This document shows, one piece after another, positions 1-64,000 of a stretch of 64,000 nt of DNA (its first letter is position 1; every line of letters begins with the position of its first letter). The stretch spans positions 620,001 through 684,000 of the forward strand of contig NZ_CP139487.1 in NCBI RefSeq assembly GCF_034259205.1, written 5' to 3'. The notes under the pieces were generated by a model. It was given only the letters and a program-made list of their open reading frames with translations, did not search any database and was not told the DNA's origin. This stretch comes from Peredibacter starrii. GTDB taxonomy: Bacteria; Bdellovibrionota; Bacteriovoracia; Bacteriovoracales; Bacteriovoracaceae. The position numbers were made by a program, and so were the translations under genes.

Positions 1-510
1 CATGAGATAGGTGAGGTAGCGAGCAAAACGCTGGGCCTCGGATTTTTTGGCGCCATCAAATTGGTTGGCATCAAAAGTTCTGGCGGTGATAAGTCCCATA
101 TCCTGGCGGTAACGAAGTTCGGCGAGAATTGAGCGCCAAATCCATTGTGAGAAAGAATTGAGGTATCTTTCTTTGTTTTTAAAATCTTCTTCCAAGCGAT
201 CAAGTAGAAGAAGAGTCATGTCAAACTGACGAACTTTCTTAAATTTATATTCCAGAACGTTTTTAATCACTTCTGATTTCATCAAAAGAAAGATGTGCTC
301 TTTTTGTAACTGACCAAGATTTTCATCCAAATCCTTACATATTCCCACCATCTGAATTTTCTCGGCCGGAGTCTTTATACCCATTTTGAGCGAGTTAAAA
401 AGGTGAGTGAATTCCAGCGGCACGCGATCCGACATGGCCGTGAAGTCCTTATCAAAGGCCTGTGCACTTATTGGCAAAATAAGAATGAAAAGCAGGAGTT
501 TAGAGATCAA
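1..510 (-). CDS. Exported protein of unknown function (3' end beyond window)
   Basis: An open frame of 170 codons runs from a TTG at 508-510 to the window edge with no stop, so the C-terminus is missing. The N-terminus (LISKLLLFILILPISAQAF) is a clear Sec signal peptide with a likely cleavage after SAQA. The mature part is alpha-helical and rich in Leu, Lys and Glu, without a motif I recognise. The TTG start overlaps the last codons of the upstream gene by 11 bases, so it is probably translationally coupled to it. It is the fourth member of a chain of overlapping minus-strand genes reading from 5439 downward. The reading frame and signal peptide are seen directly; no function is proposed. Confidence 0.7.
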   Translation of the reverse strand, partial: MISKLLLFILILPISAQAFDKDFTAMSDRVPLEFTHLFNSLKMGIKTPAEKIQMVGICKDLDENLGQLQKEHIFLLMKSEVIKNVLEYKFKKVRQFDMTLLLLDRLEEDFKNKERYLNSFSQWIWRSILAELRYRQDMGLITARTFDANQFDGAKKSEAQRFARYLTYLM

Positions 511-1552
511 GCTGTAACTCCTCTTTCGTTGGAACTGCCTTCAAGATGTCCTCGCCCAAATTGAACTTACCTTCGAGCACAAAGAACTCACCACGAAGGG
601 GTATCAGAACTCGTCCGTCCATCTCCAAAAGTTGACCCACGTTTTTAAGTTCAGACCTTACTTCAACATCCTGGGTCTTTAAGTTCAGTCGAACCGCTTC
701 TGTGGTTCGGTGATTGATTTGTTTATCCTGAGTCATGGTTTTCACGAAATAAATGAATTCTGGAAGACAAACCATATTACCCAGGTCTTGTTCCACCGAA
801 CTATAAAGCGTGGTGTAGCTCGTGCCTCTCATTTCCCCCGCAAACTTTAGGATCTTACTGCCACGGCTCACACCTTCAAAAGGAAACTCACCAACAGCGA
901 GATAGTTCTCTTGTTGGCACATTTCCAGACGGGTAGCACTCTGTGGGCTGCGGTAAATGATGTTACTTTTCTGAGAAATAAGATCATAAGCAATGAGCGC
1001 GCTATAACCATTCTCGTTAATATCGGTGTAGATGACAGTGCTTGAACTTACCATCTCTACTTCTGGTACAAAAAATGGATTCGCTTTCTTAGAGAGACGA
1101 ATATCGTATTTTTTTTGAGTAACAAGATTTTGGATATGAAGAACTTTTTCAACCGCGTTGAAATAAGAGATCCACTCATCTTTTAAGTGGAGCTTACTAT
1201 TTCTTCCAAATCCGACATCACGAGTGATGGTGTTACCGAAATCAACTACCATGATGCGATTGTTTTTTAAGAAATTGTATTCGTCATGTGCGTTTGGAAT
1301 CGATTCAATGGCAAGGCGCTGTTTAAAACGCGAAGACTTCACTAAATAATCATTCGACGAGGCCTCAGCAATAAAATCCAGACTTCTAAAGCTACTGACC
1401 ATGCCAAGCACGCCTGGCTTCTTTTGAACATAGGCGTATCGCCCATCCATACTGATGAAACGCAAAGTCTCCGGAGAGTGTTTCGTTAAGAAACGTGGAA
1501 GTTCCGCTGCCTCTACACTTAGAAAGAGTAAGAATAAACTAATCCAGGCCAT
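500..1552 (-). CDS. Exported protein of unknown function, 350 aa
   Basis: The protein starts MAWISLFLLFLSVEAAELPRF, a Sec signal peptide with probable cleavage after VEA. The rest is rich in beta-strand-like segments with recurring hydrophobic-polar alternation (for example RIMVVDFGN, YTDINENGYSALIAYDL, GRVLIPLRGEFFVLEG). A beta-propeller-like fold is possible, but no blade signature is convincing. The start overlaps the upstream gene by 14 bases and the end overlaps the downstream gene by 11, so the three are likely one translationally coupled unit. I do not recognise the family. Confidence 0.75.
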   Translation of the reverse strand: MAWISLFLLFLSVEAAELPRFLTKHSPETLRFISMDGRYAYVQKKPGVLGMVSSFRSLDFIAEASSNDYLVKSSRFKQRLAIESIPNAHDEYNFLKNNRIMVVDFGNTITRDVGFGRNSKLHLKDEWISYFNAVEKVLHIQNLVTQKKYDIRLSKKANPFFVPEVEMVSSSTVIYTDINENGYSALIAYDLISQKSNIIYRSPQSATRLEMCQQENYLAVGEFPFEGVSRGSKILKFAGEMRGTSYTTLYSSVEQDLGNMVCLPEFIYFVKTMTQDKQINHRTTEAVRLNLKTQDVEVRSELKNVGQLLEMDGRVLIPLRGEFFVLEGKFNLGEDILKAVPTKEELQLDL

Positions 1553-3473
1553 ACATCGTCCAAAGTTTTAAAGGGTGTAAGCGCTGATAACTCTTAACTC
1601 CTGAGTAGATGCTACTCCAGCTAATAAGGCGTGGGGCCTGAAGTGAATCTGCCGCAGTACGGATCACAAACACAGTATTACCTTTTTCGTTCATGATTCC
1701 ATTAATGATGAATGGCAGAGGTGAACACTGATTTATGGCCTGAATCTTAAAGAACGTAGGAAGGATATCTTCCGCACATCCAATCCCATGAATGATGGCA
1801 CCCTTGGATTTCTTAAAGTAACTCTGAATAGTCGATAGATTATTCATGATTCTACCTGTCTTCTTAAAGTCACGAGTCAGAAGAGAATTCTGCGAAAATC
1901 TTTCGTCTCTTACTGTCAGCGGGAAGTAAGCAAGATTCACACGATTTTTGATCTTGATGTAATCAATCGCTCGGTCATTGAAGAGAATTTTGTGCTTACA
2001 CTGAGAAATAAAACATTTATCTCTCTCATAAATAATATAACAACCAGATTTGTACTGAAGGAGCAGGGGATTGTAGTCCTGAGAATCCACCATCTCGCAA
2101 CCCACTGCCGGATCTGCACCACGGGTATTTTGAAGAATCTTTGCCACAACGCTTGTGTAAGACTCTGGCTGATTATTATATTTTCCAAAGAAAGTTTTAT
2201 AACAAACCTCTCTAGAATTTAATTGATCGTCATAACAGGCCTCTAGCTTCCAGTTTTCTTCATTGTCAAAGTTCTTATTGAAGTTGAAAGTGGTGGCCGC
2301 CGAAACTGCTGAACATGGACCGTTTGCGCTTTTCACTGGATCAGGAGAGAAGAAGTTAATCAAACGAGCAACTTGAGTCACGATTAACTGATCACTGTTA
2401 CCTGGACAGTCTTTATATTCGGCCGAAAGCGAAGAAAAATTCAAAGCAGTCGATAGCTGATCACATTCAGGTTGTGGGCGAAGGCCCGAGTTTCTTCCTG
2501 CCGGATAAAGACAGAGATCATTCTCTTTTTTCAAACGAGCAAGACAAACGTTGTATTGAGTCGAAGAAACCGCCGTCGTTGCACCAGTGACAAAGCGGCA
2601 AATGTCTTCCGCATAGGTCTTACTTTCATAACCGCCCGCGATCTTGGTCCAAAAAGAAACATTTAAGAACTCATCACAGAAAAGTTCTTCGTCATCCAGA
2701 TGCTTACAAACATTTTCAATATAGTCCTTTTGAACCAGCGTTTGCTTGTCCTCCAGGATTTTTGCTACTGCTCGACGTTGAGTCAGGTCTTTAGGGTCAC
2801 CAAGACCCAAGCGAGCTTCTTTGGTGTATTCGTAGATCTGACATAGAAATGGGGTCTTGGGATTATTGACCCAACTAAGATGAATGTTTCTGCATTGTTC
2901 ACGGCCTGATGGGATTTCAAAGATGGTACTGTTTAGGGCCTCATTCAGGGTCTTAATCTGAAAGAGAGAAATCATCTTTTGAGTGTCAGGGCATTCTTGA
3001 TTAACAACTTTGTTGAGGAAGTCTTTCTTATTAATGATCGCCGACTGACGAACGTCTTTCTCAACATAGGTCATGAGGACGTTCTTTATTTTCCCTTCCG
3101 AGCTTCTTAGGAGGTCCGTTAAGATCGATTCATAAAAGCGGCACTTGTCGGCCGAGGCCAGACGAAGGTAACCCGGATCGGAATGCAGAATAATGGAATT
3201 TAAAAAATCCGGCTCAAGCTCAAGGCCTGTTACTGACTTAGAAGTATCGAAAACTCTGCCGTTCTTGATGAGAGCGTCTGAGCGTTTTTGGAACTTATCA
3301 TTATCGACCTGAATAAGCTTTTCAAAGGTCTGAATGATTCCTGGATATTCGACTTTTTTAGGAGTTTCGAGGGGAGCGTTTTGAGCGAATGAAGAAAGGC
3401 ACAGTCCAGAGAGGACTGTGCCTAGTAATGTTTTAGAGAGCTGACTTGGCCAAAATCGAGGCGACATCTTCAA
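1539..3473 (-). CDS. Cysteine-containing exported protein of unknown function, 644 aa
   Basis: The N-terminus shows a signal peptide (LGTVLSGLCLSSFAQ, cleavage probably after SFA). The mature region has about 25 cysteines spread along its length, as expected for a disulfide-bonded periplasmic or surface protein. No catalytic motif is apparent. Two starts are possible: a TTG at 3471-3473, ten bases after a GGAG, or an ATG two codons later. Either way the start lies inside the upstream Fe-S protein gene (overlap 35-41 bases), and no later start preserves the signal peptide. The last codons overlap the next exported protein. The conserved order suggests that the exported proteins work together, but their role is unknown. 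Confidence 0.75.
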   Translation of the reverse strand: MKMSPRFWPSQLSKTLLGTVLSGLCLSSFAQNAPLETPKKVEYPGIIQTFEKLIQVDNDKFQKRSDALIKNGRVFDTSKSVTGLELEPDFLNSIILHSDPGYLRLASADKCRFYESILTDLLRSSEGKIKNVLMTYVEKDVRQSAIINKKDFLNKVVNQECPDTQKMISLFQIKTLNEALNSTIFEIPSGREQCRNIHLSWVNNPKTPFLCQIYEYTKEARLGLGDPKDLTQRRAVAKILEDKQTLVQKDYIENVCKHLDDEELFCDEFLNVSFWTKIAGGYESKTYAEDICRFVTGATTAVSSTQYNVCLARLKKENDLCLYPAGRNSGLRPQPECDQLSTALNFSSLSAEYKDCPGNSDQLIVTQVARLINFFSPDPVKSANGPCSAVSAATTFNFNKNFDNEENWKLEACYDDQLNSREVCYKTFFGKYNNQPESYTSVVAKILQNTRGADPAVGCEMVDSQDYNPLLLQYKSGCYIIYERDKCFISQCKHKILFNDRAIDYIKIKNRVNLAYFPLTVRDERFSQNSLLTRDFKKTGRIMNNLSTIQSYFKKSKGAIIHGIGCAEDILPTFFKIQAINQCSPLPFIINGIMNEKGNTVFVIRTAADSLQAPRLISWSSIYSGVKSYQRLHPLKLWTMYGLD

Positions 3474-5439
3474 CTTGGAGATTCTCCGTTGTACTTATGT
3501 GTCCCTTAGAGGAGTTGAAGTTAATCATACAATATGAGCACGATGTGGCAAGTTTTGGCGCCTTGGTATCACCAATTTGTTCAAGACGGTTTTCAGCAAG
3601 GTGTTTACCTTCTGGAAGCTCGTACCACATGTTACCGCCACCCATTCCGCAACAAAGGGCCTTATCTTTGTTCTTCTCCATCTCAATGAGTTTTACCCCT
3701 GGGATTGAAGTCAGAATGTCTCTTGGAGCATTGTATTCGCCATGGTGACGACCAAGATAACAAGGATCGTGGAATGTAAGTTCATCTGCCACGTTCTTAA
3801 GGGCCTTAAGCTTGCCAGAACGTAGTAGCTCAGAAAGAAGCTCAGTATGGTGAACAGTCTCAAACTGACCGTCATCAAACTTCGCGTACTCTTTACCAAT
3901 TGTGTGTAAACAGTGAGGACAGTGAGTCACTACTTTACCAAATTCGTACTGTCTCATGTTGGCAATGTTTTCGATCGCGATTTCGTAGAATGAGTACTCA
4001 TCACCGAAGCGACGTACAGGATCTCCGTTACACTTCTCAGTTTTGCCCATTACTGCGAATGATACGCCGGCCTTCTTAAGAAGATTAACTGTATCTTTCA
4101 CAACTTTCTGGTTTGAACCATCGTAAGAACCGGCACAACCAACGTAGTAAAGGTAATCAACTTTTTTACCGGCCTCGATAACTGGAACATCCATGCCCTG
4201 GGCCCAGTTGAAACGATCGTCTTGAGAGATACCCCAAGGGTTACCGTTCTTTTTGATTTTGTTAACAGCATCAGCGGCCGCAGGTGGAAGGTCACCAAGA
4301 GTAAGAGCTTTATAACGTTTAAGATCCATGATCACTTGTACGTGTTCGATGCTGGCCGGACATTCTTCCATACAAGCACCACAAGTCGTACATGAATCAA
4401 GTTCGTTAGAAGCATAAAGCGGATTGTCGCCCCAAAGATCAACGTCCTGACCTGGGTTTGCGTTCATTACGTCACGAACTTTAGTCACGATAAGTTTTGG
4501 ATCAAGCGGTTTGTCAGCAAGGTTAGCAGGACAAACTTGAGTACAACGACCACACTCAACGCAGGCAAGTGTGTCTAGTTTCTCTTTAAGAGTCATTTCA
4601 GAAGTTTTACCTAGACCGAAAGTCTCAGCGTTTTCATTGGCAAAATCCATTGGATTTAGAACCGCACCACGACGGTAGGGAGTCATAAGAGCGTTGAATG
4701 GAAGAACCAAAATGTGGAAGAACTTCGAGTGAGTTAAGCTTGCTACAAATGCCATTGTGTTTAGCATGTGAAGCATCCAAAGTGTTTTGTATGTTCCGGC
4801 CAGTGCTTCTTGTGAAAGACCTAGTGAACCAACAATCGCCGCGAAAGTATAACCAACTGGTGACCAGAAACGTTCGCCCTCAGGCATGTTTGTTACGAAA
4901 ATACGGATGGCCTCAAGAAGGTAACCAATCACTACCAGAGCGATCAGCATGCCATACATGAACTTTTCTTGATTCGGACGAGTGGCCGATAAGAATTTTC
5001 TCTTCGCCACATAACGGCGGTAGTAAGCAAGACCAACACCTAGAAGAACAAAAAGACCACCAACATCGGCCAGGAAGGAAACAACGATGTAAGTTGTGCC
5101 TTTGAAAACCTTGAATGGAGTATCGGCGTGAATCGCCACTAACTCAGTTGCGATGAAGAGGGTAAGAAATCCCCAAAAAATCATTGAGTGGAAAACGTTA
5201 ACGAATGAGTCGCGAGGTACTTTACCTTGGAAGAAAATCGTTTTGAGGAAGGCCTCAAGGTTCAATCTCTTCGGTAGAAGATCTTTCGGGTTTTTACCAC
5301 CAGCTGTAACAAACTTGTATTTCTCAACCAGACCTGTGGCGAAGAAATAAGTCGCAACCGCTAGAGAAAGGTACATAACGACCTTCATCCAAAACGGGAT
5401 CATCCACATGATCTGTCGACTAGCTTCCATACTTTCCAT
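3433..5439 (-). CDS. EtfD/FadF-like membrane Fe-S oxidoreductase
   Basis: The 668-residue protein combines three modules. Residues about 15-250 hold several transmembrane helices of the nitrate-reductase-gamma/b-type type. A dicluster ferredoxin part follows, with CVECGRCTQVCP and CTTCGACMEECP. The C-terminal half has two CCG (heterodisulfide-reductase-type) modules, seen as HCPHC, HDPCYLGRH, CCGMGGGNMW and CSYCMINF. This is the architecture of the ETF:quinone oxidoreductases EtfD of mycobacteria and FadF of Bacillus, which pass electrons from electron-transferring flavoprotein (fatty acid beta-oxidation) to the quinone pool. No etfAB or acyl-CoA dehydrogenase gene lies in the window, so the partner is inferred. 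It heads an overlapping minus-strand chain of exported proteins. Another membrane HdrD-like oxidoreductase is the main alternative. Confidence 0.85.
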   Translation of the reverse strand: MESMEASRQIMWMIPFWMKVVMYLSLAVATYFFATGLVEKYKFVTAGGKNPKDLLPKRLNLEAFLKTIFFQGKVPRDSFVNVFHSMIFWGFLTLFIATELVAIHADTPFKVFKGTTYIVVSFLADVGGLFVLLGVGLAYYRRYVAKRKFLSATRPNQEKFMYGMLIALVVIGYLLEAIRIFVTNMPEGERFWSPVGYTFAAIVGSLGLSQEALAGTYKTLWMLHMLNTMAFVASLTHSKFFHILVLPFNALMTPYRRGAVLNPMDFANENAETFGLGKTSEMTLKEKLDTLACVECGRCTQVCPANLADKPLDPKLIVTKVRDVMNANPGQDVDLWGDNPLYASNELDSCTTCGACMEECPASIEHVQVIMDLKRYKALTLGDLPPAAADAVNKIKKNGNPWGISQDDRFNWAQGMDVPVIEAGKKVDYLYYVGCAGSYDGSNQKVVKDTVNLLKKAGVSFAVMGKTEKCNGDPVRRFGDEYSFYEIAIENIANMRQYEFGKVVTHCPHCLHTIGKEYAKFDDGQFETVHHTELLSELLRSGKLKALKNVADELTFHDPCYLGRHHGEYNAPRDILTSIPGVKLIEMEKNKDKALCCGMGGGNMWYELPEGKHLAENRLEQIGDTKAPKLATSCSYCMINFNSSKGHISTTENLQVEDVASILAKSAL

Positions 5440-5491
5440 CTGGCCTCCTAAAATTGCGCCGAATCATTTATGCACGAAACATCTTAAGACA

Positions 5492-5513
5492 TTTACGTAA
5501 AAATGTTTATAAT
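5492..5513 (+). promoter_or_regulatory. Possible promoter with palindrome upstream of the 5545 gene
   Basis: A TATAAT (5508-5513) is preceded by a perfect 10-base palindrome TTTACGTAAA (5492-5501), located where a -35 box or operator would lie. It sits in the 63-base gap between the divergent Fe-S protein gene and the 5545 gene. The -10 hexamer is exact, but there is no good -35 match. If used, transcription would begin near 5520, which favours the ATG at 5545 over the one at 5503. Confidence 0.4.
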
Positions 5514-5544
5514 CAGAGTATTATTTTATGCGCTAGAAGGCTTC

Positions 5545-6174
5545 ATGGGTAGTTCTTTTCTCACATGTCTGAACGTTGGATTAGCATTGTATTCGGGAAT
5601 TTTATTTCTCAAACTCGTCGTGCAGTTTGGACTACCAAACCATCCGGTGCGTTTCATCGCTTACATGGTAAGTTTATGCGTAACAGTCTATTTCGGAATG
5701 AAGTCTGCCACTGATCTTGGATTAATTGCCCCGATACAATACATGAAATGGCGACCATTACCCCTTGTAGCAGGGGGATTGGGCGTGCTACTTCAAGTCA
5801 TCACTCTCATGGGTCAATTTAGTCATCTTCAGCAGAAAGTAATCTCTCGCATCCCGCTCATTGCTTCTTTGATGGTATTTTCATTCTTTCCCACGAAGGC
5901 GGAATGGTTTTTTGGATTGTGCATGTTGGCGAGTGGAGTATTCCTTAGCATTTCAGTTGGAAAAGCTCGTTATCAAAAACGTAATTTTTTTAAGCTCCTC
6001 TTTTTCTTAGGTCTATTTGGATTAGGACTTCTGATAAATAATTATTGGACTTATGTGATCGGAGAAGTCTTTCTCTTCTTTGCGATTTTTTATTTTTTTA
6101 TTTTTCAACAAACTTTTGGTGTCAGTGCCCTGGTCGAAGGCTATCAGCATTCGCGGGAAGGAGATTCAAAATGA
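5545..6174 (+). CDS. Polytopic inner-membrane protein of unknown function
   Basis: About 209 residues, nearly all of them in six or seven hydrophobic helices (for example LTCLNVGLALYSGILFLKLV, LPLVAGGLGVLLQVITLMG, LLFFLGLFGLGLLI), so this is an integral membrane protein. No conserved motif is recognised. The frame stays open back to an ATG at 5503, but that codon lies inside a TATAAT-like -10 element. The ATG at 5545 follows AGAAGG at a short distance, so I prefer it. The stop overlaps the next start as ATGA, which indicates translational coupling with the lipoprotein gene downstream. Confidence 0.65.
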   Translation: MGSSFLTCLNVGLALYSGILFLKLVVQFGLPNHPVRFIAYMVSLCVTVYFGMKSATDLGLIAPIQYMKWRPLPLVAGGLGVLLQVITLMGQFSHLQQKVISRIPLIASLMVFSFFPTKAEWFFGLCMLASGVFLSISVGKARYQKRNFFKLLFFLGLFGLGLLINNYWTYVIGEVFLFFAIFYFFIFQQTFGVSALVEGYQHSREGDSK

Positions 6175-7193
6175 AATGGCCTGGTCTTCTGTTGATGATG
6201 TTACTTATGGGTTGTGCCCAGGTGACCAGTCTCAATTTAACTAAGCATCAGTTTGGTATTCAGCCAACGAAGATCATTTGGTTTCAGGTAGCAGGTCTCG
6301 ATGAAGAGCAAATTGCACTTCTTCGTTTCCAGCAATCAGGTGAAAAGCGCACTTCCTTTGAAAAAAATATTTGTATCGGCAAGACCTGGGGTTATAACCT
6401 TTATCAATTAAGAAATCCTGCCGAAGCATCTTTCCTTTCACAAATGACTGGTAAGAAGAACATCAAGCACAGTTGTGCTGATGCGGAAATTCGTCCCATT
6501 TGGAATTACATCGCCGCCAACGGTTACAACACTGGTATTTTGGAGAGTGGGGCAAGCAAAACTCAAAGCTTAAGTAGCTTTAATCAGTGTGGTGAATCGG
6601 GTCTCGTTTTTTTAAGTTCTCTCTACTATTGGAGTCGTTCCGAAGGCCAGTCGGGATCCCCAACTTTCCACTATTCTGAAGAAGTACCCGCAAATCCAAA
6701 TCAGATCGTTTATGATCGCACTTGTGGATCTAAAAGTTGTGGATCTTCCATCACAGAAGACTTTAAGGCGGTTTATCAGTCTTTCAGAAAAGTATCATCT
6801 AAACATATCTTGATCGTTCGCGACTTTAGTTATCTTGCTGCTCTTGAGAACAAAGAATTTCAAAAGGCACGAGAGATTTTGGCGGATCTGGATCGCTCTT
6901 ATGGAGAGGCCCTGAGATTGTCTGAACAAAATAGCGATTATCTGATTCTCCTCACAACTGGTGAGGCCCGCTATATCGATATGCCTGATCAGGGAAAGAA
7001 CTGGTACGAATTTGAGAAAGACAGCAAACACATTACAGTCAAAAGAACGAAACTCATGAATACCGTGCTTGCCAGTGGTGCCAGAGCGGAAAACTTCTGC
7101 GGGATGTATGAAGAGGCCCAAGTGTTTGAACGTATTTTAAGTGGTCCAAAACAACAAGGGCTTGAGCTTAAGATTATTAATCCGTTTAAATAA
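6171..7193 (+). CDS. Lipoprotein of unknown function, 340 aa
   Basis: The start ATG at 6171 follows AAGGAG at good spacing and overlaps the stop of the membrane protein gene (ATGA). The open frame extends further upstream to 6045, but that extension is antisense-like filler without a signal sequence. The N-terminus MKWPGLLLMMLLMGCAQ is a lipoprotein signal peptide with lipobox LMGC. The mature region holds a phosphatase- or sulfatase-like feel (ALENKEFQKAREILADLDRS, LILLTTGEARYIDMP), but no catalytic motif I can name. It probably acts in the periplasm together with the upstream membrane protein. It abuts the convergent hslO gene with no gap. Confidence 0.7.
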   Translation: MKWPGLLLMMLLMGCAQVTSLNLTKHQFGIQPTKIIWFQVAGLDEEQIALLRFQQSGEKRTSFEKNICIGKTWGYNLYQLRNPAEASFLSQMTGKKNIKHSCADAEIRPIWNYIAANGYNTGILESGASKTQSLSSFNQCGESGLVFLSSLYYWSRSEGQSGSPTFHYSEEVPANPNQIVYDRTCGSKSCGSSITEDFKAVYQSFRKVSSKHILIVRDFSYLAALENKEFQKAREILADLDRSYGEALRLSEQNSDYLILLTTGEARYIDMPDQGKNWYEFEKDSKHITVKRTKLMNTVLASGARAENFCGMYEEAQVFERILSGPKQQGLELKIINPFK

Positions 7194-8024
7194 TTAGTTG
7201 TTCTGAATTTCAGCTTTAGCAATGTGATAGCTCTTACGGCAATAGTCACATTTGATTTCTACTGAATCATCATTTTGGAACAACTCATCCAAATCACCAG
7301 CGTAGAGTCCACGAAGATTGAGGATCATTCTGTCTTTTGAACAAGGGCAGAAGAAATCAATCTGGCGGCTTCCCATGTAAGTAAATCCATGGTCCTCGAA
7401 CATCTTAACGATGTTTTCGATATCGTTTGAAGCGGCCTCAAATACATTATGAAAGAATGTTTTGTGCTTTTTGATAAATTCTTTTCTTGAAACGGTTTCA
7501 TCGATGGTCGAGTTCACATTCAGTGGTGGAAGTTTTGTTACCATGATCGATTGATCGCTCATTTCTCCAACAATCACTTCCGAGTTCGTTTGATAAGACT
7601 CGGACAGAATGCGGTTCATGACTTCTTTGGTTTCCGTATCTTTTAACTCGAGAACTGAAGTGTAAGGGGCCTTACTACCGTGGAACATTTTAGTCACTCG
7701 AACCTGGCCGCTAATCTTCATCGGGAAGAAATTAAATTCTTCAGGTAATAAAAGCGTACGTGTGTGGCCGGCGCTGTTAGTTTCGATCTTTAATCGGAAG
7801 TAAGGATCTTCAGAATCGATATAAAGACCGAGAGATTCTCCTGGCTTTAAAAAAAACACGATTGGGAGAAGACCCAAAAACGTGTCTCTGAAATAAGCAA
7901 ATCCAGAACCTTGCATCGGATGCATAAGAACCAGATCGTGAATGAGTTTTTGACCCTCTAAAAAGTGAATGTTGAATCCATTTTTGTGATCGAGGAAACT
8001 ATATAAGCGGCTAACTGCGAGCAT
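7194..8024 (-). CDS. hslO: Hsp33 family redox-regulated chaperone
   Basis: 276 residues, the usual Hsp33 length. The C-terminus carries the zinc redox switch as FFCPCSKDR followed about 30 residues later by CDYC, which fits the family pattern CxC-x(27-32)-CxxC. Hsp33 is a cytoplasmic holdase activated by oxidative unfolding when the four cysteines lose zinc. The frame is open upstream to 8060, but the ATG at 8022-8024 (MLAVSRLYSF) has an ideal AAGGAG seven bases ahead, and it matches where family members begin. The gene is divergent from the AddB-like gene and ends exactly against the convergent lipoprotein gene. Confidence 0.9.
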   Translation of the reverse strand: MLAVSRLYSFLDHKNGFNIHFLEGQKLIHDLVLMHPMQGSGFAYFRDTFLGLLPIVFFLKPGESLGLYIDSEDPYFRLKIETNSAGHTRTLLLPEEFNFFPMKISGQVRVTKMFHGSKAPYTSVLELKDTETKEVMNRILSESYQTNSEVIVGEMSDQSIMVTKLPPLNVNSTIDETVSRKEFIKKHKTFFHNVFEAASNDIENIVKMFEDHGFTYMGSRQIDFFCPCSKDRMILNLRGLYAGDLDELFQNDDSVEIKCDYCRKSYHIAKAEIQNN

Positions 8025-8109
8025 TGGAACTCCTTGGACCCATAATTTATAACCCATCATCCCTTTTTTGTTAATCTTTCTGACGAGGAAAGGTAGAATC
8101 AGAGCATCT

Positions 8110-10464
8110 ATGATGCAGATCGTTTATTTTTCCCAGAAAGAGCAGTTTCTGACTGAAATGGAAACCCATGAGGGTGAGAAGGTCTTCATCACACCAAGCC
8201 CCGCCAAGGCGGATGGTCTGCGAACTCGTCTTACTGCTAATCAACCCTTTGATGTCATTACCATTGCCAAGTTTACTGCGAACTTAGTGCAGGCATTGTG
8301 GGGGGCGGACGATCGCCCCGCGATCAAGCGCAAATCTGAGTTACTTCTCATTTTCGGTATTCTTAAAAACAAATATCTGCCTGACTTGGGATATGAGCAA
8401 TTTACCCAGGCCTACAATCTGTTCTCCGACCTTCGAAGTTTTACCTTGAATGAAGATGCACTGACTTCGGTTTTGGATGAACAGCCCGAAATTATCAAAC
8501 AGGCCGTGCAATTATTCTGGAAACTTCTGGATGTGACTGGATTTTTGGATGAGCACGGAGCTTATCAAAAAATTGCCGAAGGTCTTCGTTCAGCTGAAGA
8601 AGCGGATGAACTAAAAAAGACCTATGTCTTCTGGGGTTTTCAACATCTGAACGGTCAACAAGTAGATCTTTTGAAGGCGCTTGCGATCAGATATCAGGTG
8701 ATCATCCCTTTTCCTATATCTTTAAAAGATAAAACTAAAAAAAGTGATTGGATTAATTGGCTCAAAGATAACCGAGTCGACGAATTGCAACTTGAAATTG
8801 AAGAGTCTTTTCCGGTCGGAAAGTTACTTCCGATAAACTCTCGTGAAATTTCTCTTCATTTGAAAGATATGCTTCGCCCGTATGATCAGATTATTTTGGG
8901 CGTTTCTAAGTTATCTGCAGAACATATCGACATCATTCCTTCTCAGGAAGTGAAGTTTAAGGTTCCCCATCAGCTTCTGACTCCGGAGTTGAAGGAGATC
9001 GGGCGAGAACTAAAAAATTATAATGGGACCGTCCTAGAATTGAAAAAAATTCTCGAGGACAGAATCAAGACGGCTTCTTCGTTAAAACATTTCAGGGCCA
9101 TTCAGTTGTACCTTGAGGCCCTAACGTCTATTTCGGATCTGACAGACGAAGAGATCAAGGTTGATCAATTCTTCCTGAAGCTTTTGTCTGAGGTTGTGAA
9201 TTTAAATCAACCGCGTACTGCTTATGTTCCTGTGTCATCGAAAGAGATGACCATGGATTTAAAAGACATGTCGACCTTGGAAGAAATTGATCGGAAGAGA
9301 AGAGTTCTGCTTTGTATCGATGATCGTTTCGAAGATATTCAAGGTCTAGGTCAAAACTATACGGAGAGTATTCAGAAGGCGCTGGCCGCCTTGGGTCCGT
9401 TAAAACGTAATGAGCTTGAACTGCTCTTCAAGCAATGGGAATTCCAGGATCTGTTTGGTCATGCCGATGTAACGGTTCTAATGGGCGAGGGCACCCTTAA
9501 GCATTCTCTTGTTTGGAAGAGAATGTTCTCGGACATCGAACTTACCAAGATAGTAAAAGAGAAGCCCGCCAACACGCGAGTTCCAAAGGACTACTTTAGC
9601 ACGCTTGATAAAAAATCATTCAATGGTTCTTTTTCGGCAAGTAAGCTTCAAACCTATGTAGATTGTCCGAGAAAATTTTATTTCAACTACGTTGATAAAG
9701 TGTTTCCGAATGTTCTTCTTGAGAAAGACTTTGATCCCATGACTTCGGGTACGATCATCCACGAAATCATTGAAAAATTCTTTAAGGAGAATCTTTCTCT
9801 GGAAGATCTTAAGTCTCTGACAGCGAGAATCATGCAGATTTATATCAAGGAAAAGAACCTTGAATTACCGCATGAAGTTTACCTTCAGCGCGAGCTCATC
9901 TTTAATCATCGCGCTCTAAATGGAATTCAGTTTATTCGTGATCTTGAGACCAAGTTAGGTGAGAAGATAGAATGGAAAATTGAGGAACCATTTAAATTGG
10001 ACGAAAAAATGGCGCTAAATGGTCGTATCGACTGTTTAGGCGTAGGAAGTAAATATCTTCTTCTATTGGATTTTAAATCCACGGAATTTTCTGCCTCAAG
10101 TAATACCGATGTGGCAAACTACGAAGCACTTCAGCTTTGGGCCTATGCTCATGCTACTGAATCACAAATTCAGAATAAAACAGTGATTATGGGCTATGTG
10201 GTTTTGGATGATTCATCCAAATCAAATCTTCTGACTTCAGATGAAGAAGTCGCAAAAGAAATCAAGGCCTCAAAGCTATGTAAAATTCATCGCTTTAAAG
10301 AAGAATTTTCGGAAAAATTAAAAGAGGCCCAGGACAAGATGATTGCCCTTTCTCTCGCCATTAAAGCAGAAAAAGAGTTTAAGGCCCTCCCTCGCAAGTC
10401 AAGCACGTGTGATTTTTGCGAGCTCAATAAGGTCTGTGTGAAAAGCGAGTTGGCCAATGTCTAG
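8110..10464 (+). CDS. AddB-like subunit of helicase-nuclease, Fe-S PD-(D/E)XK nuclease
   Basis: About 784 residues. The C-terminal third is a RecB-type nuclease: GTIIHEIIEKFF (His motif), NGRIDCLGVG (Asp), LLLLDFKSTE (D-x-K). Four cysteines match the AddB/Cas4 Fe-S layout: one in DCPRKFYFNY ahead of the nuclease motifs and three in CDFCELNKVC at the end. The N-terminal part has no Walker A motif, as expected for an inactive helicase-like AddB arm, and the protein is shorter than Bacillus AddB (about 1,166). With the AddA-like protein encoded eight bases overlapping downstream, it should process double-strand ends for RecA. The frame begins at a TTG at 8068, but the ATG at 8110 gives the expected start MMQIVYF. 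The AddAB family assignment is firm for the nuclease and inferred for the rest. Confidence 0.85.
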   Translation: MMQIVYFSQKEQFLTEMETHEGEKVFITPSPAKADGLRTRLTANQPFDVITIAKFTANLVQALWGADDRPAIKRKSELLLIFGILKNKYLPDLGYEQFTQAYNLFSDLRSFTLNEDALTSVLDEQPEIIKQAVQLFWKLLDVTGFLDEHGAYQKIAEGLRSAEEADELKKTYVFWGFQHLNGQQVDLLKALAIRYQVIIPFPISLKDKTKKSDWINWLKDNRVDELQLEIEESFPVGKLLPINSREISLHLKDMLRPYDQIILGVSKLSAEHIDIIPSQEVKFKVPHQLLTPELKEIGRELKNYNGTVLELKKILEDRIKTASSLKHFRAIQLYLEALTSISDLTDEEIKVDQFFLKLLSEVVNLNQPRTAYVPVSSKEMTMDLKDMSTLEEIDRKRRVLLCIDDRFEDIQGLGQNYTESIQKALAALGPLKRNELELLFKQWEFQDLFGHADVTVLMGEGTLKHSLVWKRMFSDIELTKIVKEKPANTRVPKDYFSTLDKKSFNGSFSASKLQTYVDCPRKFYFNYVDKVFPNVLLEKDFDPMTSGTIIHEIIEKFFKENLSLEDLKSLTARIMQIYIKEKNLELPHEVYLQRELIFNHRALNGIQFIRDLETKLGEKIEWKIEEPFKLDEKMALNGRIDCLGVGSKYLLLLDFKSTEFSASSNTDVANYEALQLWAYAHATESQIQNKTVIMGYVVLDDSSKSNLLTSDEEVAKEIKASKLCKIHRFKEEFSEKLKEAQDKMIALSLAIKAEKEFKALPRKSSTCDFCELNKVCVKSELANV

Positions 10465-13400
10465 ATCTCCTAATGCTGAACAGCTTCTCGCAATTGAACA
10501 TGAGGGTGGAGTACTTCTACGCGCAGGTGCCGGTTCAGGTAAGACTTTCGTACTGGTTGAACATATTGTTTATCTGACTCGAAAGTGGATGGGCGATTAT
10601 AAATCTAAACCTACAGTGAGTTTTGAAGAATTTCTTCGTCAGAAGTTCTCTCAAGTAGTCATGATGACCTTCACTAAGAAGGCCGCTGGTGAAATGAGTA
10701 TTCGTCTCACCGAAAAATTTGAGGAGATTTCTTCTAGTACTGAAACGGATAAAGAGCTGTGGCAGATTGCCAATGAAATCCTTCCGATGCTCCTCGTGAC
10801 GACCATTGATGGTTTTTGCAAAAAACTCATCACTCTGGGATATTTTCCACACCTTTCTACCGAATCAGACATTATTTTCTCTCCTGAACGAACGGACCAG
10901 GTGAGAGAACTAGTTGAAGCTTGGTTTGAGCAACATTCTCAAAACGTTTCAAGTGATCTTCTGGATATCGTTGTTCGTGAGAAGCGCGCCCTCCTTTCGG
11001 CCTTTACAAATGTCTTTAGCGATCCGGGACTGCGCCTCGCCTGGAAAAAATTTAAATTAGAAGAAATCCATCCAAAGAATCTCGATAAAATGATCGAGTC
11101 TTCATATAAATTAAATGATCTACCTTCAGCTCTTGCCGCCATCCATGCCATGGATTTACCAGAGGAGAAGGAGAGAGGTGCTTTCGAGAAAATCGTGGCG
11201 ACTTTTCAGTCATCTGGTCTTCCCGAAATCACTTCTGTGGAAAAGTTCAAAATTTACGTGAATCTTTTCGCAGCAGTTTCGAGACTTGATAATCGCAAAA
11301 AACTTCCGGGTTCAGAGGCCGCGAAAGACGGACTGGCCGCAGTTCGTGACTGGCTAAAAGTCTGGACCAATGTGATTACTGACTATGAAATGCATTTTGA
11401 TTCTAAGGTTCTGCCTTGGATGAATCTTTGTCAGGAGCTTTTCAATTACATTGAGGTTCGCCTAGACCCGAATCTTGGAATGACTTTTGGTGATATTGAG
11501 TATCTCGTGTCACTGGGACTAGAAAACTCAGAAGACCGCACTCGAATTCAAAAAGCATTTAGCTATTTTATCGTTGATGAATTCCAGGATACGTCTGATA
11601 TTCAGTTTAGCATTATTCAGAATCTGATTGGTGGAGATTACTCCAAACTCTTTTGCGTAGGTGATGCTAAGCAAGCGATCTACGGATTTCGTGGTGGGGA
11701 ACTATCAGTGTTCCAAGATTGCGCAAAGCTTGTCCCCCAAGTTCGTACTCTTGCGAACAACTACCGTTCTCTTCCTGAAGTGATCAATTTCAATAATAGT
11801 TTATTCAGAACGATTCTCCCGCTTGGTCAAAATTTTGAGGGACATGATCCGTTTACCGTTAATCCGGAAGATCAGAATGTTCCGTCCGAAGTGGTCCCTA
11901 AAGAGAAAGGCATCATAGAAATTCAATCTGCTGAGCTTATCCGTGATTTAGAAAAAGAAGATAAATTTAAAAACGAGCACATCAATCGTCTTGAGGCCCT
12001 AATGATCGCGGATGCGATCAAGAAGGAACGCGAAACGACTAATAATGTATGTACGGTGCTTTATAGTAAGCTCACACCGAGTGGTGAATTAATTCGTGCC
12101 TTGATGGAAAGAAAAATTGGGTTTACCGCTCAATTTAAAATTGATCTTCTTGATGACCCTATTCTGGGGATGTTTGTTTGCCTTTTAAGACGTCAATTTG
12201 ATTCAAATCCTGAAACTAAGAATAAGTATCCGCTCTTCTTGTTTAAAAGTTACTTCAACGTATTAGGCATCACTGAAAATGTTACAGAGAGAGATCTTGA
12301 GGACTTTGATCGAAATGTCACCTATTGGGGCATGATTGAAGCCTTCCGAAAGTTCATTCATAAACTTCATCTGACTAACGAGAATTCAGACATTAACTTG
12401 GAAACCATCCAAACAATTTCTGATCTTTATCTCCAGGATCCGGAAAGCATGATGAAGCAGCTTGAGAGCGGGGACAATGATCGCTTAAGTCTTGAACTTC
12501 GCTCGGGTGAAAATTCAAGCATGGTTCAGATCATGACCGCCCATGCTTCCAAAGGCCTGGAGTTTGATTCAGTCTACCTGGCCGGTATTTATACTAACGG
12601 TCGAGGCATGAACGAGGGATCTCTTTTTGGAGATCTTCCAGGAAGTTTTAATTGGTACCTGGATATTGTTTCTAGAGAAAAGCAAAAGTCTCCTCTCTAC
12701 GTCTTTGAAAACGAACTCGCTAAATATAAAAATTTCTCGGAGTCTAAACGTCTCTTCTATGTGGCCTGTACTCGTGCCAAGAAAAAATTGGTCTGGGTTG
12801 ATTTTGAAATGCATGAAGAAGCATTTTCAATCCCAAAAAATAGCTGGATCTTGGGTCTTCGTAATTGGACCCATCAGGGCATGACAAAAGAGGCAGTTAC
12901 TGAAATTAAGCGAGAAGATTTTAATGCTCAGGACCTCTTAAACTCACAAAGCCTTCCTCAGCTTCCGCTTTTCTTTCATGATCCAGTGGGGATTTTTCCT
13001 AAGGGTGAAGGGGACTCGGAGCTACTCATTGCCGCTGAACTTAGTGTGACCAGACTGAACTCGCTCTTAGATTGTCCGCGGAAATTTTATCTTTCAAACA
13101 TTCTAAAAGTTACTGAACCCGAAGAAACGTCAAAGGTATTTATCGAAGAAGAGGGTGATGAGCTGGCAACTGTTGTTCGTTCTTCATCTGAACGCGGCAC
13201 TTATATTCATGCCCAAATTGCGGAAGGGATCGTTCGAAACTTTGTAGTACCTCGCCAAAGCTTTGGTACAGACATGCAAGGTCCGATTCAGTGGGCCCTG
13301 GATCTCTTGAAAGAAAAGAAGGATGAGTACGAACTTATCCCGGAAAAGCAGATTAAATTCAAATTCTTCAATTTTATGATTTCGGGGATTCCGGATTTAG

Positions 13401-13720
13401 TGCTAATGCCGAAAGGAAAGCAAAAAGCTCAGATTTGGGATTTCAAAACCGGAAGAATCACTCCGGAGAATTTGGGCCACTACTGGCTTCAACTTTCCAC
13501 CTATGCTTATGCCTTGTATGAGCTGGGACAAATCGATCATAGCTCAGAAATAGAACTAATTTTATGTTTTGTAGATCAAAAGCAGACACTAACTGAAGTT
13601 GTGACCCTGGAAAAGTGTCGAAAAGATCTCTATCCCATCTGGCGCTCACAGAACGAACCATGGAAAGTGAATCTTGATCATTGCAGTCAGTGTTCCTACG
13701 GTAGCATTTGCCCTCGTTAA
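10457..13720 (+). CDS. AddA-like UvrD/Rep helicase-nuclease
   Basis: 1,087 residues with a complete SF1A helicase set: Walker A GAGSGKT near residue 25, DEFQDT (motif II), GDAKQAIYGFRGGE (III), NNYRS (IV), TAHASKGLEFD (V) and FYVACTRAKKKL (VI). The C-terminus is a RecB-type nuclease with GTYIHAQIAEG, SGIPDLVL and IWDFKTGRI. Unusually for an AddA, it also has the four-Cys Fe-S layout, DCPRKFYLSN and CSQCSYGSIC, with the same CxxCx5C spacing as its AddB partner. The start overlaps the addB-like stop by eight bases, so subunits are made together. Its role is double-strand break end resection. AdnAB-type two-motor systems were considered, but only this subunit has a Walker A. Confidence 0.88.
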   Translation: MSRSPNAEQLLAIEHEGGVLLRAGAGSGKTFVLVEHIVYLTRKWMGDYKSKPTVSFEEFLRQKFSQVVMMTFTKKAAGEMSIRLTEKFEEISSSTETDKELWQIANEILPMLLVTTIDGFCKKLITLGYFPHLSTESDIIFSPERTDQVRELVEAWFEQHSQNVSSDLLDIVVREKRALLSAFTNVFSDPGLRLAWKKFKLEEIHPKNLDKMIESSYKLNDLPSALAAIHAMDLPEEKERGAFEKIVATFQSSGLPEITSVEKFKIYVNLFAAVSRLDNRKKLPGSEAAKDGLAAVRDWLKVWTNVITDYEMHFDSKVLPWMNLCQELFNYIEVRLDPNLGMTFGDIEYLVSLGLENSEDRTRIQKAFSYFIVDEFQDTSDIQFSIIQNLIGGDYSKLFCVGDAKQAIYGFRGGELSVFQDCAKLVPQVRTLANNYRSLPEVINFNNSLFRTILPLGQNFEGHDPFTVNPEDQNVPSEVVPKEKGIIEIQSAELIRDLEKEDKFKNEHINRLEALMIADAIKKERETTNNVCTVLYSKLTPSGELIRALMERKIGFTAQFKIDLLDDPILGMFVCLLRRQFDSNPETKNKYPLFLFKSYFNVLGITENVTERDLEDFDRNVTYWGMIEAFRKFIHKLHLTNENSDINLETIQTISDLYLQDPESMMKQLESGDNDRLSLELRSGENSSMVQIMTAHASKGLEFDSVYLAGIYTNGRGMNEGSLFGDLPGSFNWYLDIVSREKQKSPLYVFENELAKYKNFSESKRLFYVACTRAKKKLVWVDFEMHEEAFSIPKNSWILGLRNWTHQGMTKEAVTEIKREDFNAQDLLNSQSLPQLPLFFHDPVGIFPKGEGDSELLIAAELSVTRLNSLLDCPRKFYLSNILKVTEPEETSKVFIEEEGDELATVVRSSSERGTYIHAQIAEGIVRNFVVPRQSFGTDMQGPIQWALDLLKEKKDEYELIPEKQIKFKFFNFMISGIPDLVLMPKGKQKAQIWDFKTGRITPENLGHYWLQLSTYAYALYELGQIDHSSEIELILCFVDQKQTLTEVVTLEKCRKDLYPIWRSQNEPWKVNLDHCSQCSYGSICPR

Positions 13721-13729
13721 TCCAAGAAC

Positions 13730-13757
13730 TTGCGCCTCATTCTGAGCGTGTTAGAAT
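13730..13757 (+). promoter_or_regulatory. Possible sigma-70 promoter of the glt-like operon
   Basis: TTGCGC at 13730-13735 and TAGAAT at 13752-13757 are separated by 16 bases and lie 37 bases before the start codon at 13794. Both hexamers match consensus in four or five positions. It is the only reasonable promoter in the short gap after the addA-like gene and would serve the five-gene plus-strand operon. Confidence 0.4.
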
Positions 13758-13793
13758 TTGATAAAGACTATCGTTCTAACAAGTGAAGTGAAA

Positions 13794-14504
13794 ATGAAAA
13801 ACATCGTTTTGATCCTGGTGACACTCATCATGAGTACTGTCGTGTATGCTAATGAAAAATCTCTTTATAACTTTTCATGGCTCGATAACGACAAAGAAAT
13901 CTATGTTCTCCAGAATAGAAAATTTAGAAAAGTCGGTAACGTTTATGTCGGTGCAACTGCTGCTTACAACCTAAGCCAAGATTTCCTTGATGCCTATGGT
14001 GGCACCATTCGTGGGGGATATTTCTTCACTGAGGACTGGGGTGTTGAGCTTATCTACGGTAAGAACACAAATTCTGAAAACGATACAGCGAAAGGTGTAA
14101 AAGAGCAGGGGACTGTTCCTTTTTACCGTCAAATCGATTCATTCATGGGTGCGATGTTGATGTGGTCTCCTTTCTACTCGAAGATCAATACTTTCAATCG
14201 CATTTTCTACTTCGACTGGATGTTTGGTTTTGGTGTGGGAACAATCACGACTAAAGATAACAGAAACAAATTTGATACTGCAGCGGCAAACACAAATGCT
14301 CTAACCGATGAAAGCCAAACTGGTGCTTTATGGAACACTGGCTTCCGCTTTTATATTAATGAGCACTGGAGTCTTCGTTTGGACCTAACAGGTCAAACTT
14401 ATAAAGCAGATAAGACTAAGAAGGCAGGAACAGGACCAACTTCAACGACGTCTAAGCTTTATAACAATTACGATTTGGGTCTTGGTCTAAACTACGCATT
14501 TTAA
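13794..14504 (+). CDS. Outer-membrane beta-barrel protein of the Glt-like gliding set
   Basis: 236 residues from the ATG at 13794 (MKNIVLILVTLIMSTVVYAN, a signal peptide; the longer frame from 13758 adds a non-signal extension). The mature protein alternates polar and aromatic residues in amphipathic strands (VGATAAYNLSQDF, GGTIRGGYFFTEDWGVELIYG, WNTGFRFYINEHWSLRLDLTG) and ends in Phe (GLGLNYAF), the classic outer-membrane barrel terminus recognised by BAM. In Myxococcus, small barrel proteins (GltA, GltB, GltH) form the outer-membrane part of the gliding apparatus. Position at the head of a TPR/FHA operon supports that role here. Which Glt protein it matches cannot be decided by eye. Confidence 0.75.
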   Translation: MKNIVLILVTLIMSTVVYANEKSLYNFSWLDNDKEIYVLQNRKFRKVGNVYVGATAAYNLSQDFLDAYGGTIRGGYFFTEDWGVELIYGKNTNSENDTAKGVKEQGTVPFYRQIDSFMGAMLMWSPFYSKINTFNRIFYFDWMFGFGVGTITTKDNRNKFDTAAANTNALTDESQTGALWNTGFRFYINEHWSLRLDLTGQTYKADKTKKAGTGPTSTTSKLYNNYDLGLGLNYAF

Positions 14505-14519
14505 GAAAGGAGAACACGG

Positions 14520-15929
14520 ATGTTCTCGAAAATATTATTAGCTACAGCAATTCTTATTCCCTCTGCCTGGGCCTCTTATGAATCAGCGGCCAGAAACTAT
14601 GGCAAGGGAACTATATCTTTAAGTGGTTACCGCCGCACAATTCTTGAATTGGTGGATGGTGGTTACTACTATTCAGTAGTTCCTTGGATGAAAGACTACA
14701 TCGTGAAAACTGATCGTACTCTAGATTCTGAGATGGAAGGGGCACTGGATAAAATGCTTTACGCTACTGGGGTGAAGCCATTTGAATCTCTGCCTGAAAA
14801 TATCCTTCGTCGTTCTCGCTCGGGAAATATTCGTTATATCCTGGCCAAGCGTTTGATGAAGCAAGGAAAACATCAGGAAGCACTTAATGAATTAAATGGC
14901 ATTAGTCCTGATCATTCTGCATTTCCGTTTGTGGCCAATCTTCGTGGTGTTATTTACTCACTGTTAAATGATCATAAAGACGCTGAAACTCAGTTCAAAG
15001 ATTGCGTAAATGCCTCTGAAAAAAGAATGGGGAAGGCGGAATCAAATACTCAGCGTGATCAACTTGAGATTAACCGTGATTATTGTGTGGCCGGTATTGC
15101 ACGAGTTCAATACGCCCAGGCCGATTACAAGAAGGCCGAGCTCAGCTACCTGGATATCGCAAAAGACTCATTTGTATGGCCGGAAATTCTCTTTGAAGAG
15201 GCATGGAACAGCTATTATCTGAGTAACTACAACCGCACATTGGGAAAACTTGTTTCATATAAAGCTCCTGTTTTTGACTTCATCTTTAAACCTGAGACTG
15301 AAGTGCTTAAGGCCCTGACTTATATGAAGATGTGTCTTTATGAAGATGCCAAGAAGACTGCGGACGACTTTTATAATGAACTGTTAAATCCTTCACGCGA
15401 TCTAAGAACTTTCCTTCTCTCAAAAGGAAAGGACTATCGTTACTACTACACCCTTATGGCCGATCATGAGAGCAATAAACCAGCTCCTCTTCCGATCGTT
15501 GACCATATTCTTAAATCAATTCGTAAAGATGCTGCTTATCGTGAAATGAAAAGTTCACTCACTGCTGCGATCGGAGAATACAACCTTCTCCGCAAACATT
15601 CAGGCAGTAGCATGCAGGCAAACCTCGTAAAAAACGTAAAGACATTGGCGGATGAGTACAGAACAACTCTGGGCGCTTATGTAAGAGCCGGATTAGTTTC
15701 TAAATACTCCGAGCTCTACACTGCTTTCCAAGGGATGAGCTACATCAAACTTGAGGTTCTGGCACAAAGAAAAGAGCGTCTTTATCAATCTGATACAGTT
15801 GTTAACAAAAAACGCGGTGATGTGAAGTACATCGAGCGTAATGATAAACAGTACTTCTGGAACTTCAATGGTGAGTTCTGGGCAGATGAATTGGGTGATT
15901 ACGTATTCGCCTTGAGGTCTGAATGTTAA
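14520..15929 (+). CDS. GltC-like TPR exported protein
   Basis: 469 residues with a signal peptide (MFSKILLATAILIPSAWAS). Helical repeats of TPR type are visible around residues 110-270 (for example IRYILAKRLMKQGKHQEALNEL, then LRGVIYSLLNDHKDAETQFKDC). The C-terminal end has a distinct aromatic motif, YFWNFNGEFWADELGDYV, followed by a terminal Cys two residues later in SEC. I associate this ending with the GltC-type TPR proteins of the myxobacterial gliding complex, but that is from memory. It follows the barrel gene by 15 bases, with AAAGGAG before the ATG, and overlaps the next TPR gene by seven bases. A periplasmic scaffold linked to the outer-membrane barrels is the likely role. Confidence 0.7.
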   Translation: MFSKILLATAILIPSAWASYESAARNYGKGTISLSGYRRTILELVDGGYYYSVVPWMKDYIVKTDRTLDSEMEGALDKMLYATGVKPFESLPENILRRSRSGNIRYILAKRLMKQGKHQEALNELNGISPDHSAFPFVANLRGVIYSLLNDHKDAETQFKDCVNASEKRMGKAESNTQRDQLEINRDYCVAGIARVQYAQADYKKAELSYLDIAKDSFVWPEILFEEAWNSYYLSNYNRTLGKLVSYKAPVFDFIFKPETEVLKALTYMKMCLYEDAKKTADDFYNELLNPSRDLRTFLLSKGKDYRYYYTLMADHESNKPAPLPIVDHILKSIRKDAAYREMKSSLTAAIGEYNLLRKHSGSSMQANLVKNVKTLADEYRTTLGAYVRAGLVSKYSELYTAFQGMSYIKLEVLAQRKERLYQSDTVVNKKRGDVKYIERNDKQYFWNFNGEFWADELGDYVFALRSEC

Positions 15930-18793
15930 AGTATCTATTACTATCTGTACTAATTGCGAACTCGGTTTGGGGTGCGAAGCTTACCCTGGATGAGCGCCGT
16001 AAAAAGATTCTTTCGATTGTAGATGAGGAGCTTTCAGAAGTATCTCGTCTGGCAAAGCAGCAGGACTTTAAGTCTCCAGATACACTTCTTCGTTTGTCTG
16101 AATTAAATCTGGAGAAGGCCCGTCTTTGGAGAGAGGCCGAGAACGAACAGTATTTAAATATTCCGGTCGAAGAAAGAAGAAATCTTAGTAAGAAAGAGTA
16201 TTTCAATAACTCCAATAAGTATTTTGATGCTGCTAACGATGCTGGTCTAGTTGTCGTGAAGCGATTCCCTAAGTATAAGGGGATTGGAGAAGTTTATTAC
16301 ATCCTGGCGTACAACTATAAAGAACTTGGAAATAACGACCTTGCTCAAAAGTACTTTAAACTCGCCTCAAAGGATGCTCCTAAAGATTCTAAAGTTGGAT
16401 TGAAATCCAAGCTTGCTCTGGCCGATTATTATTACAATGCAAATAAATTTAAAGAGGCGATTCCTCTCTATGAAGCATCAATTAATAAGATGGATGAGAA
16501 GTGGTGGACCAAAGACGCATTCAATCTTGCCTGGTCTTACTATCGTGTAAAAAACTACGATCGCGCTATCAATCTGATGAAAGAAGTTCATAAGAAGAGT
16601 GGCGGAAAATACATTGATATGCGCAATATGGTTGAGCGTGATATCGGTATTTTCTACATTGATGCTGGTCGCATGAATGATGCCATTAACTTCTATGAAG
16701 GTCTTGGCATTAACTACACTGAACAATTTGTAAAAATCGCCAACTCAATTGTGACCCAAGGCCGTTTTGCTCAAGCTGAAACTCTGCTTAAACAAGCAGC
16801 TAAGAATGAGAAAAACCGTGATAAGCGAGTTGAGATTCTAATCGCTCAATTAAATCTCTTTGATAAATTCAATAAGGTCTCAGAACACCTGGAAGTTTGT
16901 AAAGAGTTGGTGGCCCTTCACCTGAAGCAACCTCTTAATACGGATGACTTCAATAAATTAGTTTTCCATGTGAATAAGAAGGCGGCCGAGCTTCAGAAAG
17001 CAACTGCCTCTGATATTTATAAGAATGTACCGAAGGTTCAGAAGCAGAAGTCTCAAGAGGCGATTGCATACTTTGAACTGTCGGCACAGCTTTCTCCCGG
17101 TCAGAAAGCGGAGAAGATTTTCTTCCAAGGTGAGACTGCTTATGCCGCAAGAAATTACAGCAAGGCCATTGGTCTTTATATCACTTCCTTTGATGCTGCT
17201 CGTGCCAATAATGACAAGAAGATCATGAACCAAAGTTTGGAAGGTATGCTTTCCTCTCTTGGGCAAAAGAATCTAAGTCCAAAAGTTGCGGAAAAAAATT
17301 ATGTGCCGGTTTATACCCGTTATTTAAGTTTTGATTCCAAAAGCGAACGCGCAAATTCAATTTACGTGAAACTTTTCAATGCCCAGTTCGATGGCAAAGA
17401 TCTGGCCGGGGCCGAGAAAACCATGGCGGATTTCGCGAAGAACTTTCCGAAAGATTATAAGACTCAGGAAGGGATGCTTGCGAAGGTCATGGAAGAACAC
17501 CGAAAGAATAAAAACTACTCAGCAGTTAAAGGCTACGTAGGAAGAATTAATGACGGTGAATTCAAAATTTCTAAGAAGTATGCAGATGCCCTTAGAAGTT
17601 TAATGACAAAGATTCAAATTGAAGGTGTCCAGCAATCTCTTGAAAAAGGGGACAAAGCCGTGGCGCTCAAAGGTTATCACCAGATTTATGAATCAGATGA
17701 GAGTACACCGAAGGCGAAGGTCAATGCGGCCTACAACCTTTCGGCCCTTTATTATGAAATGGGGAACTCTAATCAAAGTTACGAATGGTCCGTTATTGCA
17801 ATTAGAGATATGGACGTAGCAGATGTAAATAAATTTGCTGATTCATTCCTAAGTATCGCTTCTGGCCTGTTTCTTCGTCAGGAATTTAATCGTTCGGCCG
17901 ATCTTTCATTCAGAATGGTGGCAAAACTTTGTAAGGAGAATTCTTCAAACAAGGTTGTTGCTTATAAAAATGCTGCCTTTATTGCCCTGGCCAATAATGA
18001 CATCAATAAGGCCCTTGAAGTTCGTGACTTTGGAAAGCAGTGTTCAATTTCTGATGCCGCGATTGCCGAAGTCTCATTTGAAATTCTAAAAGATCTGGCG
18101 AAGGCACGTCGCTGGGAGGCCTATGAGAAGTTGATCGCGGAGCTAGAGACAAATTCTAAAAACTTCCCTCAACTAATTAAGCCCCTTGAAGATCTTCGTA
18201 GAGAATATTTGGGTATTGGAAATAATGAAGAGGCGAGACAAGCTGCCGAAAAGCAAAACCGTTTCTACCAGTTGGCCAAGTCTCAAAAGCTGGACATCCC
18301 GGTTGAGGCCCTGGACCTTATGGCCGAGAAAATGCTCGCAAGTGTTCAGGATAAAAAACAACGACTTGATCAGATTCAACTTCGTTTTCCAGAAGCTGAA
18401 TTTAATAGCGCCGTTAAATCTAAGCTTCAGCTCCTTGATCAGATGACTTCTGATGTTAATAACATCCAAAAAATCGGATCAGGTAAGGGAATCGTCGAGG
18501 CCTATAAATACGTCATTGATGCCTATGAATCTTTTGGTACTGAGCTTAAAAACTTCACTCCGGAAGGCAAGGCCCCAGAGTATGTAGCAAGTTTTAAGAA
18601 GGCCATGGCCGAAGTTCACGGTCCAATTCTTGCCAATGCCAGAAAGCAGCGTTCTGAAGTGAAGAAACTTATCTCTGATAATAAAATCCTGAGCTTCTCA
18701 AACTACGCTGTTCTTTATTCTGAACTTGAAAGTAACAAGCGCTTTCTTACTGAGAAAGAAGCAGTCCTCATGGAAAGAGGAGGTCGCCAATGA
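15923..18793 (+). CDS. Large periplasmic TPR protein of the Agl/Glt gliding set
   Basis: 956 residues with a short signal peptide (MLKYLLLSVLIANSVWGAK). The chain is a series of helical repeats with TPR spacing, for example YYILAYNYKELGNNDLAQKY, ADYYYNANKFKEAIPLYEAS, LAWSYYRVKNYDRAINLMKE and GETAYAARNYSKAIGLYITS, through most of the sequence. Myxococcus gliding clusters encode comparable large TPR proteins (AglT/PglI group). The start overlaps the previous gene by seven bases and the stop overlaps the next start by four, so the whole set is translationally coupled. It probably acts as a periplasmic assembly platform; no catalytic site is visible. Confidence 0.7.
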   Translation: MLKYLLLSVLIANSVWGAKLTLDERRKKILSIVDEELSEVSRLAKQQDFKSPDTLLRLSELNLEKARLWREAENEQYLNIPVEERRNLSKKEYFNNSNKYFDAANDAGLVVVKRFPKYKGIGEVYYILAYNYKELGNNDLAQKYFKLASKDAPKDSKVGLKSKLALADYYYNANKFKEAIPLYEASINKMDEKWWTKDAFNLAWSYYRVKNYDRAINLMKEVHKKSGGKYIDMRNMVERDIGIFYIDAGRMNDAINFYEGLGINYTEQFVKIANSIVTQGRFAQAETLLKQAAKNEKNRDKRVEILIAQLNLFDKFNKVSEHLEVCKELVALHLKQPLNTDDFNKLVFHVNKKAAELQKATASDIYKNVPKVQKQKSQEAIAYFELSAQLSPGQKAEKIFFQGETAYAARNYSKAIGLYITSFDAARANNDKKIMNQSLEGMLSSLGQKNLSPKVAEKNYVPVYTRYLSFDSKSERANSIYVKLFNAQFDGKDLAGAEKTMADFAKNFPKDYKTQEGMLAKVMEEHRKNKNYSAVKGYVGRINDGEFKISKKYADALRSLMTKIQIEGVQQSLEKGDKAVALKGYHQIYESDESTPKAKVNAAYNLSALYYEMGNSNQSYEWSVIAIRDMDVADVNKFADSFLSIASGLFLRQEFNRSADLSFRMVAKLCKENSSNKVVAYKNAAFIALANNDINKALEVRDFGKQCSISDAAIAEVSFEILKDLAKARRWEAYEKLIAELETNSKNFPQLIKPLEDLRREYLGIGNNEEARQAAEKQNRFYQLAKSQKLDIPVEALDLMAEKMLASVQDKKQRLDQIQLRFPEAEFNSAVKSKLQLLDQMTSDVNNIQKIGSGKGIVEAYKYVIDAYESFGTELKNFTPEGKAPEYVASFKKAMAEVHGPILANARKQRSEVKKLISDNKILSFSNYAVLYSELESNKRFLTEKEAVLMERGGRQ

Positions 18794-19680
18794 AATTAAT
18801 TCTTCTGCCACTTTTACTTATTGCGGCCTGTTCGACTACGAAAGAAAAAGCACCGACGAGTGCTCCGGCCAACGTAAGTAATGAGGCCTTTAAAAAAGAG
18901 AAACCACTCTCGAATTCGGAAATCTCGGATTATTACCAAGGCAACGCAAAGTCCCTTAATCCGGCCCTATTAGATGAGACTTTGGATCGCATGACTCCGG
19001 AAGAGCTTGCAAAGCTAAATGTTGCAGCAGATCCATTAATGGATATTTCTGTTCGTTGTGGTCAGCGAGATTTCGAAGGAGCTTTTGCCATTGCTGGTAA
19101 GAACTTCAATAAGTATCAAAAAGTGGCGCAGTATTGGAACCTTGTGGCCAACTGTCACTTGAATCAGGGCTCACATCGTAAAGCACTTCTTTTTTATAAC
19201 AAAGCTCTGGAAGTAACTCCAAACTACGTTCCGGCCCTAAATAACATCGGCGTTCTTTACTCTCGTCAGGGTCTGGATCAAAAGGCGTTGGTTGCCTTTG
19301 AACGCGCCAATAAGCAGTCAAAATTTTCAAAGACTCCAAGATACAACTTGGCGAAGCTTTATCTTACTTATGGTCTAGCAGAGCAAGCGCAGCCTCTTTT
19401 TTTAAGTCTTTTGAATGGATCGCCAAAAGACGTGGATATTCTGAACGCAGTTGGATCAACTTACTTTTTAATGTCTGATTACAACCGCGCTCTCAGTTAC
19501 TATCAGCAGATTCCGCGTTCTGAATGGGACCGCGCTGAAATTGGATTGAACGTTGCTTACACTTATAAAAAAGTCGGTAAAGCGGCCGAGGCCCAGAAAA
19601 TATTTTCTGGCATTAAGGATCCTTCGAGCGCCAATCTTCGCCGCTACTATTCGGCGATTGAATCACAATTAGGAGAATAG
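18790..19680 (+). CDS. TPR lipoprotein, GltE/AglT-like
   Basis: 296 residues. MKLILLPLLLIAACSTTKEK is a lipoprotein signal with lipobox IAAC; Ser at +2 of the mature protein suggests the outer membrane by the E. coli rule. At least three canonical TPRs lie at residues about 115-270 (YWNLVANCHLNQGSHRKALL, ALNNIGVLYSRQGLDQKALV, ILNAVGSTYFLMSDYNRALS). GltE of Myxococcus is a TPR lipoprotein needed for gliding. The ATG overlaps the upstream stop (ATGA) directly after an AGAGGAGG sequence. It likely anchors the periplasmic TPR proteins to the outer membrane. Confidence 0.72.
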   Translation: MKLILLPLLLIAACSTTKEKAPTSAPANVSNEAFKKEKPLSNSEISDYYQGNAKSLNPALLDETLDRMTPEELAKLNVAADPLMDISVRCGQRDFEGAFAIAGKNFNKYQKVAQYWNLVANCHLNQGSHRKALLFYNKALEVTPNYVPALNNIGVLYSRQGLDQKALVAFERANKQSKFSKTPRYNLAKLYLTYGLAEQAQPLFLSLLNGSPKDVDILNAVGSTYFLMSDYNRALSYYQQIPRSEWDRAEIGLNVAYTYKKVGKAAEAQKIFSGIKDPSSANLRRYYSAIESQLGE

Positions 19681-19681
19681 G

Positions 19682-19933
19682 ATGAAAATCATAGCAGCAA
19701 CTTTATTTTTCATTCTTTCAGGAACGGTTTTGGCCCAAAATAAACCAAACGTTCGTTATGAATATAAAAAATTCGAAAAGTTTGATTTCGAAGAAATTGG
19801 AGTAGAAGGAGAGGCCGGCGCGCCTGGTGATATCTCTATTTCTCCAAGACTAAGAAAAGAATTTAAGAACAAGCTTCCTGAAAGAGCAAATTTTAACAAA
19901 GAAATGAAAAAAGCCGTAGAAGGCATTCGCTAG
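19682..19933 (+). CDS. Small exported protein in the Glt-like operon, 83 aa
   Basis: The protein begins MKIIAATLFFILSGTVLAQ, a clean signal peptide, leaving about 64 charged residues (YEYKKFEKFDFEEIGVEGE, then LRKEFKNKLPERANFNKEMK). It starts one base after the previous stop, behind AGGAGAATAG. Its stop region contributes the AGGGG that precedes the GTG of the FHA gene. The alternating acidic and basic stretches suggest a periplasmic adaptor or linker peptide. A comparison with small Glt proteins such as GltF is tempting from position only; I cannot confirm homology. Confidence 0.7.
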   Translation: MKIIAATLFFILSGTVLAQNKPNVRYEYKKFEKFDFEEIGVEGEAGAPGDISISPRLRKEFKNKLPERANFNKEMKKAVEGIR

Positions 19934-19942
19934 GGGACATTT

Positions 19943-21961
19943 GTGCAAGTAGAGAAAAATAAACAGCCAAAGATGTTCGAAGTACGCGCCACCAACCCAG
20001 CTCATAAAACGAAAGGGGGAGTGTTCGGAAAAGGACGTTTCCTCTTAGGAAGAAGTGAAAGCTGTGACCTCATTGTAAACAGCGAGGCAGTTTCCGCGGT
20101 CCATGCTGTGCTTGAAGTGTTTGAAGACAAGGCCATCATTTATGATATGAATTCCACGAACGGAACCTATGTGAATGATGCGAAAGTCATCGTTAAAGAA
20201 TTCAGGATTGGTGATACCTTCCGCCTGGCCGACATTGAATTCACTTATCAAAACTATGTAGTTTCAGAGGCGCTTCCTCCCGTGCTTGATACACTGGAAC
20301 CAGCACTTGGTGAGGCATCGGTTAAACTTCCGCCTGAGCTACCTTCTACTCCGAAGGCCCTGCCGAAAGCGGCACCTGCAGTTTCATCACATATGCCTTC
20401 AATCGTTTATCCACTTGCCGCTGATCCAAAAGCGGAATTCAGTGAATATATTTTTGAAGATAAGGACGATCTTTATCCTATCTTCAAATACGAGGCCTCA
20501 AAACAAGCAGTCGAAGTCATCATCCTTCATAATGACCAGGTGTTCAGTGTTGATTACTTCCCAGAAGGTCGTAATACTTATTTCATCACTGGCGTCCTGT
20601 CTAAAAAAGACGAGATCGAATTTCCTTATCTTAATAAAAATGAAAAGTTTCCTTTCGTCGATGTTAGAGGCGGAAGTGCTACTGTTCATACACTACCTGG
20701 TTTTGGAGTTTTTCTACTTAGTGACAAAAAGAAAGACACTGGTCACGTAGGTGCGAGCATTGAACTTTCTGGTCAGGACCTGGTTCGCTTACAAAAAGAT
20801 CACCTTCAAATTTTTGTGAGAAATGTGGCCGCTCCTCCTAAGATTGCACATGCTCCAATTCTTAAACGTGATCCAGAATTCAGAAAATATCTGGCTCTGT
20901 TTATGCTTCTGGCCGGTCTTTTCATCGTGTCTTTGAACGTGATTGAAGTTCCGGAAGATGATAAGAAAGATGAATTGGCGCCTGAAAGACTTGCGACCAT
21001 CCTTTACAAGCAACCTCTAACGGTTTCTAAGAACGTTGCAGTTGAAAAAACCGAAACTGCTCCTAAGCAGGTGCAAAAGGCCCCTGATAAGGTCGCCGTT
21101 GAAAAGACAGCAACGACCGAGAAAAAACCTGATGTTAAGAAGCCGGATGTTGTAACTACTAAAGAGCAAAACAAAAAGCCTGATCCGGGCAAAAAAACCG
21201 CGACTGAAAAGAAAGTAGTAAAGCAGGGGACGACTCCGGTAACTAAGCCTTCAAATAAGAAGTTTGATACACCGGTTGCGAAATCAACCACGACTACTTC
21301 AAGTGCAAAAGCACCGACTGCTTATTCACAACTTGAAGTAAAAACTGCGGGCCACGTTGAAGTTTATAAATCAGCAGATTTCTCAAGTTCAGTTAGTACA
21401 TTGGTGGCAAAGGGTGGATCGCTATCTGGAGTTAAAACAGTGGGCGCTTCAGGCTCAGGTTCTAATGCTGGACAAATCGGTGCAGCATCTGGAGTTGTTG
21501 GAGGAAGTGGTAGTGTTAAAACTTCCAGCATGACTACCAATCAAGGAAGTCTCGTTGGTGCTACAACAGGCGTTCTGGGTGAATCAAAAGGTGCTGAAGG
21601 TCTTTCTGCTAAACGTGAAATTTACACTGCAGGAATTCCTGGTGAAACTGTTGTTCTAGGTTCAATGGACCCGGACGTTATCAGAAGAATTCTGATCGAA
21701 CACCTTCCGCAATTTCGTTATTGTTATCAGCAAGAGATTGAAAGAAGAGGTTCAGAGGTCTTTGGTGTTGTAAAACTTAACTTTGTCATCGGAGCTTCCG
21801 GCCACGTTTCAAAGGCCGGTACTGATGGAAGTTCAGGGTTACCAGCAGATGTTAGTAAGTGTGTTGTGAATGTCCTTCGAGGAATCACCTTCCCGGAACC
21901 AATGGGCGGCGGTACGGTAGAGGTAAAACAGCCAATGAACTTCCAGACCAAGAAGATGTAA
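19943..21961 (+). CDS. GltG-like FHA and TonB-like trans-envelope protein
   Basis: 672 residues in four parts. Residues about 25-105 are a cytoplasmic FHA phospho-threonine-binding domain (GRFLLGRSESCDLIV, then VHAVLEV and NSTNGTYVND). A single transmembrane helix lies near 315-336 (YLALFMLLAGLFIVSLNVI). A Lys/Pro/Thr-rich periplasmic stretch follows (about 345-455, with KKPDVKKPD-type segments), then a Gly/Ser-rich stretch, and a C-terminal domain at about 574-672 with the AgmX/PglI tail pattern (LPQFRYCYQQEI, GVVKLNFVIGASGHV, CVVNVLRGITFPEP). GltG of Myxococcus has the same order and links the cytoplasm to the outer membrane. The start is a GTG behind AGGGG; an ATG at 19973 is the alternative. 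It ends the operon before two terminators. Confidence 0.82.
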   Translation: MQVEKNKQPKMFEVRATNPAHKTKGGVFGKGRFLLGRSESCDLIVNSEAVSAVHAVLEVFEDKAIIYDMNSTNGTYVNDAKVIVKEFRIGDTFRLADIEFTYQNYVVSEALPPVLDTLEPALGEASVKLPPELPSTPKALPKAAPAVSSHMPSIVYPLAADPKAEFSEYIFEDKDDLYPIFKYEASKQAVEVIILHNDQVFSVDYFPEGRNTYFITGVLSKKDEIEFPYLNKNEKFPFVDVRGGSATVHTLPGFGVFLLSDKKKDTGHVGASIELSGQDLVRLQKDHLQIFVRNVAAPPKIAHAPILKRDPEFRKYLALFMLLAGLFIVSLNVIEVPEDDKKDELAPERLATILYKQPLTVSKNVAVEKTETAPKQVQKAPDKVAVEKTATTEKKPDVKKPDVVTTKEQNKKPDPGKKTATEKKVVKQGTTPVTKPSNKKFDTPVAKSTTTTSSAKAPTAYSQLEVKTAGHVEVYKSADFSSSVSTLVAKGGSLSGVKTVGASGSGSNAGQIGAASGVVGGSGSVKTSSMTTNQGSLVGATTGVLGESKGAEGLSAKREIYTAGIPGETVVLGSMDPDVIRRILIEHLPQFRYCYQQEIERRGSEVFGVVKLNFVIGASGHVSKAGTDGSSGLPADVSKCVVNVLRGITFPEPMGGGTVEVKQPMNFQTKKM

Positions 21962-21970
21962 TAAATGACA

Positions 21971-21995
21971 AAGGACCCGTAAGGGTCCTTTTTTT
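21971..21995 (+). terminator. Rho-independent terminator of the glt-like operon
   Basis: An eight-base stem AAGGACCC/GGGTCCTT with loop GTAA is followed by a run of T. It starts ten bases after the gltG-like stop. Confidence 0.9.
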
Positions 21996-22000
21996 ATGCC

Positions 22001-22031
22001 AAAAAAAAGGGACCATCGCTGGTCCCTTTTT
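22001..22031. terminator. Bidirectional terminator between glt and agl operons
   Basis: Stem GGGACC/GGTCCC with loop ATCGCT is preceded by eight A and followed by five T, so it has a U-run in both orientations. It backs up the plus-strand terminator just upstream and ends the minus-strand motor operon. Confidence 0.85.
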
Positions 22032-22055
22032 CATTTGTTCAGTTGGAATAGAGAG

Positions 22056-22568
22056 TTAATTACCTTGAGTTAAAACCACAAATTTAAACTCTTTAAAACC
22101 GGCAGCAGCACAGGTGTACATAACTCGTTTCAGGTAAGAGTATTTAAGTGACTTATCAACGACCAGGTTGGCAATCCCTGAGAACTTCTTGGCCTGTGGC
22201 GAGAGTTTCTCAGATTGCTTAATCGTTTCTTTGATTTTGACTAACTCATTATACAGAGGAACAATTCTTCGTCCGCCTTCATCAAATAACTGATCGTCTG
22301 GAATTTCTGTGTTCACTACTTCTGTATCGTCCACCCAAATCTGAGTTTTTGATACCTGCACATTCACACCGAAGTTATTTAAGGTCTCAGATGAAGAACG
22401 AGGGAGTTCAATTTCTTTCGGAACGTTAATGACCACTCCCGAAGAGTTATAACTTTGAAGAAGGAAAACCAGAAGGATGGTAAGAATATCGAGAAGGGAA
22501 GTGATATCGATATCAAATACCGTCGCTTTCTTTCTTCCTCTGCCAAATCGTGAAGCTCTACGTGCCAT
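22056..22568 (-). CDS. TolR/ExbD-like motor protein, AglS-like
   Basis: 170 residues, the usual ExbD/TolR size. A short cytoplasmic N-terminus is followed by one transmembrane helix, and the membrane-proximal Asp is seen in FDIDITSLLDILTILLVFLL, where the Asp of TSLLDIL is the proton-pathway residue of TolR/ExbD. A periplasmic domain follows. It lies nine bases downstream of a second TolR-like gene and a TolQ-like gene, matching the AglR-AglQ-AglS motor of Myxococcus, which uses proton-motive force to drive gliding complexes. Convergent with the Glt-like operon. AglS versus AglQ is assigned by order only. Confidence 0.82.
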   Translation of the reverse strand: MARRASRFGRGRKKATVFDIDITSLLDILTILLVFLLQSYNSSGVVINVPKEIELPRSSSETLNNFGVNVQVSKTQIWVDDTEVVNTEIPDDQLFDEGGRRIVPLYNELVKIKETIKQSEKLSPQAKKFSGIANLVVDKSLKYSYLKRVMYTCAAAGFKEFKFVVLTQGN

Positions 22569-22576
22569 ACTTCCTC

Positions 22577-23110
22577 TTAAGTCGTTAGATTACTGAAGAT
22601 GATACGGTCGAAAAGATTTTTGATCTTCTCGTCCACGCCTTCTTTATTTGGTTTAAAGATGGCCTCATCGGTTTTGTTTAGCATTCTGACCGCATCCATG
22701 ATTTTGACGATCTCTTCGTAAGGAAGTTCATCTGTCGGCTCAAAGATGATTGAATCTTCATCCACGTGTTGTTTTTTCAAGTCAATTAACGTTGTGTGAA
22801 TATCATCATAATTGAACTGACCATCTGCCTGACGAGTGAACTTCTTCATTTCCTTAGAAGGAATTCCGGTAGAGAGAGTAATGTCATTAGCAGTAACTTT
22901 CATCGTCAATGCTAGTGGCTCTTTGTCTTCTTTCTTGGGCTGTTCTTGATCAGAAACAATTGGAATCGGAGATCCGATTTCATAAATCTTTAAAAAGCTC
23001 GCCGACATCAAAAGAAAGAAAATGAAGATGAAGACCGAGTCCATAATAGGAACCAGGTTCAGCTTCTCATCCGGCTTTTTACGTTTACGGCTGGTAGGTA
23101 CTCTTAGCAT
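22577..23110 (-). CDS. TolR/ExbD-like motor protein, AglQ-like
   Basis: 177 residues. The membrane helix carries the motor Asp in NLVPIMDSVFIFIFFLLMSA (PIMD), preceded by a basic cytoplasmic N-terminus (RKRKKPDEKL) and followed by a periplasmic domain. Two different TolR-like proteins beside one TolQ-like protein is the arrangement of the AglR-Q-S motor and distinguishes it from a plain Tol-Pal locus; no TolA, TolB or Pal gene is present here. Spacing to the TolQ-like gene is ten bases. Confidence 0.82.
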   Translation of the reverse strand: MLRVPTSRKRKKPDEKLNLVPIMDSVFIFIFFLLMSASFLKIYEIGSPIPIVSDQEQPKKEDKEPLALTMKVTANDITLSTGIPSKEMKKFTRQADGQFNYDDIHTTLIDLKKQHVDEDSIIFEPTDELPYEEIVKIMDAVRMLNKTDEAIFKPNKEGVDEKIKNLFDRIIFSNLTT

Positions 23111-23120
23111 ACGCTAATCC

Positions 23121-23762
23121 TTAATCGTCGATGGCTTTTTTAGTTCCAAGAAGATCTTGAAGCTTAACTGCGAACTCATCGATCTCGTTAACGATCTTTT
23201 CCGACTTTGAAGTAAGGAAAGCGTGAATCATCATGATTGTGATTGCTGCTAGAAGACCAAGAGCAGTTGTGTTCATCGCAACTGCAATACCTTTTGCAAG
23301 AACTTCAGCTTTCTGTGTTGGATCCGCTGCAGATACCGCCGAGAATGACTGAATCAGACCCTGAATCGTACCTAATAGACCGAATAGAGTAGAAAGGTTG
23401 GCAGCAAGCTGAAGGTAAGAGAGACGTTGCTCAATTTTTGGAATCACTTCAAGCGCAGTTGCATCGATTGCGTTCTGAACTTGTTCAGTTCCCTGATTGG
23501 CACGCTTAAGACCACTCTTCAAAACTCTTGGTAGAGCAGCTTGTGAGCCTGAACAAACACGGATTGCTCCTTGAATGTCATTCGAAAGAATGTAACGTTG
23601 AAGTTCATTCATGAATGAAGGTCCGTCTACGTCGTAGGTGTAAGAGAGTTTTTTAAATCGTTCGAGTGCTACTGCCAGAGCGAATGCCCACACTGCAAGG
23701 ATCACATACATGAAAACGCCACCCTCTGTGATAAAACGAATGGCCCATTGGATAATTTCCAT
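23121..23762 (-). CDS. TolQ/ExbB-like motor protein, AglR-like
   Basis: 213 residues from the ATG at 23760-23762 (MEIIQWAIRFITEGGVFMYV), which has AAGGGGAAG eight bases ahead; the frame extends six codons further to 23780, but that start lacks a Shine-Dalgarno. Three transmembrane helices are visible: near residues 14-35, and two flanking the MotA/TolQ/ExbB signature region (LSTLFGLLGTIQGLIQSF and AVAMNTTALGLLAAITIMMI). The Thr residues of the second and third helices line the proton path in this family. It is the first gene of the motor operon, and the stator ring it forms would enclose the two TolR-like partners. Confidence 0.87.
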   Translation of the reverse strand: MEIIQWAIRFITEGGVFMYVILAVWAFALAVALERFKKLSYTYDVDGPSFMNELQRYILSNDIQGAIRVCSGSQAALPRVLKSGLKRANQGTEQVQNAIDATALEVIPKIEQRLSYLQLAANLSTLFGLLGTIQGLIQSFSAVSAADPTQKAEVLAKGIAVAMNTTALGLLAAITIMMIHAFLTSKSEKIVNEIDEFAVKLQDLLGTKKAIDD

Positions 23763-23793
23763 AACAACTTCCCCTTCCATGGAAAAATAAAGG

Positions 23794-23833
23794 TTTATAA
23801 TTCATTATAAACGCAAATCTAAATGCTCAAAGA
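23794..23833 (-). promoter_or_regulatory. Promoter with palindrome upstream of aglR-like gene
   Basis: On the minus strand TATAAT (plus 23804-23809) is embedded in an inverted repeat TTTATAAT-GA-ATTATAAA (23794-23811). A TTGAGC 15 bases upstream (23825-23830) is a possible -35, with short spacing. The dyad over the -10 could simply reflect AT-rich sequence or be an operator. Confidence 0.4.
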
Positions 23834-23864
23834 AATTTAAATATGGGAAAAAATTGAAGAATGA

Positions 23865-23883
23865 GGGGCAACGATGTTGCCCC
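23865..23883 (-). terminator. Hairpin downstream of the 23899 gene
   Basis: A perfect eight-base stem GGGGCAAC/GTTGCCCC with a three-base loop lies 15 bases after the stop of the 23899 gene. On the minus strand it is followed by TCATTCTTC and only later by a T-run, so it is an imperfect intrinsic terminator. Confidence 0.6.
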
Positions 23884-23898
23884 TATGATGATGGCTGA

Positions 23899-24324
23899 CT
23901 AAAAAGAACAAGTAACTTTCTGAGATTTGTTTGGGAAAGAAACTGAATTAAGACGACCGTCGGTCTTAATCGTTAGTGTGATCTTTCCATCTTCAGTCGC
24001 ATATTCATAATCTTTCACCATACGGTTTGTTCCAACCGTAAACATATTTGAAAGCATGACCTTTGTATCAAACTTAACTGTTTTGCCACTTTCCATGTCG
24101 TAGCCAGATAGGCTCAGGTCCATACGAACGTGGTAAGCAGGATTACCGTAAGAGTCCTCGTTATTTGAGCTCCAGATCTTTTCGATCTGAACCTTACAAG
24201 TAGCAGGAACATTATCAACAACAAGTTTTGTCTTAAGTGTGCCCTTTAAAACCGGAGTACCAACAATAGTGTGAGCAAAAGCTGCAGACACCATAAGCAT
24301 TGCTGCTAGAATGATAGTTTTCAT
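23899..24324 (-). CDS. Small exported protein of unknown function, 141 aa
   Basis: The N-terminus MKTIILAAMLMVSAAFAH is a signal peptide with cleavage after AFA. The mature domain of about 124 residues is predicted by eye to be beta-rich (TLKTKLVVDNVPATCKVQIE, AYHVRMDLSLSGYDM) with two cysteines, one near the N-terminal third and one in the last residues (VTCSF), which could form a disulfide. It begins ten bases after the stop of the glutaminase-like gene and is followed by a hairpin terminator, so the two are probably co-transcribed and co-secreted. No family is recognised. Confidence 0.7.
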   Translation of the reverse strand: MKTIILAAMLMVSAAFAHTIVGTPVLKGTLKTKLVVDNVPATCKVQIEKIWSSNNEDSYGNPAYHVRMDLSLSGYDMESGKTVKFDTKVMLSNMFTVGTNRMVKDYEYATEDGKITLTIKTDGRLNSVSFPNKSQKVTCSF

Positions 24325-24334
24325 AAATTAGTCC

Positions 24335-25240
24335 TTAAAAAGTAGTGGTCTTTTTACCGTTGTCATAACCTTCGTAGGTCTCTTCCCAACCTTTGAAAGC
24401 GCGACGAGCATCTTGGATTTCTTCAAGCACCCAGTGGTTTCTCTCGATACCTTTAACATCTCTTGCCTGGATATCATCCGGACGGAACATATACATTGGA
24501 ACCTTCATTAGGTAACAAAGTTTGCTCCACTGGTTTTGTTCCCAGTCTTGGTATTTTTCAACGATAGGGCAGTTACGCTCTTTCGACATCATGAAGAAGC
24601 TCTTCCATTCTTGAATGGGAGTTGGCTTTTGGAAGAATGTTCCATCCATCACGTAGTCTTCACCAGCAATGTTTACTAGAGGAGCAACGTGGAACCACCA
24701 ATCGTATTCATCGATCATCTGAAAACGTTGAGTGAAGAAAATGAACAGCTTTTCAGACTTAATGTTCATTTTAGACCACATATCAAAGGCCCACATGTGA
24801 GCGCGTTTGAAACACTGAGATCTTTTCTTGTCTCCGTCGTTGATCATGCTCTTGAAGACAGTTGTCGCCTTCTCAATAGTCTGAAGATCTGTTGGAGCAA
24901 ATTGACGAAGTTCATTGTAACGGAAATGGTTTAGATCAAGTGTGCGAGTATCAATCTCACCGGCCATAACTGGACGAATGCTATTGATCATGGCCTTGGT
25001 ACCATAAACGGTGAAATCGATTCTCACTACTTTTCCAACTAGTGGGAAAATACGATTCAGGTTCTCATCGCTGTTTTCGGTCTTGTAGATGCGACCATCT
25101 ACACCTGAAAGAACGTTAACAGTTTTGGTTCTGATTGATTCGTGAACGTTGAAGACAGTCGTAATAACGACTTCCGCTCTGGCCTTAGCATTCATAAAGA
25201 GAACGCCAAACGCTAGAGCGACTAAAATTTTAGTAGACAT
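24335..25240 (-). CDS. Probable exported protein-glutamine glutaminase
   Basis: 301 residues from the ATG at 25238-25240 (AGAGGGG ahead; a GTG two codons earlier is the alternative). The signal peptide is MSTKILVALAFGVLFMNAKARA. Residues about 140-210 resemble the protein glutaminase of Chryseobacterium: CFKRAHMWAF for the nucleophile region, WWFHVAPLVN for the His region and YVMDGTFFQKP for the Asp region. In that enzyme the triad is Cys, His, Asp; here the equivalents are Cys143, His184 and Asp199. Such enzymes deamidate protein glutamine side chains to glutamate. The N-terminal 120 residues may be a pro-domain, as in the known enzyme. The target protein is unknown. The match is by motif recall and is not confirmed by search. 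Confidence 0.65.
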   Translation of the reverse strand: MSTKILVALAFGVLFMNAKARAEVVITTVFNVHESIRTKTVNVLSGVDGRIYKTENSDENLNRIFPLVGKVVRIDFTVYGTKAMINSIRPVMAGEIDTRTLDLNHFRYNELRQFAPTDLQTIEKATTVFKSMINDGDKKRSQCFKRAHMWAFDMWSKMNIKSEKLFIFFTQRFQMIDEYDWWFHVAPLVNIAGEDYVMDGTFFQKPTPIQEWKSFFMMSKERNCPIVEKYQDWEQNQWSKLCYLMKVPMYMFRPDDIQARDVKGIERNHWVLEEIQDARRAFKGWEETYEGYDNGKKTTTF

Positions 25241-25318
25241 AGTCACCCCTCTGAATTTGGGGTTTTATAAAAAAACCGGGCCTCGGCTGACTATGTAAGA
25301 ACTACCTTCGGGTAAAAA

Positions 25319-25900
25319 TTACAGGTAATTTTCCGGGAAAAGCTGGCGCTCGATACCCTCAATGAAGATATGGATGCACTTAATATGGACTTCCTGGATG
25401 CGATCTGTAATGGGGCACGGGATGATCAGGGGAACGTCCACCATCGACTTCAGTTTCCCGCCGTCTTTACCCAATAAACCTACTACTTTCATGCCCTTAG
25501 CTTTCGCCACTTCCACCGCTTTGATCACGTTGGCCGAGTTCCCAGAAGTCGAAATCGCCAGAAGCGTGTCGCCTTTCTGTCCCCATGCCTCAACAAAGCG
25601 AGAGAAGATGTGATCGAATCCAAAGTCATTCGCGATACAAGTGATATGACCGGCCTCAGAAATACCTGTGGCAGGAAGAGGAGCTCTATCTTTACGGTAG
25701 CGACCAGTTAATTCTTCCGCGAAGTGAAGAGAGTCGCACATTGAACCGCCGTTTCCGCAGCTGAAAACTCGACCGTTATTTTTGAATGAATCAACGAAGA
25801 TCTGAATCGATTGCTCGATTTGCTTGATGTTCTTTTCATCTTCAACAAATTTATTAAGGGTATTTTGGGCTTCAACTAGGGATGAACGGATAAAACTCAT
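25319..25900 (-). CDS. gmhA: Phosphoheptose isomerase GmhA
   Basis: 193 residues forming a SIS domain. Family signatures are FSCGNGGSMCDSLHFAEEL (sugar-phosphate loop plus metal site), ELTGRYRKDR and AISTSGNSANVI. GmhA converts sedoheptulose 7-phosphate to D-glycero-D-manno-heptose 7-phosphate, the first step of ADP-heptose synthesis for the LPS inner core. The likely start ATG at 25898-25900 (MSFIRSSLVEAQ) lies directly against the T-run of the trxA terminator and lacks a Shine-Dalgarno; the TTG four codons earlier is inside the hairpin. Other SIS isomerases such as DiaA are the alternative. Confidence 0.85.
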   Translation of the reverse strand: MSFIRSSLVEAQNTLNKFVEDEKNIKQIEQSIQIFVDSFKNNGRVFSCGNGGSMCDSLHFAEELTGRYRKDRAPLPATGISEAGHITCIANDFGFDHIFSRFVEAWGQKGDTLLAISTSGNSANVIKAVEVAKAKGMKVVGLLGKDGGKLKSMVDVPLIIPCPITDRIQEVHIKCIHIFIEGIERQLFPENYL

Positions 25901-25902
25901 AA

Positions 25903-25934
25903 GAAAAAACAAGCGGGTCCATCATTGGACCCGC
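25903..25934 (-). terminator. Terminator of trxA, abutting the gmhA start
   Basis: On the minus strand a nine-base stem GCGGGTCCA/TGGACCCGC with a four-base loop (25913-25934) is followed by TTGTTTTTTC, a strong intrinsic terminator. The gmhA ATG begins within a few bases of the T-run. Confidence 0.88.
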
Positions 25935-25942
25935 CGCCTTGA

Positions 25943-26266
25943 TTATAAAAGAGAATTGATGTTTTTTACGATTTCAGCTTTAGGCTGGTTACCAACTAGA
26001 GTTGATTTAACTTCGCCATTCTTGAAGAAAATAAGAGTTGGGATACCGCGGATACCGAATTTCTGAGCAAGGTCAGAAGCTTGGTCAACGTTAACTTTAA
26101 CAACATTAGCTTTGCCATTCATTTCAGACGCGATTTCGTCCAGAACTGGAGAAAGTGCCTTACATGGTCCACACCACTCGGCCCAAAAGTCTACTAGAAC
26201 CGGTTTATCAGAGTTCATAACCTCTTGGTCGAAATTAGCAGAAGTTACACTTGTTAAATTTGCCAT
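25943..26266 (-). CDS. trxA: Thioredoxin
   Basis: 107 residues, the standard thioredoxin size, with the active site FWAEWCGPCKAL (Cys32, Cys35) and the cis-proline motif GIRGIPTLIFF. No signal peptide, so cytoplasmic: it reduces protein disulfides using thioredoxin reductase. The ATG follows AAGGAG at ideal distance. An extended -10 promoter (TGTTATAAT) lies about 70 bases upstream and a strong terminator follows, so it is a single-gene transcript. Confidence 0.95.
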   Translation of the reverse strand: MANLTSVTSANFDQEVMNSDKPVLVDFWAEWCGPCKALSPVLDEIASEMNGKANVVKVNVDQASDLAQKFGIRGIPTLIFFKNGEVKSTLVGNQPKAEIVKNINSLL

Positions 26267-26330
26267 AATTACTCCTTATAAAGCACAGCTCCACTTTATC
26301 GTAAGGGAAGCCGTAGGACAAGTTTTACCC

Positions 26331-26339
26331 ATTATAACA
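26331..26339 (-). promoter_or_regulatory. Extended -10 promoter of trxA
   Basis: The minus strand reads TGTTATAAT, an exact extended -10 (TGnTATAAT), about 65 bases before the trxA start codon. No good -35 hexamer is visible, as is common with extended -10 promoters. Confidence 0.5.
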
Positions 26340-26408
26340 CTTGATTAACATAATCTGGAATCAATGAAAATACGTTCAAGTCGCGAATTTTTCGCTACAA
26401 TAATCCGG

Positions 26409-26909
26409 ATGAACAGGAAGTCCTTATTAAAGGGGCCAATGGCCCGGGCCCGATGGTCGCGACTAATAGCTAAGTGTATTGATATCGGCCTCGTGACCGT
26501 GGGGGCGATCTGCTATTATCCTATGGGATTAATCCTGGGAATTATCTATCTTTGCATCTCAGATTCACTCTATGACGGGCAATCAATTGGAAAACGCTTC
26601 ATGGGGTTTGGGGTCATTTCTTTGATCGATGGCGCACCTTGTACCGCCTGGCAGTCAATGATCCGAAATTTACCTTTCACAGTGCCATTGTTCTTTTTAG
26701 TCTTCCCGTTCTGGGGATGGATATTTTCGGCGGTTTTTGCTCTTCCGCTTGCCGCCATGGAAGTTTATTTTTTGTTCCGAGGTGATACCGCGCATCGGTT
26801 AGGGGACATTATGGCGGACACAACTGTCATCGCCAACGACGGAACTCGCTTGGATTTAAGGAAGACTAAGTCTCCTTGGTTTGATACACCTCCAGTTCCA
26901 CTTCAATAG
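26409..26909 (+). CDS. RDD family membrane protein
   Basis: About 166 residues. The RDD signature region is ARWSRLIAKCIDIGLVTVG (Arg and Asp in the first helix) and SIGKRFMGFGVISLIDGAPC after the second helix. Three or four transmembrane helices follow, with DTAHRLGDIMADTTVI at the end, a common RDD ending. The family may transport ions or compatible solutes, but its role is generally unknown. Start choice is uncertain: ATG at 26364, 26409 or 26439; the last has AAAGGGG very close. It precedes polA by only six bases, so polA may be co-transcribed. Confidence 0.75.
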   Translation: MNRKSLLKGPMARARWSRLIAKCIDIGLVTVGAICYYPMGLILGIIYLCISDSLYDGQSIGKRFMGFGVISLIDGAPCTAWQSMIRNLPFTVPLFFLVFPFWGWIFSAVFALPLAAMEVYFLFRGDTAHRLGDIMADTTVIANDGTRLDLRKTKSPWFDTPPVPLQ

Positions 26910-26915
26910 GTCATC

Positions 26916-29555
26916 ATGAAAAAATTAATTATCATCGATATTTCGAATTATATCTTTCGTGCTTTTTTCGCCATTCGTCCGCTTCATGCACCAGATGGTA
27001 CTCCGGTAAACGCTGTTTATGGTGTGCTCTCAATGGTTCACAACTTGATAGTGAAATACCAACCGACTCACATCATCGTGGCGAGAGATACGAAAGAAGG
27101 ATCATTTCGCAAAGTAATCTACACTGAATATAAGGCAAACCGCTCAGCTCCACCTGATGAATTAGTTCCTCAGTTCCCGCTGGTTGATGAGCTTATTCAG
27201 GTTCTGGGTCTTCCGGAAATTAAAGCACCTAACTATGAAGCGGATGATGTCATTGGATCGGTCGCCACTCAGTGGAAGAATGACTTTGATGAAATCCTGA
27301 TCGCTTCAGGTGATAAAGATCTTATGCAGTTCGTGGACGGGCCAATTAAGATCCTCGATACCATGAAAGAGAAAATTTACTCGCGTGAAGACGTGAAAGA
27401 CAAGATGGGAGTGTATCCAGAGCAGATCGTGGACTACCTTTCTCTTATTGGTGACTCTTCAGATAACATTCCAGGTGTTGATGGTATCGGTCCCAAAGGT
27501 GCTCAGAATCTAATTGAAGAATTCGGAACTCTGGAAAACATTCTGGAAAACATTCCTTCAATTAAAAACAAGCGTTCGATGACGGCGCTAGATGCCAATA
27601 AAGATAATGCTCGTCTCTCGAAAGAGCTGGTAAAAATCGTTTGTGATTTAAAACTTAAATATGCTCCAGACGAATCTTCTTATCGCCTAAAAGTGAATCA
27701 AGAAGTGGAAGACTTTCTTAACAAGGTTGGATTCCGTTCGTGGCTAACAAAACTTGCAGATTTTAAGATCGCAGAACCGTCTGCCGCAAAAACTCACGTT
27801 GTTCCTGAGAAAACTGAGGCAAAGGCTGTTGAACTTTGGACTCTGGCCGATTTAAAGAAAAACATCCAGGGCGAAGACACGATCGCTCTGACTCATATCT
27901 GTGATGATGAACTTAACCAGCACCAATGCTGGCGTGCCATGGCGGTGGCCACTTCTAAAAAAACGGGCTACATCGCTTTAAGTTCTGAAGAAGCTAAAAC
28001 TCTAATTGATATCATCCATGAGGCCCATGCTCTGGTCGTTTGTTATCAATCAAAACCTATTCTGCAACTAGCGATGGTGGCAGGTGTAACTCCAGACTTT
28101 AAGTATTTTGATCTCGCTCAGGCCCACTTTATCATCAATCCGGAAATGCGCCATGATCTTGCCACAATGGTGGAAGAATTTTTGGGTTACAAACTTCCAG
28201 TCGCTCCAAAGGGACAGGCCGATCTATTTGGAAATCAGAGTGAAGAAGAGATAAAAATTCAGGGCGAAAGAGTAGAAGCGATTCTGAAACTCTATCCGAT
28301 TCTTCGCGATAAGATGAAGGAAATGAATGTTGAGCGTCCTTACGATGAACTCGATATTCCATTAATTAAAGTTCTTGCTGCCATGGAACTCGAGGGTGTT
28401 TCTCTCGATGTGCCATTCTATAAAAACTTAGAGAATGATTTTAGCCGTCAGATTGAGGAAATCGAGGCCGAAGTGGTCAAGGCCGCTGGAGACAAAATCA
28501 ATCTTCGTTCGCCTAAACAAGTAGGGGAGCTTCTTTTTGAAAAGCTTCAACTTCCAGTCATAAGAAAAACGAAAACCGGTTACTCAACGGACGCCGAAGT
28601 TTTAAATGAACTTGCGGCCCTGAAACTAAATCCCATTCCGGAGCTTCTCCTTCGTTATCGTGAGATCGAAAAACTTCTTTCGACTTATGTGAAGGCGCTC
28701 CCGACGATGGTAAGTCCTGACACAAAGAAGATTCACACTCACTTTCAGCCAAGTAACGCTGCCACTGGACGTTTATCTTCAGACAATCCAAACCTTCAGA
28801 ACATTCCGGTACGTACTGAGAATGGAAGAAAACTTCGTAAGGGCTTTATTCCTTCTCCTGGGAGAACGCTTCTGTCTGCCGATTACTCGCAGGTAGAACT
28901 TCGTCTGCTGGCGCATTTCGCCCAAGACAAAAATATGATCGATGCTTTCCAGAATGACCGTGATATTCACCGTCAGACCGCGGCGGAAGTATTTGATGTA
29001 CCTCTCGAGCAAGTTTCAAAAGATATGCGTAATAGTGCTAAGGCGATCAACTTCGGTCTGATGTATGGTCAAACTAGCTTTGGCCTTTCGCAGGCACTTC
29101 ACATCTCGCAAGGTGATGCAAAAAAATACATCACGAATTATTTTAAAAAATTCCACTCAGTAAAAAGTTATCTTGATGGCCTTAAAGAGAAGGCGGAGAA
29201 CACTGGTTACGCTGAGACTTTATTTGGAAGAAAACGTAATCTCCCTGATATCAAATCAACTAACCGTCAGGTCAAGGCGATGGCAGAAAGAGTGGCGATC
29301 AACAGTCCGATTCAAGGAACTGCGGCCGACATTATTAAACTCGCCATGATCAACATTCAGCGCATCCTGGCCGAGAGAAAGCTCAAATCTAAGATGATTC
29401 TTCAGGTGCACGATGAATTGATTTTCGACGTGGTTCCCGAGGAACTAGAAGAAATGAAAGTTCTGGTGCAGGAGCAGATGGAAGGCGCGGTATCTCTGAG
29501 TGTTCAGCTCAAGGTTGAAATGGGCACGGGCTCAAACTGGTACGATCTTAAGTAG
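26916..29555 (+). CDS. polA: DNA polymerase I
   Basis: 879 residues. The N-terminal 300 residues are the 5'-3' flap nuclease (YEADDVIGS, ASGDKDLMQF, LIGDSSDNIPGV, GIGPKGA). The C-terminal polymerase has motif A LSADYSQVELRLL, motif B RNSAKAINFGLMYG and motif C QVHDELIFDV. The middle 3'-5' exonuclease-like domain (about residues 300-500) shows no D-x-E pair where Klenow has DTET; the sequence reads ALTHICDDEL, so proofreading is probably lost, as in Taq and Bacillus PolA. Roles are Okazaki-fragment processing and repair synthesis. The ATG follows the RDD gene closely; a hairpin lies directly after the stop. Confidence 0.95.
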   Translation: MKKLIIIDISNYIFRAFFAIRPLHAPDGTPVNAVYGVLSMVHNLIVKYQPTHIIVARDTKEGSFRKVIYTEYKANRSAPPDELVPQFPLVDELIQVLGLPEIKAPNYEADDVIGSVATQWKNDFDEILIASGDKDLMQFVDGPIKILDTMKEKIYSREDVKDKMGVYPEQIVDYLSLIGDSSDNIPGVDGIGPKGAQNLIEEFGTLENILENIPSIKNKRSMTALDANKDNARLSKELVKIVCDLKLKYAPDESSYRLKVNQEVEDFLNKVGFRSWLTKLADFKIAEPSAAKTHVVPEKTEAKAVELWTLADLKKNIQGEDTIALTHICDDELNQHQCWRAMAVATSKKTGYIALSSEEAKTLIDIIHEAHALVVCYQSKPILQLAMVAGVTPDFKYFDLAQAHFIINPEMRHDLATMVEEFLGYKLPVAPKGQADLFGNQSEEEIKIQGERVEAILKLYPILRDKMKEMNVERPYDELDIPLIKVLAAMELEGVSLDVPFYKNLENDFSRQIEEIEAEVVKAAGDKINLRSPKQVGELLFEKLQLPVIRKTKTGYSTDAEVLNELAALKLNPIPELLLRYREIEKLLSTYVKALPTMVSPDTKKIHTHFQPSNAATGRLSSDNPNLQNIPVRTENGRKLRKGFIPSPGRTLLSADYSQVELRLLAHFAQDKNMIDAFQNDRDIHRQTAAEVFDVPLEQVSKDMRNSAKAINFGLMYGQTSFGLSQALHISQGDAKKYITNYFKKFHSVKSYLDGLKEKAENTGYAETLFGRKRNLPDIKSTNRQVKAMAERVAINSPIQGTAADIIKLAMINIQRILAERKLKSKMILQVHDELIFDVVPEELEEMKVLVQEQMEGAVSLSVQLKVEMGTGSNWYDLK

Positions 29556-29593
29556 AATAAGCTTCAACCGATAAGTTCGGTATGAAGCTTATT
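29556..29593 (+). promoter_or_regulatory. Hairpin after polA covering the next start codon
   Basis: AATAAGCTTCA (29556-29566) pairs perfectly with TGAAGCTTATT (29583-29593); inside it ACCG pairs with CGGT, with a single bulged A and a seven-base loop. The ATG of the next gene (29582-29584) sits in the downstream arm. There is no immediate T-run, so it is not a textbook terminator. Confidence 0.7.
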
Positions 29594-29998
29594 TCGATTC
29601 TATTTCTGACTCTTTTTTCAATGCAGGTCTTTGCCATTGGTTGTGACTGTGAAGTGCGAGTTTATTCGCCAACCACAGGCTCTTACCAGATGCGTCCCAA
29701 TAACTTTCGTACCTATCAATTGGAAGAATACAGCACGTACTCGAAGAAAAATCAGCGAGAGTGCAAAGAGGCATGTCTTAAAAAATTCGAAGAAGATATG
29801 CCGGCCAGTCGCTTGAATGCGCTTCTTTTAACTTATGCTCAAAGTCTCATTCAGGAAGGCCAGCTTGGTTACAATTGTACCGGACTCACAACTTTGAAGT
29901 TTCCGGTACGAGTGAAGGCGAGTCTTGGCAACCTGGGTCTGGGCAATGTCGCTGACCTGGTTCAAGTTGTGAGCCATGAAGAGGCCTGTTTCTTTTAG
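29582..29998 (+). CDS. Small exported cysteine-containing protein, 138 aa
   Basis: MKLISILFLTLFSMQVFAIG is a signal peptide cleaved probably after VFA, and the mature chain starts with a CDC motif. Further cysteines (ECKEACLKKF, YNCTGL, EEACFF) suggest disulfides in the periplasm. No Shine-Dalgarno precedes the ATG, which lies inside a stable hairpin; no other start keeps the signal peptide. The stop overlaps the convergent rhodanese gene by four bases. Family not recognised. Confidence 0.65.
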   Translation: MKLISILFLTLFSMQVFAIGCDCEVRVYSPTTGSYQMRPNNFRTYQLEEYSTYSKKNQRECKEACLKKFEEDMPASRLNALLLTYAQSLIQEGQLGYNCTGLTTLKFPVRVKASLGNLGLGNVADLVQVVSHEEACFF

Positions 29999-30321
29999 CC
30001 TCTTACCACCTGATAACCACTTTCAATCCACACATCCATTCCCGCGTCGTGAACGCAAACTAAGTTGTTTAGTCCCGCACCGCTAAGGATATCGAAGGCC
30101 GTTTTGGCACGTCCACCGCGCTTACAGTGGATATAAACATGGTCATATTTTTTTAATTCATCTGCGTGGCTACCCACTTCAGTCACCGGAATATTTAGAG
30201 CGTTTGCGATATGGGCCTCTTGGTATTCCCCAGGATTTCTAACGTCCAGGATCACGTCATTTTTACCTAATTTCAGATGGCTATCGTGGAATTCTTTGAG
30301 GGTCATCATAGTATTGGACAT
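29995..30321 (-). CDS. Rhodanese-domain protein
   Basis: 108 residues making one rhodanese domain. The active loop is HCKRGGRAKTA with nucleophile Cys66, and LDVRNPGEYQEAHIANALNIP is the conserved N-terminal motif. There is no signal peptide, so it is cytoplasmic. A six-residue loop starting with Cys is typical of sulfurtransferases (GlpE/PspE group), which move sulfane sulfur from thiosulfate or persulfides to thiol acceptors. AAAGGAG precedes the ATG. Divergent from the M48 protease. Confidence 0.88.
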   Translation of the reverse strand: MSNTMMTLKEFHDSHLKLGKNDVILDVRNPGEYQEAHIANALNIPVTEVGSHADELKKYDHVYIHCKRGGRAKTAFDILSGAGLNNLVCVHDAGMDVWIESGYQVVRG

Positions 30322-30392
30322 AAATTGTCTCCTTTATCATTGGCCTAATATTCATCTCTCAAATTCCGATAAGTTTAATGGAGAGTCAAGCG

Positions 30393-32180
30393 ATGCTATA
30401 CGCTTTGTTTCTAATACTTGCCATTGCTTATAACTGGAGAAAGTTCCTGAGGGAGCGTTCTGTCTTTTATACTTCGCTGATTGAGGCGAAAGGTACTGCT
30501 CACCGTGAAATGATTCTCAGTCACCATTTCTATATTTTTATTTTCGAAAGCTTTTTCTCGCTCATAGTCGCCCACCTGATTTCTGAACGAGCAATGTCGA
30601 TTGGATTCCTGGGTCTGGGCGCGGTTTATATTACGCTTATTATTGCCGGCATTTTCCTCTATCAATCCTTTATCCGCTACGTGGAAAAGAACACCGGACT
30701 TACTTTGTGGGGATCTTTTAAGAGTCATCTCATCAAAGAATTACGAGTGAACTTTGCCATCGTTTTACTTCCGATGCTTATTTATTCACTCATTAACTGG
30801 ACCTTCCAGGACGGAGTGTATGAAGAGTGGGGGAATCTCTGGTTCATTGGAATGCTTTTTAATCTGATCTTTGTTTCGGTCCTGACCATCGTGTGTTCGG
30901 TGGTCATCATGTTAAGACTCATTCCGAATCGTGAGATCATTGAGCCTGAATATCTGGATCTGATCAACAAGCGCCTTTCTCAGATTCAAATGCCGAATAT
31001 GAGAATTCGCTGGATTGAAACCGACATTAAAAACGCCTTTGTGGTGGGTCTAAAGATTTTATCTTTCTCGAACCAGACCATGTTCATTGGGAGAAATCTT
31101 CGTACAACTCTAACTTTGGAAGAGTTCGATGCGGTAATTGCCCATGAGCTTGCCCACGTCGCGAATCGCCATATTCACAAGCGTGTGATTGATCTCCTCA
31201 AAAATTTTGTCTCCATCATCTTTGGTACGTTGGTACTGACCTCAATGATCATTGGTCTTGCCGCTCTTTACTTAGGTGAGGACCTTCATATTCACACCGG
31301 TGCGGTGACCTTTGCTTGTTTCTCAGTGTTTATAGGTTGGATGATTTTTAATTACTACCTTCTCTTCGATACCATCCGCTCTCATGAGTATGAAGCAGAT
31401 GCCTATGCGGTGATGGAACTTGGTGCGAGTCTTGAGGCCTTTAAGACTGCTCTTCAGAAACTCACTTCACCAGAAGAACTTCCAGAATATCTTAAAGCAC
31501 GTAAGCCCAAAGAAAAGAGTGCGCTTGGAAGCTGGCTTGCTAAATATTTTTCTACTCACCCGGATCTGGAGAGCCGTTTCCGCTCTGTTGAATATAAGAT
31601 CCTAAGAGGTCTTCCATTTAACTACTATGTTTCTCCTGCCCAGAAGGTTAGAAAGTTTTTTAGACATCTTCTGGATTGGAAAGTCTCTGTTCCGCTGGCA
31701 AGCTCATTCGTGATGCTGACGGTATGGGGAATGATGCATATTAAGTCGGGAATGGAAGCAGTGGCCTTTATTCAGAGTTCTTCTACCGAGGCCATTCTTA
31801 AAAAGAAAAAACTCATTTCTATGATCAACTCTCGACCACAGCTTGTGGGCCCGAGTTTAATGGCCTATGTAATTAAGAAGCGCGATCCTCGTTTGATTGA
31901 TCACTTCATTAAGCACGGTGCGGACAAAGGCAAAGTCCTGGTTTACATCTCTCAAATCAAAGACTTCGACTTACTTCAGAAGTATTATCCGCTTTATCAG
32001 GATAAGCTTACTGAGGATGAGTACTTCTTGATTCTAAGAAAATCTGCTCAGATGGATTTTACCGAAGGCTATCGTTATCTTGTGAACGCTCGTCAGTTTG
32101 AAAATCTCAATCGCGATTACAAAGAAGACGTCACTCGTCTCTATAAGGGTAATCGTCTACCAGCTTCAGAGAACAAATAA
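30393..32180 (+). CDS. M48 family membrane zinc metalloprotease
   Basis: About 595 residues. The zinc site is VIAHELAHVANRH (HExxH) with the third ligand Glu in SHEYEADAYAV, as in HtpX and Ste24 proteases. At least six hydrophobic helices occur, four in the first 180 residues and two after the HExxH. The last 150 residues, after another helix (VPLASSFVMLTVWGMMHI), form an extra helical domain with ankyrin-like spacing (LMAYVIKKRDPRLIDHFIKHGAD), not present in HtpX. It probably degrades damaged membrane proteins. The ATG at 30393 has GGAG nine bases ahead; an in-frame ATG at 30378 is the alternative. Confidence 0.85.
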   Translation: MLYALFLILAIAYNWRKFLRERSVFYTSLIEAKGTAHREMILSHHFYIFIFESFFSLIVAHLISERAMSIGFLGLGAVYITLIIAGIFLYQSFIRYVEKNTGLTLWGSFKSHLIKELRVNFAIVLLPMLIYSLINWTFQDGVYEEWGNLWFIGMLFNLIFVSVLTIVCSVVIMLRLIPNREIIEPEYLDLINKRLSQIQMPNMRIRWIETDIKNAFVVGLKILSFSNQTMFIGRNLRTTLTLEEFDAVIAHELAHVANRHIHKRVIDLLKNFVSIIFGTLVLTSMIIGLAALYLGEDLHIHTGAVTFACFSVFIGWMIFNYYLLFDTIRSHEYEADAYAVMELGASLEAFKTALQKLTSPEELPEYLKARKPKEKSALGSWLAKYFSTHPDLESRFRSVEYKILRGLPFNYYVSPAQKVRKFFRHLLDWKVSVPLASSFVMLTVWGMMHIKSGMEAVAFIQSSSTEAILKKKKLISMINSRPQLVGPSLMAYVIKKRDPRLIDHFIKHGADKGKVLVYISQIKDFDLLQKYYPLYQDKLTEDEYFLILRKSAQMDFTEGYRYLVNARQFENLNRDYKEDVTRLYKGNRLPASENK

Positions 32181-32217
32181 TTTTAAAAATTTGATTAAAA
32201 AAAACGATTGAGCTGAC

Positions 32218-32718
32218 TTATCGCCAGCTCATGTTGAATACCGCTTCGACTAAAAGGTCTGATGCTGATGCACCAGCAAAACGGATTTGGATGTAATCCT
32301 CTTTATAGAGTGAGAAAAGATGACCGGTCACATCACCGAAATCATCTCCATCATAATCAACGCAATGATTAAGCATCATCTCGCTGTTTGATAGTGGCCT
32401 GTAGGTACATTTGAATTGGAAGTCTTCCATGTCATATGGATTGGCATCGAAAATGAGTTCAACTGTTTTTCCCGTTGTCACTCCACGACGGACTTTCAAA
32501 CGTTCCGGGATTTCGAATTGTCCATTACGGGGCATCGTATACAATTTCGAAGAGCTCGATGAGCCATCAAGTTGAATGACGTACGCCGAAGGGAGTTCTT
32601 GATTCTGAGTTTGGTGAGAAGGCTGGGTATCAGAATCGCTAATCTTCTTTCCACATCCGACGGTGGCGATGGCCAAAGTCATCAAAGGACAAAGTTTTCG
32701 AGTCAGTACATTGAGCAT
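32218..32718 (-). CDS. Lipoprotein of unknown function, 166 aa
   Basis: From the ATG at 32716-32718 (preceded by AAGGAACGG) the protein begins MLNVLTRKLCPLMTLAIATVGCGKK, a lipoprotein signal peptide with lipobox ATVGC. The frame is open 37 codons further upstream, but that extension would bury the signal peptide. The mature part starts with a Ser/Gln-rich linker (SDSDTQPSHQTQNQ) and then a beta-rich domain (FEIPERLKVRRGVTTGKTVE, YIQIRFAGASASDLLVEAVF). No motif is recognised. It probably sits on the outer membrane or cell surface. Confidence 0.75.
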   Translation of the reverse strand: MLNVLTRKLCPLMTLAIATVGCGKKISDSDTQPSHQTQNQELPSAYVIQLDGSSSSSKLYTMPRNGQFEIPERLKVRRGVTTGKTVELIFDANPYDMEDFQFKCTYRPLSNSEMMLNHCVDYDGDDFGDVTGHLFSLYKEDYIQIRFAGASASDLLVEAVFNMSWR

Positions 32719-32874
32719 TATCCGTTCCTTGAAAATGCCTGGTTTAATTATATCGTGAATAGCTTTTCGGCTGTCCTTGAAGGAACTTGAAGATCGTAAG
32801 TGCTTAATTTTTATAGTTGTGCGAGGCAAAAGTTGCTGTTTAAATCGATGCTTTAATCAGTGCCAACAATCAGG

Positions 32875-32894
32875 TATTCGAGGAATTTCGAATA
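32875..32894. promoter_or_regulatory. Inverted repeat, possible operator
   Basis: TATTCGA-GGAATT-TCGAATA is a perfect 7-base inverted repeat with a 6-base spacer, 47 bases before the 32941 start. Its size suits a dimeric repressor. The 222-base gap around it (32719-32940) otherwise holds no gene I can see. Confidence 0.35.
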
Positions 32895-32940
32895 GATTGC
32901 CGATATTGAGTAGTAGATCAGGATGATCAAGGAGGACCTA

Positions 32941-33411
32941 ATGAAAGTATTTCTTATCTTCCTCATTAGCTTACAGTTCATCACCACTCCCTTTGCGGCA
33001 GAAATCAACTACGAGAGCGAAGTTAGAATTGTCTTAGAGCGTTTGAGATCTGATGGGCCAGTTTCCGTCTTAAAGGAGCTGAAAGGTTCTCTTTACGATT
33101 CTGAATTTGCGGATGCAGTGACTCTCTTGAAGAGAACAGGTTCTGTAAGACCTGAATTCAGAGAAAGCTCCCCTGGAATCTGGGAGTGGGAACAGGACGG
33201 AAATAAGATCCTTTTCTCAATCAATGACCTTAAAAAGGGTGAGATGTGGATAAATCGAAAGCTTTTTAAGTACAAGCACGTTGCCTTCCATGAATTACAA
33301 GATGCCCTACATCCTTATGAAAAGCTCTCAGAGGGCCCATTTACGCGCGCTGAAGGGGTAGTCATTGCGGTTTTGATAGGACACCTAAGTCTTGATAAGA
33401 AAATGAAATAG
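32941..33411 (+). CDS. Exported protein of unknown function, 156 aa
   Basis: Starts at an ATG behind AAGGAGG (MKVFLIFLISLQFITTPFAA), a signal peptide; an in-frame ATG six codons upstream lacks a ribosome site. The mature domain of about 135 residues includes LLKRTGSVRPEFRESSPGIW, then HVAFHELQDALHPYEKLS and ends in basic residues. The HELQDALHP segment looks like a metal-site HExx-His arrangement but is not a classical HExxH. No family recognised. It stands directly upstream of the groESL promoter but is not part of that operon. Confidence 0.7.
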   Translation: MKVFLIFLISLQFITTPFAAEINYESEVRIVLERLRSDGPVSVLKELKGSLYDSEFADAVTLLKRTGSVRPEFRESSPGIWEWEQDGNKILFSINDLKKGEMWINRKLFKYKHVAFHELQDALHPYEKLSEGPFTRAEGVVIAVLIGHLSLDKKMK

Positions 33412-33455
33412 CAGCCTACTGAGTCATCTGCGCTAAATTTTTTTTCAGTGCCAAC

Positions 33456-33483
33456 CTTGACACTTTTCCTAGCATTCCCATCT
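33456..33483 (+). promoter_or_regulatory. Sigma-32-like heat-shock promoter of groESL
   Basis: CTTGACA (33456-33462), a 14-base spacer and CCCATCT (33477-33483) match the RpoH consensus CTTGAAA...CCCATnT almost exactly. It lies 73 bases before the groES start, in the correct orientation. Confidence 0.75.
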
Positions 33484-33496
33484 TCTCGAGTGCAAA
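33469..33496. promoter_or_regulatory. Degenerate CIRCE-like element over the groESL promoter
   Basis: CTAGCATTC (7 of 9 to the CIRCE left arm TTAGCACTC), ten bases, then GAGTGCAAA (8 of 9 to the right arm GAGTGCTAA). The standard spacer is nine, so this is off by one. Overlap with the -10 would suit HrcA repression, but the match may be chance. Confidence 0.35.
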
Positions 33497-33556
33497 ATCT
33501 GATCAATTTTTTTTAAATAATTTTGCGTAGCAAAAATTAAATCTTATGGAGGATGT

Positions 33557-33844
33557 ATGACAGTTAAACCACTTCAAGACCGTGTTCTTATCAAGAGACT
33601 TGAAGAAGAAACCAAATCAGTTGGCGGGATCATTATTCCTGACACTCATAAAGAGAAGCCTGCTCAAGGTGAAGTTATTGCAGTTGGTACTGGTTACCGT
33701 CTTCATGATGGTTCAGTAAAAGCTCTAGACGTAAAAAAAGGCGATAAAGTTCTTTTCGGTAAATACTCTGGCACTGAAGTAAAAGTTGGTGGCGAGAATT
33801 ACCTGATCATGAAAGAAGACGAAATCCTAGGAATTCTTCAGTAA
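33557..33844 (+). CDS. groES: Co-chaperonin GroES
   Basis: 95 residues, full length. The N-terminus [20 protein letters not shown] and the mobile loop [18 protein letters not shown] are diagnostic of GroES, and the end is [12 protein letters not shown]. It forms the heptameric lid of GroEL in the cytoplasm. ATGGAGGATGT precedes the ATG, with GGAGG as ribosome site. First gene of a heat-shock operon with groEL 31 bases downstream. Confidence 0.97.
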
Positions 33845-33863
33845 TAAATTTTTAAATCTCTAA

Positions 33864-35531
<1,668 letters not shown>

Positions 35532-35566
35532 TCTGCTGTCTTACGACAAATTTTGCTAATGATAGA

Positions 35567-35590
35567 GGGCACCTTCAGGTGCCCTTTTTA
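35567..35590 (+). terminator. groESL terminator
   Basis: GGGCACC/GGTGCCC seven-base stem with loop TTCA, followed by TTTTTA, 35 bases after the groEL stop. Confidence 0.92.
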
Positions 35591-35831
35591 TTATGTGCAG
35601 GAAAAAACTTCCATCTGCCTGTAAGAGTGACATGGGGCCAGCGCGCACCAGTATCCTTTCCTACCTTTGAATTTCCAATAGTTCCCTTTTGTCCCTGACC
35701 GAAGCAGTCTTGATAGTAAAAAAGAGAACTTGGCCCTCACACCCATTGGCATCTTCCATGCAATCATAAGGGTCAAGAACTTGCCGGCAGGATGCCAGCA
35801 AAAAACCCATTAGTGCCAGGGAGTCAGGCAT
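35573..35831 (-). pseudogene. Possible frameshifted lipoprotein gene
   Basis: On the minus strand MPDSLALMGFLLASCRQ (from 35831) looks like a short lipoprotein signal with lipobox LASC, then DPYDCMEDANGCEGQVLFF. At a run of six T the same frame deteriorates, while the frame reached by losing one T gives YYQDCFGQGQKGTIGNSKV followed by GARWPHVTLTGRWKFF and a stop in the groEL terminator. This reads like one small exported protein split by a frameshift. There is no Shine-Dalgarno and the signal lacks an N-terminal positive charge, so it may be a decayed gene, an assembly error or chance. The 298-base gap holds nothing else I can see. Confidence 0.25.
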
Positions 35832-36138
35832 GAAAATCGTTTTAACGTTCATTTGTTTGATGGTCTCTTTTTCATCTTGGTCGACAGTCACCGTAGGAAG
35901 TGTTGATTGTCCGGTTCAATTTGAAGGGAGAGTAAAAGAAATCATCGAACCTGTAGGTGCCAGCGGCTTCTTCGATGCCAACACTGTGGTGTTTGAGAAT
36001 CAGCGAACAATTAAAGGTGAGGTGAAAGAGCAAGTGCTTTTAGAAGTCCTCCAAAATGGACCTTTTAAAGTTGCAGTGGAGAAGGATTACCGCGTGCAAC
36101 TGAGAAGTGGAAAACTTTGTTGGATCGAAGAAATTTAA
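35830..36138 (+). CDS. Small exported protein of unknown function, 102 aa
   Basis: MKIVLTFICLMVSFSSWSTV is a signal peptide; the ATG follows AGGGAG six bases upstream. The mature part, about 83 residues, is a beta-rich fold (VQFEGRVKEIIEPVGASGF, TIKGEVKEQVLLEVLQNG) with two cysteines that may pair (SVDCPV near the start, KLCWIEEI at the end). OB-like small barrels look similar, but I cannot name a family. It lies 21 bases before the matrixin-like gene and is probably co-transcribed with it. Confidence 0.7.
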   Translation: MKIVLTFICLMVSFSSWSTVTVGSVDCPVQFEGRVKEIIEPVGASGFFDANTVVFENQRTIKGEVKEQVLLEVLQNGPFKVAVEKDYRVQLRSGKLCWIEEI

Positions 36139-36159
36139 CATTTTTCAGGACGAAAAATT

Positions 36160-36891
36160 ATGTGGAAATGGCTTCTGGTACTAACACTTTCTTCATCTGC
36201 CTGGGGTTACAACCTTACTCAGGATTTTACTAATGGCTTCTACTGGGCCTCTTTGCCAATTAATATCACAGTCGTTGATTCGAATGCCTCACGAAAGTCG
36301 AAGATTCAACAACTGGCCACTAGTGCCATTCAAGAGTGGGAAAGTAAAAGTGGTCTCTCACTTTGGGACCTCACTTCTTCCGGCACCAACAATATCATCC
36401 GCTGGTCAGAGAACTTTGCCAGTGAAACAAGAATGGATCCGAACACTGTTCTGGCCGTGGCCATCCGTTATACGAATGGTCCTTACTTCGCGAAAACTGA
36501 AATTGTGATCAACGGAAATCATGCTTTGAACTTCGATACCAGAAATCTTCAAACAACCATTACCCATGAATTGGGTCATACCATGGGCCTGGATCATTCA
36601 GGTGATATGCTAGCGGTCATGGCGCCGACGCTTCAAAGTCCTTATAACGGTCTTCAAAATGATGACATTATGGGGATGGGGGACGCTCACTCTCAAATTG
36701 AGCACCGACAGATCACTCGTTACGTATCACCTCTGGCCTACTCCGAAGAGTCAAAAGGCTCTCCTTTGAGCTGCGGTACTGTGGGGCCGGCCTCGACTGC
36801 CACGAGCGGGAGCGCTATGGTCTCTCTTGGGATGGGACTCCTGATCGGTTTTGTCAGGAAAATCATCAAGTGGTTTAAGTCTCTTTTCTAA
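36160..36891 (+). CDS. Exported matrixin-like zinc metalloprotease
   Basis: 243 residues with signal peptide MWKWLLVLTLSSSAWGYN. The catalytic motif ITHELGHTMGLDHSG is the metzincin HExxHxxGxxH, and the downstream MAP (AVMAPTL) fits the Met-turn. The fold before it (LPINITVVDS, AIQEWESKSGLSLWDLTSSG) has the matrixin layout. The C-terminus has SCGTVGPAS, then a transmembrane helix (AMVSLGMGLLIGFV) and a basic tail (RKIIKWFK), which is the pattern of C-terminal sorting signals such as MYXO-CTERM or GlyGly-CTERM, here with a CGT motif. It is likely a cell-surface protease that is either anchored or processed. The ATG lacks a strong ribosome site. Confidence 0.85.
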   Translation: MWKWLLVLTLSSSAWGYNLTQDFTNGFYWASLPINITVVDSNASRKSKIQQLATSAIQEWESKSGLSLWDLTSSGTNNIIRWSENFASETRMDPNTVLAVAIRYTNGPYFAKTEIVINGNHALNFDTRNLQTTITHELGHTMGLDHSGDMLAVMAPTLQSPYNGLQNDDIMGMGDAHSQIEHRQITRYVSPLAYSEESKGSPLSCGTVGPASTATSGSAMVSLGMGLLIGFVRKIIKWFKSLF

Positions 36892-36908
36892 ACTCCGAAA
36901 AGGAGGTC

Positions 36909-37370
36909 ATGGAAAGAAAAGAAAACCCATTTATTTTTTATTTAACTCTAGAAGAAAACTTACCCAAAACTTTTTATGTGTTTGATCGCACATTAAAAGA
37001 TTTGGGTTTTATATTGGTGCCGGTTCGCATCGATCAGCTTCAAACTCTGGTGGCGGCCACTGATCAGACACAGATCATTGTTATTGCATCAGTCATCGAT
37101 TCCCGTGAAATGAAAATGTATAACGAAAAAGTCAGGGGACTATTAAAGTATGTCCTCAAATCAAAACGCTTAACGTTTATGCATCTCTCAAGTTACACAA
37201 AGCTCAACGACATCCGACAATATGCCCTCGGGAAAAATTATTTCTTCATGAAATATCCTCTTGATGCTCGTCTATTATCTGCGAAAATTGCTCGATACTA
37301 TGATTTGAAATCTGAGCAGAGCTCAAGATGGCCCGGCGGAAAACGTGCGGGATTAGGAAGTGTCGTATGA
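36909..37370 (+). CDS. Degenerate receiver-like protein, 153 aa
   Basis: No signal peptide; AAAAGGAGG precedes the ATG. The chain has the alternating strand-helix pattern of a response-regulator receiver (IIVIASVIDSRE, LTFMHLSSYT, YFFMKYPLDARLLSAKIARY), and the last of these resembles the K-P loop and final helix of receivers. The phospho-acceptor Asp and acidic pocket are not evident, so it would be phosphorylation-independent. The assignment is an inference from shape only. The stop overlaps the next start (ATGA), indicating a coupled pair. Confidence 0.55.
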   Translation: MERKENPFIFYLTLEENLPKTFYVFDRTLKDLGFILVPVRIDQLQTLVAATDQTQIIVIASVIDSREMKMYNEKVRGLLKYVLKSKRLTFMHLSSYTKLNDIRQYALGKNYFFMKYPLDARLLSAKIARYYDLKSEQSSRWPGGKRAGLGSVV

Positions 37371-37843
37371 AGAGCAAAAATACAGAGGCCACACAAAGAG
37401 TCCTGGTGCTGCTGAAAATTGATGCTAATAATTTATTTAAACGTATCAAAGAAAGAAAATCTGAATATCTCGAGATCTTCGCGCTAAGAAGAACGCGTGA
37501 ACACTTTCCGATGATTTTTAAAAATCGTTATGAAGGTACATCCATCATGGATCTGTCTCACTGTAGTACGGATCTGATCACTACACTTGATCAGTTCTAC
37601 ACTCTCGTTGAAGAGATGAATTGGTATTTGTACCAGACGGAAGATATGCCGAATACCGTGGAAGATTTTATCGACCGCAAAATTCGCCGTATGGAAAAGC
37701 TCTTGAGCACACTTAATTTGTTCCTTGATGCTGAATTAGGAATTGAATCTGAACAAGCGTCCCAGGAACCAGAAGTTCGCTTTATAGATCAAGAGCCGGA
37801 CTTTTCAGATTCATTCAATGATGATACTTCTCAGGAAACATGA
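37367..37843 (+). CDS. Cytoplasmic helical protein of unknown function, 158 aa
   Basis: The ATG at 37367 overlaps the preceding stop; a frame extension to 37328 is not needed. The protein is highly charged and helical (IDANNLFKRIKERKSEYLEI, DLITTLDQFYTLVEEMNWYL), with an acidic tail rich in Asp, Glu and Ser (PEVRFIDQEPDFSDSFNDD). No signal peptide or known motif. The coupling with the receiver-like protein suggests partners in one small regulatory module. The stop overlaps the start of the exported methyltransferase gene. Confidence 0.6.
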   Translation: MKSKNTEATQRVLVLLKIDANNLFKRIKERKSEYLEIFALRRTREHFPMIFKNRYEGTSIMDLSHCSTDLITTLDQFYTLVEEMNWYLYQTEDMPNTVEDFIDRKIRRMEKLLSTLNLFLDAELGIESEQASQEPEVRFIDQEPDFSDSFNDDTSQET

Positions 37844-38514
37844 AATCCTTAGTTCTTGCACTCTTATTCATCTCTCAAATTTCCTGGGCACGTGACCCCA
37901 TCTCGGGCAGTCGTTTCCAACATTTGACTGGGGTAAAAGTTCCGCAAGATTCAAAGACTCAATGGGACGAGAAATACAGTCGCCCCACATTTGTCTACGG
38001 TAAATCACCCGTACAATTTTTGGCAGAAAACTATCACTTCATTCCTTATGAAGGCGCGGTCCTTGATATGGGGATGGGTGAGGGCAGAAATGCTGTTTTC
38101 CTTGCCCAGAAAGGTTACAAGGTAACAGGGATTGATATCAGTTCAGTGGCGGTCAAAAAGTCTTATCTTCTTGCCCAAGAGTTTGGGGTGAAGATCAAAG
38201 GCGTCGTGGCATCACTTAAAGACTATAAGATTCCACCTGGATCTTTTGACGCGATTGTTTGTTTCTATTACGTGGACCGCTCATTAGTTGAAAAAATGAA
38301 AAGCTGGTTAAGACCTGGTGGGATTCTGATTTATGAGGCCCATACGGTTCGTGAAAAAGATCGTCCGCATAAGAAGCGTGATCCACTCGAAGAAGATGTT
38401 TATCTAAAAGAGCAGGAGCTTCTCCGCATGTTCCCTGGCATGCGTGTTCTGAAGTACGAAGAACCTCTTCACGAGAAAGAGTTTCGCTCAAGTATTATTC
38501 TCAGAAAAGAGTAA
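37840..38514 (+). CDS. Class I SAM-methyltransferase-like protein with a signal peptide
   Basis: 224 residues. Residues 1-18 (MKSLVLALLFISQISWAR) look like a Sec signal peptide with cleavage near SWA. The rest is a TehB-type class I methyltransferase: AVLDMGMGEGRNAVFLAQ (motif I, SAM loop), VTGIDISSVAV (motif II), SFDAIVCFYYVDRS (motif IV) and LRPGGILIYEAHT (motif VI). SAM is not known in the periplasm, so export is unexpected. Either the N-terminus is a membrane anchor facing the cytoplasm, the domain is a non-catalytic descendant, or the true start is internal, though no in-frame ATG lies before the fold. The ATG overlaps the upstream stop (ATGA). Confidence 0.72.
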   Translation: MKSLVLALLFISQISWARDPISGSRFQHLTGVKVPQDSKTQWDEKYSRPTFVYGKSPVQFLAENYHFIPYEGAVLDMGMGEGRNAVFLAQKGYKVTGIDISSVAVKKSYLLAQEFGVKIKGVVASLKDYKIPPGSFDAIVCFYYVDRSLVEKMKSWLRPGGILIYEAHTVREKDRPHKKRDPLEEDVYLKEQELLRMFPGMRVLKYEEPLHEKEFRSSIILRKE

Positions 38515-38556
38515 TTCCCATCTCCCAAAAATACTGGACCATGGCATAATCGTATC

Positions 38557-39255
38557 ATGGCCAAACTCTTAATTATTCTCATGATTTTATGTCATACCAT
38601 GTTGGTGTGGTCGCAATCGAATGAGTCCACTAAGGACGAGAATGGCAGTCATTTCACAGGCCGCATTTCGCGTCTCAATTCCAAAGCACGTCTTGCCCGC
38701 ATCAGAACAGATTTTGAAAATATAAAGTTTTTAAACCGGAAGGATCGTGTTGAATTTTGGAATGAGACTTATCCGGATCAACGCTGTATGGCCTTGGTGG
38801 AAGGCAGAACGAATGATTATCTGCTGTTGAAGATTTCGCAGTTTGATCAATGTGTGGTGAAAGTTCATTTCACGACCGGTTCATACCTTCATTTCCAAAG
38901 TCCTGATCTGGCCCAAACTGTAAAAATCGCCAAAGAACTTGTGGAGATTCTTTTGAAAAAAAGACTGGCCATGCAGGCCAAGAAAGATCGCCATCAAAAA
39001 GACCTATCTGGTTACGTCGAAAAAGTCGATGCCGTTAACAAACGTTACGAAGTCCTTCGTCAAAAATTAGAAATCGAATGGCAAAAAGAACTTTCAAATC
39101 TCGAAGAAGATAAGTCTCGTTCATTTACTGAATTTAAAAATGCCGAAGCTCGTCTGAATGAAATCGATACCAAGCTCGAAGCTTACCGAGTTGAAGACCA
39201 CAATCTGAAGTTGGATAGATGGTCTCTTGATCCCGCACTTTATATTAAGAAATAG
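38557..39255 (+). CDS. Exported coiled-coil protein, 232 aa
   Basis: A hydrophobic start (MAKLLIILMILCHTMLVWSQ) is a signal peptide. A beta-rich domain follows (FTGRISRLNSKARLARIRTD, MALVEGRTNDYLLLKISQ). Residues 125-215 are a long charged helix with heptad-like spacing (KIAKELVEILLKKRLAMQAK, LRQKLEIEWQKELSNLEEDK), probably a coiled coil. It may be a periplasmic adaptor or oligomerisation factor. It precedes the substrate-binding protein gene by 15 bases and could share its transcript. Family not recognised. Confidence 0.68.
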   Translation: MAKLLIILMILCHTMLVWSQSNESTKDENGSHFTGRISRLNSKARLARIRTDFENIKFLNRKDRVEFWNETYPDQRCMALVEGRTNDYLLLKISQFDQCVVKVHFTTGSYLHFQSPDLAQTVKIAKELVEILLKKRLAMQAKKDRHQKDLSGYVEKVDAVNKRYEVLRQKLEIEWQKELSNLEEDKSRSFTEFKNAEARLNEIDTKLEAYRVEDHNLKLDRWSLDPALYIKK

Positions 39256-39270
39256 TTTTAAGGAGTTTAT

Positions 39271-40881
39271 ATGGCGGCCAAAGGCTTGCGCACATTTTTA
39301 GTTATTGCACTCATCGCTCTGGTGGGATGTCAGGGGAAGAGTAAAAAATCGGGTAGCACGATTTATTACAACATCGGTGGCGAACCAACGACGTTAAACC
39401 CGATGACCGCCTCAGATGGTTACACTCAGGCGGTTCACGCTTATTTATTCGACTCGCTTCTTGATCGCGATTTGGATACTTACGAGTGGAAACCAGCACT
39501 TGCTACTGAGTGGAAAATTTCAGACGACAAAAGAACTTTTGAGTTCAAATTACGTGAAGGCGTGAAATTCCATGATGGTAAGGAAGTTACCGCAGAAGAC
39601 GTTAAGTATTCATATGATGTGATCTTTACTGAAGACTTTAAAGCGGTTCAGCTTCGTTCATTTTATGAAGCAGTTAAAGAAGTAGTGGTGGTAGATAAAT
39701 ACACTGTAAGATTCACAGTTAAAGATGATTACTTCCAAAACTTTGATGTTTGCGCAGGGATTACTGTTCTTCCTAAGCACTATTACGGCAACCCAGAAAA
39801 TAAAAAAGAGTTTAGTCGTAAGGTCGTGGGCTCAGGTCCTTATATGTTCACGAAGTATGATAAGGGCCAGAAAATTATCCTGGTTCAAAACCCTGATTGG
39901 TGGGGAAGAAAAGTAGAGGCAGAAAAGAACTCTCATACTATTCCTAAAATCGTCCTACGTTTTGTTGCTGAAGAAAACGTTTCGCTTGAGCTTCTTAAAA
40001 AAGGCGACATCGATTTCTTATCATTCCGTCCAGAAGGCTTCGTAAAGAAGACGGTAGGGAAAATCTGGGACGATAAGATTGTTAAAGTTAAAACTGAGAA
40101 CAAAAGCCCAAAGGGATACAACTTCATTGGTTGGAACTTTAAACACCCAATTCTGAAAGATCGTGAAGTAAGAAAGGCCCTCTATATGTTATTCAACCGT
40201 CCACTGATGCTGGATAAGTTTGAATACAATCTTTCTGAGTACGCTACTGGCCCAATCTATGTTCAGTCTGACTATGCTTCCCCTAATGTTAAGCCAGTTC
40301 AATTTAATCCAAACGAGGCCCTGAAAGTTCTGAATCAAGCGGGTTGGAAGGACACAGATAAAGACGGTCTTTTGGATAAGGTCATCAATGGAAAGAAGAC
40401 TCCACTTTCAATCACGATCCTAGAGCCGACTCAAGAGATGGCGAAGTATCTGACAATTTTTAAAGAAGATGCAAGTAAAGTGGGTGTTGAAATCAACATC
40501 AAAAACATTGAGTGGAACTCATTCGTAAAACTTTTGGATGAGAAAAACTTTGAGGCCGTTCGTCTAGCTTGGGGCGGTGGTGGGGTTGATTGGGATCCAA
40601 AACAGATCTGGCACACGTCTTCTAGTAAAGGTGCAGGTTCTAACTTCATTCAATACTCAAATGCGGAAGTTGATAGGCTCATTGATGAAGCACGTAAGCT
40701 TTATGAAAAAGAGCAACGTCTACCACTTCTTCGTAAAGTGCATGAAATTATTTCGGCCGACTACCCATATGTGTGGTGGTTCAACTCTAAATACACGCTT
40801 TACGGAACGACTAAACGTGTAGATAGACCAAAAGATACTTTTACATACGGTGTGGGCCAACAATACTGGAAGTTGAAATAA
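39271..40881 (+). CDS. Peptide ABC transporter substrate-binding lipoprotein
   Basis: 536 residues. The signal ends in LIALVGCQGK (lipobox LVGC). SBP_bac_5 features are YYNIGGEPTTLNPMTASDGY, FDSLLDRDLDTYEWKPALAT and LREGVKFHDGKEVTAEDVKY, the last being the family signature. It is of the OppA/YejA size. The two permeases directly downstream are YejB- and YejE-like, suggesting uptake of peptides (or peptide-like compounds such as microcin C in E. coli) from digested protein. AAGGAG precedes the ATG at 39271. Confidence 0.9.
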   Translation: MAAKGLRTFLVIALIALVGCQGKSKKSGSTIYYNIGGEPTTLNPMTASDGYTQAVHAYLFDSLLDRDLDTYEWKPALATEWKISDDKRTFEFKLREGVKFHDGKEVTAEDVKYSYDVIFTEDFKAVQLRSFYEAVKEVVVVDKYTVRFTVKDDYFQNFDVCAGITVLPKHYYGNPENKKEFSRKVVGSGPYMFTKYDKGQKIILVQNPDWWGRKVEAEKNSHTIPKIVLRFVAEENVSLELLKKGDIDFLSFRPEGFVKKTVGKIWDDKIVKVKTENKSPKGYNFIGWNFKHPILKDREVRKALYMLFNRPLMLDKFEYNLSEYATGPIYVQSDYASPNVKPVQFNPNEALKVLNQAGWKDTDKDGLLDKVINGKKTPLSITILEPTQEMAKYLTIFKEDASKVGVEINIKNIEWNSFVKLLDEKNFEAVRLAWGGGGVDWDPKQIWHTSSSKGAGSNFIQYSNAEVDRLIDEARKLYEKEQRLPLLRKVHEIISADYPYVWWFNSKYTLYGTTKRVDRPKDTFTYGVGQQYWKLK

Positions 40882-40882
40882 T

Positions 40883-41914
40883 ATGCTGAAGTACTTCCTT
40901 CGACGAATGGCCATCCTGATTCCTACATTGTTAGGAGTGACGGTCATTGTATTTATCATTATCAATATGGCCCCGGGTGGTCCAATTGAGCAGAGGCTGC
41001 AACAAATCCGCTTTGGCGGTGGTGACACTTCTGGAAATACAAGCAGTAGTCGCGGAGCAAGTCAGGGTGTATCTGATGAAGTTCTGGAAGCACTAAAAAA
41101 ACAGTATGGTTTTGATAAGCCGATGCATGTTCGCTACCTCATTTGGTTAAAGAACATTGCGACCTTGAATTTTGGAGAAAGCTTCACTTACGAAGAGCCG
41201 GTTATAGACGTGATCGTGAGTAAGTTTCCCGTCTCTCTTCAGTTTGGGATTATTTCTTTGATATTGAGTTATCTCGTATCGATTCCATTAGGGATTGTGA
41301 AAGCGATCAAACACGGAAGTTTCTTTGATCTCTCATCAAGCTTTATGTTGTTTGTCTTTTACTCCATACCATCCTTTATGCTGGCGATTCTCTTGATTGT
41401 ATTTTTCTCCGGCGGAAGTTTCTTTGAAATCTTCCCAGTAGGGGGACTTAATTCAGAGATGTATGATGAGTTAAGTACTTTCGATAAGTTTTTAGACCGC
41501 GTTCATCACTTTATTCTTCCATTGATTTGTTACACCATTGGTTCATTTACCAGCCTAACGATCTTGATGAAGAACTCTCTTATTGAAGAAATTAAAAAAG
41601 ACTACATTCGTACTGCCCGTGCCAAGGGTCTGAATGAAAAAGTAGTCTATATGAAGCATGCACTAAGAAATGCGTTGATCCCAATCGTAACGGGTCTTGG
41701 TGGATTTTTAACTGTGTTCTTTGCTGGATCCCTTCTTCTTGAAACGATTTTCCAACTCGATGGCATTGGCCTTTTAAGTTACAAGAGCATTTTGTCTCGA
41801 GACTATAACGTGATTATGGGTCTGGTTTTCATTCAAAGTGCGCTGTTCCTGATTGGTAACGTACTTTCTGACTTTGCCTATGTTCTCGTAGATCCAAGGA
41901 TTGATTTCACATGA
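40883..41914 (+). CDS. Peptide ABC transporter permease, YejB/OppB-like
   Basis: 343 residues, about six transmembrane helices. The N-terminal YFLRRMAILIPTLLGVTVIV is typical of OppB/DppB permeases, and the coupling-helix EAA loop is RTARAKGLNEKVVYMKHALR. A family-specific insert between helix 1 and the first domain (residues 40-75, rich in Gly, Ser and Gln: GGGDTSGNTSSSRG) is the YejB variant. It starts one base after the substrate-binding protein stop and overlaps the next permease by four bases. Confidence 0.92.
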   Translation: MLKYFLRRMAILIPTLLGVTVIVFIIINMAPGGPIEQRLQQIRFGGGDTSGNTSSSRGASQGVSDEVLEALKKQYGFDKPMHVRYLIWLKNIATLNFGESFTYEEPVIDVIVSKFPVSLQFGIISLILSYLVSIPLGIVKAIKHGSFFDLSSSFMLFVFYSIPSFMLAILLIVFFSGGSFFEIFPVGGLNSEMYDELSTFDKFLDRVHHFILPLICYTIGSFTSLTILMKNSLIEEIKKDYIRTARAKGLNEKVVYMKHALRNALIPIVTGLGGFLTVFFAGSLLLETIFQLDGIGLLSYKSILSRDYNVIMGLVFIQSALFLIGNVLSDFAYVLVDPRIDFT

Positions 41915-42933
41915 TCGAACGTTTTATTCGTAACGAAGATACTCTTAAAAAATGGAGACGATTTAAGTCTCGAAGACTCGCTGTACTTTCTGCTTGGATC
42001 ATTCTGATCGCTTGTTTCTTTAGTTTTACAGCAGAGTTTTGGGCCAACAGCAAGCCTTTGTACTTAAAGTACAATGACACTACTTATTTCCCGGTTTTTA
42101 AAGACTATCATCCGACCCTTTTCGGAGTGGAGAATGCTCTGGTGATGAATTATCGGGATCTTGAATTGGACGAAGATCGTGGGGATTCAGTCATCTGGCC
42201 CGTGATTCAGTGGAACCCTTTTGAATCAAACACTGAAGTCGTGACCTATCCATCTGAACCAACTGGTGAAAACTGGATGGGAACCGATGATCGAGGTCGT
42301 GACATTTTTGCTCGTCTTCTTTATGGGCTTCGTTACTCGATGACCTATTCAATTTGTGTGTGGATTCTGACTTTCGTTGTAGGAACTATTCTGGGTGGAA
42401 TTATGGGTTACTTCGGAGGTCGCACTGACTTCTGGGGACAAAGAATTGTTGAAGTGCTTTCAACCGTACCTCAGTTCTTTTTGTTAATTATTATCATCTC
42501 GATTTTTAAACCGACCCTTTTCTTGCTTGTGCTTCTTTCCAGCCTTTTTGGATGGATCAGTATCAGCTACTACGTAAGAGGTGAGTATTTAAAGAACCGT
42601 AAAAAGGAATTCGTTGAGGCCGCAAAAGCAATTGGTGCTGGTCACACTCGCATTTTCTTTAAGCATCTTTTACCGAACTCTTTGTCTCCCATTATTACGT
42701 TCTCACCATTTGTGATTGCCGGAAATATCACTGCTCTTGCAAGTCTTGATTATCTGGGCTTTGGACTTACTCCTCCAACTCCAAGCTGGGGCGAGCTTTT
42801 AAACCAAGCGCAGAAACACTTTACTGAAGGCTGGTGGCTTGCGGTTTATCCATCTCTGGCACTTTTCTTTACTCTTACGATGTTATCTCTCGTCGGTGAA
42901 GGCGTGAGAGACGCTATGGACCCGAAAGAGTAG
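41911..42933 (+). CDS. Peptide ABC transporter permease, YejE/OppC-like
   Basis: 340 residues. YejE features include a long periplasmic loop after helix 1 (about residues 40-130), the MGTDDRGRDIFARLLYGLR motif and the EAA loop EAAKAIGAGHTRIFFKHLL. Together with YejB it forms the channel. The ATG overlaps the upstream stop. No OppD/OppF/YejF ATPase gene follows; the next gene is an aminotransferase, so the ATPase must come from elsewhere in the genome. Confidence 0.92.
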   Translation: MIERFIRNEDTLKKWRRFKSRRLAVLSAWIILIACFFSFTAEFWANSKPLYLKYNDTTYFPVFKDYHPTLFGVENALVMNYRDLELDEDRGDSVIWPVIQWNPFESNTEVVTYPSEPTGENWMGTDDRGRDIFARLLYGLRYSMTYSICVWILTFVVGTILGGIMGYFGGRTDFWGQRIVEVLSTVPQFFLLIIIISIFKPTLFLLVLLSSLFGWISISYYVRGEYLKNRKKEFVEAAKAIGAGHTRIFFKHLLPNSLSPIITFSPFVIAGNITALASLDYLGFGLTPPTPSWGELLNQAQKHFTEGWWLAVYPSLALFFTLTMLSLVGEGVRDAMDPKE

Positions 42934-42965
42934 AAGTGCTATAAGAATTTCCATAAGAGGTTCCT

Positions 42966-44117
42966 ATGAAAGATACAGCACTCCGAATTGCGGATTTTAA
43001 AGATTCTATTTTTGGCGTTATCTCAAGACTTGCTCGTGAAAATAATGCCGTTAACCTTGGCCAAGGCTTTCCTGATTTCGATGGGCCTGAATGGTTGAAA
43101 GAAGTTGCTTTCCGCAAAATGCAGGAAGGTCATAACCAATACGCGCCTTTCCAAGGAATTGTGGGGCTTCGCCAGGAAGTTTCAAACTATTACAAAAAAT
43201 TCTATTCTCTGAATTATAACCCTGAATCAGAAATCACAATCACAGTGGGTGCAACAGAAGCAATTTATGTGGTCATCACTGCATTGATTAATCCAGGTGA
43301 TGAAGTGATCGTGCTTGAACCATTTTATGACTCTTACGTAGCTTCCATTAAAATGGCGGGTGGTATTCCGGTTCCAGTAACGATGCATGCTCCTGACTTC
43401 ACAATAGATCGTCAAGAACTTGAGAAGGCCATTACCCCAAAAACAAAACTTCTTATTTTGAATAACCCTCACAATCCAACTGGAAAAGTTTGGGCAAAAG
43501 AAGAACTTCTTGATGTGGCCTCAATTGCACAAAAGCATGATCTGTATCTCATGTCGGATGAAGTTTATGAGTTTCTCCTTTTTGATGGTGCGAAACACAT
43601 TCCAACTGCAACTCTGGATGGCATGCTAGAAAGAACGATTACAGTATCTAGTGCAGGAAAAACTTTTGGTCTAACCGGTTGGAAGATTGGTTGGATTTGT
43701 GCCAATGAAAAAGTCACTAGGGCATGTCGCCTGGTTCATCAATATGTGACATTCGCCGTTTCAACTCCTATGCAGGAAGCAGTGGCAGAAGGTCTTACAA
43801 AACTATCTGATTATCTGCCAGGTTTTGTTTCTCTTTATAAGGGGAAGCGCGATCTTTTCTACACTGAGATGAAAAATCTTGGCTTTGAATTCGCCATTCC
43901 GAAAGGCACATATTTTATGATGGTGCCAATTTCAAAGAAGACCGATCTAAAAGACGTGGACTATGCCATGAAACTCATTCAAGAGCGTAAAGTTGCAACA
44001 GTCCCTCCTTCAGCTTTCTATTTAAAGTCTACTGAAGGAGAGAAGTATTTAAGATTTTGTTTTGCAAAGAAAGATGAAACCCTTCGAGCGGCAGCAAAGA
44101 ACTTACAGGGCCTGTAA
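42966..44117 (+). CDS. PLP-dependent aminotransferase class I, YbdL/KAT-like
   Basis: 383 residues. The PLP lysine motif is SSAGKTFGLTGWKIGW; other marks are NNPHNPTGKVW and SDEVYEFLLF. The N-terminus (NLGQGFPDFDGPEW) and overall length match the methionine/kynurenine aminotransferase group (YbdL in E. coli), which transfers the amino group of methionine, aromatic or glutamine substrates to a 2-oxo acid. No signal peptide, so cytoplasmic. AAGAGG precedes the ATG. It may help use amino acids imported by the Yej-like transporter upstream. The 3' end overlaps the convergent HtrA gene by 15 bases. Confidence 0.85.
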   Translation: MKDTALRIADFKDSIFGVISRLARENNAVNLGQGFPDFDGPEWLKEVAFRKMQEGHNQYAPFQGIVGLRQEVSNYYKKFYSLNYNPESEITITVGATEAIYVVITALINPGDEVIVLEPFYDSYVASIKMAGGIPVPVTMHAPDFTIDRQELEKAITPKTKLLILNNPHNPTGKVWAKEELLDVASIAQKHDLYLMSDEVYEFLLFDGAKHIPTATLDGMLERTITVSSAGKTFGLTGWKIGWICANEKVTRACRLVHQYVTFAVSTPMQEAVAEGLTKLSDYLPGFVSLYKGKRDLFYTEMKNLGFEFAIPKGTYFMMVPISKKTDLKDVDYAMKLIQERKVATVPPSAFYLKSTEGEKYLRFCFAKKDETLRAAAKNLQGL

Positions 44118-45134
44118 TTTAACTTTCGTCGCGAGGATCTTTCCTTCGCGACGATACTTAACCATCACTTCATCACCAATTTTCTTAGTTTCAAGCACCT
44201 GGTAAATATCATCGAGATTGTTCACGTCCTGGCCATCAACACTCAGAATAATGTCTCCTAAGTAAGTGCGACCATAACGATCTTGAGTCATGCCTTTGAT
44301 GCCTGCTTTAGCGGCAGAACCTTTCTCATCGACATAAGAAACGATAATGCCCTTATCGTCACCCACAATTCGTCTCTTCATGCTGTCAGGAACAATTCCA
44401 ATCCCAAGGCCCGGGCGAATCACACGGCCATGCTGAATGATTTGTGGCACGATCATTTTGATGGTATCTGCAGGAACTGCGAAACCAAGACCTGCACTTG
44501 AACCGCTGGTTGAGAAAATAACTGTGTTCATCCCGATAAGCTGGGCCGATGAATCAAGAAGCGGTCCACCAGAGTTACCCATGTTAATGGCAGCATCAGT
44601 TTGGATCATGTCGTTGATTTTAACGCCACCAATACCATCAATCTTTCTACCAAGCGCCGAGATCACGCCAGTTGTAAGCGTGTAATCCAGGCCAAAGGGT
44701 GAACCAATCGCGAATGAGTACTGACCCACTTGAAGGTCTTTTGAAGAACCAAACACCACTGGTGAAAGCTTCGCTGGTTTTTCTGTAAGTTTTAAGACCG
44801 CGATATCTTTTTCCGGAGCAGTACCAACAATGGTTGCTTTGTATTGTTTCGGATCGTTGTGGAAAGTAACAACGAACGTGTTACCACCTTGAACCACATG
44901 GAAGTTAGTGATGATGTGACCGTTGCTATCGTAAACAAAACCTGAACCGGCACCTTGAGGAATTTCCACTTCACCATAGAAAGAATTTCTGGCGAGTTTA
45001 ATGTTGGAAACGTTGACGGTACTTGGAACAGCTTTGCGGTAGATATCGATGGTTTTAGTTTCAACCTGGAGAAGTTCAGCGCCCCAGCTCGCCATAGAAA
45101 ATAAGCTCAAAACAATGAAGAGATAAGCTTTCAT
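44103..45134 (-). CDS. Periplasmic trypsin-like serine protease, DegS/DegP family
   Basis: 343 residues. Signal peptide MKAYLFIVLSLFSMASWGAE. Catalytic triad: His79 in ITNFHVVQGG, Asp110 in EKDIAVLKL, Ser188 in NMGNSGGPLLD. One C-terminal PDZ domain (residues about 245-340, with GIIVSYVDEKGSAAKAGI), so the layout is like DegS or HtrA with a single PDZ. Role is envelope protein quality control or stress signalling. The signal peptide has a cleavage site after SWG, so it is probably soluble rather than membrane-anchored like DegS. Convergent with the aminotransferase gene; its 3' end overlaps by 15 bases. Confidence 0.92.
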   Translation of the reverse strand: MKAYLFIVLSLFSMASWGAELLQVETKTIDIYRKAVPSTVNVSNIKLARNSFYGEVEIPQGAGSGFVYDSNGHIITNFHVVQGGNTFVVTFHNDPKQYKATIVGTAPEKDIAVLKLTEKPAKLSPVVFGSSKDLQVGQYSFAIGSPFGLDYTLTTGVISALGRKIDGIGGVKINDMIQTDAAINMGNSGGPLLDSSAQLIGMNTVIFSTSGSSAGLGFAVPADTIKMIVPQIIQHGRVIRPGLGIGIVPDSMKRRIVGDDKGIIVSYVDEKGSAAKAGIKGMTQDRYGRTYLGDIILSVDGQDVNNLDDIYQVLETKKIGDEVMVKYRREGKILATKVKLQAL

Positions 45135-45210
45135 TTACGACTCCTTACTTTGACTATTACAGCCCGAAAAGTATAATATGTTTAAATTAAACCCCCAAGA
45201 GGAATTCCCC

Positions 45211-46140
45211 ATGACGATGGTCAGCAATCCGCCAGAAATTAAGTACTTCAATCGTATGACCAATAAGACTGAAGTGGAAAAAGTCTATGGTGATGGGTTC
45301 ATTAAATTTCTTTATAGCTCTGCCTTAGGGCATCAAGTTGGTACGGTTTTTACTAACAAATATTTCAGCAAAATCTACGGTGCTTTTCAGGATCTTCCAT
45401 CAAGTCACAGTAAGGTTCGTCCTTTCGTAGAAAAATTTAATATCTCAATTGATGATTACGAGCCAGGCACACGTCCGGCCCTTGACCCAAGAGACTCATA
45501 CCGTACGTTCAATGAATTCTTCATCCGCCGTTTTAAACTTGGTAAGCGTTCATTTGTAGCTGAACCAAATCGCATGCCCGCTTTCGCTGAGGCCCGCTAC
45601 GTTGGTTTCGATGCTGTTAATGAAAGAGATACATATCCAGTGAAGGGACAATACCTTTTGGCGAAAGATCTGGTTGGAAATGATCAAGTGGCAAAGATTT
45701 TTGAAGGTGGTCCATTAGTGATCGCTCGTCTTTGTCCGGTTGATTACCACCGCTATCATTACCCTGATAACGGCAAGGTATTGGACAACTTCCGCGTACC
45801 AGGTGCTTACGATTCAGTGAACCCACTGGCACTTAAATACAAAAACCAAATCTTCATTAAGAACGAGCGCCACGTTTCAATCCTTCAAACGGAAAACTTT
45901 GGTCGCCTTGCTTACATCGAAGTAGGTGCTATTTGTGTTGGTAAGATTATTCAATCTCACCGTTGGAACAAACCGTTCATGCGCGGAGAAGAAAAAGGTT
46001 ACTTCTTATTTGGTGGATCAACAGTTGTTCTACTAGGGGAGAAAGGGGCCTGGAAACCTTCGGCGGATATTCTTGCCAATACTGCTAAAGGTATTGAGAC
46101 TTATTTACATCTTGGCACTGAAGTCGCGGTTAAAAACTAA
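45211..46140 (+). CDS. psd: Phosphatidylserine decarboxylase
   Basis: About 309 residues from the ATG at 45211 (AAGAGGA 8 bases ahead; the frame is open to 45178). The processing site is FGGSTVVLL: a GGST in place of the common LGST, with the Ser giving the pyruvoyl group after self-cleavage. Other family marks are IARLCPVDYHRYHYPDNGKV (His residues of the active site) and VGAICVGKI. It makes phosphatidylethanolamine from phosphatidylserine at the inner membrane. The longer N-terminal region (YRTFNEFFIRRFKLGKRSF) is typical of the type II (PSD2-like) group. Convergent with the EEP-family gene, overlap 11 bases. Confidence 0.88.
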   Translation: MTMVSNPPEIKYFNRMTNKTEVEKVYGDGFIKFLYSSALGHQVGTVFTNKYFSKIYGAFQDLPSSHSKVRPFVEKFNISIDDYEPGTRPALDPRDSYRTFNEFFIRRFKLGKRSFVAEPNRMPAFAEARYVGFDAVNERDTYPVKGQYLLAKDLVGNDQVAKIFEGGPLVIARLCPVDYHRYHYPDNGKVLDNFRVPGAYDSVNPLALKYKNQIFIKNERHVSILQTENFGRLAYIEVGAICVGKIIQSHRWNKPFMRGEEKGYFLFGGSTVVLLGEKGAWKPSADILANTAKGIETYLHLGTEVAVKN

Positions 46141-46903
46141 GATTACAAATCACTGGGAAGTGGTCGGTAGGATATCTGCCGTCCACAGTCCCCTTGTCCA
46201 TCACACAGTTCTCAATCTTTGCTTTCTTGTCCACCATCACCCAATCAATTCTAGAACCATTTTGACATTCACCACTAAAAGCATGGTGGGAAGTTTCTTC
46301 GGTTTTATTGAATAATGACCAGGCATCTTGGAGATTCGGAAATTCTTGTTCAAGAACCTTACGAACTTCACTCTGAGGCGAGTCGTTGAAGTCTCCCGTA
46401 ATGAAGAGCAGAGAATTTTCGTTCCAGAAACGTTTAATCTCTTTAATGAGCACCTTTACCTGGTTCACCCTGGTCTGAGGCTTCACATGATCTAAATGCG
46501 TATTAATCACGAAGAAATTTGTTTTTGAGTTCTTAGGCTGAAGTTTCACCCAAGTCATAAGGCGAGGAAACATACTTTCAAACGAAAGACTCCCTGCGAC
46601 TCCCGGAGTTTCAGAAAGCCACAAATCCTCGCTCTTCAAAATTTCAAAGCGGTCCTTCTTAACAAAGATCGTTGGATACATTCTTTCCTTAATCCAAGAT
46701 CGATGTGAGTCGATGATAAGAAAATCACCGAGTAGGGTCTCAAAGTCTTTTAACTGGGTGTATCGACCTTCTTGGGTCGCGATAATATCGGGATTATGCT
46801 TGAGGAGAGTTTCGGTCAGGATATTTCTGCGATGAGGCCAAGCATTGGCCCCATCGGCAGGATTATCAAAACGAATGTTGCAGCTTATAAGACAGAACTC
46901 CAT
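46130..46903 (-). CDS. Endonuclease/exonuclease/phosphatase family protein
   Basis: 257 residues. The EEP (DNase I-like) marks are LISCNIRFDNPADG, DIIATQEG (metal-binding Glu), VINTHLDHVKPQTR, LFITGDFNDSP (catalytic Asp and Asn) and TDHFPVICNLSF (Asp-His). There is no signal peptide. Family members cleave phosphodiesters in DNA, RNA, lipids or nucleotide sugars, so the substrate is open. Convergent overlap with psd by 11 bases. A possible start at the ATG at 46901-46903 gives MEFCLISCNIRF. Confidence 0.85.
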   Translation of the reverse strand: MEFCLISCNIRFDNPADGANAWPHRRNILTETLLKHNPDIIATQEGRYTQLKDFETLLGDFLIIDSHRSWIKERMYPTIFVKKDRFEILKSEDLWLSETPGVAGSLSFESMFPRLMTWVKLQPKNSKTNFFVINTHLDHVKPQTRVNQVKVLIKEIKRFWNENSLLFITGDFNDSPQSEVRKVLEQEFPNLQDAWSLFNKTEETSHHAFSGECQNGSRIDWVMVDKKAKIENCVMDKGTVDGRYPTDHFPVICNLSF

Positions 46904-46921
46904 TAATAAATTATATTGCTT

Positions 46922-48274
46922 TTAGTTAAGCTTCTCAACATAGCTCTCTATTTCCAGACTGAATTTTGCCTCTTCATTTGTAGACACAGGGGGGCTAATG
47001 ACATGTTTGTTGCCTGAATCACATTTAACCGTGTTTTGACCGGTTATTTTAAAAGTTGTCGCAGGTCTATTTGGAAGACTTAATTTGATCTCGTTTTCAG
47101 TCGTAGCTGCTTTAATATTCAGATAACTCCCTTTCTCATCATATTCTTCCTGATATTGAAATTCTTTTCCATGCAGGCCAAGTTCTCCAATGACTTCCCA
47201 TGCAAGGGGAGCCTCAGGAGCGAGATTTTCAAATAATGTCAGAAAGTGAGTACAGTATGACCAAGATCTACCATTACCTTCTCTTCCTCCACCGCCACCT
47301 TCTGAATGTTTAGTTTGTTTTTGGTCCGGACGAAATTTTCTCATTGTTCTAGATGGTCTAATCTTCAAGTAAATTTGAGGCAAATTTTTATTATCAATCT
47401 TCAACTCATTTAACGTTTTCCCGTTTTCACGTGAAACCACTTGTTTGGTGATAGTGAAGCGCTTTTTGAACAACTCCGATAGATTTTGAATCTCAGAATA
47501 TACCAGTGCCTTGTCGCCATTTTTAAAGTGGCGATAGAACCATGTTTTGTTACTTATTTCCTTAGCATGAAAAAATAAATCGTCTTCCTTGATTTCCGTT
47601 GATTGGTAAATCTTTAAATCTTTTAGAAGTTCCTCGAATTCGTGTTGTTTTGAAACATAAAGAACGCGGCTCTTCGATTCCTCTCCAAGAAATACCCGGT
47701 AGGTTTTTCTCGTCACCGTTATGTCTTCACTGGCCTCAAACCCCGATGCTTTTTTTGCATATTTTTTAGTAAGAATGAAATGTGCATTGCCTTCCATGAT
47801 GAGTTTTAGATCACTAGATGTAAGTTCAAAACTCACAAATTTTTTCCATTCAGTAACAAAAAACTTTCTACTGTCGTGTGAAAAATAGATTTCGTCTGGA
47901 TGGCTGTTCGTCTCATTAAATTGCAGACTGACTTTGTAGAGATTTGACTTGAATTCAAGTTTAGGAGCATTCTCCATTAATATTTTAGATCCTTCAGAGA
48001 AGTACTTTGTCTCAGAAATCTTCTTTTCTGAGGCAGTAATAACTTCAGAAGCATTCATGGTTTGATTGTTGAAATCTACTTCAAGAATTCCATTATGTTG
48101 AACCAGCAGTTTGCCTTTCATACTTCCAATGGTTTCCACATTGGCGATATAATTATCGCCATCCAGTTCATTAGCGTTCACAATTTGATCGCCATCATTA
48201 TCTCTGAGATCCAAGGCCTTTGGTTCCTGATGCTTTCCACAAGAAATGATGAGAAGAAAAATTAACCAACGCAT
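46922..48274 (-). CDS. Lipoprotein of unknown function, 450 aa
   Basis: From the ATG at 48272-48274 (GGGAG six bases ahead) the protein begins MRWLIFLLIISCGKHQE, a lipoprotein signal with lipobox IISC. Just after it DNDGDQIVNANELDGDNY resembles a calcium-binding DxDGD loop of the thrombospondin-3/dockerin type. The body is beta-rich and Lys-rich (YKVSLQFNETNSHPDEIYFS, VFLGEESKSRVLYVSKQHEF), with a Gly-rich stretch (EGGGGGREGNGRSW) near residue 340. No enzyme motif. The ATG lies next to the stop of the HTH gene upstream, and a run of three regulators precedes it, so it may be controlled by them. Surface or outer-membrane location likely. Confidence 0.7.
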   Translation of the reverse strand: MRWLIFLLIISCGKHQEPKALDLRDNDGDQIVNANELDGDNYIANVETIGSMKGKLLVQHNGILEVDFNNQTMNASEVITASEKKISETKYFSEGSKILMENAPKLEFKSNLYKVSLQFNETNSHPDEIYFSHDSRKFFVTEWKKFVSFELTSSDLKLIMEGNAHFILTKKYAKKASGFEASEDITVTRKTYRVFLGEESKSRVLYVSKQHEFEELLKDLKIYQSTEIKEDDLFFHAKEISNKTWFYRHFKNGDKALVYSEIQNLSELFKKRFTITKQVVSRENGKTLNELKIDNKNLPQIYLKIRPSRTMRKFRPDQKQTKHSEGGGGGREGNGRSWSYCTHFLTLFENLAPEAPLAWEVIGELGLHGKEFQYQEEYDEKGSYLNIKAATTENEIKLSLPNRPATTFKITGQNTVKCDSGNKHVISPPVSTNEEAKFSLEIESYVEKLN

Positions 48275-48275
48275 A

Positions 48276-48755
48276 TTATCTCCCTGCCACAACTTGATTC
48301 ATGAGGGAGTGAACTTCACCAACACCCCAAAAAACAACTTTACGGTCTTTTACTGCGACTTCATTTTGAGCTTTCTTGTGAGCATCCTGAAGAAAAGAGT
48401 CCAGGTTTGATAGCATAGCTAAAAAGATCTTTTCATCTCTTGCATCCATCGCCACTTTTTGGAAACGGAATACACGGTTCTCTTTTTGCTCTAGAACTGC
48501 TTCAATAAGTTCCAATGATTCGGCCTGCTTTGCCTCAATCCCATTGATCTCTTCCATCATAAGAGGAGAGATGTTTTGATTAATTTGATAAGTCTGGCCC
48601 GAGGTCGATAAAACTCCACGGATGATGAGGGCCTGTAGAATGTTGAAACAAACATTCTCATGAAGTCCTGACTGAGAATAAATTTCTTCAAAACTTAAAC
48701 TCTTTTTTCCAAGACACTCAAGAACGATTCTTTCTAATGATGATAGACCTTTCAT
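48276..48755 (-). CDS. Winged-helix-like regulator, 159 aa
   Basis: The N-terminal 60 residues look like a winged helix: LSSLERIVLECLGKKSLSFE, then IYSQSGLHENVCFNILQALI and RGVLSTSGQTYQIN as the wing. A helical second half follows. AGGAGA precedes the ATG. It starts 10 bases after the second HTH gene and ends at the lipoprotein gene. It probably acts with the neighbouring HTH protein in a small regulatory set. No catalytic motif. Confidence 0.6.
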   Translation of the reverse strand: MKGLSSLERIVLECLGKKSLSFEEIYSQSGLHENVCFNILQALIIRGVLSTSGQTYQINQNISPLMMEEINGIEAKQAESLELIEAVLEQKENRVFRFQKVAMDARDEKIFLAMLSNLDSFLQDAHKKAQNEVAVKDRKVVFWGVGEVHSLMNQVVAGR

Positions 48756-48765
48756 AAAAATCTCC

Positions 48766-49113
48766 TTAGGCCATTACCGCATCTTGGAACACAGAGCGGA
48801 TATAAGTGCGTGAATAACGTTTATTAGTAATTTTTCTTTCAATGTAATCAGCAAGCTTACCCAGTTCGTCGTTTGTAAGTAGAGAAGAGGCCTCATCCAT
48901 TGCTGTGTTCAGACGGTGGTAACTTGGGCTCTCGGCAATCTTATCTGTGATTGCTTTTTCGAAGGCCTCGAGTTCTCCGACTTTCATGTTTTTTCCATTG
49001 AAAAGTCGGAAAACGCGGGTGATTTGGATACCTGTACGGTCTGAGATTTCACGAAGAGTTTCTTCTGGGAAGAACTGGCGGTAGCGTTGGAGGGTCTTAT
49101 TTTGTAAAGTCAT
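48766..49113 (-). CDS. Small HTH protein, 115 aa
   Basis: Residues about 17-55 form a helix-turn-helix: ETLREISDRTGIQITRVFRL followed by FNGKNMKVGELEAFEKAI, close to XRE-type spacing. The C-terminal part is helical and basic (IERKITNKRYSRTYIRSVF). AGGAGC precedes the ATG. It follows the sigma-54 activator gene by 54 bases and is read with the winged-helix protein and lipoprotein genes. Function not known; DNA binding is inferred. Confidence 0.6.
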   Translation of the reverse strand: MTLQNKTLQRYRQFFPEETLREISDRTGIQITRVFRLFNGKNMKVGELEAFEKAITDKIAESPSYHRLNTAMDEASSLLTNDELGKLADYIERKITNKRYSRTYIRSVFQDAVMA

Positions 49114-49167
49114 TAGTTGCTCCTGTTAGGGTTATGATGGAAACCCCTAGAGCAAGGACCGTGCCAA

Positions 49168-50490
49168 CTAAAACTGGAGTTTATTTTCCTGGAGGATGCG
49201 GTAGAAAGCGGAGCTGGAGATTTTAAGATCTTTGATACAAGCGGTGATTTTTCCGTTATTTCTTTTCATGGCCTCTTCCACGGCCTTTCTTTCAATCATG
49301 TTGATATACGACTTCAGACCATGCTGGAAAACATGCTCTTCCCATTCTTCTTGAGAAGATTGAAATTTGGTTTCTAGGCCCAGCATTTTACTAACAATTT
49401 GTGAATCAATGATTCCCGAGCCACCTTGAGAAAAGCGCTCACAGGTCTTTCTTAATTCACGGATATTTCCGGGCCATGCATGCTTTTTTAGTAATTGAAT
49501 GGCATCCGGCTTAATCACGTATCTACGAGGAGAAAGGGCCTGGAAATGACGAAGTAAAAGATCAATATCGTTAGGTCTTTCTGAAAGAGATTTTAAGTGG
49601 AATTGGAATCCGCTGATTCGATGGAAGAAATCCTCTCTGAATTCTTTCTTGGCCATTTTATCTTTCAGGTCCTCACAAGTCGCGGTTATGAGAGTAAAAT
49701 CTGCTTTAACCGGGGTTGAAGAACCCACGGGATAGAAAGTCTTCTCATCAAGGGCCTTAAGAAGCTTCTGTTGCATGGCCATGGGCATAGTCGCAACCTC
49801 ATCCAGGAAGAGGGTTCCTCCATGAGCGAGCTTCAATTTCCCATCTTTCTTCTGATCGGCACCAGTGAAAGCGCCCTTTTCATGACCGAATAATTCTGAT
49901 TCCAACAAGTTCTCGGCAACTTCTGAGCAGTTTAAATGAACGAGATTGGCCTCAGGATGAGTAATTTCATGAATGAGTTTTCCCAGTAAACTTTTACCCG
50001 TACCGGTCGGACCTGAAATAAAGAGCGTCTGATTTTTCCAGTTTATCTCTGCGAGCTTCTTGAATTCGGAAATGAGGTCCTCGTCCTGAGTGATAAATTC
50101 ATCTTTGAGGATCTTTTCAAATTTGGCCTGCTTGGCCTGGATAAACTTCTGAATATAAACAGGAAGCTGGTCCTTTAATTTGAATTTTGAAAGGTAGTGC
50201 TTGGCCCCTAAGGTATAGGCCTTTTCAATGGTTTCATCGCCCTCATAGGAACTCACTACAATACAATGAGAGCCCTTTTTAACGATTTCTGAAATGAGAT
50301 CCACTCCAGAGCCTTCACCAAGCTCAATGTCGGTTAAAACGATGTCGTAGGGCCTTATAGCGAGCTTCTCACGGGCAGACTTAATGTCCTCAGCTTCTTC
50401 AATGATCCCAAAAGGCTGCAGTATTTCCCGCAAATTGAGGCGGGCATACTTATCGTCTTCAATAATGAGAAAACTCAGATGGGACTTCAT
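49168..50490 (-). CDS. Sigma-54-dependent response regulator, NtrC family
   Basis: 440 residues. The N-terminal receiver has the acidic pocket (FLIIEDDKYAR) and phospho-acceptor Asp in DIVLTDIELGEGSG, with Lys in LSKF. The AAA+ core has Walker A GPTGTGKSLLGK, the sigma-54 contact loop GHEKGAFTGADQK, GGTLFLDEVATMP (Walker B) and HAWPGNIRELRKT. A Fis-type HTH ends the protein (NNGKITACIKDLKISSSAFY). It should drive sigma-54 promoters in response to a histidine kinase that is not in the window. The gene lies beside a dyad-rich intergenic region; I found no clear GG-N10-GC element nearby. Confidence 0.93.
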   Translation of the reverse strand: MKSHLSFLIIEDDKYARLNLREILQPFGIIEEAEDIKSAREKLAIRPYDIVLTDIELGEGSGVDLISEIVKKGSHCIVVSSYEGDETIEKAYTLGAKHYLSKFKLKDQLPVYIQKFIQAKQAKFEKILKDEFITQDEDLISEFKKLAEINWKNQTLFISGPTGTGKSLLGKLIHEITHPEANLVHLNCSEVAENLLESELFGHEKGAFTGADQKKDGKLKLAHGGTLFLDEVATMPMAMQQKLLKALDEKTFYPVGSSTPVKADFTLITATCEDLKDKMAKKEFREDFFHRISGFQFHLKSLSERPNDIDLLLRHFQALSPRRYVIKPDAIQLLKKHAWPGNIRELRKTCERFSQGGSGIIDSQIVSKMLGLETKFQSSQEEWEEHVFQHGLKSYINMIERKAVEEAMKRNNGKITACIKDLKISSSAFYRILQENKLQF

Positions 50491-50509
50491 ACCTAGTTTG
50501 TAATCCTGA

Positions 50510-50550
50510 AATATTCCGATTTCAAATACTGGATTCGGAATCCGAATATT
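50510..50550. promoter_or_regulatory. Extended inverted repeat between the sigma-54 regulator and nagB genes
   Basis: ATTCGGAATCCGAAT (50533-50547) is a perfect 15-base palindrome. It is part of a larger dyad in which AATATTC (50510-50516) mirrors GAATATT (50544-50550). The region has three copies of a CCGAAT-like half-site, so it could bind a multimeric repressor. It lies in the divergent promoter region, so it could regulate either gene. Confidence 0.55.
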
Positions 50551-50624
50551 TTACAGAGGTGAGCCTTGTATGACCCTTGAGGGCAGATTACTATCTTATT
50601 GAAAGATGTTTGAGATGAGGGACC

Positions 50625-51350
50625 ATGCGTATAATTCAATGCGATTCGACAGCTGAAGCGATCCAGACCGTTGCTCTACTAGTTATTGAGAAAATGGAAT
50701 CTCACCCAACTGCCGTTATTGGGCTCGCCACTGGCCGAACCATGGAGCCGGTATATGCGGAAATGGCGAAGCTCAAAACTGAAAAGTCTCTCAACCTTGC
50801 AAAGAATTTTTTCTTTATGTTGGATGAATATTTCGGACTTCCGGAAAATCATCCTTCAAGTTTTAAGTACTACATTGAAAAGCATTTCTTAAATCCATTG
50901 CAGATTTCTGCTTCTCAGATTGCTGTTCCTCCCGTTCATGTGAGAGATGGGGCCACTCATTATGAAGAGAGCATTAAACAAAGTGGAGGAGTGGATCTTC
51001 AACTTTTAGGTATTGGTCGAAATGGTCACGTTGGTTTTAATGAACCAGGTTCAGAAAAGAATTCTCGCACGCGTTTAGTTCGCCTCACTGAAGAAACCAT
51101 CGCAGCCAATAAAGAACAATTCGTTGATGATAAGATTCCAACTGAGGCCCTCTCGATGGGGATTGGAACAATCATGGATAGTAAGAGTCTTCTCATGCTG
51201 GCGACCGGGAAATCAAAGGCAGACATGATTAAGTACCTCTTGAATCACCATGATGATCCAAGTTGTCCGGCGAGCTTCTTAAAGCATCACCCTCATTTCA
51301 CTTTAGTTTTAGACCCAGATGCGGCGTCGAAGATCAATTTAAAGATCTGA
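50625..51350 (+). CDS. nagB: Glucosamine-6-phosphate deaminase
   Basis: 241 residues, full length. Signatures are LATGRTMEPVYAEM, FFMLDEYFGLP and LLGIGRNGHVGFNEPGS (phosphate and ring-opening loop), and EALSMGIGTIMDSKSLLML. The enzyme converts glucosamine 6-phosphate to fructose 6-phosphate and ammonia, in the breakdown of amino sugars from peptidoglycan or chitin. GAGGG precedes the ATG. The 3' end overlaps the convergent PIG-L gene by 58 bases; both frames are intact. Confidence 0.93.
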   Translation: MRIIQCDSTAEAIQTVALLVIEKMESHPTAVIGLATGRTMEPVYAEMAKLKTEKSLNLAKNFFFMLDEYFGLPENHPSSFKYYIEKHFLNPLQISASQIAVPPVHVRDGATHYEESIKQSGGVDLQLLGIGRNGHVGFNEPGSEKNSRTRLVRLTEETIAANKEQFVDDKIPTEALSMGIGTIMDSKSLLMLATGKSKADMIKYLLNHHDDPSCPASFLKHHPHFTLVLDPDAASKINLKI

Positions 51351-52102
51351 CCGATATCCATTAAAGATGTGAGATTTGATTCAGGAAGTTTCGGAGTCGA
51401 AAACTTTCCCTTCTTCACAACTTGAAGTTGATAGATCACCCCAAAGGCCATGCCTGTAGCATCTGTGCCTTTACCACCAATCACCTCAGAACCACGACGA
51501 ACGTTGTCCATCATCCAAGCTGGAAGTCTCAGGTGATAGGGATTGCGGCTCACTTCGCCCACGTGTTTTTCTAAGGCATGCATTTGCAGCTCAAGAATTT
51601 CAGTCGGGACTTCAACCAGCAGATTTGGTTTAGTCATCTGACCCCAGAATTCACTCCAACAAACAATGGCAGTAGTCTTTGAAGCGACAAGGGTCTTCTT
51701 TAAAAGTTCACCGGTCTTAATATGAGTCGGATGAAAATCTTTCAAATGAGGAGCAATGATAAGTTGAGGCTGATATTTTTGAACAAGAGACTTTAGTTCT
51801 TTTTCTTTTTTCTTCCAGTTCTCATCCAGAATGATGTTCTCCATCTCGAGAAGTTCACATGCATCTTCTAGTTCTTTCAGACGTGCTTTCTGGCGCTCTT
51901 TCTTTGATCCGAGAGTCACAGCAACGTTGACGATATGAGCGTTGTTCTCTTTTTGGAGACGTAATGGAAGTGATCCTATAATTGATTCATCATCCGGATG
52001 CGGAGAAAGAATCATGACCGTAAATGGAACGGAAGACTTTTCAGTTAATGGTGCCGGATTAAATAGAGAAGCGAGAGGTTTAAGGATTGGGGTGAATTCC
52101 AT
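51293..52102 (-). CDS. PIG-L family deacetylase
   Basis: 269 residues. The zinc motif is MILSPHPDDESIIGSLPLRL (His-Pro-Asp-Asp) and the second His motif is KDFHPTHIKTGELL. PIG-L enzymes remove acetyl from N-acetylglucosamine-bearing small molecules (MshB, BshB, chitobiose deacetylase). Position tail-to-tail with nagB suggests amino-sugar handling, for example making glucosamine from GlcNAc-containing fragments. The start ATG at 52100-52102 has AAGGAACGG ahead. Its C-terminal codons (SKTKVK) lie inside the nagB frame on the other strand. Confidence 0.85.
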   Translation of the reverse strand: MEFTPILKPLASLFNPAPLTEKSSVPFTVMILSPHPDDESIIGSLPLRLQKENNAHIVNVAVTLGSKKERQKARLKELEDACELLEMENIILDENWKKKEKELKSLVQKYQPQLIIAPHLKDFHPTHIKTGELLKKTLVASKTTAIVCWSEFWGQMTKPNLLVEVPTEILELQMHALEKHVGEVSRNPYHLRLPAWMMDNVRRGSEVIGGKGTDATGMAFGVIYQLQVVKKGKFSTPKLPESNLTSLMDIGQIFKLIFDAASGSKTKVK

Positions 52103-52183
52103 TTCACCGTTCCTTAGTTAAAACTTTGTTAACGTCGTTACGACGTAACAAAAAGCGATTAGGATCAAAAATGATCGAATCAT

Positions 52184-52249
52184 GGGCCCCTCTAATGTGT
52201 GTAGACATTTCCAATCTACCAACTTTGATTTCAGTCAGTCTAGGGGCCC
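52184..52249. repeat. Inverted repeat GGGCCCCT/AGGGGCCC in a 181-base gap
   Basis: GGGCCCCT (52184-52191) pairs with AGGGGCCC (52242-52249) across about 50 bases, and a short ATGAT-CGA-ATCAT dyad lies next to the left arm. Without a T-run it is not a standard terminator. The gap 52103-52283 holds no gene I can see. Confidence 0.4.
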
Positions 52250-52283
52250 GTTTAGGAGTGAAAACACTTAATTCAGCTTTCAA

Positions 52284-53657
52284 TTAGTTACGTTTGTAAT
52301 CGTCTTGAAGACGCACAATGTCATCCTCACCTAAGTAGGTACCAACCTGCGCCTCAATCAGAACCAGATCAACTTTCTGCTGGTTATAAAGACGGTGAGT
52401 GGCCTCTTTTGGGATATAGCACGACTCGTTTTGCTTCAGATCGAAAGTCTTGTCATCAATGGTTACAGTGGCAACACCACTTACCACGATCCAGTGTTCA
52501 GAACGGTGGTGGTGATATTGAAGGGAAAGCTTCGCACCCGGACGAACCGTAATTTGTTTTACCTTGTAACCAGGATTCTCTTCAAGAATAGTATATGTTC
52601 CCCAAGGGCGGTGAGCAGTTGTGTGAACATTTGTCATTTCAACGTTATGCTTTTTAACTTCCGCTACAAGGTCCTTCACTTTCTGAGTAGAACCTTTCTT
52701 TGCAATCACAATCGCATCGCGAGTGTCGACGATCATTAGATCTTCAACATCAATCGTTGAAATAAGTCGATCATCAGAGATCACAAGATTGTTCTTAGAG
52801 CCGAGATGAATTGTGTTCTTTGAAAGTGTGTTCCCGTTCTCATCTTTTGGAAGGGTCTCATAAAGTGAATCGAATGATCCAAGGTCACTCCAACCAATAT
52901 CGGCCGGCACAACATTCACTTTTTTCGATTTTTCCATTACAGCATAATCGATACTTTCAGAGCGTATCGCCACCATGTCTTCTTTCACAAGACGAATGGC
53001 AGATTGATCAACGCGTGCATGGGTGAAGGTCTTGTGACTTTGTTCATAGACATCAGGAGCATAGGCCTTTAGTTCTTCCAGGAAAACTTTCGCTTTAAAG
53101 CAGAACATCCCGCTGTTCCAGAAGTAGTTTCCGGCCTTCACATATTTTTCTGCAGTGGCAGCGTCTGGTTTTTCTTTGAATGATTTTACTTCAAGACCGT
53201 TGGCCTCAATGTAACCGTAACCAGTTTCAGCGTAATTTGGCTTAATACCAAAAGTAACAAGCTTATCTTGAGAAGCAAGCTCTTGGGCCTTTTTAACAGC
53301 GTCTTCATAAGCGGACTGGTTTTCAATCAAGTGATCCGAAGGAACGATAAGTAGGATATCATCAGGCTTACTTGCAAAAGCGGCCATGGCAATCGCAGGG
53401 GCGGTATTGCGTCCTACTGGTTCAAGAATAAACTGACTCTTAGGGGCCTTCAGCTCATCTAGTTGATCAAGACCCATGAAGTATTGTTCTTGGTTGATCA
53501 CTACTGAGAAACTTTTTGCAAAAGACAGGTTTCGTTTAATGGTCTTTTGATAAAGAGATTCATTCTCGAATAATTTTACGAATTGCTTTGGATAAAGCGT
53601 GCGTGAAATTGGCCACAATCTGGTTCCAGAACCACCACAAAGGATGACGACTTGCAT
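52284..53657 (-). CDS. manC: Mannose-1-phosphate guanylyltransferase/mannose-6-phosphate isomerase
   Basis: 457 residues. The nucleotidyltransferase motif GGSGTRLWPISRTLYPKQF is at the N-terminus, and FKEKPD marks the second sugar-phosphate site. The C-terminal cupin domain (AHRPWGTYTILEENPGYKV, LSLQYHHHRSEHWIVVSGVA) is the type II phosphomannose isomerase. The pair of reactions leads from fructose 6-phosphate to GDP-mannose, used for LPS, capsule or exopolysaccharide. No glycosyltransferase cluster is adjacent, so the product's destination is open. AGGAGAAATCT precedes the ATG at 53655-53657. Confidence 0.93.
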   Translation of the reverse strand: MQVVILCGGSGTRLWPISRTLYPKQFVKLFENESLYQKTIKRNLSFAKSFSVVINQEQYFMGLDQLDELKAPKSQFILEPVGRNTAPAIAMAAFASKPDDILLIVPSDHLIENQSAYEDAVKKAQELASQDKLVTFGIKPNYAETGYGYIEANGLEVKSFKEKPDAATAEKYVKAGNYFWNSGMFCFKAKVFLEELKAYAPDVYEQSHKTFTHARVDQSAIRLVKEDMVAIRSESIDYAVMEKSKKVNVVPADIGWSDLGSFDSLYETLPKDENGNTLSKNTIHLGSKNNLVISDDRLISTIDVEDLMIVDTRDAIVIAKKGSTQKVKDLVAEVKKHNVEMTNVHTTAHRPWGTYTILEENPGYKVKQITVRPGAKLSLQYHHHRSEHWIVVSGVATVTIDDKTFDLKQNESCYIPKEATHRLYNQQKVDLVLIEAQVGTYLGEDDIVRLQDDYKRN

Positions 53658-53700
53658 AGATTTCTCCTAGAGGAGAACGATCATAACGCTAATTTAGAAA

Positions 53701-55101
53701 TTAGGAAATACCCAGTGTGAGGGTCGCAACCGTGAAATAGATAAGAAGTCCGGTAATGTCCACGATAGTTGTGATCGCAGGACTGGCCACAACTGCAGGG
53801 TCACCGCCCATTCTGCGAACGACCAGAGGAAGGCCCGCACCAATAATGGCAGATGAGATAACCTGAATGGAGATAGCAAAAGAAATAACGATCGCAATCT
53901 GACTCATGGTGAACCCAGGAGGCAGCATGGCGTGGAACGAAAGAAAGGCGATCTTAAGATAAGTCAAAACCGCTACACATACTGAAAGCATGAAAGAGAT
54001 TTTCATCTCTTTAAAGACGATGCGAAGCCAGTCTTTGTCATTGATCTCGCCCAGTGAGAGGGCACGAATGACCACGGTGGCCGCTTGTGAACCGGTGTTA
54101 CCACCAGTCGCTGCCATCATCGGCATGTACATTGCGAGGATAATAAAATGCTCGAGCACACCTTGGTACTCGTTAATGATCATTCCTGAGATAATTCCAA
54201 TTGCGGCAAGGGAAACGAGCCATACCACACGTTTTTTGAAGTGGTGGAAAGATGAAGTCGCCATGTACTCTTCATCATCTTCAGAGGGCATGATCCCCAT
54301 GAATTTTTCCATATCTTCGGTTTCTTCCTTACGGATAATATCAATCGCTTCTTCATGGGAAACAATCCCCACGAGTTGATTAAGCGAGTTTAAAACCGGA
54401 ATGGCCACAAGGTCATACTTTTCGATTTTTTGGGCCACTGACTCTCGGTCTTCATTTACTTCTGCATAAACGAAGAACTCGTTAAGCATCTCATTCACAC
54501 GAGTCTTCGGATCGTGCATTACAAGATCTTTGAGAGTCACAAGACCCTTCATCACCATAGAGTGATCTACGGCATAGATGTAGTAGATCATATCTTTGGA
54601 AGGAGCATCTTTTCTGATTTTTGCTAAAGCTTCCGCCATCGTCATATCGGCGAAGATGGTGGCAAAGTCTGTAGTCATAATCCCACCGGCAGTTTCCGGA
54701 GGGTAGGCAGAGAGGATAATTACGTCTTCACGAACTTTTTTATCAAGGTAGGGTAGAAGTTCAATTTGTTCTTCTTTCGTTAGCTCTTGATACAAGTCAG
54801 CTCGGATATCAGAAAACATCTGGCCGAAAATTTTCGCAAATGTTCTGCGATCTAATTCATGGAACAACTTCAATTGAAGATCTATGGAGAAATCAGAGAA
54901 AATACGACCCTGATCCTCTAAATCGAGTTTCTTCAGGTATTCGATAACCTCTTCCAGAGGTTTCTCTTCCATGAACTCCGCCACGTCCATCGTGGGAAGT
55001 TCTTCAAACATTTCAACCAGCTCAGCAGTTTTACCTTGCTCAGAAAGATCCTGAAGAAGGTCCTGATTCTCTGGTTCCTGATCGTTTTCGTTTTCTTCCA
55101 T
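53701..55101 (-). CDS. mgtE: MgtE-family magnesium channel
   Basis: About 466 residues. The N-terminal acidic helical MgtE_N domain includes ELVEMFEELPTMDVAEFMEE; two CBS domains follow (AYPPETAGGIMTTDFATIFA, then YDLVAIPVLNSLNQLVGIVS), and the C-terminus has five transmembrane helices with GGNTGSQAATVVIRALSLGE, the selectivity region of the family. MgtE is a Mg2+ channel gated by cytoplasmic Mg2+ through the CBS and N domains. Two starts are open: TTG at 55120-55122 or the ATG at 55099-55101 chosen here; neither has a clear Shine-Dalgarno. No M-box riboswitch is evident in the 150-base upstream gap. Confidence 0.9.
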   Translation of the reverse strand: MEENENDQEPENQDLLQDLSEQGKTAELVEMFEELPTMDVAEFMEEKPLEEVIEYLKKLDLEDQGRIFSDFSIDLQLKLFHELDRRTFAKIFGQMFSDIRADLYQELTKEEQIELLPYLDKKVREDVIILSAYPPETAGGIMTTDFATIFADMTMAEALAKIRKDAPSKDMIYYIYAVDHSMVMKGLVTLKDLVMHDPKTRVNEMLNEFFVYAEVNEDRESVAQKIEKYDLVAIPVLNSLNQLVGIVSHEEAIDIIRKEETEDMEKFMGIMPSEDDEEYMATSSFHHFKKRVVWLVSLAAIGIISGMIINEYQGVLEHFIILAMYMPMMAATGGNTGSQAATVVIRALSLGEINDKDWLRIVFKEMKISFMLSVCVAVLTYLKIAFLSFHAMLPPGFTMSQIAIVISFAISIQVISSAIIGAGLPLVVRRMGGDPAVVASPAITTIVDITGLLIYFTVATLTLGIS

Positions 55102-55129
55102 TCGGGCCCGAGTGTACTTCAAATCCAGC

Positions 55130-55165
55130 TTTTTCCATAGGTTAAAAGCTTTACCCTATGAAAAA
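55130..55165. promoter_or_regulatory. Inverted repeat in the mgtE upstream region
   Basis: TTTTTnCATAGG (55130-55141) mirrors CCTATGAAAAAA (55155-55165), with an inner palindrome AAAGCTTT (55145-55152). It could form a hairpin in the mgtE leader, or be an operator for either mgtE or the divergent 55261 gene. The surrounding gap contains a second, related AGGTTAAA. Confidence 0.35.
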
Positions 55166-55260
55166 ACTTTAGGTTAAACAGTTGTTCCATAATATTAAGA
55201 ACTTCCTAAAAAAAGTCGATAACTTATTGGAACCCTTTTAAATTTAGCTTAGGCAGCCCA

Positions 55261-57612
55261 ATGAGTAACAGTATACCAGTCATAAAATTTTTGTTTAGTT
55301 CAGAATTTCGCGTTCTGAATGAAACTCTGCAGGCCCAGCCAAGCTATGAGGTTGAAGACTTCAATGCTGTTAATGATCTGGCCACTTTTGTTTCAACTAT
55401 TCCTGCTGGTCTGATCATTTCATCCCTTTGCGATAAAAATGATCTGGTTCAAATTGCTTCTTTCATGAAAATTGTGAAGAAGGTGGCGAAAGATACGGCC
55501 ATTAAAATGGTCGTGATCAACTTTTCTGGTGATAAACAATTTGAAAAAGCCGTTGCGAAACTTGGGATTCAGGATCTGGTAGAGCCGGCGATCAATGCTA
55601 AGGCCTTCAAATTCAAATTAGATTTTTGGATGAAGTCGCTTAATGTTCAAATTAAGAACAATCCAAATGCGAATGCTCAGAAGAATGTGAAGTCTGCTGA
55701 AGCGGCCAAAGCGCAGGACAAGAAAGTAGATAATAGCGCGCCAACTTGGCTGGAACCTCTGGATTTGGAAGATGATATCTGGATCGTTAGCAATGAAACC
55801 GATTGTAAAAAAATTCTTTCAAAATGGTTAATTAAGCTGACTGGTCCTGGACCTTATGTCGGGCAGTGGAATGACGTTCAAAACAATCTTTGGCGTTTTG
55901 AGATTAAGGGCGCAGATAAAGATATGTATGTACCAGGAAGCGGCCACTGGTATTTTCATGGTGATGTAAAACCTGATTTCGTTTGGAAAGAGAACGTTTG
56001 GTTAATCACGGGTGATAGTTTTGATCTTTTCTACAAAGACGGCGATAAGGTCTTTTCTCGTCTTAAGTGTAAGGACAAAAACTTTACCGTTTGTAAAAAC
56101 TCTCTTTATGCCAAAACAAAAGAACAAGTCATTAAGGAGAGTTTTGATAAGGACATGGTTTTCCGGAAGGAAGCTGAGGCCCTTAATGATCTTGAAGGTA
56201 AAGGGAAGGCCGATGCCATCAATGGCGGTCCTCTATCAGGCAAGAATAAAACCTCACATTTAAATCAAAATCCACTTTCGGGTGAAGTTAATCCTGAGGA
56301 TCAACTTCTTAATACAGATCCACTTACTCAGAATGTCTCGACCGATAAGCAGTCTAGCTTTTGGAAGGGTAAGAACACTTATGAGAATGAGGGGGGAGAT
56401 GGATCGGGTCCTGCCTCTGCCGGTGTTCATGCTGGCCAGAACCTTGAGCAGGAAAATAAAAAGAACGAGCACCAAAAGTATTATAAGAATCACAATGAAG
56501 CTGAGAAATACGAAGCTGAGAAGAAAGAGCAAGAACGAAAACTAAGTGAACAACAAAGTGGTTCTGGTCCTTTGACTGGTAAATCTTCCACTGATGAAAT
56601 TGATGGGCACTATTCAAATAATGGGGAGAGAAGGGCCAAATCTTCTGCCGAGCGCTCACAATCTGAACTTTCAGGTAAATCGGAAACAGATAAATTAAAT
56701 TCTCATTATGGAAGCAAAGACGGAAGTTCACTACCAGGAAAACCTGAGCGAGAACGCACTGAACATTCTTCGCACGATCTAAAAGATGGTGGACTTGCCG
56801 GCAAAGGGTCTACTGAAAGAATGGATTCGCATTATAGCAATCCTGATGACGCTAAAAATGCCAAGGCAAAGACTGAAGAAAACAAATCAAGAACGAGCAT
56901 GGCAAGCTCGGAAGGAACCACCACCGGTAAAGGTTCTTTCTCGGACACCAAAGACACTGCCCAAAATGGTTCTTCTCATCATGCTCATGCAAAAGATGAG
57001 AAGCGTGGGAACGAGGGAGCGGCTTCGATTGATCCTTATGAGTCTCTGTTTGGAAAAAGTAAGGATCGTAAAGAGGCCCCTGCTGCGAAGAAAACTGAAA
57101 GAAAGCTCGACGCTGATTACACTAATTTTACAGATGATGATCTTCGTCCTTCCTTAGATGAAAAACAAAAATCTGCCCTCGCTGATGTTGTCTCTCTTAA
57201 TACTTATAAAAACGAAAAGCTTAAAGAGGCACTTCAAGAGAGTTACGATCCAGAGATTGAAGAGGCTTCCGCCGATGCTAAGGTCTCTTCGACCATGTTC
57301 TTTAATAGTAAGACAGTTGATTGTCGATTTGATGATTTTTTTGATGAAACAATTATTTTTACAACCACAGATGAAGGCCTGTCTACAGATTCAAAAGTCG
57401 ATGTGGACATGTCTTTCAAATATTTAAATCAGGACACCAAGGTCAAGATTCAAGGTGATGTGGTGACAGTTGAGGGAGATGGTGAGGGTAACAACTATGT
57501 GACCGTCCAACTCTCGAAGGATAACGTGGAGACTTTTGATAAGTTTATGCGTTTGTATAAGCTCCGTCAGGAGAACGCAAACTCATTTATCAAAAAGGTC
57601 AAAGGACTTTAA
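55261..57612 (+). CDS. Receiver-like and PilZ-like protein with a repetitive linker, 783 aa
   Basis: Residues 1-130 fold like a response-regulator receiver (VIKFLFSSEFRVL, AGLIISSLCDKND, IKMVVINFSGDK), but the Asp phospho-site position is Ser and no Lys-Pro follows, so it should not be phosphorylated. Residues about 165-300 are a second domain of unknown type. Residues about 320-600 are highly charged, low-complexity sequence with six or more copies of a GK-centred motif (GPLSGK, GPLTGKSSTDEI, SELSGKSETDKLNSHY, GLAGKGSTERMDSHYS). The last 120 residues (KVSSTMFFNSKTVDCRF, VDMSFKYLNQDTKVKIQG) resemble a PilZ barrel without the RxxxR motif. It begins the operon with two receiver proteins; TAATG overlap follows. 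Confidence 0.65.
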   Translation: MSNSIPVIKFLFSSEFRVLNETLQAQPSYEVEDFNAVNDLATFVSTIPAGLIISSLCDKNDLVQIASFMKIVKKVAKDTAIKMVVINFSGDKQFEKAVAKLGIQDLVEPAINAKAFKFKLDFWMKSLNVQIKNNPNANAQKNVKSAEAAKAQDKKVDNSAPTWLEPLDLEDDIWIVSNETDCKKILSKWLIKLTGPGPYVGQWNDVQNNLWRFEIKGADKDMYVPGSGHWYFHGDVKPDFVWKENVWLITGDSFDLFYKDGDKVFSRLKCKDKNFTVCKNSLYAKTKEQVIKESFDKDMVFRKEAEALNDLEGKGKADAINGGPLSGKNKTSHLNQNPLSGEVNPEDQLLNTDPLTQNVSTDKQSSFWKGKNTYENEGGDGSGPASAGVHAGQNLEQENKKNEHQKYYKNHNEAEKYEAEKKEQERKLSEQQSGSGPLTGKSSTDEIDGHYSNNGERRAKSSAERSQSELSGKSETDKLNSHYGSKDGSSLPGKPERERTEHSSHDLKDGGLAGKGSTERMDSHYSNPDDAKNAKAKTEENKSRTSMASSEGTTTGKGSFSDTKDTAQNGSSHHAHAKDEKRGNEGAASIDPYESLFGKSKDRKEAPAAKKTERKLDADYTNFTDDDLRPSLDEKQKSALADVVSLNTYKNEKLKEALQESYDPEIEEASADAKVSSTMFFNSKTVDCRFDDFFDETIIFTTTDEGLSTDSKVDVDMSFKYLNQDTKVKIQGDVVTVEGDGEGNNYVTVQLSKDNVETFDKFMRLYKLRQENANSFIKKVKGL

Positions 57613-58340
57613 TGAATCGCTACGACGGTAATACCATTTTAATTGTGGACATAGATCGAGTTTATGGAACTCAATTGGCGGAAGTTTTGGCCTCTCAAGG
57701 GGCAAGGACCTCTTTCGGAAGCAGTATAGCTGAAGCAAAAGAACTTTTACTTCAATTTGATTTTGATATTGTAATTTCAAATTACTATTTAACTGATGGA
57801 ATTATCTTTCAGCTCATTGATTGGTGTGAGAAGAACATAAGAACTCTTCCTATTTTCACCGCCATGGGGAATCCACTTCCTGGAGAGTTAGATCTCCTTC
57901 GTAAACAGTCCATTGCGGATGTCTTTTCGAAGGGCGATCGGAACCGCATGTTTACGGGAATATCAAATTTATTATTCGACTTCAAAGAGTTCCAGGGCAA
58001 TCTTCAAGAGATGATAAGTCCGAGTGAAGTCATGATTGAACTCAAAGTTAAGGAAGAGCGAATGTTTGCTCGTCCAATTGAGATCGCTGATGATTGTATC
58101 TATCTGCTACTCAAGCAACAGTTTCAAGCAGGAATGTTTGGGATCATGAACTTCTCACTGAGAGAAAAGAAAGAAGTTCAACATTTTGTCATCCCTGGTT
58201 TCTTCGCTGGCGAATTCGCTGAAGGCCAGCAGTTTAGAATCAATCGAACCTATCAAGGACATTGGAAAATCTTTCTGGACCATATGCAGGATAAGCAGAT
58301 GAATATTTCAAACTTTCTGAAAAAGGCCGCGGGACACTAA
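57612..58340 (+). CDS. Receiver domain with Asn in place of the phospho-Asp, plus C-terminal domain
   Basis: 242 residues. The N-terminal 120 are a receiver: acidic pocket LIVDIDRVYG, strand 3 DIVISNYYLTDG and Lys107 in VFSKGD. Asn57 sits where the conserved phosphorylated Asp should be, so it is likely a pseudo-receiver in a fixed state. The C-terminal 110 residues (VMIELKVKEERMFARPIEIA, FAGEFAEGQQFRINRTYQGH) are beta-rich and may be a PilZ-like domain, but lack RxxxR. The start overlaps the upstream stop as TAATG and it is one base from the next gene. Confidence 0.68.
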   Translation: MNRYDGNTILIVDIDRVYGTQLAEVLASQGARTSFGSSIAEAKELLLQFDFDIVISNYYLTDGIIFQLIDWCEKNIRTLPIFTAMGNPLPGELDLLRKQSIADVFSKGDRNRMFTGISNLLFDFKEFQGNLQEMISPSEVMIELKVKEERMFARPIEIADDCIYLLLKQQFQAGMFGIMNFSLREKKEVQHFVIPGFFAGEFAEGQQFRINRTYQGHWKIFLDHMQDKQMNISNFLKKAAGH

Positions 58341-58341
58341 T

Positions 58342-59631
58342 ATGGATAAGAAAGATATCTTCCGCGAATTCCTTGAAAAAAACGAAGTCCTTATCGTGGA
58401 TAAAAATCCAGGTTCAAGAAATCGTCTTTTAAAGACCATGTTTGATTTGGGCGGTAAACGCCATATGATGCATACTGCGGGACATCTTTCTGAAGCAGAA
58501 GAGATCATCAAAACAAAAAAAATCGGTGTAGTTCTTTCTGATTACTTCATCGGCGGTGGCTCGGGATTTGATTTGTTCAAAATGATCCGGGAGAAAAATC
58601 CTGATAATAAAGAACTTTGTTTGATCCTGGTTACGGCCAATATTTCTCAAACTGCAGTTGCAAAGGCAGCAGAGGAAGATGTCGATTCATTTATCATCAA
58701 GCCTTATACCATTCAGAGCATTCAAGAGAACTTGATCTCCACCGTGTCAGCAAAGGTTAAACCTTCTGACTACGTAGTTAAGATTGAAGAAGGGAAGGGA
58801 CTTCTGAATGCTGGAAATTATGATGCTGCTGAGAGAGCGCTCAAAGAAGCAACAGAGATGCATCCTAAGCCGGCACTTGCCTTGTTTTACTTGGGACAAC
58901 TGGAGTATTTACGAAACCATGTGAATGAGGCCCAGGGCTCATATGCTCAGGGTCTGTCTTTCAATAACATTCACTATAAGTGTCTTGTTGGTCTTTATGA
59001 AATTTTCATGCGTGAAGAAAAGCATGTTGAGGCCTATCAAATCGTAAAAAAAATCGCCAAGTACTTTCCGGCCAACCCAGATCGTTTAATGCAAATTGTT
59101 CGTCTTGCCATCAGAACCGGTAACTTTCAGGATATGCAAAGCTACTATGAGATCTTCACATCTTTGGATGAGCGTGCTGAATCCATGGTGAACTACATAG
59201 GGGCCGGGTTGTATATTGCCGGTAAGTATAATCTTCTGAATAATAATCCAGAACTTGCTCTATTGTTCTTTGATAATATTGCCATCTCTTGTTCTGAGTT
59301 CACAAAATTCACCCGTGCCATCATTTCAGTTCTCGTGGAACATAACATGGGATCTGAGGCGGAGAAGTATCTTAATCGTTTCCCATCAAGTGCCAAAGAG
59401 CATGAAGATTTTTTAATTAGTAAGTTCCTGGTCACGACTCAAAAGTCTTCGGATAACGGGGCCATTATTAGAATGGGTCTGGAAATCTATAACCGAAATA
59501 TCAGAGACTATGCCTGCCTACAGGCGCTTATTCGTGCCATGAAGAAGAATGGTTACAAAGAGGAGAAGATGGCACCCTATAAAGCAGAGATTCAGGCCTT
59601 GTTCCCGGACAAGGCCCCGGTTTTTGCTTAA
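58342..59631 (+). CDS. Response regulator with receiver and TPR domains, 429 aa
   Basis: Residues about 12-130 are a complete receiver: EVLIVDKNPGSR, phospho-acceptor Asp67 in VVLSDYFIGGGSG, Thr98 in LVTAN and Lys120 in IIKPYT. A helical repeat region follows (GLLNAGNYDAAERALKEATE, LFYLGQLEYLRNHVNEAQGS, CLVGLYEIFMREEKHVEAYQ), making TPR-like repeats to the end. This is the only receiver in the cluster that keeps the Asp and so may be the signal input. No output DNA-binding domain. Last gene of the three-gene unit. Confidence 0.8.
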   Translation: MDKKDIFREFLEKNEVLIVDKNPGSRNRLLKTMFDLGGKRHMMHTAGHLSEAEEIIKTKKIGVVLSDYFIGGGSGFDLFKMIREKNPDNKELCLILVTANISQTAVAKAAEEDVDSFIIKPYTIQSIQENLISTVSAKVKPSDYVVKIEEGKGLLNAGNYDAAERALKEATEMHPKPALALFYLGQLEYLRNHVNEAQGSYAQGLSFNNIHYKCLVGLYEIFMREEKHVEAYQIVKKIAKYFPANPDRLMQIVRLAIRTGNFQDMQSYYEIFTSLDERAESMVNYIGAGLYIAGKYNLLNNNPELALLFFDNIAISCSEFTKFTRAIISVLVEHNMGSEAEKYLNRFPSSAKEHEDFLISKFLVTTQKSSDNGAIIRMGLEIYNRNIRDYACLQALIRAMKKNGYKEEKMAPYKAEIQALFPDKAPVFA

Positions 59632-59707
59632 CCAATTCTTTCACTCAAGCTTCCCAATATTATCTTACCTCTCACTCTCTTTATTTACGAACTCTCACTG
59701 ATTTGAT

Positions 59708-59732
59708 CTCCTGATTAATACCAATCAAGGAG
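59708..59732 (+). promoter_or_regulatory. Shine-Dalgarno-sequestering hairpin before the carboxypeptidase gene
   Basis: CTCCTGATT (59708-59716) can pair with AATC-A-AGGAG (59723-59732), with one bulged base and a six-base loop. The AGGAG is the ribosome site of the gene at 59739, so the hairpin would hide it. Confidence 0.5.
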
Positions 59733-59738
59733 AAAAAG

Positions 59739-61082
59739 ATGTTGAACTGGAAAGGATTCCTGGCGGCTTCTCTGTTACTTTCAGGAAGTGCATTTGCCAA
59801 TGATGGCATGATCGTAAGATTTGATCTGACAAATTCGATGAAGACGTTTCTTAGAGCGAATGAATTCGATATCACCGGTGTGAACTATAACACAAATGAG
59901 ATTGAAGCGCTCTTAACGCCTGAAGAGTTGAAGATCATCGAATCTCAGAAGGCCAATATCAAATTCTCTTATCCTCAAAAGCTCTCTTTAAATCCAGATT
60001 CTGAATATAAAAATCCTGGTGAGATTGAAGATTTTGTTCGTGCCATTCATGCAAAATATCCAGATATCACTGAACTCAAATCAATTGGCAAATCTTTAGA
60101 AGGCAGGGACATCTGGGCAATTAAAATTTCAGATAATGCTGACCTTGATGAACATGAGCCTGTTTTCTTCGTAAATGGCATGCACCACGCACGCGAAGTC
60201 ATGACTCCGGAAATCACAACGGACATGGTTGAATACCTCACTTCTAACTACGGGAAAAATGCAGAAGTTACCTCATGGGTCAATAACACTGAAATCTGGG
60301 TCATCCCGATGGTTAATGTGGATGGCAACAACAAGATGTGGAACGAAGATTCGATGTGGAGAAAAAACACCCGTAATGGATTTGGGGTGGATATTAATCG
60401 CAACTATCCAACAGGGTGGAACTCATGTAGCGGTTCTAGTAGCAACACATATGCTCAGGACTACAGAGGGACCGGTCCTGGTTCTGAACCAGAAACGCAG
60501 GCGATGATGAATTTCGTAGCAGCTGTGAAACCGGTTTTCAGCATCTCTTACCACTCTTATTCAGAGATTGTTCTTTATCCTTTCGGATGTAAACCGAGAA
60601 AAACTCCAACGGAAGAAGCAGTTGAATCAATTGGAGCTGAGATTGCTAAGAAACTTGATTATAAACCTGGTACTCCTTGGGAGCTTCTCTACAACGCTGA
60701 CGGCGGTGACATTGATTGGATGTATGTAGAACATCAGGTCATCCCATATGTGATCGAAGTAAATAGTACGTTTGCTGGATTCCATCCAAACTACGCTCGT
60801 TGGAGAGACAAAACAGTTCTTCGCAATCGTCCAGGTTGGATGCACCTGTTAACTAAACTTCAAGGTCCAAGCCTTCAAGGTGTTGTTGGAGTAGGCGATT
60901 ATCAGGTAATTAAGATTATGAAAGCGGGAGAGACCAAGGTTTCTCAAACTTATAAGATCAATCCAGATGGTAGTTACTATGTAATTTTAAAACCGGGAAC
61001 TTATGATGTTTCATTCGAAGGAAGAAAAATTCAAAAGTTCACCGGCATAGATGTGAAAGCAAAAAGAAGTTTTAATCTTTAA
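59739..61082 (+). CDS. Exported M14 zinc carboxypeptidase
   Basis: 447 residues with signal peptide MLNWKGFLAASLLLSGSAFA. Zinc ligands are His150 and Glu153 (MHHAREVMTPE) and His272 (SISYHSYSEI); the catalytic Glu340 is in PYVIEVNSTF. The substrate-pocket segment NADGGDIDW resembles GGSIDW of carboxypeptidase A, suggesting hydrophobic C-terminal residues. Residues 30-85 may be a propeptide. The last 70 residues (VVGVGDYQVIKIMKAGETKV, YYVILKPGTYDVSFEGRKI) form a CarboxypepD_reg-like beta domain. It is secreted and probably digests prey or environmental peptides. The 3' end overlaps the convergent ferredoxin gene by 11 bases. Confidence 0.92.
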   Translation: MLNWKGFLAASLLLSGSAFANDGMIVRFDLTNSMKTFLRANEFDITGVNYNTNEIEALLTPEELKIIESQKANIKFSYPQKLSLNPDSEYKNPGEIEDFVRAIHAKYPDITELKSIGKSLEGRDIWAIKISDNADLDEHEPVFFVNGMHHAREVMTPEITTDMVEYLTSNYGKNAEVTSWVNNTEIWVIPMVNVDGNNKMWNEDSMWRKNTRNGFGVDINRNYPTGWNSCSGSSSNTYAQDYRGTGPGSEPETQAMMNFVAAVKPVFSISYHSYSEIVLYPFGCKPRKTPTEEAVESIGAEIAKKLDYKPGTPWELLYNADGGDIDWMYVEHQVIPYVIEVNSTFAGFHPNYARWRDKTVLRNRPGWMHLLTKLQGPSLQGVVGVGDYQVIKIMKAGETKVSQTYKINPDGSYYVILKPGTYDVSFEGRKIQKFTGIDVKAKRSFNL

Positions 61083-61374
61083 TGTCTTTGAGGGCCTCTT
61101 CAAGGCCCTCTCTAATTTCTTTGTAATCCTCAGGCACAACTTCCAATAAAAATTTTTTCTGAGGATAACAAGCGATCGCTATGCCTTCAGAGCACTTACC
61201 AAGACAACCACTGCGAAAGACTTTCATTTCGCCTTTGTGTTCTTCCTTGGCCCATTTCTTTAATTTATCAGTAAGCTCTTTTGCTCCTTTGGCCGCACAG
61301 TTGTCATCACCGCTATCACGTGAGTGATTGCAGATGAAGACTTCCATTTCGGTTTTCATTTTTTCTTTTTTCAT
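61072..61374 (-). CDS. (2Fe-2S) thioredoxin-like ferredoxin
   Basis: 100 residues. The cysteines are in FICNHSRDSGDDNCAAKG and RSGCLGKCSEGIAIACYP, the spacing of thioredoxin-like [2Fe-2S] ferredoxins (Aquifex Fd4 type). There is no signal peptide, so it acts in the cytoplasm as an electron carrier; partner unknown. The frame is overlapped at both ends: the start overlaps the phoX-like stop by four bases and the stop overlaps the carboxypeptidase gene. Confidence 0.85.
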   Translation of the reverse strand: MKKEKMKTEMEVFICNHSRDSGDDNCAAKGAKELTDKLKKWAKEEHKGEMKVFRSGCLGKCSEGIAIACYPQKKFLLEVVPEDYKEIREGLEEALKDIKD

Positions 61375-62906
61375 AGATTTCCATTTACGATTTTATCAAG
61401 CAGCTCACCTTCAAGCATAACGACTGCTGGTTTTGGCATTCCACCATCTGGCCAGTGACTGGTTAGCTTCTGGGCTGATTCACTGTATTCGCCAGGGTGC
61501 TGTACCGATAAGAAGAGTGTCTTATAGTCTGGTGAAAAGCAAGGCCCGGTGAATTCAGCATCAATAGGAGCTGATGCCACTCGGATAACTTTACCTTGAT
61601 GCGGACCGCTTCTTAAGAAAACAAATAGCCCGTTATTTCCATAGCCCTTGTATGGACCTTTATCGATCACATCACCTGACATGTCAGTTGTGAACCAAAG
61701 ATTACCCTTTGGATCGAACACCATGTTATCCGGACAAGCAAAACCATGCTTAGATCCGCCGCCGAGGAAAATATCATGCTTAAAAGTGAGGGATCCTGGA
61801 TCATTGTTGTCTTCCATGATCTTAAGAACTGAACCGTAGAAATTGTTTCTCTTTTTATTGTTAGTAAGAGCAACCAATACGTCCCCTGTAAGTGGATCAA
61901 ACTCAATATCTTCCGGACGATCCAGCGGAGTGGCGCCAACAAGCTTAGCGGCATCACGAGCATAGATCAGAACTTCAGTTTGATTTTTGAAGGTCTTCTT
62001 TAAGATTGGTTGATCATCGATATCTAATGATAGCCATTGACCCTTCTCAAGGCTCGCTACATAGAGCTTACCCTTATCAAGAGAGTTATCAGAGTCAGAG
62101 ATAAACTTATAGAAGTGTTCATCTGCGTGATCATCACCAGTATAGGCCACGATTTTGCCATTCTTGGCCTTCGTTACCGCCGCACACTCGTGAGCAAAAC
62201 GACCCATCGAAGTGTGTTTCTTTGCCTTACCTGTTAGAGGTTCAATTTCGACCACCCATCCGTAGTGCTCTGGTGGCATTGGATAAAACTTTTCCCAACC
62301 TAGCCAGCTTTCTGTCGTCTTACCATCACGGTAGCGCTCGCCCCAGAACATGTCGTAGTTTTCTTCACATGTGAGGAACGTGCCCCAAGGCGTTTTACCA
62401 CCAGCGCAGTTACCCATTGTTCCCGTTGCTACTGTTGCTCCTTTAACTTTAGCGCCAGCAGCGAATGGAATTTTTGTATTGGCATCCAAGCGACGGTTGT
62501 AGGGAGAGTTATTCACAACTGACCATTGGCCATTTACTTTTTTAACTTCTAATAAGCTTCCGCCCACTTCAGTTTTTTCACGATCAATGTTTGCTTTCGT
62601 ACGGGCATCAAATGTTGGGGAAACGTATTCATGGTTCACCCAAAGAATACCGTGGTCATCTTTCAACGGATGAAAAGCGATGAAATCGTTATTGAAGCCG
62701 AACTTTTCAGTTTTATTGATGGCGTCCCCATAACGAATCAGAATTTTATAATTAAGGCCTTCTGCAGTGAGAAGTTTGTCCTCAAGCGATGGGGCAAGAC
62801 CAGGTAGCTTTGATGAAGAGGAAAAAGGTGAAGTAGTTGAGCATCCAGGAAGTGTTGCTAATACACCTGAAACACCAAGGAATTGGAGGAAATCACGTCT
62901 GTTCAT
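61371..62906 (-). CDS. PhoX-family phosphatase, Tat-exported
   Basis: 511 residues from the ATG at 62904-62906 (GAAGG ahead). The N-terminus MNRRDFLQFLGVSGVLATLP is a twin-arginine signal with a following Cys (PGCSTTS), which could be a lipobox. PhoX (DUF839) marks are GNCAGGKTPWGTFLTCEENY and YGWVVEIEPLTGKAKKHTSM, with conserved Glu/Asp residues that bind Ca2+ and Fe3+ in known enzymes, and GRFAHECAAV. The enzyme releases phosphate from organic esters in the periplasm. The upstream frame to 63002 is not needed. Overlaps the ferredoxin gene by four bases. No clear Pho box seen. Confidence 0.88.
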   Translation of the reverse strand: MNRRDFLQFLGVSGVLATLPGCSTTSPFSSSSKLPGLAPSLEDKLLTAEGLNYKILIRYGDAINKTEKFGFNNDFIAFHPLKDDHGILWVNHEYVSPTFDARTKANIDREKTEVGGSLLEVKKVNGQWSVVNNSPYNRRLDANTKIPFAAGAKVKGATVATGTMGNCAGGKTPWGTFLTCEENYDMFWGERYRDGKTTESWLGWEKFYPMPPEHYGWVVEIEPLTGKAKKHTSMGRFAHECAAVTKAKNGKIVAYTGDDHADEHFYKFISDSDNSLDKGKLYVASLEKGQWLSLDIDDQPILKKTFKNQTEVLIYARDAAKLVGATPLDRPEDIEFDPLTGDVLVALTNNKKRNNFYGSVLKIMEDNNDPGSLTFKHDIFLGGGSKHGFACPDNMVFDPKGNLWFTTDMSGDVIDKGPYKGYGNNGLFVFLRSGPHQGKVIRVASAPIDAEFTGPCFSPDYKTLFLSVQHPGEYSESAQKLTSHWPDGGMPKPAVVMLEGELLDKIVNGNL

Positions 62907-62956
62907 TGGGACCTTCTTTCTGGGAAATTTTTTAGAATATGATAATATAGAGTCGT

Positions 62957-63340
62957 ATGAAATACCATTTGCCACTCGTACTTTATGATCCAGAATGTCC
63001 ACTTTGTGTGAGATTTAAGCAAGGATTAGAGTATTTGGATAAGAGTCTAAACTTTGTCTCAGTGCGAGAGGATGAGGTCTATACAGTTTTTCCTGAGCTT
63101 TCCAGACAAGATTGCATCTCTAAAGTTCATCTCATTACCCCTGATAAAGAAATTTTAACGGGACCAGAAGTGGTTGATTATCTTGTGAAGACTCTTCCGG
63201 GAGTATCAAAGCTCAGTTGGCTTCTTGATAATGAGCAAGGACAGAAAGTTAAAAATTATTTTTACGAGAAAGTAGAAGAACTCCGCGAACTCACACAAAA
63301 GAAACAAGAAGAGTGTGATCAGTGTCCGCGGAGACGTTAA
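62957..63340 (+). CDS. DCC1-family thiol-disulfide oxidoreductase
   Basis: 127 residues. The DUF393 motif DxxCxxC is present as LYDPECPLCVRF, together with strands of a thioredoxin-like fold (LNFVSVREDEVYTVFPEL, KVHLITPDKEILTGPEVV). There is no signal peptide. The C-terminal helix ends with QEECDQCPRRR, an extra CxxC not typical of the family. It lies 50 bases from the divergent phoX-like gene and ends exactly against metF. Substrate unknown. Confidence 0.82.
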   Translation: MKYHLPLVLYDPECPLCVRFKQGLEYLDKSLNFVSVREDEVYTVFPELSRQDCISKVHLITPDKEILTGPEVVDYLVKTLPGVSKLSWLLDNEQGQKVKNYFYEKVEELRELTQKKQEECDQCPRRR

Positions 63341-64000
63341 TTAGAAAAGTTTAGAGGCAATTTGTTGAATTGCAGTGGCCTTACCCATCGAGTAGAAATG
63401 CAGGCAAGGTGCTTTATGCTGAATCAACTCTTTTGCTTGAGCAATCGACCATTCAACACCCACATTCTTAACTTCATCATCAGAACGGCATCTATCGATA
63501 GCATCGATGAGTTCATCCGGCATATCGATGAAGAAGTTTCTTGGTAGATTTGAAATCTGCGACTTAGTTGTAATTGGTTTGAGACCCGGAATGATCGGAA
63601 CTGTGATCCCTTCAGCACGGCATTTAGCTTCAAACTCAAAAAACTTTTTGTTATCAAAGAACATTTGAGTCACGATGTAGTCAGCACCATTGGCGATTTT
63701 TTGCTTAAGGTACTTCAAATCGGTTTTAAGATTTGGTGATTCAAAATGTTTCTCTGGATATCCTGCCACCCCAATACAGAACTTAGTTGGAGTTGGATTC
63801 TGAAGTTCATCTGAAAGGTAGTGACCTTTGTTCATAGAATTGATTTGCGAAACCAATTCGTCAGCAAACTTATGTCCGCCGTGAGTTGGTTCAAAATTCT
63901 TCTGACCTTTAATGCAGTCACCACGAAGGGCAAGCACGTTATCAATGCCAAGGAAATTAAGATCGATCAGAGCGTACTCAGTTTCTTCCTTCGTAAAACC
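63341..64000 (-). CDS. metF: Methylenetetrahydrofolate reductase, C-terminal part (5' end beyond window)
   Basis: 220 codons from the window edge; the start is off the window. Motifs are DLNFLGIDNVLALRGDC, CIGVAGYPEKHFESPN, KYLKQKIANGADYIVTQMFF and IPIIPGLKPITTKSQI, all typical of MetF. It reduces 5,10-methylene-THF to 5-methyl-THF with FAD, for methionine synthesis. The end LVxQ..SKLF meets the convergent DCC gene without a gap. The reading frame runs on past 64000, so the first MLALRGDC codon is not the start. Confidence 0.95.
   Translation of the reverse strand, partial: GFTKEETEYALIDLNFLGIDNVLALRGDCIKGQKNFEPTHGGHKFADELVSQINSMNKGHYLSDELQNPTPTKFCIGVAGYPEKHFESPNLKTDLKYLKQKIANGADYIVTQMFFDNKKFFEFEAKCRAEGITVPIIPGLKPITTKSQISNLPRNFFIDMPDELIDAIDRCRSDDEVKNVGVEWSIAQAKELIQHKAPCLHFYSMGKATAIQQIASKLF

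Follow-up and report, generated by a model that had tools for sequence, protein, structure and literature searches.

A compact Agl/Glt-type trans-envelope gene cluster with a convergent motor operon in Peredibacter starrii, and its paralogue in the same genome

Analysis of the window, the 64,000-nucleotide stretch of the P. starrii genome (one contig, 4.15 Mb) considered here, verified nine open reading frames encoding envelope proteins at positions 13794-23762 (hereafter cluster A), in full agreement with the original prediction of a barrel, TPR proteins, a lipoprotein, a small exported protein, an FHA/TM/tail protein, a TolQ and two TolRs. On the plus strand, a structural operon with practically no intergenic space (13794-21961) encodes an outer-membrane beta-barrel, designated GltA-like by its position beside gltC (ORF 13758-14504, with an ATG and signal peptide at 13794; TIGR04565, 117 bits; PF13505), the periplasmic TPR solenoid GltC (14520-15929; NF033756, 118 bits, E 6e-34), a large exported GltD-like TPR protein of 956 aa (15923-18793), a GltE-like TPR lipoprotein with lipobox LLIAAC (18790-19680), the small periplasmic protein GltF/CglF of 83 aa (19682-19933) and the FHA/TM/tail protein GltG (19943-21961; NF033760, 126 bits, E 1.5e-36; tail domain NF033768, 63 bits; FHA domain PF00498). 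Convergent with it, a minus-strand motor operon (23780-22056) encodes an AglR-like TolQ-type motor ring (23121-23780, with an internal ATG at 23762; PF01618, 94 bits) followed by two AglQ/AglS-like TolR-type motor subunits (subunit 1 at 22577-23110, PF02472, 45 bits; subunit 2 at 22056-22568, PF02472, 53 bits).

The two operons are separated by 95 bases carrying two hairpins, as anticipated in the proposal of a double terminator: an intrinsic terminator for the structural operon (21970-21991, hairpin and T run on the plus strand) and another for the motor operon (22004-22031, hairpin and T8 on the minus strand, usable on the plus strand too). The RNA fold predicted for this intergenic region reaches -37 kcal/mol, compared to -20 +/- 3 for shuffled sequences (z -5.6), none of the 200 shuffles being as good. 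Adjoining the motor operon lies a gene for an exported protein with a Gln_deamidase_2 domain (24335-25246; PF18626, 55 bits), perhaps a predatory enzyme. A plasmid search returned no match.

To elucidate the relationship between these structural proteins and the Myxococcus gliding proteins, we compared them with the NCBIfam gliding models, which match GltC and GltG, as well as the 83-aa protein (NF033764, 22.7 bits). The equivalog cut-offs for GltC and GltG are 450 and 650 bits, respectively, and since no match reaches its NCBI equivalog cut-off, GltC, GltE, GltG and CglF of cluster A are distant members of their families. The CglF model covers the 83-aa protein over positions 24-86 of the model (63 of 88; E 7e-5), a call that is weak alone, and the counterpart encoded in the same place in Bdellovibrio bacteriovorus HD100 scores 46 bits. 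The small exported protein, which had been left without a name, is thus probably GltF/CglF, CglF and GltF being the same protein in Myxococcus (PMC4488436). The predicted homology to Glt proteins therefore stood by model for GltC, GltG and GltF, weakly for GltE (NF033758, 21 bits, below stronger generic TPR models), and found no NCBIfam model match for GltD, for which only TPR Pfam families were matched. The architecture, export signals and position of the large TPR protein, encoded between GltC and GltE in related clusters of the same order, and of the TPR lipoprotein are consistent with GltD and GltE. A search of the whole genome with the GltJ model (NF033761) did not find this protein, the best hit being 21 bits over a fragment against a cut-off of 450; GltH, GltI and GltK were not seen within cluster A, and TIGR04565 barrels number one per cluster in this genome.

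Structural predictions with AlphaFold yielded a TPR-like fold for GltC (pLDDT 83), with good confidence except for the conserved tail (residues 428-469), which is of low confidence in the monomer. The final 25 residues rank with the most strongly conserved of the whole protein and include an invariant C-terminal motif, FxGEFWADELGDY..L.SEC, with invariant F449, G451, F453, W454, D456, E457, L458, G459, Y461 and C469. In Myxococcus, GltC is part of a subcomplex with GltA and GltB (PMC4488436), and this tail is therefore a likely docking site for the outer-membrane barrel. GltG is predicted to comprise a cytoplasmic FHA domain, a second beta-rich cytoplasmic domain, a single transmembrane helix spanning residues 311-333, a disordered periplasmic stretch of about 240 residues and, last, a TonB-like tail. 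The structural prediction of the FHA domain was borne out by a structure search, in which it matches solved FHA domains with a Z of about 16; this search was filled by FHA matches and barely sampled the tail or the other beta domain (166-302), the tail being assigned from HMM matches and predicted secondary structure. R32, G36 and H54 of the FHA domain do not vary across 20 relatives, and N70 hardly does, making phosphothreonine binding by this domain plausible.

The proton flow of TolQR and ExbBD systems is tied to an Asp in the TolR helix and two Thr in TolQ. In the alignment, both TolR-like proteins of cluster A retain the transmembrane Asp and the TolQ-like protein retains the two channel Thr. 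In the TolQ tree, which contained no M. xanthus AglRQS sequence, the window TolQ groups with all glt-linked motors, apart from Tol and Exb (100/100). The cluster A motor, with one TolQ and two TolRs, is of the AglRQS type and distinct from Tol-Pal and ExbBD. That the TPR genes are unrelated to this motor, and that the latter is a plain Tol-Pal or ExbBD energiser, the outcome named beforehand as contradicting the gliding-type assignment, is very improbable. The TolQ and TolR models do match, weakly and far under the cut-offs of those families, and there are two TolRs per TolQ in conserved linkage to glt genes. Furthermore, joining the window group to Tol-Pal TolQ is rejected by the AU test (p 4.9e-5), and the genome encodes its own TolQ-TolR-TolA-TolB, ExbB-ExbD and MotA-MotB sets elsewhere. 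There is also a MotA-like protein, adjoining a VWA protein (L173, 2605-4175), that lies outside the Mot, Tol and Exb sets.

We then examined the distribution of cluster A in relatives. The nearest named relatives are Bacteriovoracaceae. The contig scan retained the best 80 loci, which come mainly from this family and include none from M. xanthus, so that myxobacterial membership rests on the NCBIfam models. The gene set and order of cluster A, the mapping of gene order being one of the checks that the original prediction proposed, recur in many other genomes, and cluster A is thus not a chance assembly. This type of cluster is present in nearly all same-genus genomes searched, and a GltC-type protein is encoded, mostly in several copies, in 135 of the 136 Bdellovibrionota genomes that are at least 95% complete, which apparently has not been described before. 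Among the 38 named loci that show the C-D-(E)-F-G order and extend far enough to be informative, the motor lies downstream in convergent orientation in 31 and is colinear in none, the remaining 7 having no motor in the fetched stretch after gltG. The convergent layout is therefore common in the family, though not universal. It is also found in L164 (Bdellovibrionales) and L165, both outside the family clade, and may for this reason be older than the Bacteriovoracaceae.

In some relatives, a small lipoprotein is encoded between gltG and the motor (L055, 3164-3571; L100, 17759-18163; L105, 17582-17965); those of L100 and L105 weakly resemble the GltG tail, and short tail-domain proteins are also encoded elsewhere in the P. 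starrii genome. In another genome (G027, probably Halobacteriovorax marinus SJ), a gene judged by eye to encode a FeoB-like GTPase is inserted at the same place (L047, 16719-18686).

The same genome harbors a second complete nine-gene cluster (cluster B; L045, 1,953,776-1,963,668), encoding on a single strand the barrel, GltC, CglF, TolQ, TolR1, TolR2, GltD, GltE and GltG. Where they align, the proteins of the two clusters share 25-59% identity, and both clusters are complete in most family genomes checked. The TolQ tree (96/95) and the tree of concatenated OMP, GltC, GltD, GltG and CglF sequences (support 100) both define clusters A and B as sister groups within the Bacteriovoracaceae. These trees place inside this family the duplication from which A and B arose. 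Our literature search, in a library with few subscription journals, turned up no study of glt clusters in Bacteriovoracaceae, and the convergent arrangement widespread in the family, the presence of one barrel in each machine and the duplication within the family are apparently new to the literature searched.

The homology and anatomy of cluster A being established, we propose with a probability of about 0.5 that its products form one trans-envelope machine running from the motor through GltG and the periplasmic Glt proteins to the barrel, with gliding as its likeliest use. In the mechanism proposed by homology with Myxococcus, the AglR-type TolQ ring and the two different TolR-type subunits would constitute an inner-membrane motor powered by protons. 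This motor would drive GltG, which would be held by its single transmembrane helix, sense a phosphothreonine signal on the cytoplasmic side with its FHA domain, and span the periplasm with a flexible stretch ending in the TonB-like tail. The tail would meet GltD, GltE and GltF in the periplasm, while GltC would bridge to the single outer-membrane barrel, probably through its invariant C-terminal motif. Cycling of the motor would then carry the outer-membrane part along the cell or around it, most likely for slow surface gliding in search of prey or on prey.

The odds that this machine serves gliding are about even. Elsewhere in the genome, a locus (L175, 833-1923; 329.7-330.8 kb) holds recR, a gene placed where mglB would be expected, and mglA with Gly21 retained, an arrangement reported for B. 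marinus (PMC3983030) and differing from that of B. bacteriovorus. B. bacteriovorus glides, and its aglQ gene Bd1480 is induced on surfaces (PMC9140294); the papers found contain no report of gliding in Bacteriovoracaceae. Against gliding stand the single barrel, the absence of GltJ from the genome and of GltH, GltI and GltK from the cluster, and the fact that the Myxococcus models are matched best by Bd0828-0838 rather than by the Bacteriovoracaceae lineage. Gliding in Myxococcus needs GltH, GltI, GltJ and GltK, as well as both barrels.

The main rival, to which we assign a somewhat lower likelihood, is that cluster A encodes an Agl/Glt envelope motor for prey handling or other envelope work, such as prey attachment or entry, the movement of polymers on the surface, or transport across the outer membrane, whether outward or inward. 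The Nfs copy of this machinery serves spore coat assembly in Myxococcus (PMC3858216, PMC3169522), the copies of B. bacteriovorus are regulated differently, with Bd0412-0420 rising on predation (PMC2797640), and the multiple GltC-type genes of most Bdellovibrionota genomes are more than one motility function needs. Conversely, cluster A has kept the C-D-E-F-G order seen in the candidate gliding locus of the Bd0828 type, and MglA is encoded in the genome. Gliding and prey handling could also be divided between the paralogues, with one of the two clusters (A, or B at 1.954-1.964 Mb) used for gliding and the other for predation. The retention of two complete clusters in most family genomes checked and their status as sister clades are consistent with this tentative scenario, as are the scores of GltG (126 bits in A vs 102 in B) and CglF (22.7 bits vs no match), which bring cluster A nearer to the gliding models; the differences are small, however, and reversed for GltC (118 vs 122 bits). 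Bolder and unlikely is the idea that the Bacteriovoracaceae duplicated the whole machine, cut it to one barrel and specialised the copies for gliding and prey handling, yielding the smallest still-gliding machine of its kind.

Returning to the preferred reading of a gliding-type machine, a 2026 review considers the Bdellovibrio gliding machinery to be without identification so far (PMC13104615). With its nine genes, cluster A is a compact candidate, found almost throughout one predatory family and accompanied by a paralogue in the same cell, which makes both a minimal parts list and any division of labour testable by gene deletion.

Four agl operons have been published for B. bacteriovorus: Bd0412-0420, Bd0828-0838, Bd1473-1483 and Bd2368-2377 (PMC2797640). 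The genome G097, probably that of HD100, presents glt loci at approximately 0.39, 0.78, 1.39 and 2.27 Mb, consistent with the numbering of these operons, and we infer that they correspond to them, with L200 as the agl/glt locus Bd0828-0838 (PMC2797640, PMC3169522). This locus combines, like cluster A, the C-D-E-F-G order and a TolQ-TolR-TolR motor, but its order is barrel-barrel-C-D-E-F-G-TolQ-TolR-TolR, with two barrels and a colinear motor as opposed to the single barrel and inverted motor of the window. Its proteins are also far nearer to the Myxococcus models (GltC 188 vs 118 bits, GltG 234 vs 126, CglF 46 vs 23, GltE 46.5 vs 21). A one-to-one orthology between cluster A and Bd0828-0838 was discarded, because the trees pair A with B and a grouping of A with the Bd0828 type that leaves B out is rejected. 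The HD100 locus corresponding to Bd1473-1483, a locus with a reported biofilm-predation phenotype, encodes a first TolR (L202, 18843-19400) that has an Ala in place of the motor Asp and is possibly an inactive subunit.

The idea of an ancestral core and the existence of Bdellovibrio copies were already published in 2010-2011; Luciano and coworkers (2011) defined the core as gltCDEG and aglRQS, described four Bdellovibrio sets and singled out Bd0828-0838 as the best gliding candidate (PMC3169522). Counterparts of all seven core genes of this system, described for non-gliding bacteria, lie in one region of the window: gltC, gltG and the aglRQS-type genes, joined by TPR genes that take the places of gltD and gltE, an assignment made from their position and their architecture. 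Cluster A, however, adds GltF and a barrel, and belongs to a derived, duplicated lineage. The suggestion that it could approximate the ancestral core machine was consequently abandoned in the form stated, given the second nine-gene cluster, the sister relationship of A and B within the family and the far higher scores of Bd0828-0838. Cluster A is instead a family-specific, slimmed-down variant of an Agl/Glt-type machine.

Compared with the Agl-Glt system of M. xanthus (G1, G2 and M1), GltC, GltG and GltF of cluster A are recognised by model, the GltD-like and GltE-like proteins from their architecture and their place in the operon, and the motor is likewise of the AglRQS type, whereas GltJ was not found in the P. 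starrii genome, GltH, GltI and GltK were not seen in the cluster, and every match falls under its equivalog cut-off. As stated in the original prediction, the Myxococcus genes are scattered, over three loci (PMC3169522), while those of the window occupy one place, where their order, A-C / D-E-F-G / R-Q-S, is the internal order of Myxococcus G2, G1 and M1 in series (PMC3169522, Table 1).
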